Positions 1 through 64,000 of a stretch of 64,000 bases of DNA are shown here, piece by piece. The translations under genes and the position numbers were made by a program. Source of the stretch: Myxococcales bacterium (GTDB lineage: Bacteria; Myxococcota_A; Polyangia; Polyangiales; JAFGIB01). The stretch lies in assembly GCA_029880325.1 (NCBI GenBank), contig JAOUOP010000043.1, positions 1-64,000 of the forward strand, written 5' to 3'. Under the pieces are notes generated by a model. That model did no database searches. It had not been told where the DNA came from and saw nothing but the letters and a program-made list of their open reading frames with translations. How positions within the stretch are numbered: the stretch's first letter is position 1; each line of letters starts with the position of its first letter.

Positions 1-47
1 ACCGGTGTCTTCTCCACGAATCGATCGAAGATCTCGGCCATCAACAT
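1..47 (-). CDS. Partial CDS, possible IS4-type transposase N-terminus (runs off the window)
   Basis: Reading the minus strand from position 47 gives an open frame starting MLMAEIFDRFVEKTP that continues past the window edge; a second ATG lies at 41. A purine-rich AGAGGG stretch sits just before the start. Many IS4-group transposases start with a similar short helix (Met, a few residues, then FxRFVExxP), so this could be the 5' end of an insertion sequence. Only 15 codons are visible, so the family call is a guess. No terminal inverted repeat can be defined on the visible side. Confidence 0.35.
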   Translation of the reverse strand, partial: MLMAEIFDRFVEKTP

Positions 48-120
48 ACCCTCTGGCTACGAGAGGCGGATCCGGGACGACAACTTTTCTACAATGAATT
101 CAATACGTTGCCACCTTGAA

Positions 121-140
121 AGGGCTGCTTCGCGAGCCCT
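121..140 (-). terminator. Weak hairpin at the 3' end of the Ser/Thr kinase gene
   Basis: AGGGCT and AGCCCT form a 6-bp stem around an 8-nt loop, overlapping the kinase stop codon. On the minus strand only three T residues follow, so this is at best a weak Rho-independent terminator. Confidence 0.25.
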
Positions 141-1359
141 AACCCGCGGTCAGGCGAAGAAACGCAACGACCAGGGCCGCGGCCACGACCAAACCACCCA
201 CGAGCCAGCGCCAGGCGCCTGCCGCCGGGCGTCCCAGCGCCTCGGGTGGTAGCGGTGGCGGAATCGAGGAGGGAACAGAAGCCGGCTGCAGCTCTTCGAT
301 CTCCTCCAGATCCTCCAGCTCGAAGCGCAGGGTGGGCGCCGAGCGCGCCTTTTCCGGAATCAGACCCGTGATCAGCGCGGTATGACCCCAGCTGTCGTCG
401 GGACCGTAGCGCAGCGCCATCAGCGCCGCGCGCATGGCCTGGGCGTTGCCGAAGCGCTCGGCCGGATCCTTGGCCATGGCCCGCAGGATGATGTCTTCCA
501 GCCGCCTGTCCATGTCCGGCCTGAACAGGCTGGGCGGCGGCGGCTTTTGGGTCATGTGCTGCATGGCCAGCTCGCGCGGTCCCCGGCCCGCAAACGGCAG
601 CCGGCCGGTGGTCAGTTCGTAGAGCATGACGCCGCAGGCGTAGAGGTCGGCCTGGGGGGAGACCGGCAGGCCGCGCGCCTGCTCGGGAGCCATGTATTCG
701 GGCGTGCCCCAAACACTGCCGATGTCGCTCATGCTGTCGGCTTGCGCGCCGGCGATCTGACCGCTGCTCTTGCGAATGCGTGCGACGCCGAAATCGCAGA
801 GCTTAGCTCGCAGTTGAAATTTGTCTCTGTCCTCACTGACGAGCACGTTGGCTGGCTTGACGTCGCGGTGGACGATGCCCGCGTCGTGCGCCGCGTCCAG
901 CGCGTTGAGCACCTGCTCCATCACATCGGTGACCCACTCGGTCGGCGGTAGCGGCGGTCGCGTAAGCCGCTGCTCGAGCGTGTCGCCTTCGAGCAGCTCC
1001 ATCACGATGAAGAGATAGCCGCCGGCGTCGCGCTCGAAGCTCAACAGCTCGACCAGGTTTGGGTGCACCATGCGCTCGGCGGCGCGCGCCTCGCGTTCGA
1101 AGGCTTCCACGATGCTGCGATCGCGGGCGTGGCGTTCGTGCAGCACCTTCACCGCCACGTCGCGGCCGTGCACCACGTCAAAGGCGCGGTAGACGCTGCC
1201 GCTGCTACCGGAGCCGATGCGCTGCTCCAGCGCGTAACGCCCGCGCAGGCGAACGCCGGCCAGGTCGTCGGAGCGTCGCGAGGGCAAGCGCTGGGATTCG
1301 GCCAGGGGACCGAGCAGCGAAGCGAGCGAAATCGAAGGCGCAGAGTGACTCGTAGACAT
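139..1359 (-). CDS. Membrane-anchored Ser/Thr protein kinase (PknB type)
   Basis: A 406-residue Hanks-type kinase that should phosphorylate Ser/Thr residues of cytoplasmic targets. The Gly-rich loop is at about 48-56, the ATP-binding Lys at 71, the catalytic loop HRDVKPAN at 164-171, DFG at 189-191 and the activation-segment end GTPEYMAPEQ near 218-227. The kinase domain spans roughly 40-310. An acidic then Pro-rich linker leads to one transmembrane helix at about 384-401 and a very short tail, so there is no PASTA or other extracellular sensor. The ATG at 1359 is preceded by GGGAG. Myxococcota carry many such kinases. The gene stands alone, and no cognate phosphatase adjoins it. Confidence 0.93.
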   Translation of the reverse strand: MSTSHSAPSISLASLLGPLAESQRLPSRRSDDLAGVRLRGRYALEQRIGSGSSGSVYRAFDVVHGRDVAVKVLHERHARDRSIVEAFEREARAAERMVHPNLVELLSFERDAGGYLFIVMELLEGDTLEQRLTRPPLPPTEWVTDVMEQVLNALDAAHDAGIVHRDVKPANVLVSEDRDKFQLRAKLCDFGVARIRKSSGQIAGAQADSMSDIGSVWGTPEYMAPEQARGLPVSPQADLYACGVMLYELTTGRLPFAGRGPRELAMQHMTQKPPPPSLFRPDMDRRLEDIILRAMAKDPAERFGNAQAMRAALMALRYGPDDSWGHTALITGLIPEKARSAPTLRFELEDLEEIEELQPASVPSSIPPPLPPEALGRPAAGAWRWLVGGLVVAAALVVAFLRLTAG

Positions 1360-1552
1360 GGTGCGCGGGCTCCCACCGCGGTCGCAACACCGGTTGGCTG
1401 GTTGTTACCTCCGCTGAGGCCTTACGGCAAGCTCCCAAACTCAGCGGGGAAACGTCTGATACGGCAAAAGTGGGCCAGCAGTGGAAATTTCTGTCAATTC
1501 GACGGGGTGCAAGCTTTGTACAGGACGGATTGGGAGCGCCCCTGCGTTCCAG

Positions 1553-2848
1553 TTAACGCAAATCTTCGAGCACCTCCCAAAAAGTCGGGAAGGTCTTCGC
1601 GGTGCAGCCCGGGTCGCGGATCTCGATGCCCGGTGCGCGTAGCCCCAGCACCGCGAAGCTCATGGCCATGCGGTGGTCCTCGTAGGTCTCCACCGCGCCG
1701 GGCCGGGGCATTCCCGGGTGGATGCACAGGCCGTCCTCTTCTTCGTCAGCGCGCACGCCCAGGCGCCCCAGCTCGCGCACCATGGCGCCGATGCGGTCGG
1801 TTTCCTTGCGGCGGATGAAGCCGATGCCCGTGATGCGCGTGGGGGTGCTGGCGAAGGGCGCGACCACCGCCAGTGTTTGGGCCACGTCCGAAAGATCGGC
1901 CATGTCCACCTCGATGCCCCGCAGGCCGCCGTCCTCGGGGCGCGGGCCGCGCAGCTCGGTGAAATCAGTGCCCTGCTCGAGCTGGCAGCCCATGCGCTCG
2001 AGCACCTGGCAGAGGCCCAGGTCACCCTGTAGCGACTGGCTGCCCAGGCCTTCCACCCGCACCCGGCCACCGCAGACGGCTGCGGCCGCGAAGAAATAGG
2101 AGGCGCCCGAGGCGTCGGGCTCCACGCGGTAGTGCTGCCCCCGGTAGTGCTGTCCGGGGGCGACGTGGAAGCTCTGCGCCGAGGGGCAGTCGACCTGCAC
2201 GCCGAAGCTCGCCATGGCCTGGCGCGTGATCTCCAGGTAGGGCCGCGACACCAGCTTGCCCTCGACCTCGAGCTGGAGGCCGTCGCGCATGTGGGGGGCG
2301 CTGAGCAACAGCCCCGTGATGTACTGGCTGCTGAGGTGGCCGGGCACGCGCACGCGACCCCCGCGCAGGCCCCGGCCAAGTACCCGCAGTGGTACGCAGC
2401 CCTCGCGTCCGAGGCATTCGACCTCGCCGCCGAGTTCGGAGATGGCGTCGAGCAGGGGATGGATCGGGCGCTCGTGCATGCGTGGGACGCCGTCGACTTC
2501 GTAGCGGCCGTGGCCCAGGGCCATCATCACGGTGATAAAGCGCGCGGTGGTGCCCGAGTTGCCGACGTAGACGCTCGCGGCTTCGGCCGGGATGCGCCCG
2601 TCGCAGCCGCTGACCTCGAAGCGCGCGCCCGGCTCGTCCTCGATGACCTCGATGCCCAAGGCGCGCAGGCCCGAGGCCATGTGGCGGGTGTCGTCGCTGT
2701 AGAGGGCGCCCTCGAGGGTGGAGCGGCCGCGGGCCAGGGCTGCGAGCAAAAGCGCCCGGTTGGTGTAGCTCTTGGAGCCCGGAACCTGCACCATGGCGTC
2801 GAGCGGCGCGGTCAGTGGTTGGATTGGAAGGGGGTCCGGAAACGACAC
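1553..2848 (-). CDS. aroA: 3-phosphoshikimate 1-carboxyvinyltransferase (EPSP synthase)
   Basis: This cytosolic enzyme transfers the enolpyruvyl group of PEP to shikimate 3-phosphate, the sixth step of the shikimate pathway to chorismate. At 431 residues it has family length. Signatures in order are PGSKSYTNRALLLAAL near the N-terminus, NSGTTARF, RMHERPIHPLLDAI, the C-terminal RRKETDRIGAM and DHRMAMSFAVLG. The start is GTG at 2848, with the S3P/PEP-binding Lys about 25 residues in. No other aro gene adjoins it. About 190 bp of non-coding sequence separates its stop from the kinase start, so the two are probably separate units. Confidence 0.95.
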   Translation of the reverse strand: MSFPDPLPIQPLTAPLDAMVQVPGSKSYTNRALLLAALARGRSTLEGALYSDDTRHMASGLRALGIEVIEDEPGARFEVSGCDGRIPAEAASVYVGNSGTTARFITVMMALGHGRYEVDGVPRMHERPIHPLLDAISELGGEVECLGREGCVPLRVLGRGLRGGRVRVPGHLSSQYITGLLLSAPHMRDGLQLEVEGKLVSRPYLEITRQAMASFGVQVDCPSAQSFHVAPGQHYRGQHYRVEPDASGASYFFAAAAVCGGRVRVEGLGSQSLQGDLGLCQVLERMGCQLEQGTDFTELRGPRPEDGGLRGIEVDMADLSDVAQTLAVVAPFASTPTRITGIGFIRRKETDRIGAMVRELGRLGVRADEEEDGLCIHPGMPRPGAVETYEDHRMAMSFAVLGLRAPGIEIRDPGCTAKTFPTFWEVLEDLR

Positions 2849-2948
2849 GGCCGCGAGCCTAGCACACGCGGTTCAGGCGTGGAGGGCTCGCGGCCGGGGG
2901 TGGTGTCGGGCCGCCGCGCGCGGGCTGCCCAGTGACGCAGGCCGATGC

Positions 2949-4358
2949 TCAGAAGCCGAAGCCACCGCCGCAGGTGAAGGCGTCCATCGGGTAGTAGCGG
3001 GCGAAGTTGAAACACATCTCGTCGGCGCTGCTGTCGCCAAAGGTGATGGTGCGATCGGTATTGTTTTCGTAGACGCAGGTGACGCGCACCTTATCCCCGT
3101 CGTTGAGGACCGCATCCACGGGCGTGATGTGCTGGTCTTCCCAGTTGAAGGGGGCGTCTTCCACGACCTCGACGCTGCCGTTGGCGCGCACGATCTCGAG
3201 CTTGGCGTACACACCGTAGGAGTGCATGTGCGGCGAGCTGGTGATCAAGTGGACCTGCTCGCTGGCGTTGACCGTGCAGGTGGAGACATTTTCGACGCGG
3301 CCGCCGGGCGGCACCGTGGCGTTGCCCGAAAACATGTAGGTGGTCGCCGTGTTGGGCTTGAGGTCGCGGGTGATGCAGACCTCGAGGCCGCTGTCATCGA
3401 GCTCGGCTTCGGTGTTGCCCACGTTGTAGTAGTGCATGTTCAGGCGGAAGTTGCCGCTGGTCGGCATGTGCACGCCCACGCCCTCGGGGAAGGTCTCCAT
3501 CGGCTTGCCGGGCGACCAGCTGGTGACGAAGTCCAAAAGACCGGAGTAGAGGATCCAGTGGTGCACCACGCGGGCATTGTTGGTGATGGGCCGGATCGCC
3601 AGCGCTTGCACCGCGCCGCTGCCCTGGCCAGCCCACGGCACCGGAACGCTGATGTCGATGTTCAGCTCGGCTCCGGCCGGCACCCGGTAGGGGCCGCCAG
3701 CGCCGTCGTGGGCGCGGATCTCGTAGCGCTCCTGGCAGTCGGCGGGCCACACGACTTCACCCTCGGTGAGGCTCGCTGGCGGCGGCGCCAGGATGTCCTC
3801 GCTGCAGCCGGCGACGGCGTTGGGTGCGCCCGCGGCCAGCCAGGCGTCGAGCGTTCCCATCTGCTCGGTGGTTAGCGGCGTCTGGCTGAGCGGCGGCATC
3901 GGGCTCTGGGTGTCGTGGATGCGCACGCCCACGAGCTGGCTTACCGTGCTGCTGGGGTCGCTGATGGCCGGCGCCAGCAGGTCCTCGTAGCTGACCAGCG
4001 GCATCGGCGCGCCACCCACAAGCTGCTCGCCGTGGCAGCCCTGGCAGGAGGTGCGGAAAACACTGAGTGCGTCGCAGAAGGGATCGCCCGCGCCTGCGGC
4101 CATGGAGGTGTCGACCGGCACCGGCATGGGCTGGGCGCCGGTGGTGTCGGTGAGCGTATTGGTACCCACCGGTGCCGCACCACCGGCCGCGCCGGTGTTG
4201 AAGACATTGTTGGCGGGGCTGTTGGTGACGATGGGCACGGGGTCGCCCGGGTTGACACCACTGCCGTCGTTCGAGTCGGAACAACCGCTCCAGGCCAGCA
4301 GCAGGACGCAGGCTGCAAGCCCGCCGATTCGAGTTGCTACCAATCGCTCGCTATTCAT
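2949..4358 (-). CDS. Lipoprotein fusing a cytochrome c motif to a copper type II monooxygenase domain
   Basis: A 469-residue exported protein starting at ATG 4358, with AGGAG 8 nt upstream. A signal peptide ends in a lipobox at Cys 26, followed by a low-complexity Asn/Gly/Thr linker. One c-type heme site, CQGCH, is at 105-109. The C-terminal half resembles the copper type II ascorbate-dependent monooxygenase fold (PHM/DBH family). HHW at 266-268 would be the first copper site and HMH at 377-379 with Met 448 in DEMC the second. Such enzymes hydroxylate C-H bonds using O2; the heme may supply electrons (inference). The substrate is unknown. An MbnP/MbnH cluster starts about 1.7 kb away and is also copper-related. 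Confidence 0.75.
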   Translation of the reverse strand: MNSERLVATRIGGLAACVLLLAWSGCSDSNDGSGVNPGDPVPIVTNSPANNVFNTGAAGGAAPVGTNTLTDTTGAQPMPVPVDTSMAAGAGDPFCDALSVFRTSCQGCHGEQLVGGAPMPLVSYEDLLAPAISDPSSTVSQLVGVRIHDTQSPMPPLSQTPLTTEQMGTLDAWLAAGAPNAVAGCSEDILAPPPASLTEGEVVWPADCQERYEIRAHDGAGGPYRVPAGAELNIDISVPVPWAGQGSGAVQALAIRPITNNARVVHHWILYSGLLDFVTSWSPGKPMETFPEGVGVHMPTSGNFRLNMHYYNVGNTEAELDDSGLEVCITRDLKPNTATTYMFSGNATVPPGGRVENVSTCTVNASEQVHLITSSPHMHSYGVYAKLEIVRANGSVEVVEDAPFNWEDQHITPVDAVLNDGDKVRVTCVYENNTDRTITFGDSSADEMCFNFARYYPMDAFTCGGGFGF

Positions 4359-4795
4359 TCTTCGACTCCTGGTCTTCCGCGTGAACCAGCGGTGCGCGGG
4401 TCGCGAGGGGCTGGGGGGGCAATCGCGCCGCCCGCCCAAACCCCACCATCCAGCTGCACTCACGCCGCCGAACACCGAGATTAACTTTCACCACATCACC
4501 ACGGCACACCCACCGAGGCTCCATTTAAGGGTCAGGTGCGCCCGCAGTCAACGTCCGGTCGGCTTTTTCAACGTTTTACATCCGCCACGGATTCCAGCGA
4601 GTCCGTGATTTAGCTCTTAGTGAAAGCGAACCCCCGAAAGCTGGTGCGAAGCACCGGACCGATCCGGACAAAAGCGCGCATTCGTATTTTTTTTTCAAGA
4701 AACGGGAACGGTCGTCCGCCGCATTCAAACCCCGTTTGGTGACATGCGGTACCGACCGCTGAACCACAGCGGCCAGTGGTGGCTGCCCGATGCCG
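4359..4795. other. 437-bp non-coding stretch upstream of the copper monooxygenase
   Basis: I see no convincing gene here. It holds two adjacent short hairpins, GGTGC/GCACC at 4643-4655 and CCGGA/TCCGG at 4654-4667, a run of nine T at 4687-4695, and a perfect 6-bp stem CCGCTG/CAGCGG at 4756-4772 just after the stop of the AgmX-like gene. The last could help end that transcript, but no T tract follows. The promoter of the monooxygenase gene should lie in this stretch; I could not identify clear -10/-35 boxes. Confidence 0.4.
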
Positions 4796-5662
4796 TCAGC
4801 GAAGCTCGAAGCGCACCTTGCTGCGGCGCTTGACCCGCGGCAGCTTCCAGCTGGCGACCTGCTCGAGAACGCAGTCGAGTTTGGCCCGCGCCTTGGCCTT
4901 GCCACGCGTGGCGACTGCTCCGAGCGACGTGATCTTGCCGCGGGGGCTCACGTAGGCGGTGACGGCGTAGCGATTGCGGCGGCGGGCGAGCTGGCAGCTC
5001 TTGTAGACCTCGCGGCTTTGCTTCTTCAGCAGCTTCTTGAGCTCTGCGGCATCCATGGGCTCGGCCTCGCGGTAGGCGGGCTCGACGCTCATGCCCCAGA
5101 AGAAGTCGCGCGTGAGCATGCGCCCGGCCGGCTGCGGGAAGCGGGTGCCGCTGAGCACGCCGGTCAAGCAGCCCTCGAGCTCGTGATGCCCGATGTCGCT
5201 CTCGACTGCGCGCACGTCGGTGGGCTGGCCCTCGGGGTCGACTTTGAAAGCGAAGCGGATGCTGCCGGCCACCCAGCGCGCCGAACGGCGGCCCTGTTCG
5301 ATGCAGCCGAAGAGCGCCCCGTGCTGGGCGTCCATGGTCTGCACCACGTCGTCGTGGTTGAGGGTGCCCCGCAGCCCCCGCACGCTCTTGTCCTGCGACC
5401 GCCCGGCCGGTTTTTGAGGACCACCGGGCGCCGGTGTCGTTGCCGTGGCCGTTTCCGTCCCCCCTCCCGCCTCTCCCCCCGTTGTTATGGGAGTGGAGGT
5501 GGCCTGGGACTCGGCCGCGGGGTTTTGGGGAGGTGCTGCCGCGGCTGCCGGCGGCTGCCGGGCCTGGCTGCCGCCGCAGGCGACGAGCGCCCAGCAGGCC
5601 AGCGAAAGCCAGCCATAGAGCGCTGCTCGATCGGACCCGGGATGCTCGCGGTGGTGGTTCAT
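4796..5662 (-). CDS. AgmX/PglI C-terminal domain lipoprotein
   Basis: A 288-residue predicted lipoprotein. The ATG at 5662 gives a signal sequence ending in a lipobox (LVACGGS), then a long Ala/Pro/Thr-rich spacer. The folded part starts near GLRGTLNHDDVVQTM and carries the pattern of the AgmX/PglI C-terminal domain: a CIEQG cysteine, GSIRFAFKVDPEGQP, then a Cys before FPQPAG. A second, weaker half-repeat follows (CQLARRRNRYAVTAYVSPRGKI). In Myxococcus these domains occur in gliding-motility proteins, but they are widespread in this phylum in unrelated contexts, so no motility role can be inferred. An in-frame start at 5695 lacks a signal-like beginning. Confidence 0.7.
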   Translation of the reverse strand: MNHHREHPGSDRAALYGWLSLACWALVACGGSQARQPPAAAAAPPQNPAAESQATSTPITTGGEAGGGTETATATTPAPGGPQKPAGRSQDKSVRGLRGTLNHDDVVQTMDAQHGALFGCIEQGRRSARWVAGSIRFAFKVDPEGQPTDVRAVESDIGHHELEGCLTGVLSGTRFPQPAGRMLTRDFFWGMSVEPAYREAEPMDAAELKKLLKKQSREVYKSCQLARRRNRYAVTAYVSPRGKITSLGAVATRGKAKARAKLDCVLEQVASWKLPRVKRRSKVRFELR

Positions 5663-6033
5663 ACTCACGCGGATTGCGGGCACCCAGGATATCACGCGCT
5701 GACGCCGTTTCGGGCCGCTTCACAGCGCTCGGACCGTAGATCACTCCCACATCGCCGATATCGCCGACATCGCCATGCACCTCGCACAAAGTTTTTTCAA
5801 AATGCGCCGAACCTCAGCGCACCCATGTCCTGAAGACTGGTGAGAGACGGCGGCGAAGGCCGCTGCTTCGGGTTTCGGTTGCTGTGCGACGCGTGGCGGG
5901 TCAGGCGCGCTTGACTCGTGGTGAGTCGGTGGCGCGGCCTCGTACTCGCGCCCCTGTCGCCGTGCGCCGGCGTTCCTCGCCAGCTTTCATCCCCCCTTGG
6001 CCGGGGCGATCCGGCAGTACGGAGATCCAACCC
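5663..6033. other. 371-bp divergent intergenic region
   Basis: It lies between two outward-reading lipoprotein genes and should hold both promoters. I see three copies of ATCGCCGA-like 9-bp units at 5750-5777 and the inverted repeat GACTC-GTGGT-GAGTC at 5913-5927. The latter overlaps TTGACT, a fair -35 hexamer, but no -10 hexamer sits at the right distance. No gene is supported. Confidence 0.35.
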
Positions 6034-7998
6034 ATGAATCATTTGCGCCCGCTCGTGTGCCTGTTGGCGCTGTTGCCCATGCTGGGCTGCGGTGACGAGG
6101 TCAGCCACCACGACGAAGGCATCAGCGACGATGACCGTCAGTTGCTCGAAGCAATTGCGAGCGATGTGGCTGCCCTGGAACCCGGAGGCGATGGTTTTGC
6201 AAGCGACGACCGCAACACGCTCCACGGCATTTCCCAGGAAGTGGCAGATCTGGGTGGCGGCGCGGGCAGCTTCGCCGACGCAGATCGCGCTCTGCTGGCG
6301 TCGATCGCCGCGGACGTGGCGCCGGCAGCTGCGATCGACAGCGACGAAAGCTGCCATGCCGTGGTGCCCGGCCTGGAAGTGGCTGGCGCCGATGGCGGCT
6401 ACCGCGTGCGCCTGACCAGCAGCAATCCCCCCGTGCACGCCACCGGCATGTACGAGTGGGCGATTCAGATTCTCGATGCCGACTACGCGCCCGTCAGCGG
6501 CGCCAAGGTGACGGTCGAGACCTGGATGCCCGCCCACGATCATGGCAGCACGGCGGTGAACGTCACCGATGCCGGCAGCGGTGGCGTGTACACCCTGACG
6601 GGTCTGAACTTCGTCATGGATGGTCTGTGGGAAGTGCGCATCGGCATCGAAAACGACGGCACCTCGGACGAGGTCGTGATCAACACCTGCGTCGGTCAGA
6701 CGCCAAGCATGGAGACGTTCGCCGGCCGCGCCGTCTACGTCTTCAGCCATGACGGCGACAGGGCGATGATGGCGATCATCGACGTCGACACCATGGGCCT
6801 GGTCAAGGAGATGCAAGTCAACGACGCCGGTTCCTGGTCCGACGCCATGGCCAGCCCCGACGGCAGCAGGGTCTTCGTCAACGACCGGCAGAACGGCCAG
6901 GTGCACGTGATCGACGCGGGCATGCAGATGGTCGTCAAGTCGCTCGATATCGGACCCTCGCCCGTGCATATGTTCAACCCCAATCACGGCTCCGAGATCT
7001 GGTCCCACGCGGACGCCCAGGGCGCCTTCTACGCCATCGACATCGACAGCCTGGCGGTCAAGGGTCCGGTGACGGCGGCCCTGGGCATGACCGGCCACGG
7101 CAAGCTGCTCTACGACCCGGCCATCGCGCCCAGGGCCTACGCCACCAACACGGCCGACGCCGCGGCCTTCCCCATCGATTTGGACCGCAAAACCGTCGGC
7201 TACCAGATCAAGCTCTGCGAGAGCGATGCACCGAAGCCCTGCGCATCCGACGGCGATTGCAGCGACGAGGGCGACAGCTGCGACATCGGCGGCAGCGACA
7301 CCTGCGGCACCACCACCCACAAGGTCGGCGGTACCCACGACGAGGCGATCTCGCCCTTCAACGGCTACGCCTATTTTCAGTGCAGCGGCGGATCCCCCGG
7401 CTATGCCCTGGTCGACACCGCGACCGACGCGGTGGTGGCGGACATGGTCGAAGACCTCAGCGGCAGCGCCGCCATGTCGGCCGACCACCGCTTCATTCTG
7501 TTGCTGAAGGGCGACGACGTGCACGTGCTCGACACCATGAACGACTCGAGTCTCGAGGATGCCCTCACCCCGGACGTGAGCTTCAGCATGGGCGAAGGCA
7601 GCGCGCCGGCCGCCCGCGGCGTTCACTCCTTCGTACCCGGCGGCAACTACAACGACTTGAAGATGATCGTTCCGCAGACCGGTGGCACCAAGGTCTGGAT
7701 CCTGAACATGGCCATGATCGGCATGATCAACGCCATGCCCGACCACGCCCGCACCGAGGTCGAGGTCGGTGCCCTGACCGCGCCCGAGGGCGCCTCCCAC
7801 TTCAACCGCCGCGGCGTGGTGGCCGGGCATTACTTCTTCACCATGAGTGATGCGGGCATCGTTCCGGTCAACCTCATGGACGGGACCGCCGGCGACCCCA
7901 TCGTCATCCAGGGGCTACCGCAGCGCTTCGCCTACGCCGACAACGCTGGCGCTGTCGACGCCAGCGGCGGTGGCGACGGCTCCGGCCACGCGCACTGA
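6034..7998 (+). CDS. Lipoprotein with YtkA/FixH-like domain and YVTN-type beta-propeller
   Basis: A 654-residue exported lipoprotein with GGAGA upstream of ATG 6034 and lipobox LPMLGC. After two helical segments comes an Ig-like domain with VETWMPAHDHGS, typical of YtkA/FixH-like domains in metal or redox settings. The C-terminal two thirds have the rhythm of a YVTN beta-propeller (repeated blades with VFVNDR, VHVIDAG, YAIDIDSL, WILNMAM), plus a Cys-rich insertion near residues 400-430. It ends in a His-containing tail GSGHAH. It is 231 bp upstream of the mbnP-like gene on the same strand, and propeller proteins often accompany this pair. Ligand unknown; a copper-related periplasmic role is inferred. 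Confidence 0.65.
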   Translation: MNHLRPLVCLLALLPMLGCGDEVSHHDEGISDDDRQLLEAIASDVAALEPGGDGFASDDRNTLHGISQEVADLGGGAGSFADADRALLASIAADVAPAAAIDSDESCHAVVPGLEVAGADGGYRVRLTSSNPPVHATGMYEWAIQILDADYAPVSGAKVTVETWMPAHDHGSTAVNVTDAGSGGVYTLTGLNFVMDGLWEVRIGIENDGTSDEVVINTCVGQTPSMETFAGRAVYVFSHDGDRAMMAIIDVDTMGLVKEMQVNDAGSWSDAMASPDGSRVFVNDRQNGQVHVIDAGMQMVVKSLDIGPSPVHMFNPNHGSEIWSHADAQGAFYAIDIDSLAVKGPVTAALGMTGHGKLLYDPAIAPRAYATNTADAAAFPIDLDRKTVGYQIKLCESDAPKPCASDGDCSDEGDSCDIGGSDTCGTTTHKVGGTHDEAISPFNGYAYFQCSGGSPGYALVDTATDAVVADMVEDLSGSAAMSADHRFILLLKGDDVHVLDTMNDSSLEDALTPDVSFSMGEGSAPAARGVHSFVPGGNYNDLKMIVPQTGGTKVWILNMAMIGMINAMPDHARTEVEVGALTAPEGASHFNRRGVVAGHYFFTMSDAGIVPVNLMDGTAGDPIVIQGLPQRFAYADNAGAVDASGGGDGSGHAH

Positions 7999-8229
7999 GA
8001 GCCCTGTGACTCTCACACCCCACGATAACCACACCAACGCAGGGGGATCCCCGCCGTTGCCCTCGAACACCCGGGGCAGGGCGGCGGGCTCCGGCTCCGA
8101 GGCTGTGATCGAGTCCCGGGGGCAGCCAGGTGCAAAGGAGGCGGCCGAGGCGACGGGGCCGAAGCTGTCGGGCCAAGACGCCGCCCACGTCTCGGCCTTT
8201 GTCTTCCACTATTTCCACCGAGCGAGGCC

Positions 8230-9252
8230 ATGCACACGCGAGTCCGATTCGCCTTCCCGATGATGCTCTTGGCCCTGGCCTGTAGCGACGGCTCGCGGGC
8301 CGGCAAGGCCGATGCCGGCAGCGGCGGCGCCTCCAGCAGCGGGGCGATCCGGGATGCCGCAGCGCCTGTCTTCTTCACGCCGGACGCCGAAGTGCTCGCC
8401 GACGAGGGCGAAGGCTTTGTCCTGGAAGTGCCCGACGCATCGGTCGCCATGGCCGAAGAGGAAGCGGAAGTCGATGCGCTGGCCGGACTCTCGCCCATCG
8501 AGCTCCACTTCGACGTGCGCGTGGGCGAGCAGAGCTTGCGCTGCGGTGAACGCTTCGGGCCCATCGGCGAGGACGGGCTTCAGGCCGAACTCCTGCACCT
8601 GCGCTTCTATTTGCACGACCTCTATCTGATCGGCGCCGACGGCAAGGGCCAGGAGATCACGCTGGCCGAGGACGGGCGCTTCCAACACGACGGCGTGGCG
8701 CTGCTCGACTTCGAGGATGGCTCGGGGCGTTGCGAAGAAAGCGGTAACGTCTCCGAAAACCATCGCATCGTCGGCGGTGTGCCCGCGGGCAACTACGTGG
8801 GTCTGGCCTTCAAGGTGGGCGTGCCCGAGGCCTACAATCACGAAGACCCCACCGAGGCCGCGCCGCCGCTGGACCTGCTGCCCATGCACTGGAGCTGGGC
8901 CGACGGATATAAATTCCTGCGTATCGACGCGCGCGAGCAGGGTGGAACTTCCTTCAACATCCACCTGGGCAGCACCTACTGCAACTTCGACGAAAGCCTT
9001 GGCCGGGTTCGCTGCGAGCGTGCAAACCGCGCCGAGGTGGTCTTCAAGGCCTTCGACCCGGCCCGCGAGCGCGTGGTGCTCGACTACGGGACGCTGCTCG
9101 AGGGCATCGATGTGGTCGCCGAGACCCCCGGCTGCATCGCCGGCGGAACGCCCTGGATCTGCCAGCCGCTGATGGCGGCCTTCGGCATCGACCACGCCAC
9201 GGGCACCGCCGACCCCGAACTCCAGCGGGCCTTCTTCGCCGAAGAGAGGTGA
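8230..9252 (+). CDS. MbnP-family copper-binding lipoprotein ('metallo-mystery pair', partner of MbnH)
   Basis: A 340-residue lipoprotein with lipobox Cys 18. The core has the MbnP signature: a beta-strand start IELHFDVRVG near 90, paired cysteines (105, 168, 251, 262, 302, 311), GNYVGLAFKVGVP, and the conserved PMHWSWADGYKF segment with Trp 221 and Trp 223. In studied methanotroph pairs MbnP binds copper, and the diheme enzyme MbnH oxidises an MbnP tryptophan to kynurenine. The likely target here is in the HWSW segment (inference). The mbnH-like gene starts 7 nt after the stop, which indicates co-transcription. No methanobactin precursor or biosynthesis gene is present. Confidence 0.85.
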   Translation: MHTRVRFAFPMMLLALACSDGSRAGKADAGSGGASSSGAIRDAAAPVFFTPDAEVLADEGEGFVLEVPDASVAMAEEEAEVDALAGLSPIELHFDVRVGEQSLRCGERFGPIGEDGLQAELLHLRFYLHDLYLIGADGKGQEITLAEDGRFQHDGVALLDFEDGSGRCEESGNVSENHRIVGGVPAGNYVGLAFKVGVPEAYNHEDPTEAAPPLDLLPMHWSWADGYKFLRIDAREQGGTSFNIHLGSTYCNFDESLGRVRCERANRAEVVFKAFDPARERVVLDYGTLLEGIDVVAETPGCIAGGTPWICQPLMAAFGIDHATGTADPELQRAFFAEER

Positions 9253-9259
9253 GTTCCAG

Positions 9260-10432
9260 GTGCGCGTCGGCAGCGTCGCTGTGCTTTGGGTGAGCGTTTG
9301 GGTGAGCGTCCTGGGCGCCTGTGCCGCCGCGCCCGGGAGCGAGTCGGGGCTGTTTGACTGGCAGCTGCCTGTGGGCTTTGAGCCACCGGCGGCGGTCTCG
9401 GACAACCCGATGAATGCCGCCAAGGTGGAGCTGGGCCGTCACCTCTTCTACGACCCGCGCCTTTCGCGGACGGGCGAGCAGAGCTGCGGCAGCTGCCATC
9501 GCCAGGAGTTGGCCTTCAGCGATGGGCGCGAGCGGGCCCTGGGCTCAACCGGACAGGAGCATCCCCGAAACACCCCCACGCTGGCCAATGTCGCCTACAT
9601 GCAGACGCTGACCTGGGCCAATCCCGTGCTGCGCGACCTGGAAACGCAGGCGTTGGTGCCGCTCTTCGGCGAGCGGCCCGTCGAGCTGGGCATCGCCGGC
9701 GTGGTCGACGAAGTGCTGGCCCGGCTGGCGAACGACCCGATGTATCCGTCGCTCTTCGCCGAAGCTTTTGTCGAGCTTGAAGCCCCGAGTGAGGCCCTGA
9801 GCATGCGCGGCGTCACCCACGCCCTTTCGGCCTTCCAGCGCACGCTGATCTCGGGGCGCTCGGCCTACGACCGGCACCTGGCGGGCGAGGCTGAAGCGCT
9901 CAGCCCCCGGGCGCAGCGCGGGCTAATGCTCTTCGAGTCCGAGCGCCTGGGCTGCAGCGGCTGCCACAGCGGGCAAAACCTCAGCGACGCCACTGTGGGT
10001 CAAGCCGCCCGGGCTGAAAATACCTTCCACAACACCGGCCTCTACGACATCGACGGCGAGGGCAGCTATCCCGAAGCCAGCCCCGGATTGGTGGCCTTTA
10101 CCGACCGCGACACCGACCGCGGCCGATTTCGCACGCCGACCCTGCGCAACATCGCCCTGACCGCGCCCTACATGCACGATGGCAGCATCGCCACGCTGGA
10201 CGCCGTGCTCGACCACTACGCCGCTGGCGGGCGCAGCGACAATGCCTTCAAGAGCGAGCGGCTTCGGGGCTTCGAGCTCAGCGCCGAGGAGCGTGCGGAG
10301 GTGTTGGCGTTTCTCGGAGCGCTCAGCGACGAAGCGTTTGTCTGTGATGCGGCGCTGTCCGATCCGTGGCGGCCGCGGGACGGTGCATGTCAGGAGGACG
10401 TTACCCTGTCGCGGCCCCAAGCGCTGCCATAG
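9260..10432 (+). CDS. MbnH-family diheme enzyme (cytochrome c peroxidase superfamily)
   Basis: A 390-residue exported protein with a GTG start at 9260, AGAGG about 10 nt upstream, and a hydrophobic leader ending in a lipobox-like LGAC. The two c-type heme sites are CGSCH at 76-80 and CSGCH at 232-236. The order of motifs (VELGRHLFYDPRLSRTGEQ, RNTPTLANVAY, FRTPTLRNIALTAPYMHDGS) is that of the MauG/CcpA/MbnH superfamily. Its pairing with the upstream MbnP points to MbnH: using H2O2 it should form a high-valent diheme state and modify a Trp on MbnP. Cytochrome c maturation genes are not in the window. Confidence 0.88.
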   Translation: MRVGSVAVLWVSVWVSVLGACAAAPGSESGLFDWQLPVGFEPPAAVSDNPMNAAKVELGRHLFYDPRLSRTGEQSCGSCHRQELAFSDGRERALGSTGQEHPRNTPTLANVAYMQTLTWANPVLRDLETQALVPLFGERPVELGIAGVVDEVLARLANDPMYPSLFAEAFVELEAPSEALSMRGVTHALSAFQRTLISGRSAYDRHLAGEAEALSPRAQRGLMLFESERLGCSGCHSGQNLSDATVGQAARAENTFHNTGLYDIDGEGSYPEASPGLVAFTDRDTDRGRFRTPTLRNIALTAPYMHDGSIATLDAVLDHYAAGGRSDNAFKSERLRGFELSAEERAEVLAFLGALSDEAFVCDAALSDPWRPRDGACQEDVTLSRPQALP

Positions 10433-10464
10433 CAAGCTCGCGACGCCTCAGTCGTCGAGCTTGC
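10432..10464. terminator. Bidirectional hairpin between converging mbnH-like and phoU genes
   Basis: GCAAGCTCGCGAC (10432-10444) pairs with GTCGTCGAGCTTGC (10451-10464), leaving one bulged base and a 6-nt loop. It spans both stop codons of the converging genes. No T run follows on either strand, so it may be an RNA 3' stabiliser rather than a classical intrinsic terminator. Confidence 0.5.
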
Positions 10465-11128
10465 CCAGGTGGCGGATGTCGCGGCCCTTGACCATGAAAA
10501 CCACCTGTTCGGCCAGGTTGCAGGCGTGGTCGGCCATGCGCTCGAGCCACTTGGCCACCGACTGCTGGTGCACGCCGCGCTCGACCGCCGAGCCGTCCTG
10601 CATCATCTTGTTCAGGATGTCGTGGAAGATTCGGGCGTAGAGTTCGTCGACCTGGTCGTCGGTGTCGAGCACGTCCTGAGCCATTTTCGTGTCGGCTGCC
10701 ACGAAGGCGTCGATGGCGTCGTGGACCATGCCCTGCGAGAGGCGCGCCATGTGGGCGATGTCGTCCCAGGGCACCACCGGCGCCTGGCCGCTCAGATCGC
10801 GGGCGCGTTCGCAGATGTTGACCGCCAGATCACCGATGCGTTCCAGGTCGGTGACCATCTTGAGTGCCAGTGTGATGAAGCGCAGGTCGGAGGCGACCGG
10901 TTGGCGGCGTGCGAGGATCTGCAGACACAGCTCGTCGGCGTCGACCTCGGCACGGTTGACCTTGTGATCGGACTCGATGGTGCGTTCGGCGAGCTTGGGA
11001 TCGTCTTCGACCAGGGCGCGCAGGGAATCGGAGATCATCTGCTCGACGCGGCCGGCCATGCGCACCAGGCCGGCGCGCAGCTCTTCGAGTTGCTGTTCGT
11101 AGGCCCGATCGGTGTGTCGCTTGGTCAT
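10448..11128 (-). CDS. phoU: Phosphate transport regulator PhoU
   Basis: A 226-residue cytoplasmic protein with the PhoU duplicated three-helix fold. Metal-binding acidic motifs appear twice: the first half has DHKVNRAEVDADELCLQIL, the second DTDDQVDELYARIF. PhoU links the Pst transporter to the PhoR/PhoB two-component system and limits phosphate uptake when phosphate is plentiful. ATG 11128 has AAGGGA upstream; a GTG further out at 11161 would add 11 residues and looks less likely. It is the last gene of the pst operon. No phoR or phoB is in the window. Confidence 0.93.
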   Translation of the reverse strand: MTKRHTDRAYEQQLEELRAGLVRMAGRVEQMISDSLRALVEDDPKLAERTIESDHKVNRAEVDADELCLQILARRQPVASDLRFITLALKMVTDLERIGDLAVNICERARDLSGQAPVVPWDDIAHMARLSQGMVHDAIDAFVAADTKMAQDVLDTDDQVDELYARIFHDILNKMMQDGSAVERGVHQQSVAKWLERMADHACNLAEQVVFMVKGRDIRHLGKLDD

Positions 11129-11187
11129 GTCTGTCCCTTCTTCCCGAGCCGTTTGCGGCACTCTCGCTTCACCCGATCGATGGCTAC

Positions 11188-12000
11188 CTATCCGAACTTG
11201 CCCGTGATGTAGTCCTCGGTGCGCGAGTCACGGGGCTGGGTGAAGAGGCGATCGGTCGGTGCCAGCTCCACCAAATCGCCCATCAAAAAGAACGCCGTGC
11301 GCTCCGAGACGCGCGCGGCCTGCTGCATGTTGTGGGTGACGATGACGATCGTGTAGTCCTCTTTGAGGCTGTGGATCAAATCCTCGACGCGGGCGGTGGC
11401 GATGGGGTCCAGGGCCGAGCAAGGTTCATCCATCAGCAGCACCTCGGGCTCCACCGCCAGCGCCCGCGCGATGCACAGGCGCTGCTGCTGGCCCCCCGAT
11501 AGGCCCGCACCCGGGTCGCCGAGACGGTCTTTGACCTCGTCCCAGAGCGCGGCGCCGCTCAGCGCCCTCTCTACGATGGCCTCGGCGCGGGAAGCGTCAA
11601 AGCGGTGGGTCAGGCGCAGACCCGCGAGCACGTTGTCGCGGATCGACATGGCCGGAAAGGGATTGGGCTTCTGGAAGACCATGCCGACACGCCGGCGCAG
11701 GAGCACCGGATCGACCGCCGGATCGTAAATGTCCTCGCCGTCGAGCAACACCTTTCCGGAAACCTTGGCGCCGGCCACCAGTTCATGCATGCGGTTGAGG
11801 CAGCGGATGAAGGTGGACTTGCCGCAGCCGGAGGGGCCGATGACGGCCGTGACTTCGCGTTCGCCCAGCTCGATATCGATGCCGTGCAGCACCTCATGGC
11901 CATCGAAGCTGGCGTGCAGGTCCTCGACCTTGTACTTGGTGGCAGGACGCGGCCCCTGGGACTCGGCCGGGGGTTGTATCGACAGGCGCTCTCGGGCCAT
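11188..12000 (-). CDS. pstB: Phosphate ABC transporter ATP-binding protein
   Basis: A 270-residue ATPase of the high-affinity phosphate importer. It shows Walker [10 protein letters not shown], the Q-loop region, signature LSGGQQQR, Walker [13 protein letters not shown] and the switch His (VTHNM). It ends DYITGKFG, typical of PstB. It begins 4 nt before the pstA stop and should be co-translated with it. Confidence 0.96.
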
Positions 12001-12003
12001 GGG

Positions 12004-12873
<870 letters not shown>

Positions 12874-12874
12874 C

Positions 12875-13816
<942 letters not shown>

Positions 13817-13820
13817 GACG

Positions 13821-14879
<1,059 letters not shown>

Positions 14880-14925
14880 GTGGGTCTCCTCGATCGGCAA
14901 CTGGCCGCTGTTGTGCACTGCCTGT

Positions 14926-14943
14926 GTGACAGTCACGTGACGC
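14926..14943 (-). promoter_or_regulatory. Candidate Pho box (PhoB-binding site) for the pst operon
   Basis: On the minus strand this reads GCGTCAC-GTGA-CTGTCAC. These are two 7-bp direct repeats at 11-bp spacing, matching the form of the enterobacterial Pho box (CTGTCAT-N4-CTGTCAC). The right half matches 7/7 with the second consensus repeat. It is 46 nt upstream of the pstS start, where a -35-replacing Pho box would be expected. The match to a consensus from another phylum is supportive, not proof. Confidence 0.55.
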
Positions 14944-15107
14944 CGAGGCGACATGCTCGAAACTTCACCGCGAGGGAGACGGGGGCCGTTGCGGAGCGGG
15001 GTGCACGCCGCCGGCTGAAAACGGCCCTGGCAGCTTTTCGACGGCTTTTCGGGCCCGGCCGGTTGCGTCGGCGGGCCGCGGTGGCAGGTCGTTGGGCGGG
15101 TGCTGCC

Positions 15108-15719
15108 CTATTGGACGCCGACGCAGATCCAGTGAATCCAGTCGCAGATGCAGCTGTAGAAGGGGGCCGGCTGGGTGCCGTAGTCGCAGACGGCATAAAC
15201 GGGCACGCCGACGCAGGGACCCCAGGGATTTTCCGGCGCGGTGGCCGGGCACTGGGGGATGTTGTTGGGCGAGGGCTCAAGGTCGGCCAGTGATGTGAAG
15301 GCGGGCGTCGCCGCGGCGGCGGGATCGCTCGCGGCCGGCGGCGTGGTCGAGGGCGTCGACGAGCCGTCGTCGGTGGTGTCCGGCTCCGGATCTGCCTCGC
15401 CGTTCGATGCGTCCGCGCCGCCAGCGCCGGTCCCGGTCTCGCCCGCCGCGGGCTCCCCGTCGCTGCCTTCACCCGCCGCTCCGACCGTCGCAGCAACCGA
15501 CGTCGCGCCCATTTCGGCGCTGCCGAGGTCACCGGCGGCCCCGCCCGGTTCGGGGGCGGCCATGCCAGCGCTGCCGAGTCCGTCTTCTGAGGTGTCGGCC
15601 ACCGCCGCGCCCGAGGTGTCGATCGCCGGACCCGTAGCAAAGCCCGCTTCGGTCCCTCCGCAGGCCACCGGCATCAGCAGTGACAACAGCGCGAAATAAC
15701 GAACGTTCTTGCCTTTCAT
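15108..15719 (-). CDS. Small lipoprotein with a Cys-rich C-terminal domain
   Basis: A 203-residue predicted lipoprotein with GGGAG 7 nt before ATG 15719 and lipobox PVACGG. A long Ala/Gly/Asp/Thr linker is followed by a compact C-terminal domain of about 45 residues with four cysteines (CPATAPENPWGPCVG, VCDYG, CICDWIHWICVG). The pattern suggests a disulfide-stabilised domain displayed at the outer membrane. I do not recognise a family with a known role. Proteins of this layout are common in Myxococcota. Confidence 0.6.
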   Translation of the reverse strand: MKGKNVRYFALLSLLMPVACGGTEAGFATGPAIDTSGAAVADTSEDGLGSAGMAAPEPGGAAGDLGSAEMGATSVAATVGAAGEGSDGEPAAGETGTGAGGADASNGEADPEPDTTDDGSSTPSTTPPAASDPAAAATPAFTSLADLEPSPNNIPQCPATAPENPWGPCVGVPVYAVCDYGTQPAPFYSCICDWIHWICVGVQ

Positions 15720-16100
15720 CCACGAACTCCCGCAGCGTTTCCGAAGCTGACCCTGGCACGCGCGAATGCTGCCCGCATGGGGGCTGCGCGCAGGGGTAAG
15801 ATTTCCAGCGCGGGGGGTAAGGGTGCGCGTCGCGTCGGCGCCTCCCGTGCCGCCCCAACAGCGCAGTGTGGCGTCGAACCGCCGTGGGCCGCCACGGTAC
15901 GGGAAAGCGATCGCCCCGAGCCTCGGCAGGCATTCAGGCCGCGGCCGCTCGCCAAAGCAGCAACAGCCCCCGACCGGCTCGCTCTCTCACGCCTGATGCC
16001 CTGCGCAGCACACCGAGCGATCGGCGGGCAGCGAGTCTTGATACGGGGTTTCTGGGCCTGGCTGCGCAGATGCCACCCGCACTTGGCTCGGGGCCAGTGG
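15720..16100. other. 381-bp stretch without a supported gene
   Basis: Several frames are open by GC bias, but none shows a start with a ribosome binding site or a recognisable domain. It presumably contains the promoter of the lipoprotein gene at 15719. No hairpin terminator was seen. Confidence 0.35.
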
Positions 16101-16400
16101 TTACGGTTCGCGATGGCGGCAATCAACGCGCTGCACCACCGTGCCGTGGTCGAGTTCGAGGCTCGGCACCTGGCTCGAACGCTCGGCGCAGGCCTCGCAA
16201 CAGCTGCTGCAATAGGCCGCGGCCCATGGATCGAGGGCGAGCACGCCACGGGCCCGATGCTCCTCGAGTAGCTCCATGCACGCCTGGATGCAGTGGCCGG
16301 GCTCGGTCAGTCCAGCGCCGTCGACCGCGCCAAGCCGGCGGGCACTGGCCAGGGCGGAGGTATTGGAATCGTGGGGAAGGGTTTTGTCGTTGTCGTTCAT
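16101..16400 (-). CDS. Small Cys-rich protein, possibly a Csp/DUF326-like copper-storage fragment
   Basis: A 99-residue frame from ATG 16400. It has seven cysteines in helix-friendly spacing: GHCIQAC, then YCSSCCEAC, then one near the C-terminus. The CxxxC and CxxCCxxC pattern in an Ala/Glu-rich background resembles half of a four-helix Cys-rich copper-storage (Csp, DUF326) protein, which normally has another one or two Cys helices. If so this copy is short at its C-terminus. There is only a weak GAGG right before the start. Other copper-type genes (MbnP/MbnH, copper monooxygenase) occur in the window. The family call is tentative. Confidence 0.4.
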   Translation of the reverse strand: MNDNDKTLPHDSNTSALASARRLGAVDGAGLTEPGHCIQACMELLEEHRARGVLALDPWAAAYCSSCCEACAERSSQVPSLELDHGTVVQRVDCRHREP

Positions 16401-16436
16401 GCCTCGCAGTGATTGCGAGGAGCGTGCCAGCACCGA

Positions 16437-16823
16437 TCAGCCACGATTTCCCCGGATCTCACCGCTGCCTCGGTGGCAGCTGAGCGTTGCATGGACATCG
16501 CGCAGGTACGGTGCGCATGGGGTGCCCATGGCTCGGCCGGGGATCGAATCTCCGAAGTCGGCGACGACCCCATCGAACCTCGCCTGGGGGTCTGCGCCGC
16601 GATACAGCACGCTGCCTTCGGGGTGGTCGGCGCCGTTGCCGATGTATTCCAGCCAAGGGCCTGCGAAGAGCACTCGGCGAACTCTGCGGCAGGCAGCAGT
16701 CCGTCCGAGGGCGAGTCGGGGCAGCCCGAACTCAAGGCGACGGGTGATTTGCGGGAGCAGGCCGAGCAGAGCGGCAACATCCTCGCGTACGGCCAATCTA
16801 AAGCGAACATCGGTGCGGGTCAT
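16437..16823 (-). pseudogene. Possible remnant of a GNAT-type acetyltransferase
   Basis: The first 30 codons read MTRTDVRFRLAVREDVAALL, very like the N-terminal strand and helix of a GNAT acetyltransferase. After that the translation loses family character (Arg-rich, then unrelated). The GNAT acetyl-CoA loop is not found in any frame. It may be a frame-damaged gene; alternatively the similarity is chance in high-GC sequence. It precedes the ABC-2 operon's last gene in a poorly coding patch (15.7-16.85 kb). Confidence 0.25.
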
Positions 16824-16852
16824 CGTTGGTAGCGTGGTCCAGCTTCAAAACG

Positions 16853-17878
16853 TCAGTCAAAGGCTTCGACCTCGCCCCGTGACGCTTCGGGCACCAATCG
16901 CCCCTCCAAACCCTCGCGATAGATCTTCGCTACGATGTCTTCGATCGGGGCCTCCTGCAGCGTCAGGTCGCGGATCGGGGCTTTGTCCGCGAGCCACGCG
17001 ATGAGCTGGGGCGCTGCGATGGCTTCGCGATCGAAGCGTAGGAGCAGACGTTCGGGGCCGCGGTCCTCTTCTCGCACGCCCTGGGGCAGCTCGTCGGGGG
17101 CGCGGCCTTCGAATTCCACCAATAGTGTGCGCTCGCGGCCCAGGCGTTTGCGTAGCTCGTCCATGGCGCCGTCGAAGACGAGCCTGCCGCGGTCGATGAG
17201 GATGGTGCGGGCGCACAGGCGCTCGATGTCGGGCATGTCGTGGGTGGTGAGCAGGATGGTGGTACCCCGTTCGCGGTTTTCTGCTTCCAAGAACTGACGG
17301 ATGGTTTCCTTGGCGACGACGTCGAGGCCGATGGTGGGCTCGTCCAAGAAGAGCAGGTCCGGCGCGTGCAGGAGCGCTCCGGCCAGCTCGCAACGCATGC
17401 GCTGGCCCAGGGAGAGCTTACGCACGGGGGTGTCGAGCAGGGGGGCGATCTCGAGCATTTCGACGAGGCGCTCCTGTTGCCGCCGGAAGGCGTTGTCGTC
17501 GATGCCGTAGACGTGCTGCAAAAGGGCGTAGGACTCGACCACGGGCAGGTCCCACCACAGCTGGGTGCGCTGGCCGAAGACGACGCCCAAATGCGCCACG
17601 TGGGCCAGGCGATCGGCGCGAGGCCTGCGGCCCGCGACCGTGACGATACCGGCGCTCGGTTCGAGCACGCCGGTGAGCACCTTGACGGTGGTGGACTTGC
17701 CTGCGCCGTTGGGCCCGATGAAGCCGACGAATTCGCCGGCGGCAATCGAGAAGCTGATGTCGTCGACGGCGGCGACCTCGTCGTGGCGCGGGTCGAAGAG
17801 GTTTTTCAGCGGTCCCAGCGCACCGCGATGGTGGCGCGCGACCTTGTAGTGCTTTTTGAGGCCCTGGACTTCGATCAT
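16853..17878 (-). CDS. ABC transporter ATP-binding protein (ABC-2 exporter)
   Basis: A 341-residue ATPase with Walker A GPNGAGKST, signature LSLGQRMRCELAGAL (a variant of LSGGQ), Walker B LLFLDEPTIGLD and switch His TTHDM. The N-terminal motif HYKVARHHRGALGPLKNLF and the C-terminal extension are typical of the ATPases paired with DUF990-type ABC-2 permeases. ATG 17878 follows the permease stop by 4 nt, with GGGAGC upstream. It powers the export system formed with the next two genes; the substrate is unknown. Confidence 0.9.
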   Translation of the reverse strand: MIEVQGLKKHYKVARHHRGALGPLKNLFDPRHDEVAAVDDISFSIAAGEFVGFIGPNGAGKSTTVKVLTGVLEPSAGIVTVAGRRPRADRLAHVAHLGVVFGQRTQLWWDLPVVESYALLQHVYGIDDNAFRRQQERLVEMLEIAPLLDTPVRKLSLGQRMRCELAGALLHAPDLLFLDEPTIGLDVVAKETIRQFLEAENRERGTTILLTTHDMPDIERLCARTILIDRGRLVFDGAMDELRKRLGRERTLLVEFEGRAPDELPQGVREEDRGPERLLLRFDREAIAAPQLIAWLADKAPIRDLTLQEAPIEDIVAKIYREGLEGRLVPEASRGEVEAFD

Positions 17879-17882
17879 GGTC

Positions 17883-18692
17883 TCAGCTCCCGGTGGATTC
17901 GTAGCGGCGAAGGCCCGCCGTGAAGGCGAGTTGGCCAAGCAGCATGACGGTGGCGCAGACGAGCGGCGACAGCGCCGGCAACCAGGTGGGAAAGCCGGCC
18001 TCTTCGACACGCCCGAGGGCGGCCAGGGCCGGGAAGTAGTTCACGAAGGCCAGCGGGATCAGGTAGGTGACGACGCGCCGAAACCAGTTCTGGTAGATCG
18101 AGACCGGGTAGGTGAGCGTAGTGGAGCCGCCGTAGGTGAGCATGTTCTGCAGCTCCGAGGTCTGCCCCAGGGTGATGAATTGGGACGCAGCGCCCAGCAT
18201 CAGGATGCCGACGAAGAAGGTGGTGCCGCCGAGTACGCCCAGGGTGATCCAGGCAACTGACAGCGCTCCCAGTTGCAGACCCACGATGCCGATCAGGAGC
18301 ACAAAGAGGCTCTGCAGCACGCCGCCCAGGCGCCGTAGCTGGAAGTTATTGGCCGCAATCTGGGTGAGCAGGCTGCGGGGGCGCAGCAGCAGGCGGTCGA
18401 GCTCGCCGCGCACGAGGATCTGGGCGAAGGCCTCGAAGCCGTTGCAGAAGGTCTCCACCAGGTTCCAGGAGGTGCGCACCATGCCGTAGAGCAGGGCGAG
18501 CTCCAGGATCGACCAGCCCTGCAGCTTGCCGAACTTGAGCACCAGGAAGTAGATGGGCAAGAACTCGCTGAGCAGGGTGAAGGTGTCGGTGAAGGCGCCG
18601 ATCCAGAAGGAGGTGCGGTACTGCATTTGACCACGCACGGCGGCGCCGATCAGTCGTCTGTAGACCCCGAGTTCTTCGAGCCATGTGCCCAT
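17883..18692 (-). CDS. ABC-2 family permease (DUF990-type)
   Basis: A 269-residue membrane protein with about six hydrophobic helices. RGQMQYRTSFWIGAFTDTF and the LVRGELDRLLLRPRSLLTQ loop are characteristic of the PF06182-type ABC-2 permeases found as two-permease exporters. It sits between the second permease and the ATPase on the same strand, 15 nt after the former. The cargo is not known for most of this family. Confidence 0.85.
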   Translation of the reverse strand: MGTWLEELGVYRRLIGAAVRGQMQYRTSFWIGAFTDTFTLLSEFLPIYFLVLKFGKLQGWSILELALLYGMVRTSWNLVETFCNGFEAFAQILVRGELDRLLLRPRSLLTQIAANNFQLRRLGGVLQSLFVLLIGIVGLQLGALSVAWITLGVLGGTTFFVGILMLGAASQFITLGQTSELQNMLTYGGSTTLTYPVSIYQNWFRRVVTYLIPLAFVNYFPALAALGRVEEAGFPTWLPALSPLVCATVMLLGQLAFTAGLRRYESTGS

Positions 18693-18707
18693 ACGCCTGC
18701 TCCCGGG

Positions 18708-19520
18708 CTAGCCGCCGAGCGCGGCCAGTCGGCGCACGCCCCTGAGTTCGATGGTGTGGGCGGCCAGCATCAGCGCCAGCGTCCAGCCGAGCTGGTGGGC
18801 CAGGGCGTTCAGAAGCGCCGCGCCCTCAAGTTTTCCCGTGGCCAGTGCCACCGGCGTGTAGACGGCTCCGCGGAAGGGCAGTAGCTCGCACACGCTCCGG
18901 AAGCCGTCGGGGTAGAAGTCCAGCGGCACCACCACGCCGCCGCAGATAAAGGTCGCAAAGAAGACAACACGCACCGGTCCGCGCGGATTTTCCAGCCAGT
19001 AGGCCGAGGCCGCTGCCACGTAGATGCTCAGGGCGCCGATGGCGGTCCCCAGCACGAGCGACAGCGGCAGCAGCAACAGGCGCGGGGCCAGTGGGGGGAC
19101 GAGCGAGAACGTCAGGCAGGCGCCGCCGTAGAGCACGACGGTGCGCGCGAGCAGGAAGTAAACGGCGTCGCCGTAGGCTTCGCCCAGGTGCCGCGCCCAC
19201 AGCCGAACCGGGCGCGCCAGATCCACCACCACGTCGCCTTCGAGCACGCGCCGCGAAAGCTCGATGCCGACGGCCGCGGTCATCACTCCGAGCGCCATCA
19301 TCAGCGCTTCGGAGGTGGCGAAATAGAGCACGGTGTCGTGGGCCGACCAGCCCGCCACCGTGCGCCCCCCATCGCCAAAGAAGGCCAGGAAGACCTGGGC
19401 GTGGATCAGGAAGAAGAAGAAGTTGACCAGCACGCCCGTGACGTTGGCCAGCCGGTAGGCGGCGCGGCGCTGGAAGGCACAGCGCGCGTAGCGGGCGTAG
19501 GCGCGGAGGGGCGGGGACAT
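18708..19520 (-). CDS. ABC-2 family permease, second subunit
   Basis: A 270-residue membrane protein from ATG 19520, homologous in layout to its neighbour: an N-terminal cytosolic ARCAFQRRAAYRLAN segment, then six helices with VLEGDVVVDLARPVRLWARHL as the central loop. It completes a permease-permease-ATPase operon. No Shine-Dalgarno precedes the ATG, and in-frame upstream codons run into the 172-bp repeat, so the start could differ. Confidence 0.82.
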   Translation of the reverse strand: MSPPLRAYARYARCAFQRRAAYRLANVTGVLVNFFFFLIHAQVFLAFFGDGGRTVAGWSAHDTVLYFATSEALMMALGVMTAAVGIELSRRVLEGDVVVDLARPVRLWARHLGEAYGDAVYFLLARTVVLYGGACLTFSLVPPLAPRLLLLPLSLVLGTAIGALSIYVAAASAYWLENPRGPVRVVFFATFICGGVVVPLDFYPDGFRSVCELLPFRGAVYTPVALATGKLEGAALLNALAHQLGWTLALMLAAHTIELRGVRRLAALGG

Positions 19521-19554
19521 GGCGGGCGCAGGGGCAAGGCGGCCAACCTTGGGG

Positions 19555-19726
19555 CTCGCGAAAGAATAACTTCCCCCTTTGGTGCGTGACGGCGGAGTGC
19601 GATCGGGACGGCGCCCGGAGAAGAATCCGCAGTCGTACCCGAGGTACATCGAGGAATTCTTCGAGGACGCACGGCCCGAGCGTGCCCGCCGGTGCGTGCC
19701 AAAGGGGGAAGTTATTCTTTCGCGAG
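19555..19726. repeat. 172-bp repeat element with perfect 28-bp terminal inverted repeats (copy 1)
   Basis: The arms at 19555-19582 and 19699-19726 are exact reverse complements over 28 bp. The 116-bp core is not palindromic. A second copy of the same total length, in the opposite orientation, is at 29694-29865 and aligns to this one without gaps. It lies between two minus-strand genes. It could be a non-autonomous mobile element (MITE-like) or a structured RNA; the transcript would fold into a long stem. A 4-bp CCTT flanks both sides at 19547 and 19728, too short to call a target duplication. Confidence 0.7.
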
Positions 19727-19777
19727 TCCTTAGCTGACAAGTGTGGGTCGTGCCAGCCGGGATTTTTTCCGTGACAC

Positions 19778-22093
19778 TCAGCTCGGCAGCCGCGTCAGGC
19801 CGCTGAAGCCCGGGAAGCCGCCGCCGCTTTTGCCCCCGACCATGATGATCGCGGTGTCGAGGCGGCGTGCCAACGCCAGCGCCAGGCTACCGAAGGTGTT
19901 GTGCCCCGCCACACGCTGCAGGCCCAGCACCATCAGATCGCGTTCGGCCGCGCGCTCGGAGATCACCTCGATCGGGTCGCCGCCACAGACGATTTCGACG
20001 CTGTGGGGGCAGCTGACCTCTTCGGCGGCCAGTCGGCGCAGGCCGCGCTCCAGGGATGCGAGCTCGGCGTCGGATGTGCCTTCCGGTACGACGCGCAGGA
20101 AGTGCACCTGGCGGCTGCGACCGCGCCCCAGGCTCGACAAAAGCCGCGCGCGCAGCTCGTCGTGACGGCCGCGGCCGCCGATGGGCACCAGGACCCTGTG
20201 GACCTCGTCCAGGTTCCAGCGGTCGGGGGCACGCAGCACCGAGACGTCGCAGTCGAGTCGGCCCATCAGGCGCTCCACGTTGTCGGCGGCGCCGCGTTGG
20301 TCGAGGTCGCTGAGGCCGATGAGCACGCGCTCGCACTGGCGCTCTTCGGCCACGCGCTCGATCTCCTTCCAGGGGTCGGCCGCCACGGTGACGGTGGCCT
20401 CGGGGCGATGGCCGATCTCGAAGGCGCGCGTCAGGCCCAGCTGCAGTGTGCGCTGGGAGCCCTCGATGCTGCGGGCGGCGTTGCGCGCGACGCGGGCGGC
20501 GCTCGCGGCGTCTCGGCCGCCGGGGGCGGCGCCGCCGTCGTCGTCTTCGCCGCTGAGCACGACCGACAGGAGCAGTACCTTGCCGAATTGGGGCGGCGCC
20601 AGGGCCGAGGCGACCTGCACCATGGCCGCGGCGTTGTCGGGGTTGCCCACGGGCACCAGGACCAACGGTGAACGGCCGCGCAGCTTGGCCAAGGTGGTAT
20701 CGCGGGCCTCGGCGGCGGCGTCGACGACTTCGGCGCGGTCGGAGAAGAGCGCCAGGTAGAGCAGCACGCCAAGGCCCAGCCACACCAGCGCGATGGCGCC
20801 GGCGTTGGGCTCGACCACGGCCTGGAAGATAGACAGCGCCAGGCAGGCGCTGCCGCCAACCACGGGCACCAGAGGAAAGAGCGGCGCGCGGTAGCCGGCG
20901 TGCACGACGGGCAGTCGTTGGCGCGCCAGATAGGCCGTGTAGTGGGCCAAGGCGAAGGAGACCAGGAAGATCAGGCTGGCGGTGGCGCCGGCGGCCGCCA
21001 GGTCCGGCAGCATGAAGAGCAGGGCCGCCATCGCCAGGGCGCTGGCGTAGATGGCGACCACGGGCGTGCCGCGGCGCTTGTGGGCGATGCCCAGGATCCA
21101 GGGCAGCGTGCGATCGCCGGCCATGGTCTCGGCCACGCGCGAGGCGGCCAAGAGGTTCGCGTGCAGGGCCGAGAGCGTCGACAGCACCGCCGCGATCATC
21201 ACCAACCAGTAGCCCACCTCCCCCATGTAGTTGCCGGCGGCGGTGGCCATCAGCGTGTCGGGCGCGCGCTGGGCCATGCTCTGGATGTCTTCACCCGGCC
21301 CGACGCCGACGCTGGCCACCAGCAACAGCAGCGGTAGGTAGATGGCCAGCGCCACCGCAAGCGACAGGAACATGGCGCGCGGGATGGTGCGCACGGGATC
21401 GCGAATCTCACCGGCCACCGCGGCGATCAGGTCAAAGCCCTGCAGTGCGATGAAGGTGAAGCCCATGGCCGCCAGAAGGCCCGTCATGCCGCCGGGCGCA
21501 AAGGGCAGCAGCGTGGCCCGGGCGGTGCCGGCGGGGCTCGTGACGAAGGCCCACAGGCCGGCGAAGACCAGCACCCCCAGTACGATCACCTTGCCGTAGG
21601 TCTCGAACTCGCCGCCGCCGGTGGCGCGACGGATCAGCGACAGGGCATAGCCACTGATGGCCAGGGTTGCGCAGCCCACGGCGGCGCCGTGACTGGTCAG
21701 CCAGGCCGGCGGCGGGCCCAGGGCGATGCGCCAGAGGTCGGCGATGACGGTGACGCCGTAGACGCCCAGGCCCAGGGCGTAGAGCACACCGGCCACAATG
21801 TAGGCCGCCCACAGCACCCAGCCGGCGGCGAAGGCCGCTCGCACCGAAAGCACGCGGCGGGCGAAGGCGTAGGCGCCGCCCGACTCGGGAAAGGCGCTGG
21901 CCATCTCGGCGAAACTCATGGCCGTGAGCACGGCCAAAAGGCCGTTGACGGCGAAGGCGACGACGGCGGCGGGGCCGGTGTGGGCAAAGGCGGTGCCGGC
22001 CAGCACCAGGATGCCGCCGCCGACGATGGCGCCGATACCGATGCGGGTGGCGCCGAGCAGGCCCAGGCTGCGCGTGGTGGACTCCTCGCTCAC
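19778..22093 (-). CDS. APC-superfamily amino acid permease fused to universal-stress-protein-like domains
   Basis: A 771-residue protein with a GTG start at 22093. Residues about 10-450 form a 12-helix APC transporter starting GATRIGIGAIVGGGILVLAG, with SFAEMASAFPESGGAYAFARR and GFDLIAAVAGEIRDP typical of basic/neutral amino acid antiporters. The cytosolic C-terminal 300 residues begin SPLVLVPVGNPDNAAAMV and later have VHRVLVPIGGRGRHDELRARLL, consistent with one or two Usp folds, and end with VMLGL-type strands. Fusions of this kind are known; the Usp part may sense nucleotides and gate transport (inference). It is separated from the ABC operon by the 172-bp repeat. Confidence 0.85.
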   Translation of the reverse strand: MSEESTTRSLGLLGATRIGIGAIVGGGILVLAGTAFAHTGPAAVVAFAVNGLLAVLTAMSFAEMASAFPESGGAYAFARRVLSVRAAFAAGWVLWAAYIVAGVLYALGLGVYGVTVIADLWRIALGPPPAWLTSHGAAVGCATLAISGYALSLIRRATGGGEFETYGKVIVLGVLVFAGLWAFVTSPAGTARATLLPFAPGGMTGLLAAMGFTFIALQGFDLIAAVAGEIRDPVRTIPRAMFLSLAVALAIYLPLLLLVASVGVGPGEDIQSMAQRAPDTLMATAAGNYMGEVGYWLVMIAAVLSTLSALHANLLAASRVAETMAGDRTLPWILGIAHKRRGTPVVAIYASALAMAALLFMLPDLAAAGATASLIFLVSFALAHYTAYLARQRLPVVHAGYRAPLFPLVPVVGGSACLALSIFQAVVEPNAGAIALVWLGLGVLLYLALFSDRAEVVDAAAEARDTTLAKLRGRSPLVLVPVGNPDNAAAMVQVASALAPPQFGKVLLLSVVLSGEDDDGGAAPGGRDAASAARVARNAARSIEGSQRTLQLGLTRAFEIGHRPEATVTVAADPWKEIERVAEERQCERVLIGLSDLDQRGAADNVERLMGRLDCDVSVLRAPDRWNLDEVHRVLVPIGGRGRHDELRARLLSSLGRGRSRQVHFLRVVPEGTSDAELASLERGLRRLAAEEVSCPHSVEIVCGGDPIEVISERAAERDLMVLGLQRVAGHNTFGSLALALARRLDTAIIMVGGKSGGGFPGFSGLTRLPS

Positions 22094-22144
22094 CGGCGCA
22101 AGGCTACCATTTCGCGCCGGGCTCCGTGTCGACGACTGCGCCGG

Positions 22145-22646
22145 CTATTCGAGGCCCGGTGGTGGGCAGGTGTAGCTGACGCCGAAGCTGCGCAGCCGCG
22201 GTGTGGTGCCGGTGATTTCGCCACAGGCGTTATTGCTGCTCTGGTCGCCGTCGGGAGAGACCAGGCGGATCTCCACCTGGATGAAACGCCCCTGTTGGGC
22301 GGCGCCCTCCAGGAAGGGCAGGATTCCGTCGGGGGCTCTCGCATCCGGGCACGGTGGCCACTTCGAGCCAGCTGGCCTGTTCGGCGGCGGCCTGATCCTT
22401 GCCCACGCGGATGCGGAAGACGATGTAGGAGCCGGGGGGTAGCTCGGCATCCCAGGTGAGGTTGCGCCACTCGGTGGCGGCGTTCACGCCCGAGCCGATG
22501 CAGGTGTTGAGGTTTTGGATGTAGGTGCTGGGCTCCCGCGAGGCCAGACGCAGCTGCTGGCCGGTCATGTCCGAGTAGGTATGGGCGGCGAGAAAACCGC
22601 GCAGGCAATCGTGCCTGGAGCTTTCACTCTGGGCCTTTTCACCCAC
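22145..22646 (-). pseudogene. 5'-truncated, frameshifted gene remnant (exported-protein C-terminus)
   Basis: The frame from 22646 encodes plausible protein (LNTCIGSGVNAATEWRNLTW, LPPGSYIVFRIRVGKD) as far as VATVPGCESP. It then turns to nonsense at a C5 run (22331-22335). Removing one C restores SPDGILPFLEGAAQQG, RFIQVEIRLVSPDGDQSSN and GVSYTCPPPGLE before a stop at 22145. One inserted base therefore splits it. No signal peptide exists: the visible start is a GTG overlapping the 3' end of the DUF354 gene. The remnant looks like the last ~165 residues of a longer secreted or lipoprotein gene. A sequencing error in the homopolymer would explain the shift but not the missing 5' part. Confidence 0.6.
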
Positions 22647-23682
22647 GGTGATCGCGCACGGCCGCGAGCAACTGCTCGCAAATCACCTCGGGCACGTCGG
22701 CCGAGTGCTCTGCGATGCGGGCGGCGACGGCGCGAAAACGCCCGCGGTCGTCATCGGCGAAAAGCCGGCAGGCGGTGACTCGGGCCTCGATGAGTTGTCC
22801 CGAGGTGAACCAGTGGAGGATCTGCCAGCGCTCGGCCAGGTCGCGGGTGGGACCCAGCTCGACGCGCGGGTAGATGAAGACGCTGGGCACGCCGAGCACG
22901 GCGGCCTCGGCGCTCATGGTGCTGGACTCGCCGACGATCAGGGAGGCGTGGGCCAGGGCGTGGTGCATACGCTCAACTGGTAGTGAAAAACGATGGGCTT
23001 CGAGTTCCGCGGGCAGCGCGCCCTCGGAGGAGACGAAGACCCGGCCGTGTTCGGCCAGGGCCCGCACCATGCCGACCTTATCTTCCAGTCGTAGACCGCT
23101 GCGGCCCAGGTCGTGGCTCGCGCCCCAGCCCACGAAGCGCACGATGCAGTAGCGCTCGCCCGGGTTAACGCCCAGTTCGGAGAGCACGCTGGCGTCGGGC
23201 TGAAAGAGCGCCGGGTGCAGATAGGCACACTCGTGGTAGCCGGCGTAGCGCACCTGGCCCCGGCGGTCTGTGCGGCCGTAGACCTCGGGCGTGCACAGGC
23301 GTGTGGTGAAGGGGTAGGTGACGGCGTTCGAGAGGGTGGCGCTCTCGGTGTCCGAGAAGACCACCACCGGCACGCGCAGGGCGTAGCCGACCGCGGCGAT
23401 GAAGGTGCCGCCGACGGCGGCGAGCACGTCGGGCTGCAGGCGCCGAATCGCGAGCGCCAGACGCAGCTGGCGTGCGAGCAGGGTGCGCGCCATGCCCAGC
23501 GGCCCGGGCAGGGCGCCGCCGAAGAACTCGATCGAGGTGCCCGTGCGCCGGGCCAGCTCGATCAAGATGTCCTTGTCACGCCCGGTGAGCACGACCTCGT
23601 GTCCCCGCTCGCGCAGGCGCGCGATGGCGTGGGAGAAGAAGTGCAGGTGGGCCGGGTGGGTGATGTCGATCAGGATCCGCAT
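22639..23682 (-). CDS. DUF354 family protein (glycosyltransferase-like)
   Basis: A 347-residue cytosolic protein starting MRILIDITHPAHLHFF at ATG 23682. It has a GT-B-like two-lobe layout: N-terminal Rossmann half with LQPDVLAAVGGTFIAAVGY, C-terminal half with LIVGESSTMSAEAAVLGVPSVF, the nucleotide-sugar-binding style motif. DUF354 proteins occur in polysaccharide and archaeal glycan loci and are presumed glycosyltransferases or UDP-GlcNAc epimerase relatives. It is first in the visible order of the glycan cluster's distal end, 30 nt from the GT2 gene. Confidence 0.8.
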   Translation of the reverse strand: MRILIDITHPAHLHFFSHAIARLRERGHEVVLTGRDKDILIELARRTGTSIEFFGGALPGPLGMARTLLARQLRLALAIRRLQPDVLAAVGGTFIAAVGYALRVPVVVFSDTESATLSNAVTYPFTTRLCTPEVYGRTDRRGQVRYAGYHECAYLHPALFQPDASVLSELGVNPGERYCIVRFVGWGASHDLGRSGLRLEDKVGMVRALAEHGRVFVSSEGALPAELEAHRFSLPVERMHHALAHASLIVGESSTMSAEAAVLGVPSVFIYPRVELGPTRDLAERWQILHWFTSGQLIEARVTACRLFADDDRGRFRAVAARIAEHSADVPEVICEQLLAAVRDHRG

Positions 23683-23712
23683 CGGCGGCGTCGCTTGGGC
23701 TCCCGTGGGACT

Positions 23713-24819
23713 TCAATCGTCTGTGCCGAACGGGCGGGACGAGCTCGAAGGCCCGCGCTCACCGCCGGCGGCGGCCAGGCGCAGCGTCTCGTCGGGGCTC
23801 GCGGACGCGGCTAGCCCCTGGCTGTGGCCGCGGCGCTCGGGCGCAATCCTGCGGTAGAGCACGCGTAACATGCGGTTATCCTCCATGTCGAACCACATGC
23901 CGAAGAGCAGAAGCTGCAGGCCGCTCATGACCAAAAAAGCGCTGAAGAGCGCGCTGGTGGTCGCCACCGGAGTACCCTGGGTGAAGCGGTGGACCAGTAG
24001 ATAGAGCCCGAGCAGCGAGCCGCCGAAGGACGAAAGTGCACCGGTGGCGTAGAAGAGCACCAGGGGGTGGAAGTTGTGAATGATGTACTTGTGGCCCATG
24101 CGCCACAGAAAGCCCTTGAAGATCAACCAGCTGATGGTGGGCACGACCTTCCAGATCTTCATCTTGGATTGTTCGCCCACGTTGTAGACCGGCTCGATCG
24201 GCACATCGACCACGCGCATATTCCACACGTTCAGATGCACCAACATGTCATTGGGGTAGCCGTAGCGGGGGTAGAGCCCGTCCAGGTCGAGCAGACGCAG
24301 GGCCTCGAGCGAAATGGCGGTATAGCCGGTCTGCGAGTCGACGCTATGCCAGTAGCCGCTGGCCACCTTGGTCAGCATCGAGAGAAAGGCATTGCCCAGG
24401 AAGCGATGCTTGGGGATCGTGCCCCAGGCGTTGTTGTAGAAGAGGCGATTGCCCTTGGCGTAGTCGGCGGCGCCGTGGGCCACCTGCTCGACCAGCAGCT
24501 CGAGCTCGGCCGGCGCCATCTGCCCATCGCCCGCCATCACGGCGGTGATGTCGATCTCGAGCTCGCGCGCCCGCTCATATCCGGTGGTGATGGCGCGGCC
24601 GACGCCCTGGTTTTGCCGGTGTTCGATGAGCTCGATGCGGCCTGCACGATCGCGCTCTTGCACGTAGCGCTGCACGGTCGCCACCGTGTCGTCGCGGCTT
24701 TGATCGTCGACCACCAGCACCCGATCGACGAAGTCGGGCATGGTCTCGAGCACGGTGCCGATCTGGGTCTGCTCGTTGTAGCAGGGGACGACGACGGCGA
24801 CGGTCTTTCCTTCGTACAT
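23713..24819 (-). CDS. Family 2 glycosyltransferase (DPM-like) with two C-terminal membrane helices
   Basis: A 368-residue protein from ATG 24819. The GT-A domain starts VAVVVPCYNEQTQIG, has VVDDQSRDDT and the metal-binding MAGDGQM (a DxD-like site), then GYTAISLEALRLL. Two hydrophobic helices near 255-330 (FHPLVLFYATGALSSFGG, SALFSAFLVMSGLQLLLFGM) anchor it to the membrane. The layout is that of polyprenyl-phosphate sugar transferases. It likely loads a sugar on a lipid carrier for the GT39 enzyme encoded further upstream in the cluster (inference). The Gly/Ser/Arg-rich tail is not conserved family sequence. Confidence 0.88.
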   Translation of the reverse strand: MYEGKTVAVVVPCYNEQTQIGTVLETMPDFVDRVLVVDDQSRDDTVATVQRYVQERDRAGRIELIEHRQNQGVGRAITTGYERARELEIDITAVMAGDGQMAPAELELLVEQVAHGAADYAKGNRLFYNNAWGTIPKHRFLGNAFLSMLTKVASGYWHSVDSQTGYTAISLEALRLLDLDGLYPRYGYPNDMLVHLNVWNMRVVDVPIEPVYNVGEQSKMKIWKVVPTISWLIFKGFLWRMGHKYIIHNFHPLVLFYATGALSSFGGSLLGLYLLVHRFTQGTPVATTSALFSAFLVMSGLQLLLFGMWFDMEDNRMLRVLYRRIAPERRGHSQGLAASASPDETLRLAAAGGERGPSSSSRPFGTDD

Positions 24820-24901
24820 CGTTTTGCCGGCACGGGGCCGGGCGCCAGCATTCTCGACGCCAGCGGCCCTCGCGTGGCCTTCTAGCACAAATCGTGGGTT
24901 C

Positions 24902-25780
24902 CTACGGCAGAATGTAGCCGTAGCGCTCGGCCAGGGGCACCTGCCGGCGCACAGCCTCGCGCTCGGCGGCGCTCCAGCGCTCGAAGGGCGCCCGCGGGCC
25001 GCCGTGCTGGACGTTGACCCGCCGCTGGTGCATGCGCCCGATCGCACGCCGTCCGATGCGGGCACCGATGAAGTCGCACAGCCCGGCGGTGGCCTCGAGG
25101 TCGCTGAACATATCCTCGCTGCGGATGCGCATGACGCGCGAGTCGGGCAGCTCCGCGACGAAGTCCTCGATGAAGCTCTGGGTCTCGTTCCACAGCCAGG
25201 CGAGCCTTTCGACGGTCGAAGCCCGCTGCCAGGCTTCGGCGTCGGCCATGGTCGGCCGCGCCAGGTCGTAGTAGCTGCCGCTATACCAGCGCCGACGCAC
25301 GCCGCTGCGCACAAAGTCGCCCGGGTTGCGCACCAGATGCACGAAGCGCGCGCGGGGGTAGACGCGCAGCGCCGCCGGGGCCAGGAAGGTAATGCGGTGG
25401 TTGGTTTCCACGTAGCGCATGCCGCGGATGTGGGCATCGAGCAGGTAGCCGTCGCGGGCGGTGCGCACGATCTCGTGGAAGAGGTCGGGCTCGCCGGCGT
25501 AGCGCTCGTAGGCCATGCGGCTCTCGCGCAATAACTCGGGGTGATCGCTGTGGTTGACACGCAGGGCGCTGTCGTGGGCCAGCAACTCGGTCAGCCATTT
25601 GGTGCCACAGCGTCCCGTGGACAGCACGAAGACCGGCTCCACCACGTCGAGTACGGCGCCGTCGACATCGCCGAGATTGAGCTGGGTGGCCTTGACCGGC
25701 CGCAACATGACGCGGGCCGCCAGCATTGAGCGCTCGACGAATTCGGTCAGCAGCGCGGTCGTCTGGGCCTTTCGATCCAT
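24902..25780 (-). CDS. PAPS-dependent sulfotransferase
   Basis: A 292-residue protein (ATG 25780; a GTG at 25795 would add five residues). The 5'-phosphosulfate loop is VFVLSTGRCGTKWLTELL, and the 3'-phosphate-binding segment is RFVHLVRNPGDFVRSG. These are diagnostic of sulfotransferases using 3'-phosphoadenylylsulfate. It should transfer sulfate to a hydroxyl or amine of a carbohydrate or lipid. Being inside a glycosyltransferase cluster, a sulfated surface glycan or glycolipid is the likely product (inference). Confidence 0.82.
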   Translation of the reverse strand: MDRKAQTTALLTEFVERSMLAARVMLRPVKATQLNLGDVDGAVLDVVEPVFVLSTGRCGTKWLTELLAHDSALRVNHSDHPELLRESRMAYERYAGEPDLFHEIVRTARDGYLLDAHIRGMRYVETNHRITFLAPAALRVYPRARFVHLVRNPGDFVRSGVRRRWYSGSYYDLARPTMADAEAWQRASTVERLAWLWNETQSFIEDFVAELPDSRVMRIRSEDMFSDLEATAGLCDFIGARIGRRAIGRMHQRRVNVQHGGPRAPFERWSAAEREAVRRQVPLAERYGYILP

Positions 25781-25817
25781 GGTCGCAGGCTGCACTTACT
25801 TCAATTTGGCGCAAAGT

Positions 25818-26723
25818 TCACGGCGCCTGCACCTGCATTGCGGCGCCGCGCGCGTGCCAGTGGTCGCAGATTTCCGCCATCGTCGCGATCCAGGCCCCGC
25901 GCCGCTTGGCGGCGGTGATCTGCGCTTCGTAGAAAGCGACCTCGGCCGGGTACTCGTGGGGGGAGAAGGTGCGCTGGTGCCAGTCCAGCACGATCAGGCC
26001 GCCTGCGCTCGCGATGGCCTCGAGCTGCATCTCGGCGTGGCGGCGAACCCCTGGTCGCGACAGGCCGATGATGTCCATCAGCGTGATCGGAAGCTCGAGC
26101 ATGCCGCTGTCGTCGACCTCGAAGGGCTCGAGGCACGGCGCCTCGCTCCAGGCACGGTCGGCGGCGCCCAGGGTGGAGTCGACTTCGAGGCCGATGGCGC
26201 GCTGGTGCTGGAAGGTGCGCGGACGCACCAGGTTGAGGTGATGCTGGCGCGTGCTGCGAACGCGGTCGCCGACGATGTCCTCGAGCCGGGCTTTCTCCCT
26301 GGCGAGCAGCGCGCGGTCGTCGAAGGAATAAAATGAACCGTGCAGGCCGATCTCCCAGCCGCCGCGTTTCAGGGCGGGGATGGTTTGGGCCAGGCGCCTG
26401 TCGCCCAGGTCGTAGCGTCCCATGAAACGGGGATCAAAACTTTTGGTTGATTCATCCAGAAACAACACCGTCGAGCGCACGCCGAGGCGATCTTCGAGCG
26501 CCATGATGCGGTCGAAGTTCCAATAGGGCTCATCGCCCATCAGGCGGTGCAAGAGCGAGCGCGCCTGCACGCGCAGGGCGCGCGAGCCTCCGCGCACGGC
26601 GTAGTAGAGGTAGTGGTAGGCCTGCTTGTGAATGCGGTCGACGTCGTGGGTCAGGCACAGGGCGTAGGGCGCCCCGGCAGGCCAGCGGGGCGTGGCTTCG
26701 GAAGTCTGGGCTGACGGGCTCAC
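25818..26723 (-). CDS. Polysaccharide deacetylase-like protein
   Basis: A 301-residue protein of the carbohydrate esterase 4/NodB fold. CLTHDVDRIHKQ contains the catalytic Asp/metal-binding pair (HDVD), RSTVLFLDES is the second strand, and GWEIGLHGSFYSF provides the HxS-type metal ligand. IVLDWHQRTFSPHEYP near the end supplies the catalytic His. This subgroup (long HDVD type) occurs in glycan loci and would remove N-acetyl groups. The GTG start at 26723 overlaps the stop of the upstream UPF0104 gene (GTGA), indicating translational coupling. Confidence 0.8.
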   Translation of the reverse strand: MSPSAQTSEATPRWPAGAPYALCLTHDVDRIHKQAYHYLYYAVRGGSRALRVQARSLLHRLMGDEPYWNFDRIMALEDRLGVRSTVLFLDESTKSFDPRFMGRYDLGDRRLAQTIPALKRGGWEIGLHGSFYSFDDRALLAREKARLEDIVGDRVRSTRQHHLNLVRPRTFQHQRAIGLEVDSTLGAADRAWSEAPCLEPFEVDDSGMLELPITLMDIIGLSRPGVRRHAEMQLEAIASAGGLIVLDWHQRTFSPHEYPAEVAFYEAQITAAKRRGAWIATMAEICDHWHARGAAMQVQAP

Positions 26724-27736
26724 GCTGCAGCACCGTCCGCGTCGAGGCGCGCCAGGCGGCGTTTGAGAATGAAGGAGGAGCCGGTTCCCAGAAGCACGAT
26801 CCAGGTGGTGGCCACGATGCGATCGACGGTGGCGATCAACACCCCGCTGATCGCTGCCTGGCCCAGGGCGCCGGCGGCCAGGCCGCTGAGCCCTTCACGC
26901 AGGCCGATGGTTCCGGCCGGGACCAGCGAGACCACTGCCGAAGCGCGGGTGGCCGCTTGCAGCACCATGGCCGACGCAAAGCCGGTGTCGTAGCCGAGAA
27001 AGCTCGCGACGAGAAAAAAGCGCGCGCCCATCACGAAGTTGGTGATGCTGTCGAACAGCAGCCAGCTGGCGAGCGCTGTCGGTCGGCGCAGCATTTCTTC
27101 GGTACCCGCGCGCAGGGCGGTGAGCAGGGCGCGCAGGCGCGTCGTGGCGACGGCACCTTGGGTCGCGACTTCGACGGCGGAGCGCCTCAGCCACAGACCG
27201 GCGGCCACCGCGAGGCAGGGCGCGATCACGAATGCGCCAAAGCCCACCCAAAGTGGCCATGCCGCCGCATTCGTAGGGGAAGCGGTGCTGACGATGAAGC
27301 ATAGGCCCACCACACCAGCGACCACGATGGCCGACAGCTGCATGCCCATGAAGCCGAGCCCGAACTTCAGATAGTCGAGGCTCGCCACGCGCTTCAAATA
27401 GGCCGCGCGCAGGGGCGTGCCCAGATTCAGCGGCACCAGATTCACAAAGCTACCGAACTCGATGAGACAAAAGGCCTCCCACAACTCGAGCCGGGCGCCG
27501 AAAAGCGTGACGCTGCGGCGCAGCTTGCCGGCCAGGGCTACATGTCCCAGCAGCACGATCGCCGACAGGAGGGCGAGCTGGGAGGGCTCGAGCTTCTCCA
27601 GTCGCTGCCATTCGTTCGAAAAGCGCGCCAGGTAGACGACCAGGGCTGCGAGCAAGAGCAGCGCCAGGGCGGCGCCCAGGATGCGTCGAAGGCGCTGCCT
27701 GCGATCGGCCCTCAGCTCGGCACTGCCCTCGTCCAT
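26720..27736 (-). CDS. UPF0104 / lysylphosphatidylglycerol synthase TM-region family protein
   Basis: A 338-residue integral membrane protein with eight or so helices. LWEAFCLIEFGSFVNLVPLNLGTPLRAAYLKR fits the PF03706 core, and PAGTIGLREGLSGLAAG is the conserved C-terminal motif. Members flip or transfer lipid-linked groups (AglD, MprF flippase half). There is no lysyl-transferase half here, so it may act as a lipid or lipid-linked sugar translocase. Coupled to the deacetylase gene. Confidence 0.8.
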   Translation of the reverse strand: MDEGSAELRADRRQRLRRILGAALALLLLAALVVYLARFSNEWQRLEKLEPSQLALLSAIVLLGHVALAGKLRRSVTLFGARLELWEAFCLIEFGSFVNLVPLNLGTPLRAAYLKRVASLDYLKFGLGFMGMQLSAIVVAGVVGLCFIVSTASPTNAAAWPLWVGFGAFVIAPCLAVAAGLWLRRSAVEVATQGAVATTRLRALLTALRAGTEEMLRRPTALASWLLFDSITNFVMGARFFLVASFLGYDTGFASAMVLQAATRASAVVSLVPAGTIGLREGLSGLAAGALGQAAISGVLIATVDRIVATTWIVLLGTGSSFILKRRLARLDADGAAA

Positions 27737-27757
27737 GCGTCGTCGCCAGTGTGGAGC

Positions 27758-29539
27758 TCAGCGCGCGGCCGCTCCAGCCTTGTCTTTGGTGTCGGTCTTG
27801 GGATCGGACTCGATGAAACCCAGACCCTCGAAGATCTGTCCCTTGCCCTTGATGTCAGGGCGCGTCAAGTGCTCGCCGTAGCGCAAGCGCAGATCGACGG
27901 CCTCATCGGCTCGCGCGCGGTGGCTGCCTGGCTCTAGATTCAGCACCTCGCCGGGTTTGCGCAGGCGGCCGTCGATCCAGACGTCGGTCTCGGCTTCGAC
28001 CGTGTAGGGGCCGGCGATTGCAACCTGAAAGTTCCGGTCCTTGCCACCGAGTTGGCGCATGAATTTCCCGGCAACCCAGACGGGGCCCCAGTGGTGGATG
28101 TAGTTTTTCTGGAGGGTCGCGAAGTCGGCCTGCAGCAGGCGGTGGGACTTGGGTCCGGTTTGCTTGTAGGGTCGGTGCAGGGAAAGGGAGGCGATGTTGA
28201 CCAAGACCATTTTTGGCTGATGGCGGGTGATCAGCTGCTCGAAAATCGGTTGGCCGGCATCGCGCACGCGCTCGAGCATTAGCGATGACATCAGCGGTCC
28301 CACCTTTGGAAAGGAGGCGATCATGCCGCAGCGGTCGATGTAGGGCACCGGCTCGGGGAAGATCTCGTGCACGCCGTCGATGACTCGTTTCTGAAGCGTG
28401 ATGCGATCGCCGCCGTTGAACTCGCTGAAGCGCAGGACGTTGTGGTGCAGGGGCCACAGCAAGAGCAGCAGACCCGAGATGAGCAGCAGCGGGCGACGGG
28501 CCGCTCTTGCTTCGAGGCGCGCGAGGACCACGGCAGTCGTGAGCGCGGCGGCCGGGATGATGGTGACGTAATAATAGGCGTAGGAATTGCGGTAGAAGAC
28601 GATGGTCGAAAGCGGCAGGGCGAAGCTCAGAAGCTGCAAGGCTCGCAAACGCGCGCGTCCCTCGAGGTACACGGCGTCGGCGAAGCAGAGCATTACGCCC
28701 AGTGCACAAAGCACCCAGAAGGCCAGGTCCCAGCGCAGCGTGCTCAGCAGGGTCTTGCCGTGCGGGAAGAGCTGCTCGGCATCCATCAGTCCGGCGGCGC
28801 GGCCGAGGAAGCGTCGATTGGTGTCGGCGCCGGAGTCGTCGAGGCCGGTCGAATGCCATAGGAGCAGGGAGCCGAAGACCAGGGTGGCGGTGGCGGCGGC
28901 GGCGACGAGCTGCTCGACAGTGCGCCGCCGGGGTTGCTCACCGAGGTAGAAGTGGGCGAGCCACAGTAGCGCCAGGGTGGGAGCAAAAAGGGCGATCTTG
29001 ATCGAGAGCAGGGCGCCCAAGCCAAGCGCGGCGCCCGCCATCATGCCAGCGCCGCGGTGGCCAGGCCTGAGAATCAGGGCGGCTGCGGCGAGCGTAAAGC
29101 AGCAGGCCAACATGGGGTCGGCGCGAAAGGTCTCGCCGTGGCGCATCAGCAAGGAGAAGCTCACGCTGGCGGCGACGGCGAAGAGGCCCGCCAGCGTGCC
29201 GAGCAGGGCGCGCCCGATGGCGAAGACGAAGCCGCAGGTGAGCAGGCGCGTCAGCATCAGCCCATCGCGCGCCGCGATCAGCTGCTGGGCCTCGTTGCCC
29301 TCGACCGAGGGCAGCCAGGCGAAGAGGTGCACGTGGAAGGTCTGCAGCGCCCAGCCCAGCTCGCCGCGTTGGAACTGGTAGATCTTGCTGAGGTAGTTGA
29401 ACTCGTCCCAGTTCAGGTTGAGCGCCACATGGTTTAGCCGGAACTTCGCCCACAGGGCGTGGACGATGAAGCAGAGCAACAGCGCACTGCCGAACCAGGG
29501 CCCCCACTTCGTTCGCCACGGCCGGCGCGCCTCGGACAT
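27758..29539 (-). CDS. GT39/PMT-like lipid-linked glycosyltransferase
   Basis: A 593-residue membrane protein with about ten helices. The first periplasmic loop has NLNWDEFNYLSKIYQF, carrying the Asp-Glu pair needed for catalysis in GT-C enzymes, and later loops have RHGETFRADPMLAC. The C-terminal 200 residues form a soluble periplasmic domain. It would transfer a sugar from polyprenyl phosphate to an extracytoplasmic acceptor. The start is uncertain: ATG 29539 lacks a Shine-Dalgarno, and an in-frame codon at 29587 would add 16 residues. Confidence 0.78.
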   Translation of the reverse strand: MSEARRPWRTKWGPWFGSALLLCFIVHALWAKFRLNHVALNLNWDEFNYLSKIYQFQRGELGWALQTFHVHLFAWLPSVEGNEAQQLIAARDGLMLTRLLTCGFVFAIGRALLGTLAGLFAVAASVSFSLLMRHGETFRADPMLACCFTLAAAALILRPGHRGAGMMAGAALGLGALLSIKIALFAPTLALLWLAHFYLGEQPRRRTVEQLVAAAATATLVFGSLLLWHSTGLDDSGADTNRRFLGRAAGLMDAEQLFPHGKTLLSTLRWDLAFWVLCALGVMLCFADAVYLEGRARLRALQLLSFALPLSTIVFYRNSYAYYYVTIIPAAALTTAVVLARLEARAARRPLLLISGLLLLLWPLHHNVLRFSEFNGGDRITLQKRVIDGVHEIFPEPVPYIDRCGMIASFPKVGPLMSSLMLERVRDAGQPIFEQLITRHQPKMVLVNIASLSLHRPYKQTGPKSHRLLQADFATLQKNYIHHWGPVWVAGKFMRQLGGKDRNFQVAIAGPYTVEAETDVWIDGRLRKPGEVLNLEPGSHRARADEAVDLRLRYGEHLTRPDIKGKGQIFEGLGFIESDPKTDTKDKAGAAAR

Positions 29540-29693
29540 GGGCGCCAGGGTAGTCGAAGCCTGGGACGCGACAAATTCGTGGGGCACCGCGCAAGGCAGG
29601 TAGACGCGCGCGCAGCCACGGGCAGCGGTGCCATGCCGGCGCCGGCTGGCAGGTGCTGCGCCATCGAAGGGCGCGGCGAGCCTGGGCTCAGGA

Positions 29694-29865
29694 GCCGCCG
29701 CAAAATAAGTTGACCGCTTGGCACGCGCCGGCAGGTCCGCTCGCGGCTTGCCTCCCCGTGAAATTCCTCAAAATAGCTGCGCTACTGCTGCGGATTTTCC
29801 TCCGGTCGCACCCGCGAATCGCACCCCGTCTGAGCGGCGAAATGTAGCGTTTATGCTGCGGCGGC
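29694..29865. repeat. 172-bp repeat element (copy 2)
   Basis: Read on the plus strand it aligns base for base, without gaps, with the reverse complement of copy 1. Shared blocks are TTGGCACGC at offset 25, AATTCCTC at about 69, CTGCGGATT at 95 and CGCACCCCG-like sequence near 130. The ends share GCCGCCGCA plus ATAA in inverted orientation (29694-29702 and 29857-29865), weaker than the perfect arms of copy 1. Like copy 1 it fills the gap between two minus-strand genes and abuts the next stop codon (29869). Confidence 0.65.
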
Positions 29866-29868
29866 GCC

Positions 29869-31017
29869 TCAGTGCGCCGAGAGCTGCATCTGGCGCTCGA
29901 TGAACTCGGCCAGCTCCTTGGGCTTGGGGCGCTCGGTCCAGGACATCTCGAAGGCGTACTCGGGGCTCGGCGTGCCATCCGGGAAGGCGGCGCCCATCAT
30001 CGAGACCACGCGCAGCAGCGGGCTGATCTTGTCGGCGGTGACCACGATGCCGCAGCGCTCGCCGTGGCACATGGAGGCCATGGTCTGGGTCAGGGCCGAG
30101 GGCGACTTCAGGGCTTCCTGGTAGCGGAACTGGAATAGGGCGTAGGTGGAGGGGTCGCCCAGCATCAGGACTTCGATCATCTCTTCCTCGGTGATGCGGC
30201 CCTGCAGGAAGTCTTCCTTCTTGGCGGCCAGGTGAGCGGCGCGCTTGATCTCTTCTTCGGCTTCCTGCTCCGGGGTCAGGCCGCGGCGGAAGAAGTTGAT
30301 ATTGATGCCACGACCCGAACTCATCAGCTCCTGGCGCAGGGTGCCGCCCGTGGCGAAGTTTTCGTTCACGTAGGCGCAGCTGCGGCTGGCAGCGGTGCGG
30401 CAGCCCTCGTAGATCGACTGCCAGTTGTCGGTGAAGTCGTTCCAGCCGCGCACCTTGGTGGCCGTGAAGGCGGGCACGTCGTCGGCCTTGGAACTCATCA
30501 GATAGCCGCTGGCGTTGAGCCAGCCGGTGTTGGAGTCGGTGGCCGCCCCGGTCTTGCGCACCTGGATCGCCGCGTCGCGGGCACCGGCCTGCTTGGCGGT
30601 GTTGAGGATCAGCGCCACCGTCTCGTAGGGCATATTGGCCTGCAACCGCAGGGCCACCGATGAGCGCGAAGGCGAGCGCATCTTCTCGGCCAACTTCGTG
30701 ATAATGCCGTTTTGCTGCTCCTTTTCATCGACGAAGCCCTTGTCGAGATTGGCGACGGGCTCGCCGTCGAGGCGCAACTGCTCGGTGGTCGACTCGACCT
30801 TGTAGGGATTGCTCGGCGCGGGATCGGACGTGCGCAGTGAGACCGGCAGCTCCAGGTCGGCCAGTGGACGTCCCATTTCGTTTTCGGGGCTCGCGCCGGG
30901 CGCGCCTTCTTCCTCACCGCCGCCTTTGAGCTTGTCACAGCCCAGCACGGCCACAGCGAGGCAGCAGGAGATGATCAGCAACTCGAGGGTACGGCGTGAA
31001 CTGTGCATGTTTCGCAC
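29869..31017 (-). CDS. Lipoprotein with an ExbD/TolR-like domain
   Basis: A 382-residue predicted lipoprotein (ATG 31017, or 31008 three codons on) with lipobox VAVLGCDK and a Gly/Glu linker. Residues about 115-160 (SSVALRLQANMPYETVALIL, then TAKQAGARDAAIQV) have the form of the periplasmic domain of ExbD/TolR. A second ExbD-like strand set may be in the C-terminal part (CGIVVTADKISPLLRVVSMM). There is a Cys pair MCHGERC. ExbD proteins normally have an N-terminal membrane helix and pair with ExbB; this one is lipid-anchored and has no exbB neighbour, so a TonB-type motor role is not supported. Confidence 0.6.
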   Translation of the reverse strand: MRNMHSSRRTLELLIISCCLAVAVLGCDKLKGGGEEEGAPGASPENEMGRPLADLELPVSLRTSDPAPSNPYKVESTTEQLRLDGEPVANLDKGFVDEKEQQNGIITKLAEKMRSPSRSSVALRLQANMPYETVALILNTAKQAGARDAAIQVRKTGAATDSNTGWLNASGYLMSSKADDVPAFTATKVRGWNDFTDNWQSIYEGCRTAASRSCAYVNENFATGGTLRQELMSSGRGININFFRRGLTPEQEAEEEIKRAAHLAAKKEDFLQGRITEEEMIEVLMLGDPSTYALFQFRYQEALKSPSALTQTMASMCHGERCGIVVTADKISPLLRVVSMMGAAFPDGTPSPEYAFEMSWTERPKPKELAEFIERQMQLSAH

Positions 31018-31361
31018 GATAGCTTACTTGTGGGACTCTGTAGTGGTCTGAAGGCCGAAAAAGTCGAAAAAAATTCCAGCTTTTTGCGTCCGAAATTGGG
31101 GAGGGATGTCCCAGGAGGTGGCCCGATTCGCGGGTGACTCGAGCAATTCCGCGAGTGATCACGCGCATTTCCCAGTTTCGGGGCCGAATACCCGGCTAGC
31201 GTCTCAGCCGCCGCGGCTCGAGCCAGAAGCGGCCGCCGATTCCCAGGCCGGCGGCATGTCCGCTACGGCGATGGCGGCGCCCGCGAACGGCCGGGCAGAA
31301 ACCTGCGGCTCCTGGAGTCGCGGCGCATCCCGCGGCATCGAGCGGGGCGGGTGCGGCTTCG
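31018..31361. other. 344-bp divergent intergenic region
   Basis: It separates the ExbD-like lipoprotein gene (leftward) from the DUF4349 gene (rightward). An imperfect palindrome, TCGCGGGTGACTCG with CGAGTGATCACGCG, lies at about 31129-31170. A GTG at 31351 begins a short signal-like peptide, MRLRWLALMLSL, in a frame different from the DUF4349 frame. This may be the displaced 5' end of that gene. No other gene is supported. Confidence 0.35.
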
Positions 31362-32345
31362 ATGGCTGGCGTTGATGCTGTCGTTGCGAAATCGAGGGGG
31401 CAGCGCAGTAGCCCAATACGGAAGTCTGGATGGGACGGGAGGCTCGATCCGGGGACAGCTGGATCCCGGTCTGCAACAATCGGCTGTCGGGCCGAGGCTC
31501 GCTGCCACGATGGACGCCGGGGCGCGAGCCAGATACCCCGTGACCTTCTGTGTCACTACGTCGCCCGCTCCGCCACCACGGAGGCCGAGAGCGCCGGGGG
31601 AGCTGCCCCCGCACCTGGTGACTTCGCCGCGCTCGAGACCGAGGCCAGCGACAGTCTTTACGATGAACTGGCGAGCAAGGCACCGTCGCAGGCGGCGGCT
31701 TATGCTCCGTTCGGGCCTGCTTCACCCCACGCCGCGGCCGCCGCCAAGCATCGAGCCGACGCGCCCAAGCCGGCGCTCGATCCCCTGACCCAGATCGACG
31801 GCGAGAGCGGTCCGCTGCTGGTCTACGAAGCTTGGCTGCGACTGGCCGTCTACGAGGTGGGGGAGCGCCAACGCCAGGTGATCGAAGCGACCGAGGCCGT
31901 CGGCGGCTTTCTGCGGCAGCAAAATGCCACCCAGATCGTGGTGCGCGTGCCGGCCGCGCGCTTCAAGGATGCGCTCAGCGCCATCGAGGCCATCGGCGAG
32001 GTCCAGAGCCGCCGCGTGCAGACCCAGGACGTGACCGAGGAGTTCCGCGACGTACAAACGCGCCTCGACAGCGCGCGCAAGGTACGGGAGCGGCTGCTGG
32101 CCCTGCTCGAGCGCGCCGTCAACGTGGAGGAATCGCTGAAGATCGAGCGTGAGCTGGAGCGCCTGCTCAAGGAGATCGAACGCATGGAGGGGCGGCTGAA
32201 GTTCCTCGGCGATCGCATTGCCCTGTCGACTCTGACCGTGGACTTCTCGGCCAAAGCCGAAGAGGTCCCTGCCGATGAAGTAACCCTGCCCTTCCCCTGG
32301 CTCGACAGCCTGGGGCTGCGCAACCTGACGGAGCTAGAACGATGA
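31362..32345 (+). CDS. DUF4349 domain protein, N-terminus unresolved
   Basis: The C-terminal ~190 residues are a clear DUF4349 domain: VYEAWLRLAVYEVGERQRQV, then GGFLRQQNATQIVVRVP, VTEEFRDVQTRLDSARKV and a long coiled coil ESLKIERELERLLKEIERME. Family members are usually lipoproteins with a C-terminal membrane helix. Here the first ~65 codons from ATG 31362 look non-coding (Arg/Ser/Gly-rich, no signal peptide), and no later in-frame ATG, GTG or TTG precedes the domain. The true 5' end is probably shifted or damaged between 31390 and 31560. The C-terminal helix is absent: the frame stops at an ATGA overlap with the next lipoprotein. Confidence 0.6.
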   Translation: MAGVDAVVAKSRGQRSSPIRKSGWDGRLDPGTAGSRSATIGCRAEARCHDGRRGASQIPRDLLCHYVARSATTEAESAGGAAPAPGDFAALETEASDSLYDELASKAPSQAAAYAPFGPASPHAAAAAKHRADAPKPALDPLTQIDGESGPLLVYEAWLRLAVYEVGERQRQVIEATEAVGGFLRQQNATQIVVRVPAARFKDALSAIEAIGEVQSRRVQTQDVTEEFRDVQTRLDSARKVRERLLALLERAVNVEESLKIERELERLLKEIERMEGRLKFLGDRIALSTLTVDFSAKAEEVPADEVTLPFPWLDSLGLRNLTELER

Positions 32346-32827
32346 AGACACCGACCTCGAAAACGACCCCGACCGCCCCATTTGCCCTGTTCGCCCTTCT
32401 GCTCTCAACTTCGCTGTTGAACGGCTGCCTCCATATCGACACCCCGCACGGCTTCGTCGAACTCGACGACAATTCCGGCTATGACTATCGCGCCACCTCG
32501 GCCACCGGCGTGGTGCTGGCGCTGCGGAGCGAGGAAAGCCGCAAAGACCAGGGTGGTGACCTGGGCTTCTGGGCCGAGGCCGTACAGCGCAAGGTCGCCC
32601 GCCTCGGTGGCTACGCCCTGCTCGAAATGCGTGACGTCAAGACCCGCGCCGGTGTGCCGGGCAAGCAGCTGCGTTTCGGCCATGATCGCAACCAGCGCCC
32701 CCACCACTACTGGGTCACGCTCTTCATTCAGGGCGACGACCTGCACGTGGTCGAAGCCGGCGGTCCCAAGGAAGCCTTCAGCGAGCTGGAAAAAGGTCTG
32801 GACGCGGCCATCGCTTCGCTGCGCTGA
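32342..32827 (+). CDS. Small lipoprotein of unknown function
   Basis: A 161-residue predicted lipoprotein: signal sequence ending LLNGC, then a mixed alpha/beta domain (GFVELDDNSGYDYRATSATG, AVQRKVARLGGYALLE, PHHYWVTLFIQGDDLHVVEA, ending in an amphipathic helix). Its ATG overlaps the stop of the DUF4349 gene (ATGA), so the pair is translationally coupled. The shape recalls PsbP/LpqN-like small lipoprotein domains, but I cannot assign a family. Confidence 0.7.
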   Translation: MKTPTSKTTPTAPFALFALLLSTSLLNGCLHIDTPHGFVELDDNSGYDYRATSATGVVLALRSEESRKDQGGDLGFWAEAVQRKVARLGGYALLEMRDVKTRAGVPGKQLRFGHDRNQRPHHYWVTLFIQGDDLHVVEAGGPKEAFSELEKGLDAAIASLR

Positions 32828-32832
32828 AGCTG

Positions 32833-32864
32833 GCGCTGAGCAGGGAGGCGGGGCCTCAGTGCGC
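32833..32864. terminator. Hairpin between converging genes
   Basis: GCGCTGAG (32833-32840) pairs with CTCAGTGCGC (32855-32864) with one bulged T. It covers the stop of the minus-strand kinase gene and follows the stop of the plus-strand lipoprotein. No T tract. Confidence 0.35.
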
Positions 32865-33962
32865 GATGCGCGGCACGCCGAAGAAGAAGGTGGCGCCGCC
32901 TTCGGGGTTGTTGCGCACGTCGATCTCGCCGCCGTGGGCCTCGACCAGGGTCTTGGCGATGAACAGTCCAAGCCCCGTGCTGCGCTCGTCGCCGCTGGGC
33001 TTTGTGCTCAGGCGCGAGAACTTGCGAAAGAGGCGTGGGCGCTCGGAGGTGGGCACGCCCGGGCCCTGATCGCTGACCTCGAAACGCACCCAGCTTTCGT
33101 CGGCGGACCAGCCGAGTCTCACCAGGCTTCCCGGCGGTGAGTATTTGACGGCATTGTTGACCAGGTTGCCCAGCACCTGGGAGAGGCGCTGGCGGTCGGC
33201 CGACATCACCACGCCCTGCGCTTCGCCGCCCAACACGAGTGTGCTCCGCTTGGACTCGGCGTAACTGCGGCAGTCGAGCAGCACGGTGCTGGCCAACTCG
33301 CCTGCATCCACCTCGGTCAGCTGCAGCTCGAGCTTGCCATGATCGACCAGCCTCAAGTCCAAAAGGCCGTCGAGCAGCTGCGCCATGGATTCCGAGGCGC
33401 GGCGCATTTCCTGCAGATCCTCCAGCGCCTGCTTTCGCCCATCGCCCTTGCCCGGTCCGTCGATCTCGTCGATGAAGCCGCGCAGCAGGTCGATCAGGCC
33501 ACGGATGGCCATCAGCGGCTGCCTGAGGTCGTGCACCGCGATACCGAGAAACTCTTCCTTGAGGCGATTGAGTTCGTCGCGCTCGCGGGTGAGCGTCAGC
33601 GCGCGGATCTGGGTGTTGACGCGGGCCAGGACCACGTCGATTTCGAGGGGCTTGACCACGTAATCGTTGGCACCGAGTTCGAGGGCTTCGACGATCTGGC
33701 CCTCGTCGTCGACGATCGTCGCCATCAGGACCGGTAGCTCGGTGAGGCTATGGCGGGCGCGCAGCTTGCTCAGCACTTCGAGGCCGTTCATGCGCGGCAT
33801 CAGGATGTCGAGAATGACCAGGTCGGGCCGATGCGTGGCCACGCGCTCGAGGGCCTCGGCACCGCTGTCGGCGATGTCCACCCGATGACCCGCGTCCTCC
33901 AGCTCCATGGCCAGGAGCTTGAGGTTGTCCGGAACGTCGTCAACGCAGAGAATATGGGCCAA
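32856..33962 (-). CDS. Receiver-histidine kinase fusion (last gene of stressosome operon)
   Basis: A 368-residue cytosolic protein. The N-terminal receiver has acidic pocket DD near 8-9, phospho-acceptor Asp 52 (LVILDILMPRMNG) and Lys 104 (VVKP). A short coiled coil then leads to a HisKA domain with the H-box AVHDLRQPL (His 144). The HATPase has N-box NLVNNAVKYS, G1 DQGPGVP and G2 STGLGLFIAK. There is no membrane segment. A receiver placed before a kinase fits a component that is phosphorylated by the upstream hybrid kinase and then signals onward (inference). It starts one nucleotide after the preceding regulator's stop. Confidence 0.88.
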   Translation of the reverse strand: MAHILCVDDVPDNLKLLAMELEDAGHRVDIADSGAEALERVATHRPDLVILDILMPRMNGLEVLSKLRARHSLTELPVLMATIVDDEGQIVEALELGANDYVVKPLEIDVVLARVNTQIRALTLTRERDELNRLKEEFLGIAVHDLRQPLMAIRGLIDLLRGFIDEIDGPGKGDGRKQALEDLQEMRRASESMAQLLDGLLDLRLVDHGKLELQLTEVDAGELASTVLLDCRSYAESKRSTLVLGGEAQGVVMSADRQRLSQVLGNLVNNAVKYSPPGSLVRLGWSADESWVRFEVSDQGPGVPTSERPRLFRKFSRLSTKPSGDERSTGLGLFIAKTLVEAHGGEIDVRNNPEGGATFFFGVPRIAH

Positions 33963-33963
33963 T

Positions 33964-34335
33964 TCAGCTCTCCCCGATCAATGCCATGAGTACCTCGATC
34001 AGCCGTTCTTCGTCTACCGGTTTGGTGAGAACGGCGTCGGCACCGCGCGCTCTGATGCGCTCGGTGTCGCCTTTGAGGGCGTGCGCGGTGACGGCGACGA
34101 CTGGAAGTTTGGAGAGGGCCGGATCGCGACGGATCACCTCGATGGCCTCGTCGCCCTGCATGCCCGGCAGCGAGATGTCCATCAGGACAGCGCGGTGGGC
34201 GCTCGTCCGCAGCTTTTCGAGGGCGTCTTCAGCCGAGTCGGCCTCGTCGTAGTCGAGGTCGGCGTCCTCGAGCACCCAGGCCAGGAGCTTTCGGTTGTCG
34301 TCGTTGTCGTCGACGATCAAAATGGGGGCGCTCAT
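33964..34335 (-). CDS. Single-domain response regulator (DivK/CheY-like)
   Basis: A 123-residue receiver with acidic residues DD at 9-10, acceptor Asp 53 (VLMDISLPGMQG), a Thr in VAVTAHALKGD and Lys in LTKPVDEERL. No output domain. The ATG at 34335 overlaps the stop of the hybrid kinase (ATGA). It probably shuttles phosphate between the two kinases of this operon. Confidence 0.9.
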   Translation of the reverse strand: MSAPILIVDDNDDNRKLLAWVLEDADLDYDEADSAEDALEKLRTSAHRAVLMDISLPGMQGDEAIEVIRRDPALSKLPVVAVTAHALKGDTERIRARGADAVLTKPVDEERLIEVLMALIGES

Positions 34336-36395
34336 GACGGAAGCCCCGGATGCGGCAGTGCGCGGGCGCGCCCCGGCTGTCCATCGCGGGCATGGACGCG
34401 TGCCGAGGTCAGCTGCGCGAGATTGACGGCGCCTTCGGGCCAGCTTCCGACCGCACGCCGCAGCATCATCAACTTGTGGTATTGGTTGCGATTCATGGAC
34501 AGACCGCTGAGCACCACCACCGTGAGCCGCGGATAGCGCTCTTCCACCACCTCCAGCACCTCGAAGCCGCTGGCCACAGGCATCACGAGATCGAGCAAGA
34601 GCAGCGATGGCAGGCGGTGGGCCAGGTAACTCAGGGCCTCGGCGCCGCTTTCGGCCACGCGCGTCTCGATGCCCGCCTCGCTGAAACCCGTGCGCATCAG
34701 GTTGGCCACATCGACCATGTCCTCGACGATCAGCACGTCGTTGAGGCCCGCGGGACAAAGCTCCTTGCAGATCGCGGTCAAATCGCTCGGATCGATCGGC
34801 TTGCGCAGGAAAGCGGCGACCTCGAAGGCGTCCTGTGTCGCGCCGGGTTTTGGCGCCGTTGCGACGGCGATCTCGCGCACATCGACGCTGGCGGTGCCCA
34901 CTTCCCCGAGCAGCTCCTCGAGCGCCGCCCGGTCGCAGGCGTGCAGGGTCTCGCGGCTTACGTAGACCTGGTCGGGGTCATGCATCCGGATCAGCTCGTG
35001 AAGCCGATCGAGCTTCGCCGTCCACAGGATCTCGACCGATGCCCCGTCGAGCGCCACCTGGGCCAAAGGCGCCAGCTCCGGGTCGGCGTCGAGCCAGAGC
35101 AGGGTGGTGGCCGCCCGTCCCTCGGCCGCGACCGCCTGTCGGTTCTGCTTTCGCGCCGCTTCCGTGGTGCAGTCGGCGGGGATGGTGACGATGAACTCCG
35201 TGCCCTCGCCCAGCTGGCTGGCCACGTCGATGCGCCCTCCGTGCATGCGGACGAAGTGGGCGCTGATGGTCAAGCCGAGGCCCGTGCCACCGATTTTGCG
35301 GGTGGCCTCGGTGTCCAGGCGTGTAAACGCGCGAAACAGGCTGGCCTGTTGCTCCGAGGTCAGGCCCGAACCCTGATCGCTGACCCGGATCATCGCCAGC
35401 GGGCCGAGCGAGGCGTCATTGCCGGCGCCCAGGCGCACGCGTATGACGCCGCCGTCGCTGTACTTGATGGCGTTGGAGACGAGGTTTGTGACCACCTGGT
35501 AGATCTTGCGGCGGTCGATCACCGCCGGAAAACGCGTGACGCCGTCCTGTCGCGGCAGGCTCGGGTCGAGCACCAGCTCGAGCTGCTGCTGCTTGCTTTC
35601 CACCAGAGGCGCGCTCTGGCTGAGCACTTCCTCGAGCACCAACACCAGGTCCACCGATTCCGGCTCCAGCTCCATGCGTCCGGCCTCGACCTTGGAGAGG
35701 TCGAGGATGTCATTGATCAGCGAAAGCAGGTGATTGGCGTTGCGCGAGACGGTGCTCAGGGCGTCCAGGTCGCGTGCGGGAATCTTGTCGGGCAGGCGCT
35801 TGAGTAAACGCTTGGTGAAACCGATGATCGAGTTCATCGGCGTGCGCAGCTCGTGGGACATGTTGGCCAGGAAGTTACTCTTGGCCTGATCGGCGCGGCG
35901 CGTCTCTTCCACCGCGCGGCGCAGCTTGCGCTGCTGGGCCTCCAGGACGATGTTCTGCTCCTGCACCTCGATCAGCAGGTCCTCCCGCGAAGGCACCGAA
36001 AGCGCGTGCTTTGCGGCTTGCAGATCGTCGGCTCCCGGCGCCCGACGGGGCCGGTGGACGCCGAGTTCAAATGTGGCCCGGGTCAGCAGCTGGGTCGCGC
36101 CGCCCAGGGGCTCGCCCAACAGGCGTGTCACGCTGGCCGGGAAGGAAAGCGGACGTTCGCTCTCGGAGGCGACCAGGATCTTCCAGCGCCGGGGCCCGGG
36201 CTCGAAGAGCAGCCGCAGGGCGCCGCGATTGTCGGGTAGCGCCGTGATGGCGCGTGCCAGATCGGAGCAGGCGCTGCCGATGCGCGCCGCCTCCAGCTCG
36301 TGCAGCCCCAGAAGTCGCAGCGCGTCGTTGACCTTGGCGCGCACGTCGCTGGTATTGCCGCGACGCCGAATCGTGATCTCACCGATGGCCTGCAT
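34332..36395 (-). CDS. Soluble hybrid histidine kinase with an RsbT-like N-terminal segment
   Basis: A 687-residue protein with no membrane helix. Residues 1-110 (IGEITIRRRGNTSDVRAKV, LHELEAARIGSACSDLARAI) match the fold opening of RsbT-type GHKL proteins, but the ATP-binding N-box is degenerate. A coiled coil leads to HisKA (His 181 in ANMSHELRTP) and HATPase (NLVSNAIKYS, DQGSGL, GTGLGLTI). Two receiver-like domains follow. The first (about 430-560) lacks the phospho-acceptor Asp but keeps RKP. The second (about 565-690) has LLLLDLVMP. The RsbT-like part suggests direct docking on the RsbR/RsbS stressosome (inference). Start and stop overlap neighbours (ATGA on both sides). Confidence 0.85.
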   Translation of the reverse strand: MQAIGEITIRRRGNTSDVRAKVNDALRLLGLHELEAARIGSACSDLARAITALPDNRGALRLLFEPGPRRWKILVASESERPLSFPASVTRLLGEPLGGATQLLTRATFELGVHRPRRAPGADDLQAAKHALSVPSREDLLIEVQEQNIVLEAQQRKLRRAVEETRRADQAKSNFLANMSHELRTPMNSIIGFTKRLLKRLPDKIPARDLDALSTVSRNANHLLSLINDILDLSKVEAGRMELEPESVDLVLVLEEVLSQSAPLVESKQQQLELVLDPSLPRQDGVTRFPAVIDRRKIYQVVTNLVSNAIKYSDGGVIRVRLGAGNDASLGPLAMIRVSDQGSGLTSEQQASLFRAFTRLDTEATRKIGGTGLGLTISAHFVRMHGGRIDVASQLGEGTEFIVTIPADCTTEAARKQNRQAVAAEGRAATTLLWLDADPELAPLAQVALDGASVEILWTAKLDRLHELIRMHDPDQVYVSRETLHACDRAALEELLGEVGTASVDVREIAVATAPKPGATQDAFEVAAFLRKPIDPSDLTAICKELCPAGLNDVLIVEDMVDVANLMRTGFSEAGIETRVAESGAEALSYLAHRLPSLLLLDLVMPVASGFEVLEVVEERYPRLTVVVLSGLSMNRNQYHKLMMLRRAVGSWPEGAVNLAQLTSARVHARDGQPGRARALPHPGLPS

Positions 36396-36997
36396 CAGGG
36401 ATCGTCCTCGCGAATATAGCGCAGCACGAGGCAGGAAGCGTCGTCCTGCACTTTGGCGTGGCCGTGCAGGTGGCGCCAGGCGGCGTCCCGGGCGCTGCCG
36501 ATGCGCAGGGCCGCGAGCGGTTCATTGCTGCGCGGTCTGGATACACCATCGCTGTGGATCAGCAGCAGACTGCGATCGCTCATGCTGCGGTGCTCGGGGC
36601 GCGGCGAGCCCATGCGATGTCCAAGGGTACCATTGCCGGTGTTCAACTCGTGAATCGCCGAGTCCACGTAGTAGGCGCTGACGTCGCCTACCCCGGCGTA
36701 GCTCAGGGCGCCGCCGTCGGATTCGACACAGGCCACGGCGCAGACCGCCCCGCGTCCGCCCCGCCGCGCCTGGTGCAGCTCCTGCAGCAGCGCCGCCGGC
36801 CCCTTCCGCGGGTTTCGCTCGAAGCTCGCGGCCAGCGCATCGACCACCGCCTGGGCCTCCTCCGAGGCCTCTCTGCCGTGTCCGACGGCATCGACAAGCG
36901 CCACCAGCTGCACGCCCTGGCGCAGGCTGCTGAAAACAGCATCGCCGCTGTGCTCGTGCCCGGTCAGGGCGCGCACGGCACTGCCGACCTCAAGCAC
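36395..36997 (-). CDS. rsbX: RsbX-like PP2C/SpoIIE phosphatase
   Basis: A 200-residue phosphatase of the RsbX type. Metal-binding acidic sites are HEHSGDAVF, LVDAVGHGREA, LIHSDGVS and DDASCLVL, in the order of the PPM family. RsbX dephosphorylates RsbR and RsbS and resets the stressosome. It is distinguished from RsbU/RsbP by lacking a sensor domain and by its position after rsbT. The GTG start at 36997 overlaps the rsbT 3' end by 8 bp; its stop overlaps the next ATG. Confidence 0.85.
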   Translation of the reverse strand: MLEVGSAVRALTGHEHSGDAVFSSLRQGVQLVALVDAVGHGREASEEAQAVVDALAASFERNPRKGPAALLQELHQARRGGRGAVCAVACVESDGGALSYAGVGDVSAYYVDSAIHELNTGNGTLGHRMGSPRPEHRSMSDRSLLLIHSDGVSRPRSNEPLAALRIGSARDAAWRHLHGHAKVQDDASCLVLRYIREDDP

Positions 36998-37430
36998 GCC
37001 GACCCCGCGGCGGGCTGAGGTGCTTGCGTGCCGACACCCGCGCGCCGCCTCCCGGCATCGCCTCGATGTGCAGATCGTTCATCAGCCTGTCGACGCCCGG
37101 CAAGCCCAGGCCCAGGGTGCCGGCCGTGCTGTAGTGGGCTTGCATGGCCCGTTCCGGATCGGCGATCCCCGGCCCACGGTCCTCCACCTCCACCTGGAAG
37201 CAGGTGCGCCCCTGCTCGTCGAAGGTCCGTAGCTTCGCGATGCCGCCGCCTCCGTGCGTGATGGCATTGGTGGCGAGCTCCGAGACCGCAGTGGCGATTG
37301 CCACCGCATCCTCCTCCTCGAAGCCGGCCTGCTCGGCCAGGCGCCGGGCGTGCAGCACGGCACGCGCCACGTCCCCCGGTTGCTGCACGCGAAGCGTCAA
37401 CTTTCCATCGCTTTCGGTGAACGTCGGCAT
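36990..37430 (-). CDS. rsbT: RsbT-like switch kinase / anti-sigma regulatory factor
   Basis: A 146-residue GHKL protein from ATG 37430. ATP-site motifs are VSELATNAITHGGGG (N-box) and VEVEDRGPGIADP (G1), then GLGLPGVDRLMNDL. RsbT phosphorylates RsbS and RsbR and, once released from the stressosome, activates a downstream partner. In Bacillus that partner is RsbU; here the likely partner is the hybrid kinase in the same operon (inference). It lies 29 nt after rsbS. Confidence 0.88.
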   Translation of the reverse strand: MPTFTESDGKLTLRVQQPGDVARAVLHARRLAEQAGFEEEDAVAIATAVSELATNAITHGGGGIAKLRTFDEQGRTCFQVEVEDRGPGIADPERAMQAHYSTAGTLGLGLPGVDRLMNDLHIEAMPGGGARVSARKHLSPPRGRRA

Positions 37431-37459
37431 GCCCAACACAGCGTCGCACGAAGCACGCG

Positions 37460-37870
37460 TCAGAAGCGAGCCGGCTGCCTGTGCCGCTCGTGCACGCGCT
37501 CCAGGCAGACGAGCCCCTCCTCGACCGTACGCGCTGGCTGCACTAGGGCCTCGTCGAGCAAAAGGTCGAGTTCCACCATCACCGCGGCCACGCCCGGCTG
37601 TACGCCGACCAGGGCCACCTCGGCGCCCAGGCAGTGGGCGGTGCGCACGATCTGCATGATCTTGGTGGCGATCAGACTGTCGATCACATCCACCGCCGTC
37701 AGGTCGATGACCAGGCCGCTGGCCGCGGACTCGCTGATGGCGTCGAGGACCGCATCTTCGGCCTCCAGCAGCGCCGCGTCGTCGAGTTCGCGGTGCAGCC
37801 GCAGCACCACCGCGGTGCCGGCGCCGTAGGTGCGTGGCCGCAGGAAGTGTCCTCGCCCCGAGCTACTCAT
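37460..37870 (-). CDS. rsbS: RsbS-like STAS scaffold protein
   Basis: A 136-residue protein, essentially one STAS domain. The conserved phosphorylation segment VIDLTAVDVIDSLIATK retains the serine (Ser 65) that RsbT phosphorylates in Bacillus RsbS. The C-terminus is longer than the ~120-residue norm. The ATG at 37870 overlaps the rsbR stop (ATGA). With RsbR it should build the icosahedral stressosome core. Confidence 0.88.
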   Translation of the reverse strand: MSSSGRGHFLRPRTYGAGTAVVLRLHRELDDAALLEAEDAVLDAISESAASGLVIDLTAVDVIDSLIATKIMQIVRTAHCLGAEVALVGVQPGVAAVMVELDLLLDEALVQPARTVEEGLVCLERVHERHRQPARF

Positions 37871-38772
37871 GCGCTTTGGGGCATGGCGGAGCTCAGACGC
37901 AGGCCGATTTTGGTGAAGGCGCTGTCGATGGCATCCCGAAGGTTGGCGCGCGTATCGATGCGGCTGATGTCGATGTCCAGGGCGACGATGGTGCGGGCCA
38001 CGGCCGGCGACAGGCCGGAGATGATCGACTCGCAGCCCATCAACTGGGAGGCGCGGGTCATGCGGATCAGGTGGTTGGCGACGGCGGTGTCGACCACGGC
38101 CACGCCGCTGATGTCGAGGATGAAGACCTTGGCCCCGGTGTCGCGGATCCGGGTGAGCATTGCGCTCATGATGTCCTGGGCGCGCATGGAGTCGATCACG
38201 CCCACCAGTGGCAGCATCAGCACGCCCTGGGCGACCTCTGCCACCGGTGTCGACATGGCCATGATCGCTTCGCTCTGCTCGGCGATGGTCTGGCTGGTCA
38301 GGTCGGAAAAAGCTGCCGCCACCAGGTTCATGTCCAGAAACATCAGCTTGCCCATGGCGTGGATCGTCGGGCCGGCATCGCCGCCGAGTTGCCGATTGGC
38401 GCGCTCGGTCAACAGGGTAAACATACGGTTCATGGCTGCGAAGTAGGCCTGCAGCGGCAGGCCGATGGTGGCGTGCACGTTGCCCACTTTGCGTCTGCCT
38501 TGCACGTAGCCGACGTCGACGTCGGCGCGCAGAAAGACACGCCAGTAGCTCGCCTGCAATGAGCGCAGGTGCAGGGTTGTGTCTTCGTTGGGAAAGAAGC
38601 GCTTGAACTCGGGCAGTGCGGGCAGCCAGGTGTAGAATTCGTCGACGATGGCTTCGATTTCGGCGTCTACCTCCTGGCCAAAGCTCCGCAACAGAGCCAG
38701 GTCCGCGTCGGTGATGGCGAAGAGGGATACGAGGCGCTGGGCCTCTTCGGTCGGGTCGATCGCCTGGGTCAT
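37867..38772 (-). CDS. rsbR: RsbR with N-terminal heme-globin sensor and C-terminal STAS domain
   Basis: A 301-residue protein. Residues about 15-155 are a globin-coupled-sensor domain: EFYTWLPALPEFKRFF, then the proximal-heme segment VGNVHATIGLPLQAYF with His 100. A linker helix leads to a STAS domain (about 172-290) with ILDISGVAVVDTAVANHL. Thr 175 and neighbouring Ser/Thr residues are where RsbT targets lie in Bacillus RsbRA. The globin suggests the stressosome senses O2, NO or redox state, as shown for a Vibrio homologue. First gene of a seven-gene operon linked by overlaps. Confidence 0.9.
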   Translation of the reverse strand: MTQAIDPTEEAQRLVSLFAITDADLALLRSFGQEVDAEIEAIVDEFYTWLPALPEFKRFFPNEDTTLHLRSLQASYWRVFLRADVDVGYVQGRRKVGNVHATIGLPLQAYFAAMNRMFTLLTERANRQLGGDAGPTIHAMGKLMFLDMNLVAAAFSDLTSQTIAEQSEAIMAMSTPVAEVAQGVLMLPLVGVIDSMRAQDIMSAMLTRIRDTGAKVFILDISGVAVVDTAVANHLIRMTRASQLMGCESIISGLSPAVARTIVALDIDISRIDTRANLRDAIDSAFTKIGLRLSSAMPQSA

Positions 38773-38824
38773 GACGCGCGATGCTACCGGGCCTACCAGG
38801 GCGCGCCATTTTTCTGCAGAGGGG

Positions 38825-38872
38825 CGTAGCCGGAAGCGGGCGTAGCCGGAAGCAGCCGTAGCCGGAATTAGC
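38825..38872. repeat. Three 16-bp tandem repeats upstream of rsbR
   Basis: CGTAGCCGGAAG starts at 38825, 38841 and 38857, giving three units of 16 bp; the third diverges at its end (GAATTAGC). The array lies between the rsbR start (38772) and the stop codon of the TIGR04552-like gene (38868-38870), which falls in the last unit. It could be a regulatory array or simple slippage. Confidence 0.7.
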
Positions 38873-39959
38873 CGTCGCCCTTGGAGGACGGTGGACGCAT
38901 GGTGTCGATGCCCACGTGCAAGCGGTGTTTGACAGCCTCGTACTGGCGCGCCTTGTAGGCGGCGTGGCTGGCGTCGCTCTGCTCGTTTTGCTGCTCGCTC
39001 TCGCGGTCGACGATCTGGAACTCGACCTGGGCGAAGACCACCGAGCCCAGGCGGGCGGTGGCGCTGGGAGCGCGTTCGGCGATGTTCTGCGGAATGCGCA
39101 GGGGCATGTCGACCACGAAGTGAACCACGCGATAACTGGCCGCGCTGAAGCGATTGTCGTTGCGCGTCAGTTCATCCTCGAGATCGGGCGCCAGCTGCAG
39201 GCCCTCGAACAATTCGCACAGACGGGGATGGTCGTTGCAGTAGCTGCGGAAGTGAAAGAGGGTGTTGGTGCTCTGCCCGGGGATTACGTAGTTGAAGGGA
39301 AAGAGGTCGTGCAGCAGGTGATGGATGACGGGGAAGATTTCGGCTTCGGCGCGGGTGACCAGCCGAAAGCGTAGCTTGTCGTAGATATTGGCCGCGATGG
39401 TCTCGGGCTTGGATAGGAGCTTGGTATAGAGCGAGTCCTGATTTTTGCGGCCGCCAATGAACTCCGCGATGGCGAAGCCGTGGCTGAGCATGCCGCCGAC
39501 GATGCGGTAGACCTTTTCCTCCACCAGCGAGAAGACCTCCTGGTCCGAGATCGGCAACATGAACAAAAGTTCCCGTCCCTGAAGGTGGTGGATGATGTGC
39601 ATGGCCTTGAGGATGGAGCAGGCGCAGAGCTGGCGGTGGCCCTTGCCCGAGGCCAGCATCAGCAGCCCCGGCAGATCGAGAGCCGCCACCGGCTTGGGCA
39701 CAGGGAAGTCGAATTTGCGCCTGAGATAGCTGATCGCTTCGGACTTGATCTGCTCGATGCGTTGCCGATCGGCTTCGCTGTCGAGGTCGAACTCCTGGGC
39801 GCGCACGAAGCCCCGGGCCTGGGCTTCGCTCTCGAAGTTGAGGCGGTGCCAGTCGATCACCGAACCGCCGCGCAGGACCAGACGAATGGCTTCGAGGTCC
39901 GCCAGGCGGAATTGGTTGAGCGTGCGGTAGACCGTCGGCGATCGCGAGTCGTTGGGCAT
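38868..39959 (-). CDS. Protein resembling the TIGR04552 family (myxobacterial, function unknown)
   Basis: A 363-residue cytosolic protein from ATG 39959 starting MPNDSRSPTVYRTLNQFRLA. It is rich in His and aromatic residues (ILKAMHIIHHLQGRELLFML; IFPVIHHLLHDLFPFNYVIP; SYRVVHFVVDMPLRIP). I associate this sequence type with TIGR04552, a family seen in Myxococcota and relatives. The layout has some resemblance to nucleotidyltransferase/RelA-like folds, but I cannot point to a catalytic motif. No signal peptide or membrane helix. It lies upstream of the stressosome operon on the same strand, separated by a 16-bp repeat array. Confidence 0.6.
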   Translation of the reverse strand: MPNDSRSPTVYRTLNQFRLADLEAIRLVLRGGSVIDWHRLNFESEAQARGFVRAQEFDLDSEADRQRIEQIKSEAISYLRRKFDFPVPKPVAALDLPGLLMLASGKGHRQLCACSILKAMHIIHHLQGRELLFMLPISDQEVFSLVEEKVYRIVGGMLSHGFAIAEFIGGRKNQDSLYTKLLSKPETIAANIYDKLRFRLVTRAEAEIFPVIHHLLHDLFPFNYVIPGQSTNTLFHFRSYCNDHPRLCELFEGLQLAPDLEDELTRNDNRFSAASYRVVHFVVDMPLRIPQNIAERAPSATARLGSVVFAQVEFQIVDRESEQQNEQSDASHAAYKARQYEAVKHRLHVGIDTMRPPSSKGDG

Positions 39960-40073
39960 GGGAGGCAGCCGAGCGCTAGCGTATCCCATCGCGGCCGCGA
40001 CCGCCGCTGCAAAGCTCCCGGCCGCGATCGCTCACGCCGTCCCATCCCCAATCGGGGATGCAGAGGCCGACGC

Positions 40074-40226
40074 TCAGCCGTTTTTGCCCAGCGAGAGCGT
40101 GCCCATGAAGATGCCCACCGTGATCGCCAAAACCGCCATGTTCGCCCACACCACCCCATGGCAGCCCGAAAGCCAGGGCAGGCAGAGGGTGATGGCGGCG
40201 ATGGAGGGCTGGGGCTTCGTGCGCAT
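40074..40226 (-). CDS. Possible 50-residue membrane peptide
   Basis: A short frame on the minus strand: MRTKPQPSIAAITLCLPWL, a turn with SGCHG, then a clean second helix WANMAVLAITVGIFMGTL and a GKNG end. AAGGGAG lies 8 nt before the ATG, a good ribosome binding site. Two hydrophobic segments joined by a Cys-His turn suggest a helical hairpin in the inner membrane. Too short for family assignment; conservation would be needed to confirm it. Confidence 0.4.
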   Translation of the reverse strand: MRTKPQPSIAAITLCLPWLSGCHGVVWANMAVLAITVGIFMGTLSLGKNG

Positions 40227-40564
40227 GGGGGCGGGCTCCCTTGTGGTATCTGTAGGCTACTATCCTACAGTGGCGCAGAAGCGTCAAAACTTCCGGGCCG
40301 CGCCGGCTTTGGCGCAGCGGGAACAGGGCCTTGCGCGCCGGCGGCCGAGGGCTGCAGCCCTGGCGCTGTGCGGTCCTACTACAGGACTGTGGGGATGCCT
40401 ACGAAAAACAGATCACAGCTGGGTGTGGTGCTCGATTCGCGTCGGCCGTTGCCTAATCTCGTGATCGTGGAGGCCGACCGCGGACCGCTCCGATGCGGCG
40501 TTTCGCGGGCCGGCGGGCGTGGTGGCTGGGCTTTGTAGCCCCGAACCGAGTACTGTAGCGCATC
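40227..40564. other. 338-bp divergent region between the membrane peptide and lon
   Basis: Two palindromes stand out. CTGTAGG-N7-CCTACAG (40250-40270, perfect 7-bp arms) lies just upstream of the small peptide's ribosome binding site. GTCCT-ACTAC-AGGAC (40373-40387) lies further toward lon. Both contain CCTAC/GTAGG half-sites. A 47-codon frame at 40395-40538 is open, but it is Arg-rich with no protein character. No clear heat-shock-type promoter was found in front of lon. Confidence 0.4.
40250..40270. promoter_or_regulatory. Palindromic operator-like site
   Basis: CTGTAGG and CCTACAG form perfect 7-bp inverted arms around CTACTAT. It is 24 nt upstream of the small-peptide ATG at 40226 and in the divergent promoter region shared with lon. 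It could be a dimeric repressor site or an RNA hairpin in the 5' leader. Confidence 0.4.
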
Positions 40565-42946
40565 ATGGGCGACTCGCTGATCCCCGACTCCACCCTGCAA
40601 TCGCTGCCGATCCTGGCGCTGCGCAACTCGGTCCTCTTTCCGGCTTCGGTGGTTCCGGTCAACGTCGGCCGGGCGCGCTCGGTGCGCCTGATCGAGGAGG
40701 CCTTCGGTCTCGACCGCCCCACCATCGGCGTGGTCGCCCAGCGCGACCCCGAGGACGAAGACCCCCAATTTTCCGAACTCTATGAAGTCGGCACCCTGGC
40801 CCGTGTGCTGAAGGTGATCCGGCTGAGTTCGGGGCAGTACAGCGTGGTGCTGCAGGGCATCGCCCGCATGCGCATCCAGGAGCCGCTGGCGCGTGAGCCC
40901 TGTATGCGCGCCCGGGTCGGGCGCTACGCCGAGCACTTGCCGCGAAGCGAGGAGATCGACGCCCTCTGCAATCGCCTGCGCTCGGCTGCGGAGCTGCTTT
41001 TGGAAAACCTGCCGCAGCCGCCACGAGAGGTTGCCATCGTGCTCGAAAACGTGCAGGACCCGGGCGCCCTGGCCGACCTGATCGCTTCGCACCTGCCGCT
41101 GTTGGCTCCCGAAAAACAAGCGGTGCTCGAGACCGTCGAACTCGAGCCGCGCCTACGGGCGGTGCTGCAACAGGTGCAGCGGCAAAACGAGATCCACCGC
41201 GTCAAGCGCGAGGTGGCCGACATGGTCAAGCAGGAGCTCAGCCGCTCCCAGCGCGAGCTTTTGCTGCGCCAACAGCTGCGTTCGATCCGGCGCGAGCTCG
41301 GCGAGTCGGGCAATGAAGACGAGGAACTCGAGCTGCTGCGCGACCGGCTGACGGCGGCCGAGGCCTCCCCCGAAGCCGAGCGGGCCGCCAAGCGCGAGCT
41401 GTCGCGCATGAGCACCATGAATCCGGCCAGCGCCGAGTACCAGGTTTCGTTTACGTTCGTCGAATGGATCGCCGACTTGCCGTGGAGCCGCGCCGCTTCT
41501 GATCGGATGGAAGTGCCCGAGGTCAGGCGCGTGCTCGACGAGGACCACCACGGCCTTCTGCAACCGAAAAAGCGCATCATCGAGTACGTGGCAGTGCGGC
41601 GCCTGCGGGCCGACCAGCGCTCGCCTATCCTATGTTTCATCGGTCCGCCCGGCGTGGGCAAAACATCGCTCGGGCGCTCCATCGCGCGCGCCACCGGGCG
41701 ACCGTTTGTGCGAATCTCGCTGGGCGGCGTGCAGGACGAGGCCGAGATCCGGGGCCATCGCCGCACCTACGTGGGAGCGCTGCCCGGGCGGCTGGTCAAC
41801 GGCCTGAAGAAGGCCAAGGCCTGTAATCCCGTCTTCGTGCTCGACGAAATCGACAAGATGAGTTCCGACTACAGTGGTGATCCCGCCAGCGCCCTGCTCG
41901 AGGCGCTGGATCCGGAGCAGAACCACGGCTTCGTCGACCACTACCTGGGCGTGCCGGTGGATCTGTCGCGCGTGCTCTTCGTGGCCACGGCCAACCGCAG
42001 GGATACGATCCCCGGCGCCCTGCTCGACCGCATGGAAGTGATCGACATTCCCGGCTACACACGCGACGACAAGACGGCCATCGCTCGGCAGTTTTTGGTG
42101 CCGCGGCAGCTCTCCGATCACGGGTTGACTCCCGAGCAACTCGAGATTACCGACGAAGCCATCGTGCGGTTGGTCGACGAGTACACCCACGAAGCCGGCG
42201 TACGACAGCTGGCCCAGGAGGTGGCGGCCCTGTGCCGGGCGGTGGCGGTGCGCGTGGCGGCCGGTGAAGCGCTGCGCATCGACGCCGACGGCGACTTCGT
42301 GCAGCAGGTGCTCGGCGCGCCCAAACGTGAGACGCCCCTGGCCGAGAGGCTGCAGAAGCCCGGCTACGCCACGACGCTGACCTGGACGCCGGCCGGCGGT
42401 GAGATCCTGCTGGTAGAATCGACCAAGATGCCCGGTAAGGGCGCGGTCAGCCTCACGGGCTCCATGGGCGATGTGCTCAAGGAGTCGGTGGCCGCCGCCT
42501 TCACCTACGTCCGCTCGCGGGCCGGTCGCTTCGGACTGGCCCGCGACTTCCTCGACCACATCGACGTGCACGTGCACCTGCCCAAGGGGGCCATGCCGAA
42601 AGACGGGCCGGCCATGGGGCTTTCACTGCTGGTTTCTCTGGTGTCGCTCTTCCGAGGCATCTGCGTGCGCCCCGACGTGGCGCTGACCGGCGAGATCACG
42701 CTGCGGGGCAAGGTCCTGCGCGTCGACGGACTCAAGCAAAAGTGCCTGGCCGCCCACCACGGCGGTATTGCCGTGGTGATCCTGCCGCGGGCCAACGAAC
42801 CCGAGCTGGAAGAGGTCCCCGAGGCGATTCGCAAGGAACTCAAGGTGCACTTGGTCAGCAACGTGGAGGAGGCGCTGGCATTGGCCCTCGTCGAGCCGCT
42901 CTCGGCCGCGCCCGAAGCTGCGACACCGGTTTCACCGGCGGTTTGA
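40565..42946 (+). CDS. Lon-family AAA+ protein with the catalytic serine replaced by alanine
   Basis: A 793-residue protein with complete LonA architecture. The N-terminal substrate domain starts LPILALRNSVLFPASVVPVN. A coiled coil leads to AAA+ with Walker A GPPGVGKTS (Lys 366), Walker B VFVLDEIDK (Asp 427, Glu 428), Arg finger LLDRMEVI and sensor 2 EAGVRQLAQ. In the proteolytic domain the family motif PKDGPSAG reads PKDGPAMG: codon 683 (GCC, 42611-42613) is Ala instead of the nucleophilic Ser. The catalytic Lys (K726, GLKQK) is kept at the exact spacing of 43. ATPase, unfolding and chaperone functions should remain; peptide cleavage should not. The E. coli S679A mutant is the equivalent. 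A metallopeptidase gene follows. Confidence 0.93.
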   Translation: MGDSLIPDSTLQSLPILALRNSVLFPASVVPVNVGRARSVRLIEEAFGLDRPTIGVVAQRDPEDEDPQFSELYEVGTLARVLKVIRLSSGQYSVVLQGIARMRIQEPLAREPCMRARVGRYAEHLPRSEEIDALCNRLRSAAELLLENLPQPPREVAIVLENVQDPGALADLIASHLPLLAPEKQAVLETVELEPRLRAVLQQVQRQNEIHRVKREVADMVKQELSRSQRELLLRQQLRSIRRELGESGNEDEELELLRDRLTAAEASPEAERAAKRELSRMSTMNPASAEYQVSFTFVEWIADLPWSRAASDRMEVPEVRRVLDEDHHGLLQPKKRIIEYVAVRRLRADQRSPILCFIGPPGVGKTSLGRSIARATGRPFVRISLGGVQDEAEIRGHRRTYVGALPGRLVNGLKKAKACNPVFVLDEIDKMSSDYSGDPASALLEALDPEQNHGFVDHYLGVPVDLSRVLFVATANRRDTIPGALLDRMEVIDIPGYTRDDKTAIARQFLVPRQLSDHGLTPEQLEITDEAIVRLVDEYTHEAGVRQLAQEVAALCRAVAVRVAAGEALRIDADGDFVQQVLGAPKRETPLAERLQKPGYATTLTWTPAGGEILLVESTKMPGKGAVSLTGSMGDVLKESVAAAFTYVRSRAGRFGLARDFLDHIDVHVHLPKGAMPKDGPAMGLSLLVSLVSLFRGICVRPDVALTGEITLRGKVLRVDGLKQKCLAAHHGGIAVVILPRANEPELEEVPEAIRKELKVHLVSNVEEALALALVEPLSAAPEAATPVSPAV

Positions 42947-42955
42947 GCCGTCCCG

Positions 42956-45403
42956 GTGTCGAAGCACAACCGCCACGATCCTCGCGCTCTGGGCGCTGCG
43001 ATATGGCGGCGCGTGCGCGGGCTGCTGGCCCTGCTGGGGCTTGGGGCGGACGAGGTCGCGGGCGGCCAGGTGCTTCCGCGTCCGCTGGCCCTGGGCCCGG
43101 CGCGGCTTGGGGCGGCGTTTTCGCTATTGCTGGGGCTTTCGCTTGCGGCGCTGCCACGGCTTGGCACCCACGGCGTCGAGAGCGCGCTGGTGCTGGGCGT
43201 CTTCGTGCCGCCGGTGGTGGCTGTGGCGGCTCAGGCCATCGCGCGGGCGGCACGACCGGTGGCGGTCTCGGCGGCGGCGATCCTGTGGCGCGCAACCCAG
43301 GCCGGGGTCCTGATCTTTGCGCTGCCCTTTGTGGTGCTGGCGCTCAACGGGCTGCGCGTCGGCCACTGCGATCCGCTCACGGGTTTTTCGTTCATGCTGC
43401 TGGGGCCGTTTGCGGGCACGCTGCTTTCGGCTGCGGCCGGCTGTCTGGCGGGGCTTTTGTCCCTGGGGTCTGTGGCCCGGACGCTGTTTTCGTTGCTCTT
43501 GCCGCTCGGCTCGATCGCCGCGGCCCTGCGCGAACTCTACGCAACGCCGGGCGTCTTCGCCTATGGGCATTTCTTCGGCTACTTCCCGGGTACGTTTTTC
43601 GATCCCGTCACGGAGCTGCCAGCGCCGCTGCTGTCGCTGCGCGTGATCTCGACGCTGGCGCTGGCCGGCCTTTGGCTTCTGTGTCTGGCCCACTTCGATG
43701 TCGTAAGGGCGCGCCTTTTCCTGTGGCCGGCGCCGGGGCGCGGGGTGGTCTCGGCCGCGGCGCTGCTCTTGCTCTCGGCGGTGGGCGTCTGCGGCGCCTA
43801 TGCGCCGCAACTCGGCCATCGCAGCAGTCTCGCGTTCATCGAAGAAGAACTCGGCGAAACGCGCGTGTCAGAGCGTTGCATTCTGCACGTGCCGCGCGAG
43901 ATGCGCCGCGAGCGGCTCGAGCAATTGGCCTCGCACTGCGACTTCAGAGTGGCGCAGATCGAGCGTTGGCTGGGGTTGCGACAAGAGCACAAGGTGCGCG
44001 TGCTGCTTTTTCGCAGCGCCGCCGAAAAGAAAGCGCTGATGGGGGCGGCGGCCACCAACGTGGCCAAGCCCTGGCGCGGTGAGATCTACCTGCACGAGCG
44101 GCCCTGGCCCCATCCGGTGCTGGCCCACGAGTTGGCCCATGTGGTGGCGGCGGGCGCAGGGCGCGGGCCCTTTGCGGTGGGTGGACGCCTGGGGGGGCTG
44201 CTTCCCAACCCCACGTTGATCGAGGGGTTGGCGGTGGCGGCGGCCTGGGCCGACAGCTCGGACCAGGGCTTGACGCCGCACCAGCTGAGCCGAACGCTGA
44301 TCGAGCGCGGACGGCCGCCCAACCTGGATGACTTCTTTGGCGTCGGCTTCTTCGGACAGGGGCGGCGGCAGTCCTACACCGTCAGTGGATCGCTCTTGCG
44401 CTACGTGGCTGAAGTGCACGGCGCCGAAGCCCTCAGACGCCTCTATGGGCACGGCGATGTGCAGGCGGCGCTGGGCATCTCGAGGGCCGAGCTGCAAGCG
44501 CGATGGCACGCCTTCTTGAAGCGCGTGCCGCTGCCGCCGGAGGCGCTGCCCAGGGCCCGGGAGCGCTTCGCAGGCAAGGGATTGCTTCGGCAGGTCTGCC
44601 CCCACCGCAAGGCGGCGCTCAAGCGCGAGTTGGGAGCCGACTTGGCTGCCGGTGATGATGCCGCGGCCGAGCGCACCTGTGGGCGCCTGCTCGAACTCGA
44701 CCCGGCCGACGACGGCACGCGCGCGTTGCTGGTGCCCGTGCTGGCCCGGCTCGGCAAGGAGCAAGAGGCCCAGGCCGAGCTGCAGGCGCTGCTCGCGCCG
44801 CCGACGGCGCCGGAGCCGACCATCGATCGGGCGCGCGAGGATCTGGGCGACGAGGCCTGGCGGCGTGGCAGCTTGCAGCAGGCGCGCGCGATCTACGCCG
44901 AGCTTCTGGCCAGTCCGCGCGGGCGCGATGCGCGGCGGCAGCTGCAGGTGCGTCTGGCGGCCCTCGATGGCGACGCGCGCGCCGGGGCGCTGCTTTCCGA
45001 CCTTTTGTTGGGCAAGCCCGGGGAGGGCACCGACGGGGCTTCGGCCGTGTACCTGATGCGCGAACTCAGGGCGCTGCGCGCCGACGGCCTGCCGCACTAC
45101 CTGGAGGCGCGCCAGCTGTACTTCCGGGCGCGCTACCGGGAGGCGGCGGAGCTTTTGTCCCAGGCGCGCGGCCTGGGGCTGCCGAGCCAGGAGCTGGTGC
45201 ACGAGGCGCTGCGCGTCGAGGCCATCGCACGCACCGCCAGCTTCGAGTTCGAACGGGCCGAGGCGCTTTTGGCGGAGCTGGCGCGGGCTTCGCCCCGGGA
45301 TCCGGCCACACAGGCGCAGGTGCAGGATTGGACAGAGCGCATCCAATTCCTGCGCCGCGATGCCCCCGGAGTCGCCCCGGAAGGCGCTCGATCCCCCCAT
45401 TGA
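42956..45403 (+). CDS. Polytopic membrane protein with HELAH metallopeptidase domain and TPR-like C-terminus
   Basis: An 815-residue protein with a GTG start 9 nt after the lon-like stop. Residues about 45-285 contain six or so hydrophobic helices. A gluzincin-like region follows: ERCILHVPREM, then VLAHELAHVV with the zinc motif at His 391-Glu 392-His 395, and IEGLAVAAAWAD with the third ligand Glu about 33 residues on. The last ~270 residues are helical repeats with a TPR-like rhythm (GRLLELDPADDGTRALLVPV; ARAIYAELLASP). It resembles peptidase MA/M1-like membrane proteins of unknown target. Its position suggests work with the protease-dead Lon (inference). Confidence 0.7.
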   Translation: MSKHNRHDPRALGAAIWRRVRGLLALLGLGADEVAGGQVLPRPLALGPARLGAAFSLLLGLSLAALPRLGTHGVESALVLGVFVPPVVAVAAQAIARAARPVAVSAAAILWRATQAGVLIFALPFVVLALNGLRVGHCDPLTGFSFMLLGPFAGTLLSAAAGCLAGLLSLGSVARTLFSLLLPLGSIAAALRELYATPGVFAYGHFFGYFPGTFFDPVTELPAPLLSLRVISTLALAGLWLLCLAHFDVVRARLFLWPAPGRGVVSAAALLLLSAVGVCGAYAPQLGHRSSLAFIEEELGETRVSERCILHVPREMRRERLEQLASHCDFRVAQIERWLGLRQEHKVRVLLFRSAAEKKALMGAAATNVAKPWRGEIYLHERPWPHPVLAHELAHVVAAGAGRGPFAVGGRLGGLLPNPTLIEGLAVAAAWADSSDQGLTPHQLSRTLIERGRPPNLDDFFGVGFFGQGRRQSYTVSGSLLRYVAEVHGAEALRRLYGHGDVQAALGISRAELQARWHAFLKRVPLPPEALPRARERFAGKGLLRQVCPHRKAALKRELGADLAAGDDAAAERTCGRLLELDPADDGTRALLVPVLARLGKEQEAQAELQALLAPPTAPEPTIDRAREDLGDEAWRRGSLQQARAIYAELLASPRGRDARRQLQVRLAALDGDARAGALLSDLLLGKPGEGTDGASAVYLMRELRALRADGLPHYLEARQLYFRARYREAAELLSQARGLGLPSQELVHEALRVEAIARTASFEFERAEALLAELARASPRDPATQAQVQDWTERIQFLRRDAPGVAPEGARSPH

Positions 45404-45603
45404 TGCCGGCTCATCCCGTGATATCGGGGGATCGGATGGAGTGCTGAAAACACCTTTGGTTTCAATACTTTAGGTGCGTTCCAGCGGGCTGTTATGATCT
45501 CGTCAGAATAAAGTTTTGCATGATCGATGCGGCCCTGTCGCAGACTGCAGGAAGTCGCCCCGGCGCAGTTGTACGCGCCCCTGCCGCCACCGGAGTACGA
45601 CCC

Positions 45604-46974
45604 ATGCACATGCCACCGGTCCCCACGACAACGTTTCGCGGCCCGCTCGGCGCCAAACCGTTGCCGGAGCTGGTGGCCGAGTTGGGGCGCGAGGGTCGCA
45701 CCGGCACCCTGCGTTTGGTGTCCGACGACGGCCAGCTGCTGGCGGCCATGCGCTTTCAACGCGGCTTGCTGTCGGCGGCGCTGGTCGCCGGCCAGGTTCA
45801 GGGCGGCCTGCTGGAGGCGCTGTTGCCCCTATGCGCGCACCCGGGGGGTAGCTACCACTTCACCGATGGTCAAGACGCGGTGGGTACGGGCGCCGGCGTG
45901 CTGTGTGGCCCGGTCACCCCGGTGGCGCTGATCGCCCGGGCCATCCGTGGCCCGCTGCACGCGGCCGCGGTCGACGCCGTGATCGAAGCGGCCCACCGCA
46001 GGCCCCTGAAGCTGCGCCCCAACGTGGACCTGCGCCGCTACGGTTTCGATCAGCGCGAGCAGGACGCGGTGGAAGTGCTGCGGCATCGGCCCTTGAGCTA
46101 CCAGCAGCTGCTCGAGCGTACGGTCATCGGCGAGCCCGGCCTGCGCCGCATCATCTACGCCCTGCGCGTCACCCGCGACCTGACGCTGATGGCCCGCGAG
46201 CGCACCACCATGTCCGGTACCGTGGAACACGACGCGCCGTTGCCGGAGCACAGCGACGTGCGCGAGCAGCCCTCGACCGTGGCGCCCCCGCCTCCGCAGC
46301 CGTTGCCACCGTTGCCGCCAGCGGTGCCAAACGCCAGGGCCGGTGGCGGCACGGTGCTCGAATTTCGGCCGCTTCTGGGCGGGGCGGTGCGGCTTCCGCC
46401 CAGCGCCGGTTACAGCCTGCGCGGGGTCGGCGCTTCGACCGCGCCGGCCGATGGGGGCGTGGGACAGGGCCAGCCCGCCGAGCGCCAGGCGAAGTTGCAG
46501 TCACGACCGCGGCGCCGCCGGCCGGCGGCCGCGGGCGACGGGCGGGCGGCTGCGGCCCACGCCGACAGCAGTCCCGCCGAGCGCCACTACCTGCGCGCCC
46601 AGGCCCTGCTGCGCCGCAACGATTACGCCGGCGCCCTGGTCGAGACGCGTCGTGCGTTGGCCCTCGACCGGCGCTCGTTCAAGCTCCATGCGCTGCAGGC
46701 CTGGCTGCTGTACCTGCGCCATGGGGCGGCGGGGGGTGGGGTGCACGAGCGCTCGGAACAACGCCTGCTGAAGATTCTTTCGCGCGATCCGGCCTGTGAC
46801 CGCGCCCACTACTACCTGGGCTGCATGTACAAGCGCGCCGACATGCCCGAGCGGGCTCTGACGCACTTCGAGAGCGCGCTGCTGCTGGTGCCCGACGACC
46901 TGGAAGTGGAACGCGAGGTGCGCCTGCTCGAACAGCGGCACGGCCGGCGCGGTTCGCCCGGGTGGCGTCGGTAG
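45604..46974 (+). CDS. DUF4388 (PatA N-terminal-like) protein with C-terminal TPRs
   Basis: A 456-residue protein. ATG 45604 has CGGAG 8-9 nt upstream; an in-frame ATG at 45520 would add 28 residues without a ribosome binding site. The N-terminus (FRGPLGAKPLPELVAELGRE, GRTGTLRLVSDDGQLLAAMR) is a DUF4388 domain, common in Myxococcota signalling proteins. A Pro-rich linker (PPPPQPLPPLPP) leads to TPR-like repeats (AERHYLRAQALLRRNDYAGA; HYYLGCMYKRADMPERALTH). Probably a cytosolic scaffold. A possible -10 TATGAT at 45494-45499 with TTTAGG 18 nt upstream could be its promoter. Confidence 0.75.
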   Translation: MHMPPVPTTTFRGPLGAKPLPELVAELGREGRTGTLRLVSDDGQLLAAMRFQRGLLSAALVAGQVQGGLLEALLPLCAHPGGSYHFTDGQDAVGTGAGVLCGPVTPVALIARAIRGPLHAAAVDAVIEAAHRRPLKLRPNVDLRRYGFDQREQDAVEVLRHRPLSYQQLLERTVIGEPGLRRIIYALRVTRDLTLMARERTTMSGTVEHDAPLPEHSDVREQPSTVAPPPPQPLPPLPPAVPNARAGGGTVLEFRPLLGGAVRLPPSAGYSLRGVGASTAPADGGVGQGQPAERQAKLQSRPRRRRPAAAGDGRAAAAHADSSPAERHYLRAQALLRRNDYAGALVETRRALALDRRSFKLHALQAWLLYLRHGAAGGGVHERSEQRLLKILSRDPACDRAHYYLGCMYKRADMPERALTHFESALLLVPDDLEVEREVRLLEQRHGRRGSPGWRR

Positions 46975-46993
46975 CGCGCTTGCAAGCGTGGCG

Positions 46994-47005
46994 GTCGTAT
47001 ACGAC
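46994..47005. promoter_or_regulatory. Perfect 12-bp palindrome in front of the fetA-like gene
   Basis: GTCGTATACGAC is a perfect palindrome 8 nt before the ATG at 47014, within the 39-bp gap after the DUF4388 gene. The GTATAC core resembles operators of several GntR-family repressors. Its position would let a bound repressor block transcription or initiation. Confidence 0.4.
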
Positions 47006-47013
47006 AAGGCCGC

Positions 47014-47697
47014 ATGACGCTCTTGCTCGCCCGTGGATTGCGCGTGGAGGCCGCCTCGGCCGAGGTGCGACCGCCGCTGCCCGGACCGGTCGACCTGCGG
47101 CTGGCTGCCGGACAGCGGCTGGCCCTCGAGGGGCCCTCGGGAAGCGGCAAGACCACGCTGCTGCGGGCGCTGTCGCTGCTGGAGCCGCTGGGGCATGGAG
47201 AGATTGAGCTATGTGGTGAGCCCGTGCGTGAAGGGCAGGAGCCGGCCTACCGGCGGCGCGTGCACTACCTGGCGCAGCAGTCGGCGCGTCTTGCGCTTTC
47301 GGCGGAGGCTTGGCTCGAGCAGGCCTTCATACCGCGCAGCGCCGGCGGGTGCCGTTTCGAGCGTGACAGGGCGCTTTCCTTGTGTGAGCGGCTGGGGCTC
47401 GAGCGGGCGCTGGTGGGTCGTTCGCTCGCGGAGTTGTCGGGGGGCGAGCTGCAGCGGGTGGCCCTGGTGCGGGCGCTGCTGGTCGAGCCCTGGGTATTGC
47501 TCCTGGACGAGCCCACCTCGGCCCTGGACGACGCGGCGCGGGAACGTTTCGAGCATTGTCTGGGCGACTGGCTCGAACAGGGTCAGCGGGCGCTTGTTTT
47601 GGTCAGCCACGATCCGGCCCAGCGGCAGCGGCTGTGCGACCACCGGCGTGTTTTCTCGGCGGATGGAACGCTGGGAGCAACGGAGGTGCTTTCGTGA
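47014..47697 (+). CDS. fetA: ABC transporter ATPase of the FetA/YbbL type
   Basis: A 227-residue ATPase with Walker A GPSGSGKTTLLRAL, signature LSGGELQRVALVRALL, Walker B WVLLLDEPTSALDD and switch His VLVSHDP. Pairing with a UPF0014 permease identifies it with E. coli FetA (YbbL), part of an iron exporter that protects against iron and peroxide stress. The stop overlaps the fetB start (GTGA). Confidence 0.85.
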   Translation: MTLLLARGLRVEAASAEVRPPLPGPVDLRLAAGQRLALEGPSGSGKTTLLRALSLLEPLGHGEIELCGEPVREGQEPAYRRRVHYLAQQSARLALSAEAWLEQAFIPRSAGGCRFERDRALSLCERLGLERALVGRSLAELSGGELQRVALVRALLVEPWVLLLDEPTSALDDAARERFEHCLGDWLEQGQRALVLVSHDPAQRQRLCDHRRVFSADGTLGATEVLS

Positions 47698-48488
47698 AGC
47701 AAGTCATCCCCCTGTCGCCCTGGGACCTCACGGTCGCCGCGGGGCTTCTGCTGACCTCGGCCGCGATTTCTGTGGCCTTGCAGTTGGGCATTGGCAAGCG
47801 CCTGGTCATCGCCGGCGTGCGTACGGTCGTGCAGCTGCTGTTGATCGGTCTCGTGCTGCAATTTGTCTTTGCGCTCGAGCGTTGGTGGATCGTGGTGGCG
47901 GTCTTTTTGTCGATGGTGATCAACGCCGGCATTGCCGCGGTTCAGCGGCTCGACGTGCGCTACCCCGGCATCTGGTCCACCGGCCTCACCGCCGTCAGCA
48001 TCAGCGCCGTGCTCACCACCTTTGCGGTGACCGAAGCCGTCATCGGTGTCGAACCCTGGTATGCGCCGCGCTACCTCATCCCGCTGCTGGGCATGGTGCT
48101 GGGCAACAGCCTCACCGGCATCTCGCTGGCGCTCGACCGCATGATCGGTGACCTGCGCACGCGGCGTCAGGAAATCGAAGCCTGGCTGACGGTGGGCGCC
48201 ACCTCCTGGGAAGCGGTGCGTCCCATCGTCGCCGATGCCGTGCGCACCGGCATCATCCCCATTCTCAACAGCATGTCGGTCGCGGGCATCGTCGCCTTGC
48301 CGGGCATGATGACCGGCCAAATCCTCGCCGGCGCAGCCCCGGTCGATGCCGTCAAATACCAGATCGTCGTCATGTTCATGATCGCGGGTGCATCGAGTCT
48401 GGGTGCCGTACTGGCCGCGATGCTGAGCTTCAGGCGCCTGGTCACCCGCCGCCACCAGCTGGCCCTGCATCGAATCCGTAGTGCCTGA
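47694..48488 (+). CDS. fetB: UPF0014 permease (FetB/YbbM)
   Basis: A 264-residue inner-membrane protein with about seven helices. GGAGGTG lies 8 nt before GTG 47694. Family stretches are GIGKRLVIAGVRTVVQLLLI, LIPLLGMVLGNSLTGISLAL and LPGMMTGQILAGAAPVDAVK. With FetA it exports iron in E. coli. Iron export here would complement the Fur-box gene 10 kb downstream (inference). Confidence 0.9.
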   Translation: MKQVIPLSPWDLTVAAGLLLTSAAISVALQLGIGKRLVIAGVRTVVQLLLIGLVLQFVFALERWWIVVAVFLSMVINAGIAAVQRLDVRYPGIWSTGLTAVSISAVLTTFAVTEAVIGVEPWYAPRYLIPLLGMVLGNSLTGISLALDRMIGDLRTRRQEIEAWLTVGATSWEAVRPIVADAVRTGIIPILNSMSVAGIVALPGMMTGQILAGAAPVDAVKYQIVVMFMIAGASSLGAVLAAMLSFRRLVTRRHQLALHRIRSA

Positions 48489-48590
48489 GGCAAGGAGCTT
48501 TCACAGCGGCGGCCTTCACATCGCCATCCGAGTCGCTACCGTGCCGAGATCAGGATCGGCGCGGGATTCGGTGGGCGGCTGCGGAAATAC

Positions 48591-48621
48591 GGGCGGGGAG
48601 GCTTTTGGGGGGATGGGGGGG
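48591..48621 (+). other. G-rich tract able to form a G-quadruplex
   Basis: Four G runs (GGG, GGGG, G6, G7) occur within 31 bp, with loops of 1, 8 and 2 nt (shorter if the long runs are split). It is 53 bp before the MFS start, on the coding strand, so it would be in the mRNA leader. Confidence 0.4.
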
Positions 48622-48673
48622 CTGCTATGCAGCGCGGGAAGGTGTCCTGGAAGCTTTTTCCGGGTTGGTGATC

Positions 48674-49936
48674 ATGGACGGTCCTGCTTCCACTGCGGCT
48701 GCTTCGGTGCGGCCGGGGCTTCCGCCGCTGCAGAATCCGCAGTTCCGCTGGCTGCTGGGGAGCAATTTCGCGTTCTTCATGGCGATCCATGGGCAGAGCG
48801 TGGTGCGCTCGTGGTTGGCGTTCGAGCTGACCGGCAGTAATTTCGCGCTGGGGCAGATCGCTGCGGCCATCGCGATTCCGATGTTGGTGATCGCCCCCTT
48901 CGGTGGCGTGGTGGCCGACCGCATGGAGCGCCGGCGCTTGATCGTGGTCGCTCAAACGGTGGTCCTGCTGAGCGAGCTGGTGCTGGCCACGCTGCTGTTC
49001 AGCGACCGGCTGCAGTTTTGGCACCTGCTGTGCGGAACCACGGTGATGGGTATGGCCTTTCCCCTGAGCATGCCCGCCCGTCAGGCCCTCACCGTCAATG
49101 TGGTGGGCCGCGAGGCGCTGACTTCCGCCATGGCCATCAGCATGGGCGCGATGAATCTGACGCGCGTGATCGGGCCGCTGGTCTCGGGCGTGATGATCGA
49201 TGCCATTGGCGTCAAGGGCACCTACGGGATGGGCGCCGGTCTGTATTTCTTCGCGCTGCTGTCGCTGGTCGGCGTGCCCCGCCATCAAGCCGCCCCTCCA
49301 GCGGGCGGCCGCGGCAGTGTGCTCTCGGAGATGGCCGAAGGGGTCCGCTATCTGAAGGGCGACCGCGAGCTGCGCGTGCTCTTGCTCTTCGGTCTGCTGC
49401 CCATGTTTCTGGCGATGCCCACCCAACAGCTGATGGTGGTCTTCGCCCAGGAGATCTGGAAGGTGGGCTCCACCGGCTTCGGTCTCCTGCAGGGCGTGGC
49501 CGGGGTCGGTGGCGTGGCCGGCGCCATTTGGGTGGCCCGCATGGGCGATGGCCCGCGGCTGCGCGTGATGCTCTTCGCCGGCCTGGGCTTTGCGCTGCTG
49601 TTGGGTCTGTTTGCGCTCTCGCCGTGGTTTGTCCCGGCACTGCTGCTGGCCTTGCTCGGCTATTCGCTGTCGGCCGTCTACGGCACGCTCAATAGCTCTG
49701 CCATTCAGCTGCTGACCCCCGACGAGGTGCGTGGCCGCATCACCTCGTTCATGATGATGAGCATCTCGCTGCCGCTGCTGGGCGCGCTGCCGGTGGGCGC
49801 CCTGGCCGACCGCCTGGGCGCACCCATCGCCGTGGCCAGCGCCTGCGGCCTCAGCGCCCTTCTGGTGATCGTCTTCTGGTTCAGCAGCCCGGCCCTGCGC
49901 CGCCTCGACCAGGCCCTGCTGGAACGCAGAAGCTGA
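48674..49936 (+). CDS. MFS transporter (EntS/MFS_3-like exporter)
   Basis: A 420-residue, 12-helix major facilitator. RWLLGSNFAFFMAIHGQSVV starts helix 1, GGVVADRMERRRLIV is the loop 2-3 motif A, and NLTRVIGPLVSGVMID is motif C of exporters. The second half repeats the fold (LTPDEVRGRITSFMMMSISL). MFS_3 members export siderophores or macrolide-like compounds. ATG 48674 is chosen because the 23 residues upstream in frame are Gly-rich and overlap the G-run leader. Confidence 0.85.
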   Translation: MDGPASTAAASVRPGLPPLQNPQFRWLLGSNFAFFMAIHGQSVVRSWLAFELTGSNFALGQIAAAIAIPMLVIAPFGGVVADRMERRRLIVVAQTVVLLSELVLATLLFSDRLQFWHLLCGTTVMGMAFPLSMPARQALTVNVVGREALTSAMAISMGAMNLTRVIGPLVSGVMIDAIGVKGTYGMGAGLYFFALLSLVGVPRHQAAPPAGGRGSVLSEMAEGVRYLKGDRELRVLLLFGLLPMFLAMPTQQLMVVFAQEIWKVGSTGFGLLQGVAGVGGVAGAIWVARMGDGPRLRVMLFAGLGFALLLGLFALSPWFVPALLLALLGYSLSAVYGTLNSSAIQLLTPDEVRGRITSFMMMSISLPLLGALPVGALADRLGAPIAVASACGLSALLVIVFWFSSPALRRLDQALLERRS

Positions 49937-49964
49937 GCGCGGTCACCGCCGCCCCGGCACGGCC

Positions 49965-50693
49965 TCAATGCACGCCTTCGCCGCCCACTTCCTGCACCTT
50001 GCGATGCCGCACCTCGACGCGGTCGTAGCCGAGCGAACGCACCAGCGTCTCCACGGTGCGCGCGCTGTTCTTTTCCGCCCGCGCGAGCAACCCAGCGTCT
50101 AGCGCTGCCTGCTGCAGTAGCCCCTCGGCCCGGCGCCGCGCCTCGCTCTCGAGCACGTCATCCCGCCGCGCCAGGAGGTCGGTGTCGCGGGTGTGCACGT
50201 AGGTGCGTTCGCTGTCGAGCCGCGTCGACAGCAGCTGCGCTGGCGGCAGCACGATCGACACCGAGCGCGCTTCCAGGTCGATGGTGATGTCGCCCTCGCC
50301 CATGCGCGTCAGGTCCACCCCCGCGGTGACGTCGGCAGCCGCCACCAGCAGGATCGCGTCCTGGGCCTTGACCAGCCCGAAGAGGCGCTGCTGTTCGCGC
50401 TGCAGGTCGATGACCCGCTCGACGTGGTAGGAGGCGCTCTGCAGCTGCGCCAGGTCGCGCACCGCCACCACCACCGCGCTCGATGGCGCCAGTCGGTCCT
50501 GCACCGGCGGCTCCGCCGGCTCGGGTTCGGGATCACTGTGCGAGAAGGCGAGCAGGTAGCCAAGCCCAGCGCCCACGAGCAGCACGCAGACCGCGCCAAT
50601 CGCGGTCATGCACCCAAAGGCCAGGGTGCCACCGCCCGCACCGCGCGCCCGCTGCTCTGCAGCCGGCACTTGTTCGATGCCTTCGTTCACCAC
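49965..50693 (-). CDS. DUF4230 membrane-anchored protein
   Basis: A 242-residue protein with GTG start, one membrane helix at about 28-50 (MTAIGAVCVLLVGAGLGYLL) and a periplasmic domain. The domain (AVRDLAQLQSASYHVERVID, AADVTAGVDLTRMGEGDITI) is DUF4230, ending in a helix EKNSARTVETLVRSLGYDRV. Function unknown; members often have the same single-anchor layout. It converges on the MFS gene. Confidence 0.8.
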   Translation of the reverse strand: MVNEGIEQVPAAEQRARGAGGGTLAFGCMTAIGAVCVLLVGAGLGYLLAFSHSDPEPEPAEPPVQDRLAPSSAVVVAVRDLAQLQSASYHVERVIDLQREQQRLFGLVKAQDAILLVAAADVTAGVDLTRMGEGDITIDLEARSVSIVLPPAQLLSTRLDSERTYVHTRDTDLLARRDDVLESEARRRAEGLLQQAALDAGLLARAEKNSARTVETLVRSLGYDRVEVRHRKVQEVGGEGVH

Positions 50694-50758
50694 GACAGTG
50701 TAGCGCTTCCTGGGTTTGGAATCTGCGCCGCCGCGCCCGCGCCGGCCGCATCAGGTCC

Positions 50759-51127
50759 TCAGTCGCGGCGCCTGGGCTGGGTGGCCCGCAGCAGCGCGTT
50801 CATTTCGCGAATCACCTTGAGCGCGGCCGGTCGGTGCTCGGCCGGCCATCCGGCCAAGATGGCTGCGATCGCCGAACCTTCGCGCGTGGTGGCGCCGTCG
50901 CGCGGCGAAGCCGGCGCAAACAGCTCGCCCATCGTGAGCCCGAGCGCGTCGCAGAGCGAAGCCAGAACCTCCAGTGAAGGCACACGCTCGCCGCGCTCCA
51001 ATAGCCCGACATAGCTCGCGTTGACCCCCGCTCCCTCGGCCACGTCGGCCTGCGACAGCGACAGCTCGATGCGCCGCGCCCTCAGGCGCTCCAGAGCCCG
51101 GCGCGTTACCCTCGACTGAACCGCCAT
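50759..51127 (-). CDS. XRE-family helix-turn-helix regulator
   Basis: A 122-residue protein. Residues about 12-70 are a Cro/CI-type HTH (LRARRIELSLSQADVAEGAG, SYVGLLERGERVPSLEVLAS). The last ~45 residues form a helical tail (HRPAALKVIREMNALLRA) that may dimerise. ATG 51127. The upstream region carries a cluster of TACTG/CAGTA half-sites suited to autoregulation, and may also control the divergent kinase gene (inference). Confidence 0.88.
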   Translation of the reverse strand: MAVQSRVTRRALERLRARRIELSLSQADVAEGAGVNASYVGLLERGERVPSLEVLASLCDALGLTMGELFAPASPRDGATTREGSAIAAILAGWPAEHRPAALKVIREMNALLRATQPRRRD

Positions 51128-51562
51128 CTGTGCCCAATTGAACTACTGGCCATGAAAGCGAACAACGATCTACCAGTATCGGCATCTTGTGTACTCACAG
51201 TACATGTTGATATACTGTTGAACTCGCCGCGAACTTTAGGGAGTCGCGGTGAAGAGGTCGGCTGGGCTTTTGCAGCTGGTGGCTACAGGTCGACCTGTAC
51301 TCGGAGTTGCGCTGAGGTAGGCGATGGCACGAATCCGACGAAGGCGACCCTCGCGCTGCCGGCCTTGTTCGCGAGATGTTCGCGAGCGCGGCTCTGAAAT
51401 CGGTAGCCGAAGCTCCGGCGATGCGTGCACTTCAACTCATGGTCATACGCCAGCGGGTATCTTCCACATGTCCGTCGTCGAGCGCGACCTCCGTACAAGC
51501 CCTACAAACCACACACGCAACTACGCGGTCTGACGAACAGGGCCCGAGCACTTGGGGAGCAG
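51128..51562. other. 435-bp divergent regulatory region between the XRE gene and the hybrid kinase
   Basis: More AT-rich than its surroundings near 51130-51240. It holds TACTG at 51144, CAGTA at 51174, TGTACT-CAC-AGTACA (51190-51204) and TACTG at 51213. The 5' part is directly upstream of the XRE start. The rest (51245-51562) shows no gene or terminator; one frame is open through it into the kinase gene but lacks coding character. Confidence 0.45.
51190..51204. promoter_or_regulatory. Operator-like palindrome TGTACT-CAC-AGTACA
   Basis: Perfect 6-bp inverted arms with a 3-bp centre, 63 bp upstream of the XRE start codon and flanked on both sides by further CAGTA/TACTG half-sites (51174 and 51213). 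The spacing suits cooperative dimer binding by a small Cro/CI-like regulator. Confidence 0.5.
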
Positions 51563-53203
51563 ATGTCATCCAGCATCCTCATCGTAGAGAGCCAAAGGCA
51601 CGCCGCAAAAAAACTCGCGACGGAGATGGTCCGATTGGGTCATCGCGTCGCAGCCTGCGTGAGCAACGGCAGGGACGCCTGTCAGATGCTGCAGGAGTCG
51701 CACGGCAGCATCGAGCTGTGTCTGGTGTCGAGTTCCCTACATGGGTCGGTCAGCAGCTTGGAGCTGTTGAGGACGATTTCGCAGCAGTATGGAATCCCGC
51801 TGGTGCTGCTGCTTGGCTACGCCGAAGCCAAGGGTCTGGGTGAGGATGAGTGCGCCGATCTCAAGCTCGCCGGCTGCCTGCAGCGCCCGATCGACCCTCG
51901 CGCCTTGCGCATCACGCTGTACAATGCGCTACGGGCCGAAAAGCTCGAGCCGCGCCCGCGAGCGGCCGACTTCGGCCCCGAGCAAGTCGAGGCCCGAGCG
52001 CAAGCGGTTGGCGCCGCAGCCGGCGAGGGAGCCACCACGGGCCCGGGTGGTGACGCTGCCGACTGCGTTTCGGTCACCGAGCGATACGCATCGCTCGGGC
52101 GCGTGGCAGGTGCCGTGGCCCACGACCTCAAGTCCCTTTTGCAGGCTGTCAAAAGTGGCAGTTCGGCGCTGCTCGATTCGCGCGCCGAGGGTGACTGTCG
52201 GCGGCTTTTGGTCGAGGTCCAACATGCCGCGGCCCGCGCTTCTGTGCTCGTTCACGGGCTGCTGGCTTCCCAGCCTCGCGCGGCACGGGGCGATCGGGGC
52301 ATCGCCGTCGATGAGGTTCTGGACGCCATGCGGTTCGAACTCGAACGCGCATTGGGCGAGGGCACTCAAATGTCGATGCAACTCGACGCCGCGGAGTGTC
52401 CGGTTCGAATCGATCCCATCAGCCTCGAGCAGCTGATACGGAATCTGATCGCAAACGCGCGTGATGCGATGCCGGGCGGGGGTCACGTCACGGTTCGCAC
52501 GCGCGTCGTCGAGCGCCCGTCGCCGAGCGCGGGTGCTTCCTGCTGGATGGAACTCGTGGTCGAAGACACCGGCACAGGCATGCCCGGCGAGCTGCGCCAG
52601 CGCATTTTTGAGCCATTTTTCACCACCAAGGGAAGTCGCGGCACGGGCCTGGGCCTCACCACCGTGTACAATACCGTGCGCCAATGCAGCGGTACGGTCG
52701 ACGTCGAAAGTACACCGGGGGAGGGCACGACGTTCCGGATCGTGCTGCCCGGGGAAGGAGCCACCAGCTCGCTCGTGCCTTTGCTGCCCCAGTCGGTGCA
52801 ACCGACGAACCGCACGCGCCGACGGGCATTGGTGCTGGTGATCGATGATGAACCGTTGGTTCGTGAGATGGCCGCTCGCGTGGTCGAGGATCTGGGCCAT
52901 GAGGTGCTGGTCGCCGCGGGCGGCGAGCAGGCGCTTGTTCTCGTCGAGAGCAGAGGCGCGGCGATCGATCTGGTGTTGACCGACATCGTGATGAGCGGGC
53001 TCAACGGCTTCGAGGTGGTGGAGCAATGCTTCGAGCGTTTTCCGCAGGCTCGCGCGTTGTTCATGACGGGTTACACCGAGGGTTTCGTACGCGAAGCCTA
53101 CGGCAGTAGCCTGGAGCGGTTTGCCAGGCGATTGGACTTGCTCGAGAAGCCCTTCGATGTGCCTTCTTTGGTGAACAAGCTCGACGCGCTGATCGAGGCG
53201 TGA
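51563..53203 (+). CDS. Hybrid histidine kinase: pseudo-receiver, HisKA/HATPase, C-terminal receiver
   Basis: A 546-residue soluble kinase from ATG 51563 (GGGGAG 5 nt upstream). Residues 1-125 have the receiver fold, but the phospho-acceptor site reads LVSSSLHG with Ser in place of Asp (56-58), so it is a pseudo-receiver. The dimerisation helix has AHDLKSLL (His 187). The HATPase shows NLIANARDAMPGGG, EDTGTGMP and RGTGLGLTTVYN, the NtrB-like subclass. The C-terminal receiver (about 430-546) is intact: IDDEP, LVLTDIVMSG, LEKPF. It lies divergent to the XRE gene. Confidence 0.87.
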   Translation: MSSSILIVESQRHAAKKLATEMVRLGHRVAACVSNGRDACQMLQESHGSIELCLVSSSLHGSVSSLELLRTISQQYGIPLVLLLGYAEAKGLGEDECADLKLAGCLQRPIDPRALRITLYNALRAEKLEPRPRAADFGPEQVEARAQAVGAAAGEGATTGPGGDAADCVSVTERYASLGRVAGAVAHDLKSLLQAVKSGSSALLDSRAEGDCRRLLVEVQHAAARASVLVHGLLASQPRAARGDRGIAVDEVLDAMRFELERALGEGTQMSMQLDAAECPVRIDPISLEQLIRNLIANARDAMPGGGHVTVRTRVVERPSPSAGASCWMELVVEDTGTGMPGELRQRIFEPFFTTKGSRGTGLGLTTVYNTVRQCSGTVDVESTPGEGTTFRIVLPGEGATSSLVPLLPQSVQPTNRTRRRALVLVIDDEPLVREMAARVVEDLGHEVLVAAGGEQALVLVESRGAAIDLVLTDIVMSGLNGFEVVEQCFERFPQARALFMTGYTEGFVREAYGSSLERFARRLDLLEKPFDVPSLVNKLDALIEA

Positions 53204-53228
53204 GTACGCTCTGGAGCGTTCGCCGTTG

Positions 53229-54326
53229 CTACTCGTTGAGGAGCACGGTCGACTCATGCATCCAGCCCTCCGAGCCGTCCTGGACCTTGACCTTGTACCA
53301 CTCGCCCATGGTCTCGATGACCTCGACCTTGGCCTTGCGCGGAACCTTCATCTTGCGCTTGCTGCGGCGCTCGGGACCTTCGCGCAGCGCGGCGTTGCGA
53401 CTGGAAACGGTGGCGATCTTCTTCTTGGGCGCCGGCGGCGCGGCCGGCGCGGGTTCTGCTTTTTTCGGTGGCTCCAGCGACGCCCCCTGCAACGCCACCG
53501 CAGCCAGGGGCTTGACGGTGCCGTCGAGCAACATCGCTACCACGTTGTCGAGGGTGTGAGACTCGGCCTGGAAGTCGACGTAGTCGAAATTTTGCCCCTG
53601 CAGCTCACAGTCATCGTCGAGTTCGGCTTCCCAGGTATCCTGGATCACGTCGCTCGAGCGCGAGCGGGCGTTGCCGATCCACAAGACGGTGCCATCGCGG
53701 GCATCGAGCAGCTTGGCCTCCATCGAAACCTCGTAGTGGGGCAAGCGGTAGAGGCAGGCCTCGGTGTCCTTGTCGAAGTGCAGGCCGTCGTCGTCGGTCA
53801 CCACGTTGTCTTCGTCGACCTCGCGGCTCTGTCCTTCGCCGAGAGCGTAGTAGCGCGCCCGGCCGTCGACCTTGATCGACTGCAGCGAAAGCACGGCGTC
53901 GGCCTTGGTCTCCTTGCCCAGCAGCATGGCTTTCTCGGTGCCGGTGAACTTGCCAGCGCCCTTGCCCTTGGCCGCGCGCGCCACCACTTCCGACGAGATC
54001 ACCTCGAAGCCGGAGGCCAGCAGCGACTTTTCGACCTTGCCCATGTAGTAGTCGATCTTGCTGTCGCGGGCGTTGGGCGTTTCGACGTTTTCAATGGCGA
54101 CGGGTTTGTCGGGTGGCAGCAGCAGCACGCGGTGGTAGGCGTGGTCGCCGAGTTTCGCCGTCGGGGTGAGTTCGGAGGGCGGCGGCTTTTCCGGTGCGAC
54201 CTGGAGCGTCAACGCCGAGCCGCAGCCGCACGCGAAGCCAATGCAGAAGCCTGCCGAACTCAGCCACCCAGCCCAGCGTGCGTAGTTCGCAACTGGCGAC
54301 GACGATTTCTTCCCCATCAAGCCCAT
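53229..54326 (-). CDS. Exported protein with C-terminal SH3 domain, probably a lipoprotein
   Basis: A 365-residue protein. The leader contains SSAGFCIGFACGCGS, with possible lipobox Cys residues. The middle domain (HRVLLLPPDKPVAIENVETP, then KADAVLSLQSIKVDGRARYY and YEVSMEAKLLDARDGTVLWI) is like GNA1162/LpoB-type periplasmic domains. A Lys/Pro/Ala linker leads to an SH3b domain (AALREGPERRSKRKMKVPRK, GEWYKVKVQDGSEGWMHEST), usually a peptidoglycan- or protein-binding module. Function unknown. The gene converges with the hybrid kinase; ACGCT-CTGG-AGCGT at 53207-53220 lies between the stops. Confidence 0.65.
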   Translation of the reverse strand: MGLMGKKSSSPVANYARWAGWLSSAGFCIGFACGCGSALTLQVAPEKPPPSELTPTAKLGDHAYHRVLLLPPDKPVAIENVETPNARDSKIDYYMGKVEKSLLASGFEVISSEVVARAAKGKGAGKFTGTEKAMLLGKETKADAVLSLQSIKVDGRARYYALGEGQSREVDEDNVVTDDDGLHFDKDTEACLYRLPHYEVSMEAKLLDARDGTVLWIGNARSRSSDVIQDTWEAELDDDCELQGQNFDYVDFQAESHTLDNVVAMLLDGTVKPLAAVALQGASLEPPKKAEPAPAAPPAPKKKIATVSSRNAALREGPERRSKRKMKVPRKAKVEVIETMGEWYKVKVQDGSEGWMHESTVLLNE

Positions 54327-54486
54327 CGTGAGTCCTTATCAAGCTCAGGGCGAAACCACGCCCGGGTTCGAGTCGCGAGTGTAGACGCGTGTCCGAGAAA
54401 CTGACAAGCGCGCCGCCGGGGGCCTCGAGGGAGGCTCCCGAGCTTCGGATGGGCCCGAGGGGCGGCACAGGCCCAAGCGTCGCGCG

Positions 54487-55257
54487 TCAACTCGCCGGGC
54501 GGTCGGCGATGCGCTTGATCGCGTCCATCAGCTCGAGCGGCACCGGAAAGAGCGTGGTGGAGTTGTTGGAAGCGGCCACCTCCACCAGCGTCTGCAGGTA
54601 GCGCAGCTGCAGCGATCCCGGCTGTGAGGCGAGCACACCGGCGGCCTCGGCCAGCTTGGCCGAAGCCTGGAACTCACCCTCGGCGGCGATCACCTTGGCG
54701 CGCCGCTCGCGCTCGGCCTCGGCCTGGCGCGCCATGATGCGCTTCATCTCCTCGGGCAGCTCCACGTGCTTGACCTCGACGCTCGAGACCTTGATGCCCC
54801 AGGGGTCGGTCTGTTGGTCGATAAGTTCCTGGAGGTTGTCGTTGATCTTGTCGCGCTGGGCCAAAAGCTCGTCCAGTTCGACCGAGCCGAGCACCGAGCG
54901 CAGCGTGGTCTGGGCCAGCTGGCTGGTGGCGTAGAGGTAGTCGTGGACCTGCAGCACGGCCTTGTCCGGGTGCACCACGCGGAAGTAGATGACCGCGTTG
55001 ACGCTGGCCGAGACGTTGTCCTTGGTGATCACGTCCTGGGGCGGCACGTCGGAGACGATGGTGCGCAGGTCGACCTTTGCCATGCGGAAGAAGGGCGGAA
55101 AAACCAGGCGCAGACCCGGCTGCTTGACGCCGGTGTAACGCCCGAAGAAAAACATCACGCCGCGCTCGTACTCGGCAACGATGCGCAGCGAGCTGGCCAA
55201 GTAAAAGAGCAGCGCTCCGAGCGCCAGTGCACCACCGACCGGAAGTCCAAGGGTCAT
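54487..55257 (-). CDS. Slipin / stomatin-like SPFH membrane protein
   Basis: A 256-residue protein: one N-terminal membrane segment (about 5-25), then the SPFH domain starting [20 protein letters not shown], with [20 protein letters not shown] and [20 protein letters not shown]. The coiled coil [20 protein letters not shown] drives oligomerisation. Slipins organise membrane microdomains and are nearly always paired with a long NfeD, as here: the ATG overlaps the nfeD stop (ATGA). Confidence 0.92.
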
Positions 55258-56690
55258 GTTTCCGCTTCCTTTTCCAGCTTCCGCTGCGAGTCCCCCGGAT
55301 TGCGCGAGCGCGCTTGCCGGGTGTCGGCTGTCCTCACCTGGAGGGTGAGGCCGTCCACGGCGACCACCTCGATCGCCGCGCCCCGATCCATAGGCACATC
55401 GCTGACCGCCCGCCATCGCTCGCCGTGGATGAAGACCTGACCGCCCTCGGGGCCCAGGGCCGAAAGCGCCTTGCCGCACTCGCCGACCAGGCCCTCGGAG
55501 CCCCCGGCGGCCCGTCGCCCGCGCAGCCTGGCGGCGGTCAGCGCCAACAGCAGCGATCCCAGGCTCAGCAGCGCCGCCAGCGGCAAGACCGAGCCCCAGC
55601 TCAGGCGCACGTCGGCGTCGGCGAAGAAGCGCGGATCGCTTTGGTCGATGAGCAGCGCCGAGCCCAGCAGCAAACAACCGAGCGCCGCAGCGGTCAGCAG
55701 TCCATAGCTGCTGATGTACATCTCGGCGACCATCAGCGCCGCGGCGATCACCAACAGCGCGATGCCGCCCAGGTTCACCGGCAAGAGGTTGAGGCCGATG
55801 GCACCCAATAGCAGGCACAGGGCCCCCAGCGCCCCCGGGATCGCCAGCCCCGGATTCTGCAGCTCCACCACGATGCCCAGCAGCCCCAGCATCAGCAGGG
55901 CGTAGGCCAGGTTGGGGTTGCCGAGGACCTCGAGCGCGCGCTGCTGAAGCGTGGGTTCGAAGTCGATGAGGCGCGCGCCGCTGAGCGACAGCGCTTGCGG
56001 TCCACCCTCGAGGTGCACGGAAAAGCCCTCCAGGGCATCCAGAAGGGTCGCCTCGTCGCTGGCGATGCGATCGATGATGCCAAGCTCGAGCGCCTCGCGG
56101 GCGGTGGCCGACTTGGACTCGCGCACGGCGGCCTCTGCCCACTCCAGGTTGCGCCCACGCTCTTCGGCGATCGAGCGGGCGAAGGCCGCGGTGTCGTTTT
56201 CGACCTTTTCGGCCATGTGCTCGCCGCCGGCCTTCTCCGGATCCTGACCCGTGCCCACCACGGGATGGGCCGCGCCGATGTTGGTGCCCGGGGCCATGGC
56301 CGCCACGTGGGCCGCCAGCGTGATGAAGACGCCGGCCGAGCCAGCGCGGGCGCCGCGAGGAGCGACGTAGGCGATCACCGCCACCTGTGCCCCCAAGAAG
56401 GCACGCACAATGCGGCGCGTTTCCTCGAGCATGCCACCGGGGGTGTCGATCACGACCAACAAGGCCACGCAGCGACGGCGCTCGCTCTCGGCGACCGCGT
56501 CCTGCAGGTAGCTGGCAGTGCCGGCGTTGACGATGCCGTCGAGTTCGGCGCGCAGCACGCAGGCGCCGCCGCCCTGGGACGCGACAGGGGCTGGCCCCAT
56601 GGGCAGCACCCATGGCAGCAGGGCCAGGGCCGCGCCGATCCAGGGGATCGCGCGTCGCAACGGCAGCCGACGGGCCGCTCGGGTGTTCAT
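55254..56690 (-). CDS. Long-form NfeD with ClpP-class serine protease domain
   Basis: A 478-residue protein from ATG 56690. It has a signal/anchor segment, then a ClpP/SppA-type protease domain. Strand [18 protein letters not shown] and [20 protein letters not shown] are followed by the nucleophile segment [15 protein letters not shown] and the Lys-containing [19 protein letters not shown], as in Pyrococcus NfeD, which cleaves its stomatin partner. Four or five membrane helices and a C-terminal OB-fold NfeD domain follow ([12 protein letters not shown]-like region, [20 protein letters not shown]). Confidence 0.9.
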
Positions 56691-56750
56691 GGGCCCAAGT
56701 GTCGCGGCAAAGCGGCGGGCGGGCAAACCGAGCGCCGTCGCCGCCTTACC

Positions 56751-56942
56751 TCAGCCCTCGGTCGAACTCGGCAGCTCTCCGCGGTAGCCCTCCATGAAGG
56801 CGCGGGTGAACTCGCCGGCGGCCAGGCGCGCACGCTCGCCCACCTTGGCCAGCAGTGCCGGCTGCTTGCGGCTCATCACCTCGAGGGCGAAGGCGCCCAC
56901 GAAGACCCCAGCGATTACGCCCAACATCAGCTTCGTCGTCAT
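56751..56942 (-). CDS. Small single-helix membrane protein (YtxH-like)
   Basis: A 63-residue peptide. GAGG lies 9 nt before ATG 56942. One hydrophobic segment (LMLGVIAGVFVGAFALEV) is followed by an amphipathic helix with Lys, Arg and Glu. The layout recalls YtxH/DUF883-type small proteins. Located between nfeD and the next helical protein on the same strand. Confidence 0.6.
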   Translation of the reverse strand: MTTKLMLGVIAGVFVGAFALEVMSRKQPALLAKVGERARLAAGEFTRAFMEGYRGELPSSTEG

Positions 56943-57027
56943 CTCCAAACCTCGCTCGTCGTGGCAACCATGGTCCGGGCGCCCGGTGACAGCCGTCCCG
57001 GGCGCGCGTTCGTCGTTCGGGGCGGCA

Positions 57028-57516
57028 TCAGGACTCGCCCTCGGAAGTGCTTGCTTCAGCCTTGGCTTCGGCGGCCTCTCCCGGCGCTCCGGCTTCGGTC
57101 TTGGCTTCGGTCTTGGCGGCCTGTTCGGGGGTCGCCGTCGCCCGCTTCTCGCCGGCCAGCTCCGGCGCCGGTCCGAAGTGCAGGTCGTGCAGCTGCTGCA
57201 CCACGTTCCAGAAGCGCCGATCGTCCTCCAGGGCCGCGTAGGCCTGGGCCGAGTGCTGGCGCACCAGCTCCGCCAGCTCGTTGAGCAGCTCGTAGACCTG
57301 GGCGTCACCGGCGGTCAGTCCCCGGCGCAGGCCCAGCCGCGAAAGCACCATCGACAGCGATCCGCCCAGGACGCCCGCCCATTCGGTGGCCACGCGCGAG
57401 GCACGCCCCAAGGAGCGACCGACGCTGGCGGCCAGCAGTGCCTCCTGGGCCGAGCCGCTGGCGGCTGCCGGGGCCCGTTCGGGGATCGGGACCTCGTCGG
57501 CTGTGGCTTCAGTCAT
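57028..57516 (-). CDS. Helical protein of unknown function with Ala/Glu-rich tail
   Basis: A 162-residue soluble or membrane-associated protein from ATG 57516. The central part is predicted helical (LGRASRVATEWAGVLGGSLS, LNELAELVRQHSAQAYAALE), phasin-like in texture. The last ~40 residues are Lys/Ala/Glu/Thr low-complexity. No family recognised. It is divergent from the Leu-Gly-repeat gene and may share its regulatory region. Confidence 0.55.
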   Translation of the reverse strand: MTEATADEVPIPERAPAAASGSAQEALLAASVGRSLGRASRVATEWAGVLGGSLSMVLSRLGLRRGLTAGDAQVYELLNELAELVRQHSAQAYAALEDDRRFWNVVQQLHDLHFGPAPELAGEKRATATPEQAAKTEAKTEAGAPGEAAEAKAEASTSEGES

Positions 57517-57611
57517 CGCGACTGCCTCCCATCACGCCCGCTCGCGGTGAAGTATCGGGGGGGGGGTACTATGTCGGGGCGAGGCGGCGGAGAACCAGCG
57601 TCCCTGTGGGC

Positions 57612-57656
57612 TTGCAGTCGCGCTGCAAAGTGGGGGCTCGCAGTCGAGCTGCAAAG
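57612..57656 (+). repeat. Two direct repeats of a small palindrome
   Basis: Units at 57613-57630 and 57639-57656 share GCAGTCG-GCTGCAAAG with one variable base in the middle and a different first base. Each is itself an inverted repeat (GCAG/CTGC). Spacing is 26 bp. They could be two sites for a dimeric regulator. Confidence 0.55.
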
Positions 57657-57784
57657 AAAGGCGGTCCGGGTCGCGTTCATCTCTACATCCGATCGCTTAC
57701 GGAGCCCGCGGTCAGCCCGGCCAGAGTGACGGGACCATCGAACGAGCAAGATCGATTAAGCCTCGAGAAATTCAAAAATGCAAT

Positions 57785-57799
57785 TGAAAATCGTTTTCA
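57785..57799. promoter_or_regulatory. Fur-box-like palindrome
   Basis: TGAAAAT-C-GTTTTCA is a 7-1-7 inverted repeat with one arm mismatch (T opposite G), matching the TGAnAATnATTnTCA form of ferric-uptake-regulator sites. It sits in an AT-rich island (57750-57815), 76 nt upstream of ATG 57876. It predicts iron-dependent control of the Mms6-like gene. No fur gene is in the window. Confidence 0.6.
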
Positions 57800-57875
57800 T
57801 CTTCATTAAGCTCGGTCTTGTCCTGCCCGGCCTGTGCACTGCGCCCAGGCCCTTTGAGGTGGGGAGAAGGTTGCC

Positions 57876-59186
57876 ATGGCCAACGTTGGAAACTCGATGA
57901 TCAGCATCAAGCTGCGCGGAGCGGACGCGCTGGCGGCCCTGCAGGGCAAGGGCGGCCTGATGGCTGCCAACCCCGGGCTTCCGGGTATGCTCGGCGCGGC
58001 CCCCGGCGGAGCGCCGATGGTCCAGATGCTCCCCATGCAGGGAGGTCACCAGCTGGTTCAGCTACCGGGCGGGCAGCTCGGGGCCGTGCACGTGGCGCCG
58101 CTGCAGGGCGGCGCGCCGGTGACGGTATTCAAGGCGCCGCTCGGCCAGGCGGCCATCGGTGGCTGGGTGCCCGCCGTGCAGACCGCCCAGACTCAGGCGA
58201 TGCCGGCGGTGACGGTAGCCCAGGGCGGCGTGATGCGGGGCGTGGAGATCGAAGGCGGACGCGCGGCCGTCGGCAAGGGTGCGGTCATGCGCGGCGTGGA
58301 GATCGAGGGCGGTCGTCGGGCCGCCATGGGCAAGGGCGCGGTGATGCGCGGCGCCGAAAACGAGGGCGGTCGCGCCATGGCCGCCAAGGCCGGCGGCAAG
58401 GGCGCGGTGATGCGCGGCGCCGAAAACGAGGGCGGTCGCGCCATGGCCGCCAAGGCCGGTGGCAAGGGCGCGGCGATGCGCGGCGCTGAAAACGAGGGCG
58501 GTCGCGCCATGGCCGCCAAGGCCGGTGGCAAGGGCGCGGCGATGCGCGGCGCTGAAAACGAGGGCGGTCGCGCCATGGCCGCCAAGGCCGGCAAGGCCGC
58601 CAAGGCCGGCGGCAAGGGCGCGGCGGTAACCCAGGCGGCGCCGGCAGTCCAGGCGGCGCCAGCGGTCCAGAACGCGGTGGCCACCACCCCCGCCGCCTGT
58701 CCCCCGGGCGCAGCGGCCAAGACCGTCGCAGGTGCGGCACCGTCGACTGCGGGCACGCCACTGGCGGCTCCGGCCAAGGCCACCGCGACCACCGCGACCA
58801 CCGCGACCACTGCGACCACCGCGACCACTGCGACCACCGCGACCACCGCGGCTCCGGCCAAGGTGGCCACCGCCGCCAGCAAGGTCGCCGGCGCGGCGGC
58901 GGCGGCGCCGAGTGCCACCGTGGCAGCAGCCCCGAGTGCTGCTGCGGCCGCGGTGCCCGCGAAGGTGGCGGCCACCACCGCGGCTACTACCGTGGCCACC
59001 AAGAGCGCGGTGGCCGGTGCGGCCACTGCCGGCACCATCTGGAGCGGCACCGGGCTCAGCCTGGGCCTGGGTCTGGGCCTGGGCGCCCTGGGGCCGGCCC
59101 TGCTGGTCGGGGCCTTGGGCCTGGCCGCCGCTGGAATCTACATGTTCCGGGCCGGCGGTGACGATGCGGTCTACGACGAGGTCTGA
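57876..59186 (+). CDS. Leu-Gly repeat protein with Mms6/MamD-like C-terminus
   Basis: A 436-residue protein; GGGGAGAAGG precedes ATG 57876. No signal peptide. The N-terminal ~110 residues (MISIKLRGADALAALQGKGG, VTVFKAPLGQAA) are followed by six MRG-containing repeats (118-235), the last four nearly identical 22-mers GKGAVMRGAENEGGRAMAAK. An Ala/Thr/Lys/Val-rich spacer with ATT triplets ends at 384. The C-terminus reads GTIWSGTGLSLGLGLGLGAL, then GPALLVGALGLAAAGIYMF and an acidic tail GGDDAVYDEV. Magnetospirillum Mms6 has GTIWTGKG, (LG)n, GPIILG and an acidic iron-binding tail, after a similar Ala/Lys/Thr-rich leader. I infer a membrane protein with an iron- or mineral-binding tail. Confidence 0.75.
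   Translation: MANVGNSMISIKLRGADALAALQGKGGLMAANPGLPGMLGAAPGGAPMVQMLPMQGGHQLVQLPGGQLGAVHVAPLQGGAPVTVFKAPLGQAAIGGWVPAVQTAQTQAMPAVTVAQGGVMRGVEIEGGRAAVGKGAVMRGVEIEGGRRAAMGKGAVMRGAENEGGRAMAAKAGGKGAVMRGAENEGGRAMAAKAGGKGAAMRGAENEGGRAMAAKAGGKGAAMRGAENEGGRAMAAKAGKAAKAGGKGAAVTQAAPAVQAAPAVQNAVATTPAACPPGAAAKTVAGAAPSTAGTPLAAPAKATATTATTATTATTATTATTATTAAPAKVATAASKVAGAAAAAPSATVAAAPSAAAAAVPAKVAATTAATTVATKSAVAGAATAGTIWSGTGLSLGLGLGLGALGPALLVGALGLAAAGIYMFRAGGDDAVYDEV
58228..58620 (+). repeat. Tandem coding repeats of about 66 bp
   Basis: Six units sharing the MRG motif. The last four are almost identical at the DNA level and encode 22-residue repeats. Near-identity of synonymous positions indicates recent duplication or gene conversion. 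A second array of 9-bp units (GCGACCACC and variants) lies at 58782-58850 and encodes the Ala-Thr-Thr run. Confidence 0.85.
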
Positions 59187-59218
59187 GCGGCCCCGACACG
59201 GCTGTGTCCGAAGCGCGC

Positions 59219-59255
59219 AGCCCCCTGCCAATCGCGGCAGGGGGCTTTCGCGTTT
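59219..59255 (+). terminator. Strong Rho-independent terminator after the Mms6-like gene
   Basis: GCCCCCTGCC (59220-59229) and GGCAGGGGGC (59236-59245) form a perfect 10-bp stem with a 6-nt loop, followed by TTTCGCGTTTT. It isolates the gene as a single transcription unit. Confidence 0.88.
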
Positions 59256-59431
59256 TGTGGCCGCAAACACGCGTCGATCGGCCGAATCGACCCCTGCGGT
59301 GGTGAGATTCACCTTTGCGCCGGCTGAATTCGGCTGCTGGAGGTGAAAAAGTCCGCAAAAGCCGCGTGGCACGGCCCTTGCGATGGTCTCCACCGAGCCC
59401 GGAATCGACGCGCCGGGTTCTGGAGGCAACC

Positions 59432-60886
59432 ATGTTCGACACGTTCACCCAAACCCACCGCCGACGCGGCGCCCGCGGCGCGTTGTCGCTGTCCTTGTTG
59501 ATCGGGCTGGCCCATGGCTGCACGTCTGAAAAGGACCCGGCACCCCCTGCGACCATCGGCGCTGGCGGCGAGGCCAGCGCCGCTCCCACGACTGCCACCG
59601 GCGAGCCGGCGGAACTCTCGGTGGTGCATGTCGGCTCCGAAGTGCCCGCCGACGCCCCCAACGTCAGCACCCAGGACGCGGTCTCCGAAAGCCCCGCCGT
59701 CGAGGAAGGCCCGGTCGTCACCCCGCCCCCATCGGGCATGGAGCTGGACGCCTGCGATGACCCCACCCACGTCAATACCGGGCTCAAGGTCTATCCCTCG
59801 CGCCACTTCCGCTTCCACTACCTGCCCACGTCGGCGGCGGCCCAGGACATGGCCACATTGGTCGCTGCGCGCGAGTCGGCCTACGCCGTGATCCACTCCG
59901 CCCTGGGACTGGAAGCCGAGCCCAGCATCGACGTGTTCCTGTTGCCCAGCCGCGCAGCTGCCGAAGCCCGTGGCATGGAGGCAGGCGGGCTCGACCTGAC
60001 CCAGCGCCGCTACTACACGGTCTACGACGGCCACCAGCGCAGCGCCGAGAGCTATCGCTTCGGCCGCTACATCGCCGAAATCCTGGCCGATGCGGCCGCG
60101 GCCGAAGGCCATGGTGGCGAAGGTCGCGCGCTGCCCCTGCTCAGGGTCGGACTCGGCGAATACTTCGACCAGTCGCTGCGCGATCTGCACCGCGCCTATG
60201 CCGAGCGTCTGGTGCTCGGAGCCGAGGGCGAGCCCAGCATGGAGACGCTGTCGGACAGCGACGTCGCAGCCGAGGATCGGGCGCGCGCCGGTTCGCTGAT
60301 GCAGGAGCTGGTGGAGGCCATCGGTCTGCCGGGCGTGGCCGCCATGCTCGGCGCCACCGCGGTGCACGATCTCATCGGCGACGACTGCTTGCAGCACGAC
60401 AGCTTGGGCTGCGTGGGTGACGCCAGGGAACTCCGCAAGCTGCTCGACTATGGCTTGGTCAGCGCTTCCACCGAGCGTTGGGTCCAGATCGAGCGCGACT
60501 GGCAGGGCGCGGTCGAGCCGCTGCTCGAGGATTCGGTTGACGAGGTCGACCTGAGCGACTGGATCGCCATCGCCCGTGTCATCGAGGCCTCCACCGAGGC
60601 CATCAACCTCGGCGATACCCTGGCCTACCGCCAGACCATGGACGGCTACTACTGCGACCTGCAGGACGAGGACGCCCGCATGGTCACCGCCGGCCGGGCC
60701 GTCGACACCGCGGAGGTGATGGAAACGGAAGTGCACTCGATTCTCTCCACCGGTGTCGTCTCCTATCCGGCGGCCCGCGCCAGCACCGAGCGCGTGCTGG
60801 CCGATGGCAGCGTCGAGCAGGTCGTCTATGAGCTCGAGCACTTTCCTGTCGGTTGGCGCATCACCTGGGCATCCGACTGGCGCTGA
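59432..60886 (+). CDS. Lipoprotein with a degenerate peptidase-MA-like domain
   Basis: A 484-residue predicted lipoprotein. TGGAGG lies 7 nt before ATG 59432, and the leader ends LIGLAHGC. After a Pro/Ala/Glu-rich linker the core begins LKVYPSRHFRFHYLPTSAAA and has SIDVFLLPSRAAAEARG and LRVGLGEYFDQSLRDL, the order of segments seen in peptidase MA/gluzincin proteins. Where HExxH should be it reads RYIAEILADAAA, so zinc catalysis is not expected. The C-terminus is unassigned. It has its own terminator. Function unknown. Confidence 0.6.
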   Translation: MFDTFTQTHRRRGARGALSLSLLIGLAHGCTSEKDPAPPATIGAGGEASAAPTTATGEPAELSVVHVGSEVPADAPNVSTQDAVSESPAVEEGPVVTPPPSGMELDACDDPTHVNTGLKVYPSRHFRFHYLPTSAAAQDMATLVAARESAYAVIHSALGLEAEPSIDVFLLPSRAAAEARGMEAGGLDLTQRRYYTVYDGHQRSAESYRFGRYIAEILADAAAAEGHGGEGRALPLLRVGLGEYFDQSLRDLHRAYAERLVLGAEGEPSMETLSDSDVAAEDRARAGSLMQELVEAIGLPGVAAMLGATAVHDLIGDDCLQHDSLGCVGDARELRKLLDYGLVSASTERWVQIERDWQGAVEPLLEDSVDEVDLSDWIAIARVIEASTEAINLGDTLAYRQTMDGYYCDLQDEDARMVTAGRAVDTAEVMETEVHSILSTGVVSYPAARASTERVLADGSVEQVVYELEHFPVGWRITWASDWR

Positions 60887-60914
60887 GTTACCACGCTTCC
60901 ACCCGTCGCGTCGT

Positions 60915-60950
60915 GCGTCCCGTGGCTTCGGTCACGGGGCGCTTTTTTTT
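60915..60950 (+). terminator. Rho-independent terminator after the peptidase-MA-like lipoprotein
   Basis: GCGTCCCGTG (60915-60924) pairs with CACGGGGCGC (60933-60942; one T-G wobble) around an 8-nt loop, followed by eight T. Confidence 0.92.
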
Positions 60951-60993
60951 GCGAGTGCTTTCACCGGCCACGGCCAGCCGATATCGTGACGCC

Positions 60994-62484
60994 ATGGAAG
61001 CCTATGTCGATTGCGACGCCACCGAGCTGGCCGCACGGGTGCAAAAGGGGGAGCTGAGTCCGCTGGAGCTCGTCGAGCAGGCGATCGCGGCCATCGAAAA
61101 GGTCAACCCCGCGCTCAACGCCGTGGTGCATCGCCTCTACGACGACGCCCGCGAGCGCTGCCGACGCGAGCTGCCCCAGGGACCCTTTCGGGGCGTGCCG
61201 ATGGTGGTCAAGGACTTCGACGGCTTCGTCGCCGGGGCGCCTTTCACCGCCAGTTGTCGCTTCCTGGACGGCTGGGTGCCCGACCACGACTCCGAAGCCA
61301 TCGCGCGCCTGCGCAGGGCGGGCTTTGTCTTCGTGGCCAAGACCAACTGCCCCGAGCTGGCGATCATGGGCACCACCGAGCCGGCCTGGCGGGGGCCCAC
61401 GCGCAACCCCTGGAATACCGCCCACTCCAGCGGAGGATCGTCCGGCGGTTCGGGGGCGCTGGTGGCGGCGCGGGCTGTGCCGCTGGGTCATGGTGGCGAC
61501 GGCGGCGGCTCCCTGCGCATCCCGGGCTCGCACTGTGGGTTGATCGGCTTCAAGGCCACGCGCGGGCGCGTGCCCTTGGGGCCCGATCAGGGCGAGGGTT
61601 GGGGCGGCTACGTGCAGTGGGGTGGCTTGACGCGCAGCGTGCGCGACGCGGCGGCGCTGCTCGACGTGATGGCCGGCCCGATGCCGGGCGATCCCTATGC
61701 GGCTGCGCCCTTGCCCGGGCCCCTGGCCGACGAGGTGGGACGCGATCCGGGCAAGCTGCGCATCGCATTCCACCGCGGCGCGCTCTTCGGCCGCGGCATC
61801 CATCCGGACAACGCCGCCGGAGTGGACAAGGTCGCCGCCGAGCTCGCAAGCCTCGGTCATCACGTGGAGGAGGCCTGCCCCGACTTCGATCGGGTGGAGC
61901 TCGCGACCGCCTATTTGACGCAGGTGGCGGTGGGCATCGCCGCCGAGATCGCCGACATGGAGCGCTGGCGTGGACGCGAGGCGCGGCCCCAGGACTTCGA
62001 GCCCGCGACATTCTTTCTCAAGCAAATCGGTAGCGCCGTCTCCGCCCTCGAGCTGCAACAGGCGCGCGATGCGGTGCAGGTCGCTGGCCGCGCCTGCGCG
62101 GCGTTTCACGAGCGCTTCGACGTCTTCCTGTGCGCCACCACGGCCTATCCGCCGGTGCGCATTGGCGAGCTCGCCCTGGGCGCCGCCCAGAAGGCGGGCC
62201 TGGGCCTCTTGCGCGCGCTGCCGGCCAAGGCCGTCCTGCGCAAGGCGCTGTCGGTCTTCGCCGCCGAGTCCCTCGACAAGACTCCAAACACCCAGTTATT
62301 CAACCAAACCGGTCAACCCGCGATCAGCTTGCCCCTGCATCAGAGCCGCGACGGCTTGCCCCTGGGGATGCAGCTGGTGGCGCCCATGGGACGCGAGGAC
62401 CTGCTCGTGCGCCTTTCGGCGCAGCTCGAGACGGCGCTGCCGTGGGCGGCGCGGCGCCCGGCGGTGGTGGCCGGTGCCCGATGA
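60994..62484 (+). CDS. Amidase (amidase-signature family)
   Basis: A 496-residue hydrolase with the Ser-cisSer-Lys triad in amidase-signature order: Lys 73 (MVVKDFDG), cis-Ser 149 (HSSGGSSGGSGALVAA) and nucleophile Ser 173 (DGGGSLRIPGSHCGLIGFK). It hydrolyses an amide bond; the substrate is not evident. It is not an obvious GatA because no gatB/gatC adjoins it. No signal peptide. Its stop overlaps the corA-like ATG (ATGA). Confidence 0.9.
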   Translation: MEAYVDCDATELAARVQKGELSPLELVEQAIAAIEKVNPALNAVVHRLYDDARERCRRELPQGPFRGVPMVVKDFDGFVAGAPFTASCRFLDGWVPDHDSEAIARLRRAGFVFVAKTNCPELAIMGTTEPAWRGPTRNPWNTAHSSGGSSGGSGALVAARAVPLGHGGDGGGSLRIPGSHCGLIGFKATRGRVPLGPDQGEGWGGYVQWGGLTRSVRDAAALLDVMAGPMPGDPYAAAPLPGPLADEVGRDPGKLRIAFHRGALFGRGIHPDNAAGVDKVAAELASLGHHVEEACPDFDRVELATAYLTQVAVGIAAEIADMERWRGREARPQDFEPATFFLKQIGSAVSALELQQARDAVQVAGRACAAFHERFDVFLCATTAYPPVRIGELALGAAQKAGLGLLRALPAKAVLRKALSVFAAESLDKTPNTQLFNQTGQPAISLPLHQSRDGLPLGMQLVAPMGREDLLVRLSAQLETALPWAARRPAVVAGAR

Positions 62485-63683
62485 CAGCGAAGCGTGATGG
62501 TGTCAGACGCCGGGTTGGTGACGCCATCGGAGGCGCCATCGATGCGGCGGTGGATGGGGTTGGCGCCGCCGGTGAGCTTTTGGTCGATGTCTTGCGGCCG
62601 TCGAAGTTGTCGACCGCCTCGGTGCGCGGCAAGCAGGTGGCCCCGGGCTCGGCGGCAGGTGTCGAACACGCCGAAGGCGCGCAGACGCCGCCGCCCGAAG
62701 GCGCGGTGCGCTTCGTCGTCTGCGACTACAGCCCCGAGCGCCTCGAGCGGCACGAACCATCCCTGGACCAACTGCTCGCCGAGTCCCAGCCGCAGTGGGC
62801 GAAGGTGCGTTGGATCCGCGTCGAGGGGCTGCATTCCTACGTGATCAACGGGCTGCGCGAGCACTTCAACTTCAGCAGCCTGGCGGCCGAGGATGCGCTG
62901 CACAAACCCCAGCGGCCGCGCGCCGAGGCCTATGACGATCACCTTTTCATCGTCGGTCAGCTGTGGGAGGCGGGAGAGTCTGACGCAGGGCTTCAGCAGA
63001 TCAGTCTCTTTCTTTTCGACGGTCTCTTGCTCTCGTTTCAGGAGCAGCGAACGGGCATCTGGGATCCGATCGAAAAGCGTCTGCAACAGTCGAGCTCGAA
63101 CCTGCGCGGCGCCGACGCCAGCTACCTGGCCTACGCCCTGCTCGACACCATCGTCGACCACGATTTTCCAAACCTGGAGGCCTACGCCGAGCAGCTCGAT
63201 CAGCTCGAAGACGTGGTTCTCAAGGGCCGAGGGCTTGACGTGCTGCAGCAGATCCACGCGGTCAAGCACGGGCTGGCCGTGCGCCGTCGCATGTTGTGGC
63301 CGACGCGCGAGCTGGTGGTCGACCTGCGCCGCGACGATCAGGTCCTGATCTCGGCCGAGACCCGCGCCTACCTCGCCGATGTCCACGACCACTGCACCCA
63401 GCTCATCGACTTCGTCGAGACCCTGCGCGATCTGGCTTCGAGCTTGACCGATCTCCATCTCTCGATGATGAGCAATCGCACCAACGAGGCGATGCAGGTG
63501 CTGACCGTCATCGCGACGATCTTCATTCCGATCACCTTTCTGGCGGGCGTCTACGGCATGAACTTCAAGTACATCCCCGAGATGGAATGGCGCTACAGTT
63601 ATGCGGCCTTCTGGGCTCTGTGTGCGACGATCACCGGGGGGCTACTGTGGTACTTCCGGCGCCATGGTTGGTTTGGGCGCTGA
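62481..63683 (+). CDS. CorA-family divalent-cation channel
   Basis: A 400-residue protein with a longer than usual N-terminal extension (about 75 residues, low complexity). The cytosolic CorA domain includes AYDDHLFIVGQLWE and a long stalk helix. The two C-terminal membrane helices carry the selectivity motif GMN in VYGMNFKYIPEMEW. It should transport Mg2+ (or Co2+/Zn2+ in the ZntB branch; the GMN and acidic loop favour Mg2+). Coupled to the amidase gene by an ATGA overlap. Confidence 0.9.
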   Translation: MTAKRDGVRRRVGDAIGGAIDAAVDGVGAAGELLVDVLRPSKLSTASVRGKQVAPGSAAGVEHAEGAQTPPPEGAVRFVVCDYSPERLERHEPSLDQLLAESQPQWAKVRWIRVEGLHSYVINGLREHFNFSSLAAEDALHKPQRPRAEAYDDHLFIVGQLWEAGESDAGLQQISLFLFDGLLLSFQEQRTGIWDPIEKRLQQSSSNLRGADASYLAYALLDTIVDHDFPNLEAYAEQLDQLEDVVLKGRGLDVLQQIHAVKHGLAVRRRMLWPTRELVVDLRRDDQVLISAETRAYLADVHDHCTQLIDFVETLRDLASSLTDLHLSMMSNRTNEAMQVLTVIATIFIPITFLAGVYGMNFKYIPEMEWRYSYAAFWALCATITGGLLWYFRRHGWFGR

Positions 63684-63690
63684 GCCAGGA

Positions 63691-64000
63691 CTACAGCTCC
63701 ACGCGCAGACCCACCTTCGCGTCGATCACCTCCGCCGACGTCCGTTCCTTCAGCAGCTCGCCGAGGATTGTGCGCGGCTTGGGCTCGCCGTGCACCATGG
63801 CGATGCGCCGGAGGTTTCCCACGCGCGCAGTGCGTTTTGCAAAGTCCACCAGATCGCGCTGATCGGCATGGGCTGACAGTCCGTTGATGACGTGGATCTG
63901 GGCGTTGACGTCGCGCGGCACGCCCAGGACTTTGACTTCCCTGCGCCGCTCCACCAGCCGTCGGCCCAGGGTGTGTTGGGCCATGAAGCCCACGATCACG
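63691..64000 (-). CDS. C-terminal part of a beta-CASP metallo-beta-lactamase RNA-processing nuclease (partial)
   Basis: The visible last ~103 residues include MAQHTLGRRLVERRREVKVL and the RMMBL motif HVINGLSAHADQRDLVDF, with the metal-ligand His in SAHAD, then RRIAMVHGEPKPRTIL. This is the C-terminal third of CPSF73/YSH1-like bacterial nucleases of the YtkN/RMMBL type. The N-terminal metallo-beta-lactamase half (HxHxDH) is beyond the window. Convergent with corA, 7 nt apart. Confidence 0.85.
   Translation of the reverse strand, partial: VIVGFMAQHTLGRRLVERRREVKVLGVPRDVNAQIHVINGLSAHADQRDLVDFAKRTARVGNLRRIAMVHGEPKPRTILGELLKERTSAEVIDAKVGLRVEL

Follow-up and report, generated by a model that had tools for sequence, protein, structure and literature searches.

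The window analysed here, a stretch of 64,000 nucleotides that forms part of the 74-kb contig C25 in a myxococcotal assembly of 8.16 Mb and 156 contigs, carries on its plus strand a genuine gene at 57876-59186, whose open reading frame encodes a 436-residue protein with a Leu-Gly (LG) domain of the Mms6/MamD class, as judged from profile matches and shuffle controls. The frame starts with an ATG preceded by a few bases by GGGGAGAAGG (57861-57870, plus strand), read as a likely ribosome-binding site, and 76 bp 5' of that ATG lies an inverted repeat, TGAAAA-TCG-TTTTCA (57785-57799, without strand), that resembles a Fur box. The 19-bp Fur consensus is matched there at 13 of 19 positions in two overlapping registers (57780 and 57786), and since about 0.8 matches of such quality are expected per 74 kb of simulated sequence, the site is suggestive of a possible control by Fur and nothing firmer. 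A scan for sigma-70 promoters found none. Divergent from it, at 56726-57516 of the window, are two small genes for proteins of 63 and 162 residues with no Pfam family, and beyond them NfeD-like and then SPFH genes.

The N-terminal region of the protein (residues 1-116; 57876-58223, plus strand, as are all the following segments) is rich in Gly, Met, Gln and Pro and gave no significant match to the N-terminal repeat domain of MamD (IEGxRQ...AGKTxTVxKxP...W), which was undetected in the LG protein, with a best score of 2.6 bits. There follows a net positive repeat region (residues 117-246; 58224-58613) with the 22-residue unit GKGA[AV]MRGAENEGGRAMAAKAG; its 66-bp tandem array at 58329-58592 comprises 4.0 copies with a 97% match, plus two degenerate copies upstream, which bears out the fusion to 22-residue repeats described in the first-pass annotation. 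A linker of Ala, Thr, Pro and Lys (residues 247-385; 58614-59030), with no acidic residue within 247-384, leads into GTIWSGTGLSLGLGLGLGALGPALL, then into a hydrophobic helix and finally into the tail AGGDDAVYDEV. The LG-repeat signature GTIWSGTGLSLGLGLGLGALG (59031-59093) was delimited by profile matches and alignment with LG proteins, and the end of its LG run is overlapped by a predicted membrane helix (residues 404-425; 59085-59150): nearly all the 19-residue windows starting at 393-408 exceed a hydropathy of 1.6. The short acidic tail, read from the translation (59151-59183, segment net charge -3), brings four acidic residues to the last 13 (DD..DE), has no DEEVE, and shows no clear equivalents of the ferric-binding E44, E50 and R55 of Mms6 (PMC7041794). 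All the C-terminal segments listed earlier (GTIWSGTG, the LG run, GPALL, helix and acidic tail) are thus present in this frame, and the core GTIW-x-G-x-G, LG run and G-A-W-G-P is kept with a single deviation, as Leu (GALGP) replaces the Trp that all the other LG proteins retrieved have in GA/P-W-GP.

In a search against NCBIfam, the last 51 residues matched MamD (8.2e-12), Mms6 (2.5e-8) and MamG (1.2e-5) and no other family, in agreement with the likeness to Mms6 and MamD proposed beforehand. The MamD model (NF040916) gave 44.8 bits with the protein and 49.6 bits by six-frame search, and the Mms6 model (NF040917) 32.8 bits; given that both curated equivalog cut-offs (100 bits for MamD and 200 for Mms6) are missed, the protein should be regarded as a member of the LG class rather than as a strict equivalog. 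A score of 45 bits with MamD is nevertheless at family level, because genuine Mms6 (the mature AMB-1 protein, with the sequence from PMC7041794), which earns 126 bits with its own model, reaches just 55 bits with that of MamD. In 399 genomes around one Magnetococcales genome, 46 matched the MamD model, and the LG matches listed range from 30 to more than 300 bits, a span that brackets the present protein. Of two contig scans in genomes, the first returned no match and the second at least two Magnetococcales loci. No solved structure and no Pfam family were found for the LG protein, and a phage or plasmid origin was rejected after searches of PHROGs, viral contigs and plasmids gave no match.

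As a control, a profile HMM was built from nine other LG proteins or domains (Magnetococcales and Magnetospirillum), and against it the real LG domain scored 55.4 bits, while full shuffles (n=1000) did not exceed 9.9 bits and shuffles that kept the LG run (n=1000) did not exceed 23.9 bits. Since the shuffles score so far below, the likeness to Mms6 and MamD does not derive from composition alone. Furthermore, at an E-value of 1e-3 only three of 284 genomes of the phylum matched the MamD model, namely the present genome, at 49.6 bits, and two others that reached 20-23 bits; the top score in the 283 others was 22.6 bits, generic Gly-Leu proteins included, no match appeared in 14 control genomes, and the LG gene was the sole match in its own genome. 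The GTIW-LG-GP pattern, whose conservation had been put forward as a check, is conserved among homologues. A generic Gly-Leu linker was accordingly discarded on the shuffles and the genome controls, and the broader idea that a Gly-Leu membrane anchor with an Ala-rich linker came to resemble Mms6 by chance, for which the low-complexity sequence, the genome GC of 67-71% and the sub-cut-off scores could be invoked, is strongly disfavoured and barely credible in view of these controls, of the matching anchors outside the LG run (GTIW, G-G, GP), of an N-terminal motif in common with Magnetococcales LG proteins and of the mam genes in the same genome.

Of that motif, KGAxM[KR]G, the LG protein has five copies, the Mms6-like L016 two and L018 one, L016 and L018 being from one Magnetococcales genome; it was absent from about 930,000 residues of control translations (579,000 from other frames of the own genome and 350,000 from other non-LG frames). 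Together with the composition it indicates the Ala/Lys/Gly-rich N-terminal domain that is a trait of Mms6. Full-length MamD was ruled out, its N-terminal domain being undetectable.

The gene had been placed outside any magnetosome island, and this stands for the 64-kb window, where no mam genes were found, but not for the genome, in which contig C153 carries an operon-like mam cluster (C153:29945-43552, all on the minus strand) recognised through NCBIfam and PF18509 matches. The magnetochrome domain PF18509 served as diagnostic probe for magnetosome genes; Magnetococcales controls matched as expected, and three genes matched on C153, with three matches above the Pfam cut-off. The cluster reads mamI, mamE (protease), a PDZ gene, a magnetochrome/PDZ gene, a mamL-like gene, mamM, mamB, mamA, mamQ, mamP (PDZ and two magnetochrome domains), the TauE half of mamO, an EcsC-family gene, an M48 peptidase gene, an unknown gene and a magnetochrome/membrane gene with a MamT match, all of them open. 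NCBIfam E-values are 6e-13 for MamI, 7e-68 for MamM (1e-46 with the generic CDF family), 3e-73 for MamB, 6e-41 for MamA, 8e-14 for MamQ, 4e-16 for MamP, 4e-31 for MamO and 5e-10 for MamT, and as the scores lie under the strict equivalog cut-offs, these Mam proteins are divergent. The protease matches MamE at 8e-57 and generic DegP equally well, so that it is named from its cluster position, and the mamL-like gene, with no family match, from position and size only. Three genes share the domains of MamE between them, and of MamO only the TauE half is left.

The core magnetosome set (mamA, B, M, P, Q, E, O and I; PMC7449369) is represented throughout on C153, MamO by that TauE half only, so far as gene content can tell. 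Targeted six-frame searches, on which all the gene absences reported for this genome rest, gave no match for MamK, MamC, MamF/MmsF or MamS, whereas the same queries do find the MamK, MamC and MmsF copies of the genome G311. For mamK, a missing contig of the 156-contig bin may be the reason; the Magnetococcales MamK query had no match, and the actin-family matches inspected are MreB, FtsA and Hsp70 proteins. Contig C31 holds two weak matches (25-29% identity), to MamN and MamH, both of which have generic relatives. Within the cluster, the EcsC-family protein, the M48 peptidase, whose N-terminus resembles a zinc ribbon, and the unknown 190-residue protein (C153:30888-33428) are candidate accessory magnetosome genes. 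The intergenic region 5' of mamI (C153:43553-43842) contains several GATCGATC-type palindromes and ATCGATCAAATGATCG twice, possible sites for a regulator, and at C153:20555-22218 a REP-associated-transposase-like gene (HIHMVV motif) lies beside short GC-rich repeats. With this cluster in the same genome, the separate, non-magnetosome iron compartment entertained in the first-pass annotation is not needed.

Do contigs C25 and C153 come from one organism? With 386 kb of the remaining genome as tetranucleotide reference, the mam region correlates at 0.876, the pieces of C25 (14-20 kb) at 0.85-0.93 and 19 of 20 pieces from other contigs of the bin at 0.84-0.92, compared with at most 0.71 for relatives and Magnetococcales; a 3-kb piece centred on the LG locus gives 0.44 by itself but is too short and too repetitive for a verdict. 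A MYXO-CTERM gene lies on C153 about 5 kb from the mam cluster, and such matches number 14 in this genome and none in the 14 control genomes. The assignment to Myxococcota is based on MYXO-CTERM and on the character of the genome. The alcohol dehydrogenase adjoining the cluster shares 63-65% identity with its counterparts in the same genus and family and 49% with that of Magnetococcales, and this dehydrogenase and the NfeD and SH3 genes in the neighbourhood of the LG gene have homologues in genomes of the same genus or family, mostly at 56-69%. The genomes G001-G004 carry homologues of the NfeD, SH3-protein and alcohol-dehydrogenase genes, but with no LG gene visible next to them on contigs that are short. 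Both contigs thus appear to belong to one myxococcotal genome, and contamination is unlikely because tetranucleotide signature, MYXO-CTERM and flanking homologues all agree with the host.

It could still be argued that C153 was binned from another organism and that the LG protein has some other role in a non-magnetotactic myxobacterium. The bin comprises many contigs and has an estimated contamination of 5.21%, the same-genus G001 shows neither mam genes nor the LG gene, and atypical contigs do occur in the bin, as shown by L094 (C52:40001-56510; GC 62%, tetranucleotide r 0.53), a mobile element or contaminating contig. Against this, the mam region and its flanks carry the host signature, a MYXO-CTERM gene lies 5 kb from the cluster, the adjoining dehydrogenase is nearer to copies of the same genus and family than to that of Magnetococcales, and the mam cluster and the LG protein, as lines of evidence independent of each other, meet in one bin of 379 genomes; such an artefact is therefore very unlikely. 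The cluster was found in only one of these 379 phylum genomes, the others giving no MamQ, MamL or MamI matches and generic CDF transporters only. Horizontal acquisition of the LG gene and the cluster is possible, although neither the mam region nor the contig of the LG gene looks newly acquired, since both carry the host's signature.

A further alternative holds that cluster and LG protein are relics or repurposed, making magnetosome-like vesicles or an iron store without magnetotaxis. It would account for the failure to find mamK, mamC and mmsF, the distribution of the MamE domains over three genes, the reduction of MamO and the lack of linkage between LG gene and cluster, and it has a precedent in the silent magnetosome clusters of a non-magnetotactic phototroph (PMC9938234). 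However, a separate 'MamO-Cter' is listed for other magnetosome clusters too (PMC9376291), all the genes of the cluster are open, and most of the core vesicle and nucleation functions are represented. Flagellin, which swimming magnetotaxis would need, is encoded in the same genome. A relic or repurposed system is, in sum, unlikely.

Mms6-type proteins are used by magnetic bacteria for shaping magnetite crystals, and the reading preferred here, held with good though not full confidence, is that the LG protein is the one membrane protein of Mms6/MamD class in a magnetosome system of a Myxococcota. It is likely the sole protein of its class in this putative magnetosome-former, on a contig separate from the mam cluster. 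This could be a magnetic myxobacterium not yet described, because an Mms6-class gene and most organelle-building genes are found in one genome. It is slightly more likely than not that the organism, as a flagellated member of Myxococcota, forms magnetosomes of magnetite by means of a minimal cluster lacking MamK and an unlinked, Fur-controlled, repeat-bearing Mms6-type protein. Weighing against the preferred reading are the sub-cut-off scores, the lack of MamK, MamC and MamF/MmsF matches, the unlinked LG gene, the short tail without DEEVE, the change of the conserved Trp to Leu, the presence of the cluster in one of 379 genomes and the 5.21% contamination.

In AMB-1 Mms6, the GL repeats are linked to membrane localisation, and a helix begins inside them and overlaps the LG run (PMC11332177); recruitment, which is conditional, is under the control of the N-terminal domain, and iron is bound by the acidic tail (PMC11332177, PMC4900750, PMC7041794). 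For Mms6 the membrane role has been shown, and packing of monomers has been proposed. By analogy, the GTIW-LG segment and its overlapping helix would place the protein within the magnetosome membrane, its monomers packed laterally, and the basic Ala/Lys-rich repeat domain, on the side opposite to the crystal, would set the timing of recruitment. The acidic tail might face the crystal and bind iron, a tentative step since the tail is short. The organelle, known here as genes alone, would be built by the C153 mamI-E-P-L-M-B-A-Q-P-O cluster, and expression of the LG gene may be under Fur.

A survey of 2020 recorded mms genes in Proteobacteria, Nitrospinota and SAR324 alone (PMC7602337), and Myxococcota receive no more than a brief mention as possibly magnetotactic (PMC12748827; PMC12403892). 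The literature searched, whose coverage is incomplete, yielded no description of a magnetosome cluster or of an Mms6 protein from Myxococcota, so that the novelty stands as 'not found' rather than as proven. A divergent myxococcotal mam cluster with an Mms6-class protein bears on the question of ancient inheritance versus transfer between phyla, and the protein offers a natural variant (Trp to Leu in the core, short tail, 22-residue repeats) for testing which parts of Mms6 crystal shaping needs. If the reading is true, Mms6-class crystal shaping extends to a phylum known for social and predatory life, and a crystal-shaping gene is separable from the organelle-building cluster. In any case, a candidate lineage is named in which to seek a magnetotactic myxobacterium.

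Among known systems, the cluster on contig C293 of the Magnetococcales genome G310 likewise has mamI, E, M, B, A, Q, P and O homologues and magnetochrome domains, at 29-39% identity for most larger proteins and 23% for MamQ. The gene order differs, and the present cluster has split mamE and mamO, EcsC-family and M48 genes and no mamK, mamC or mmsF found. In G310, LG genes (L011, L013, L015, L017, L039 and L040) lie on different contigs, so LG genes are often at several places; that set comprises three full MamD along with Mms6-like, MamG-like and short LG proteins. MamG (NF040985) has the LG core in common with the present protein but is short (a 102-position profile), lacks a long repeat domain and gives only 20-26 bits. 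MamD/Mms7 is the top-scoring family (45 bits, under its cut-off), and the LG core (GTIW...GP...G) has 24 of 27 residues identical to Magnetococcales MamD L017, while its N-terminal repeat domain is missing from the matches. Unlike Mms6 (Magnetospirillum; Magnetococcales L016 and L019), the protein has 436 residues instead of about 157-256, 22-residue repeats with E-N-E, GALGP for GAWGP, a tail without DEEVE, no linkage to mmsF or the mam cluster, and 32.8 bits against a cut-off of 200. Features in common with Mms6 are an N-terminal domain of Ala, Lys and Gly that carries repeats of the KGAxM[KR]G type, the GTIW-x-G, the LG run overlapping a membrane helix, GP and an acidic tail, here short. 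As KGAxM[KR]G is common to Magnetococcales Mms6-type proteins, the overall architecture appears closest to Mms6, though the LG core scores best with MamD.
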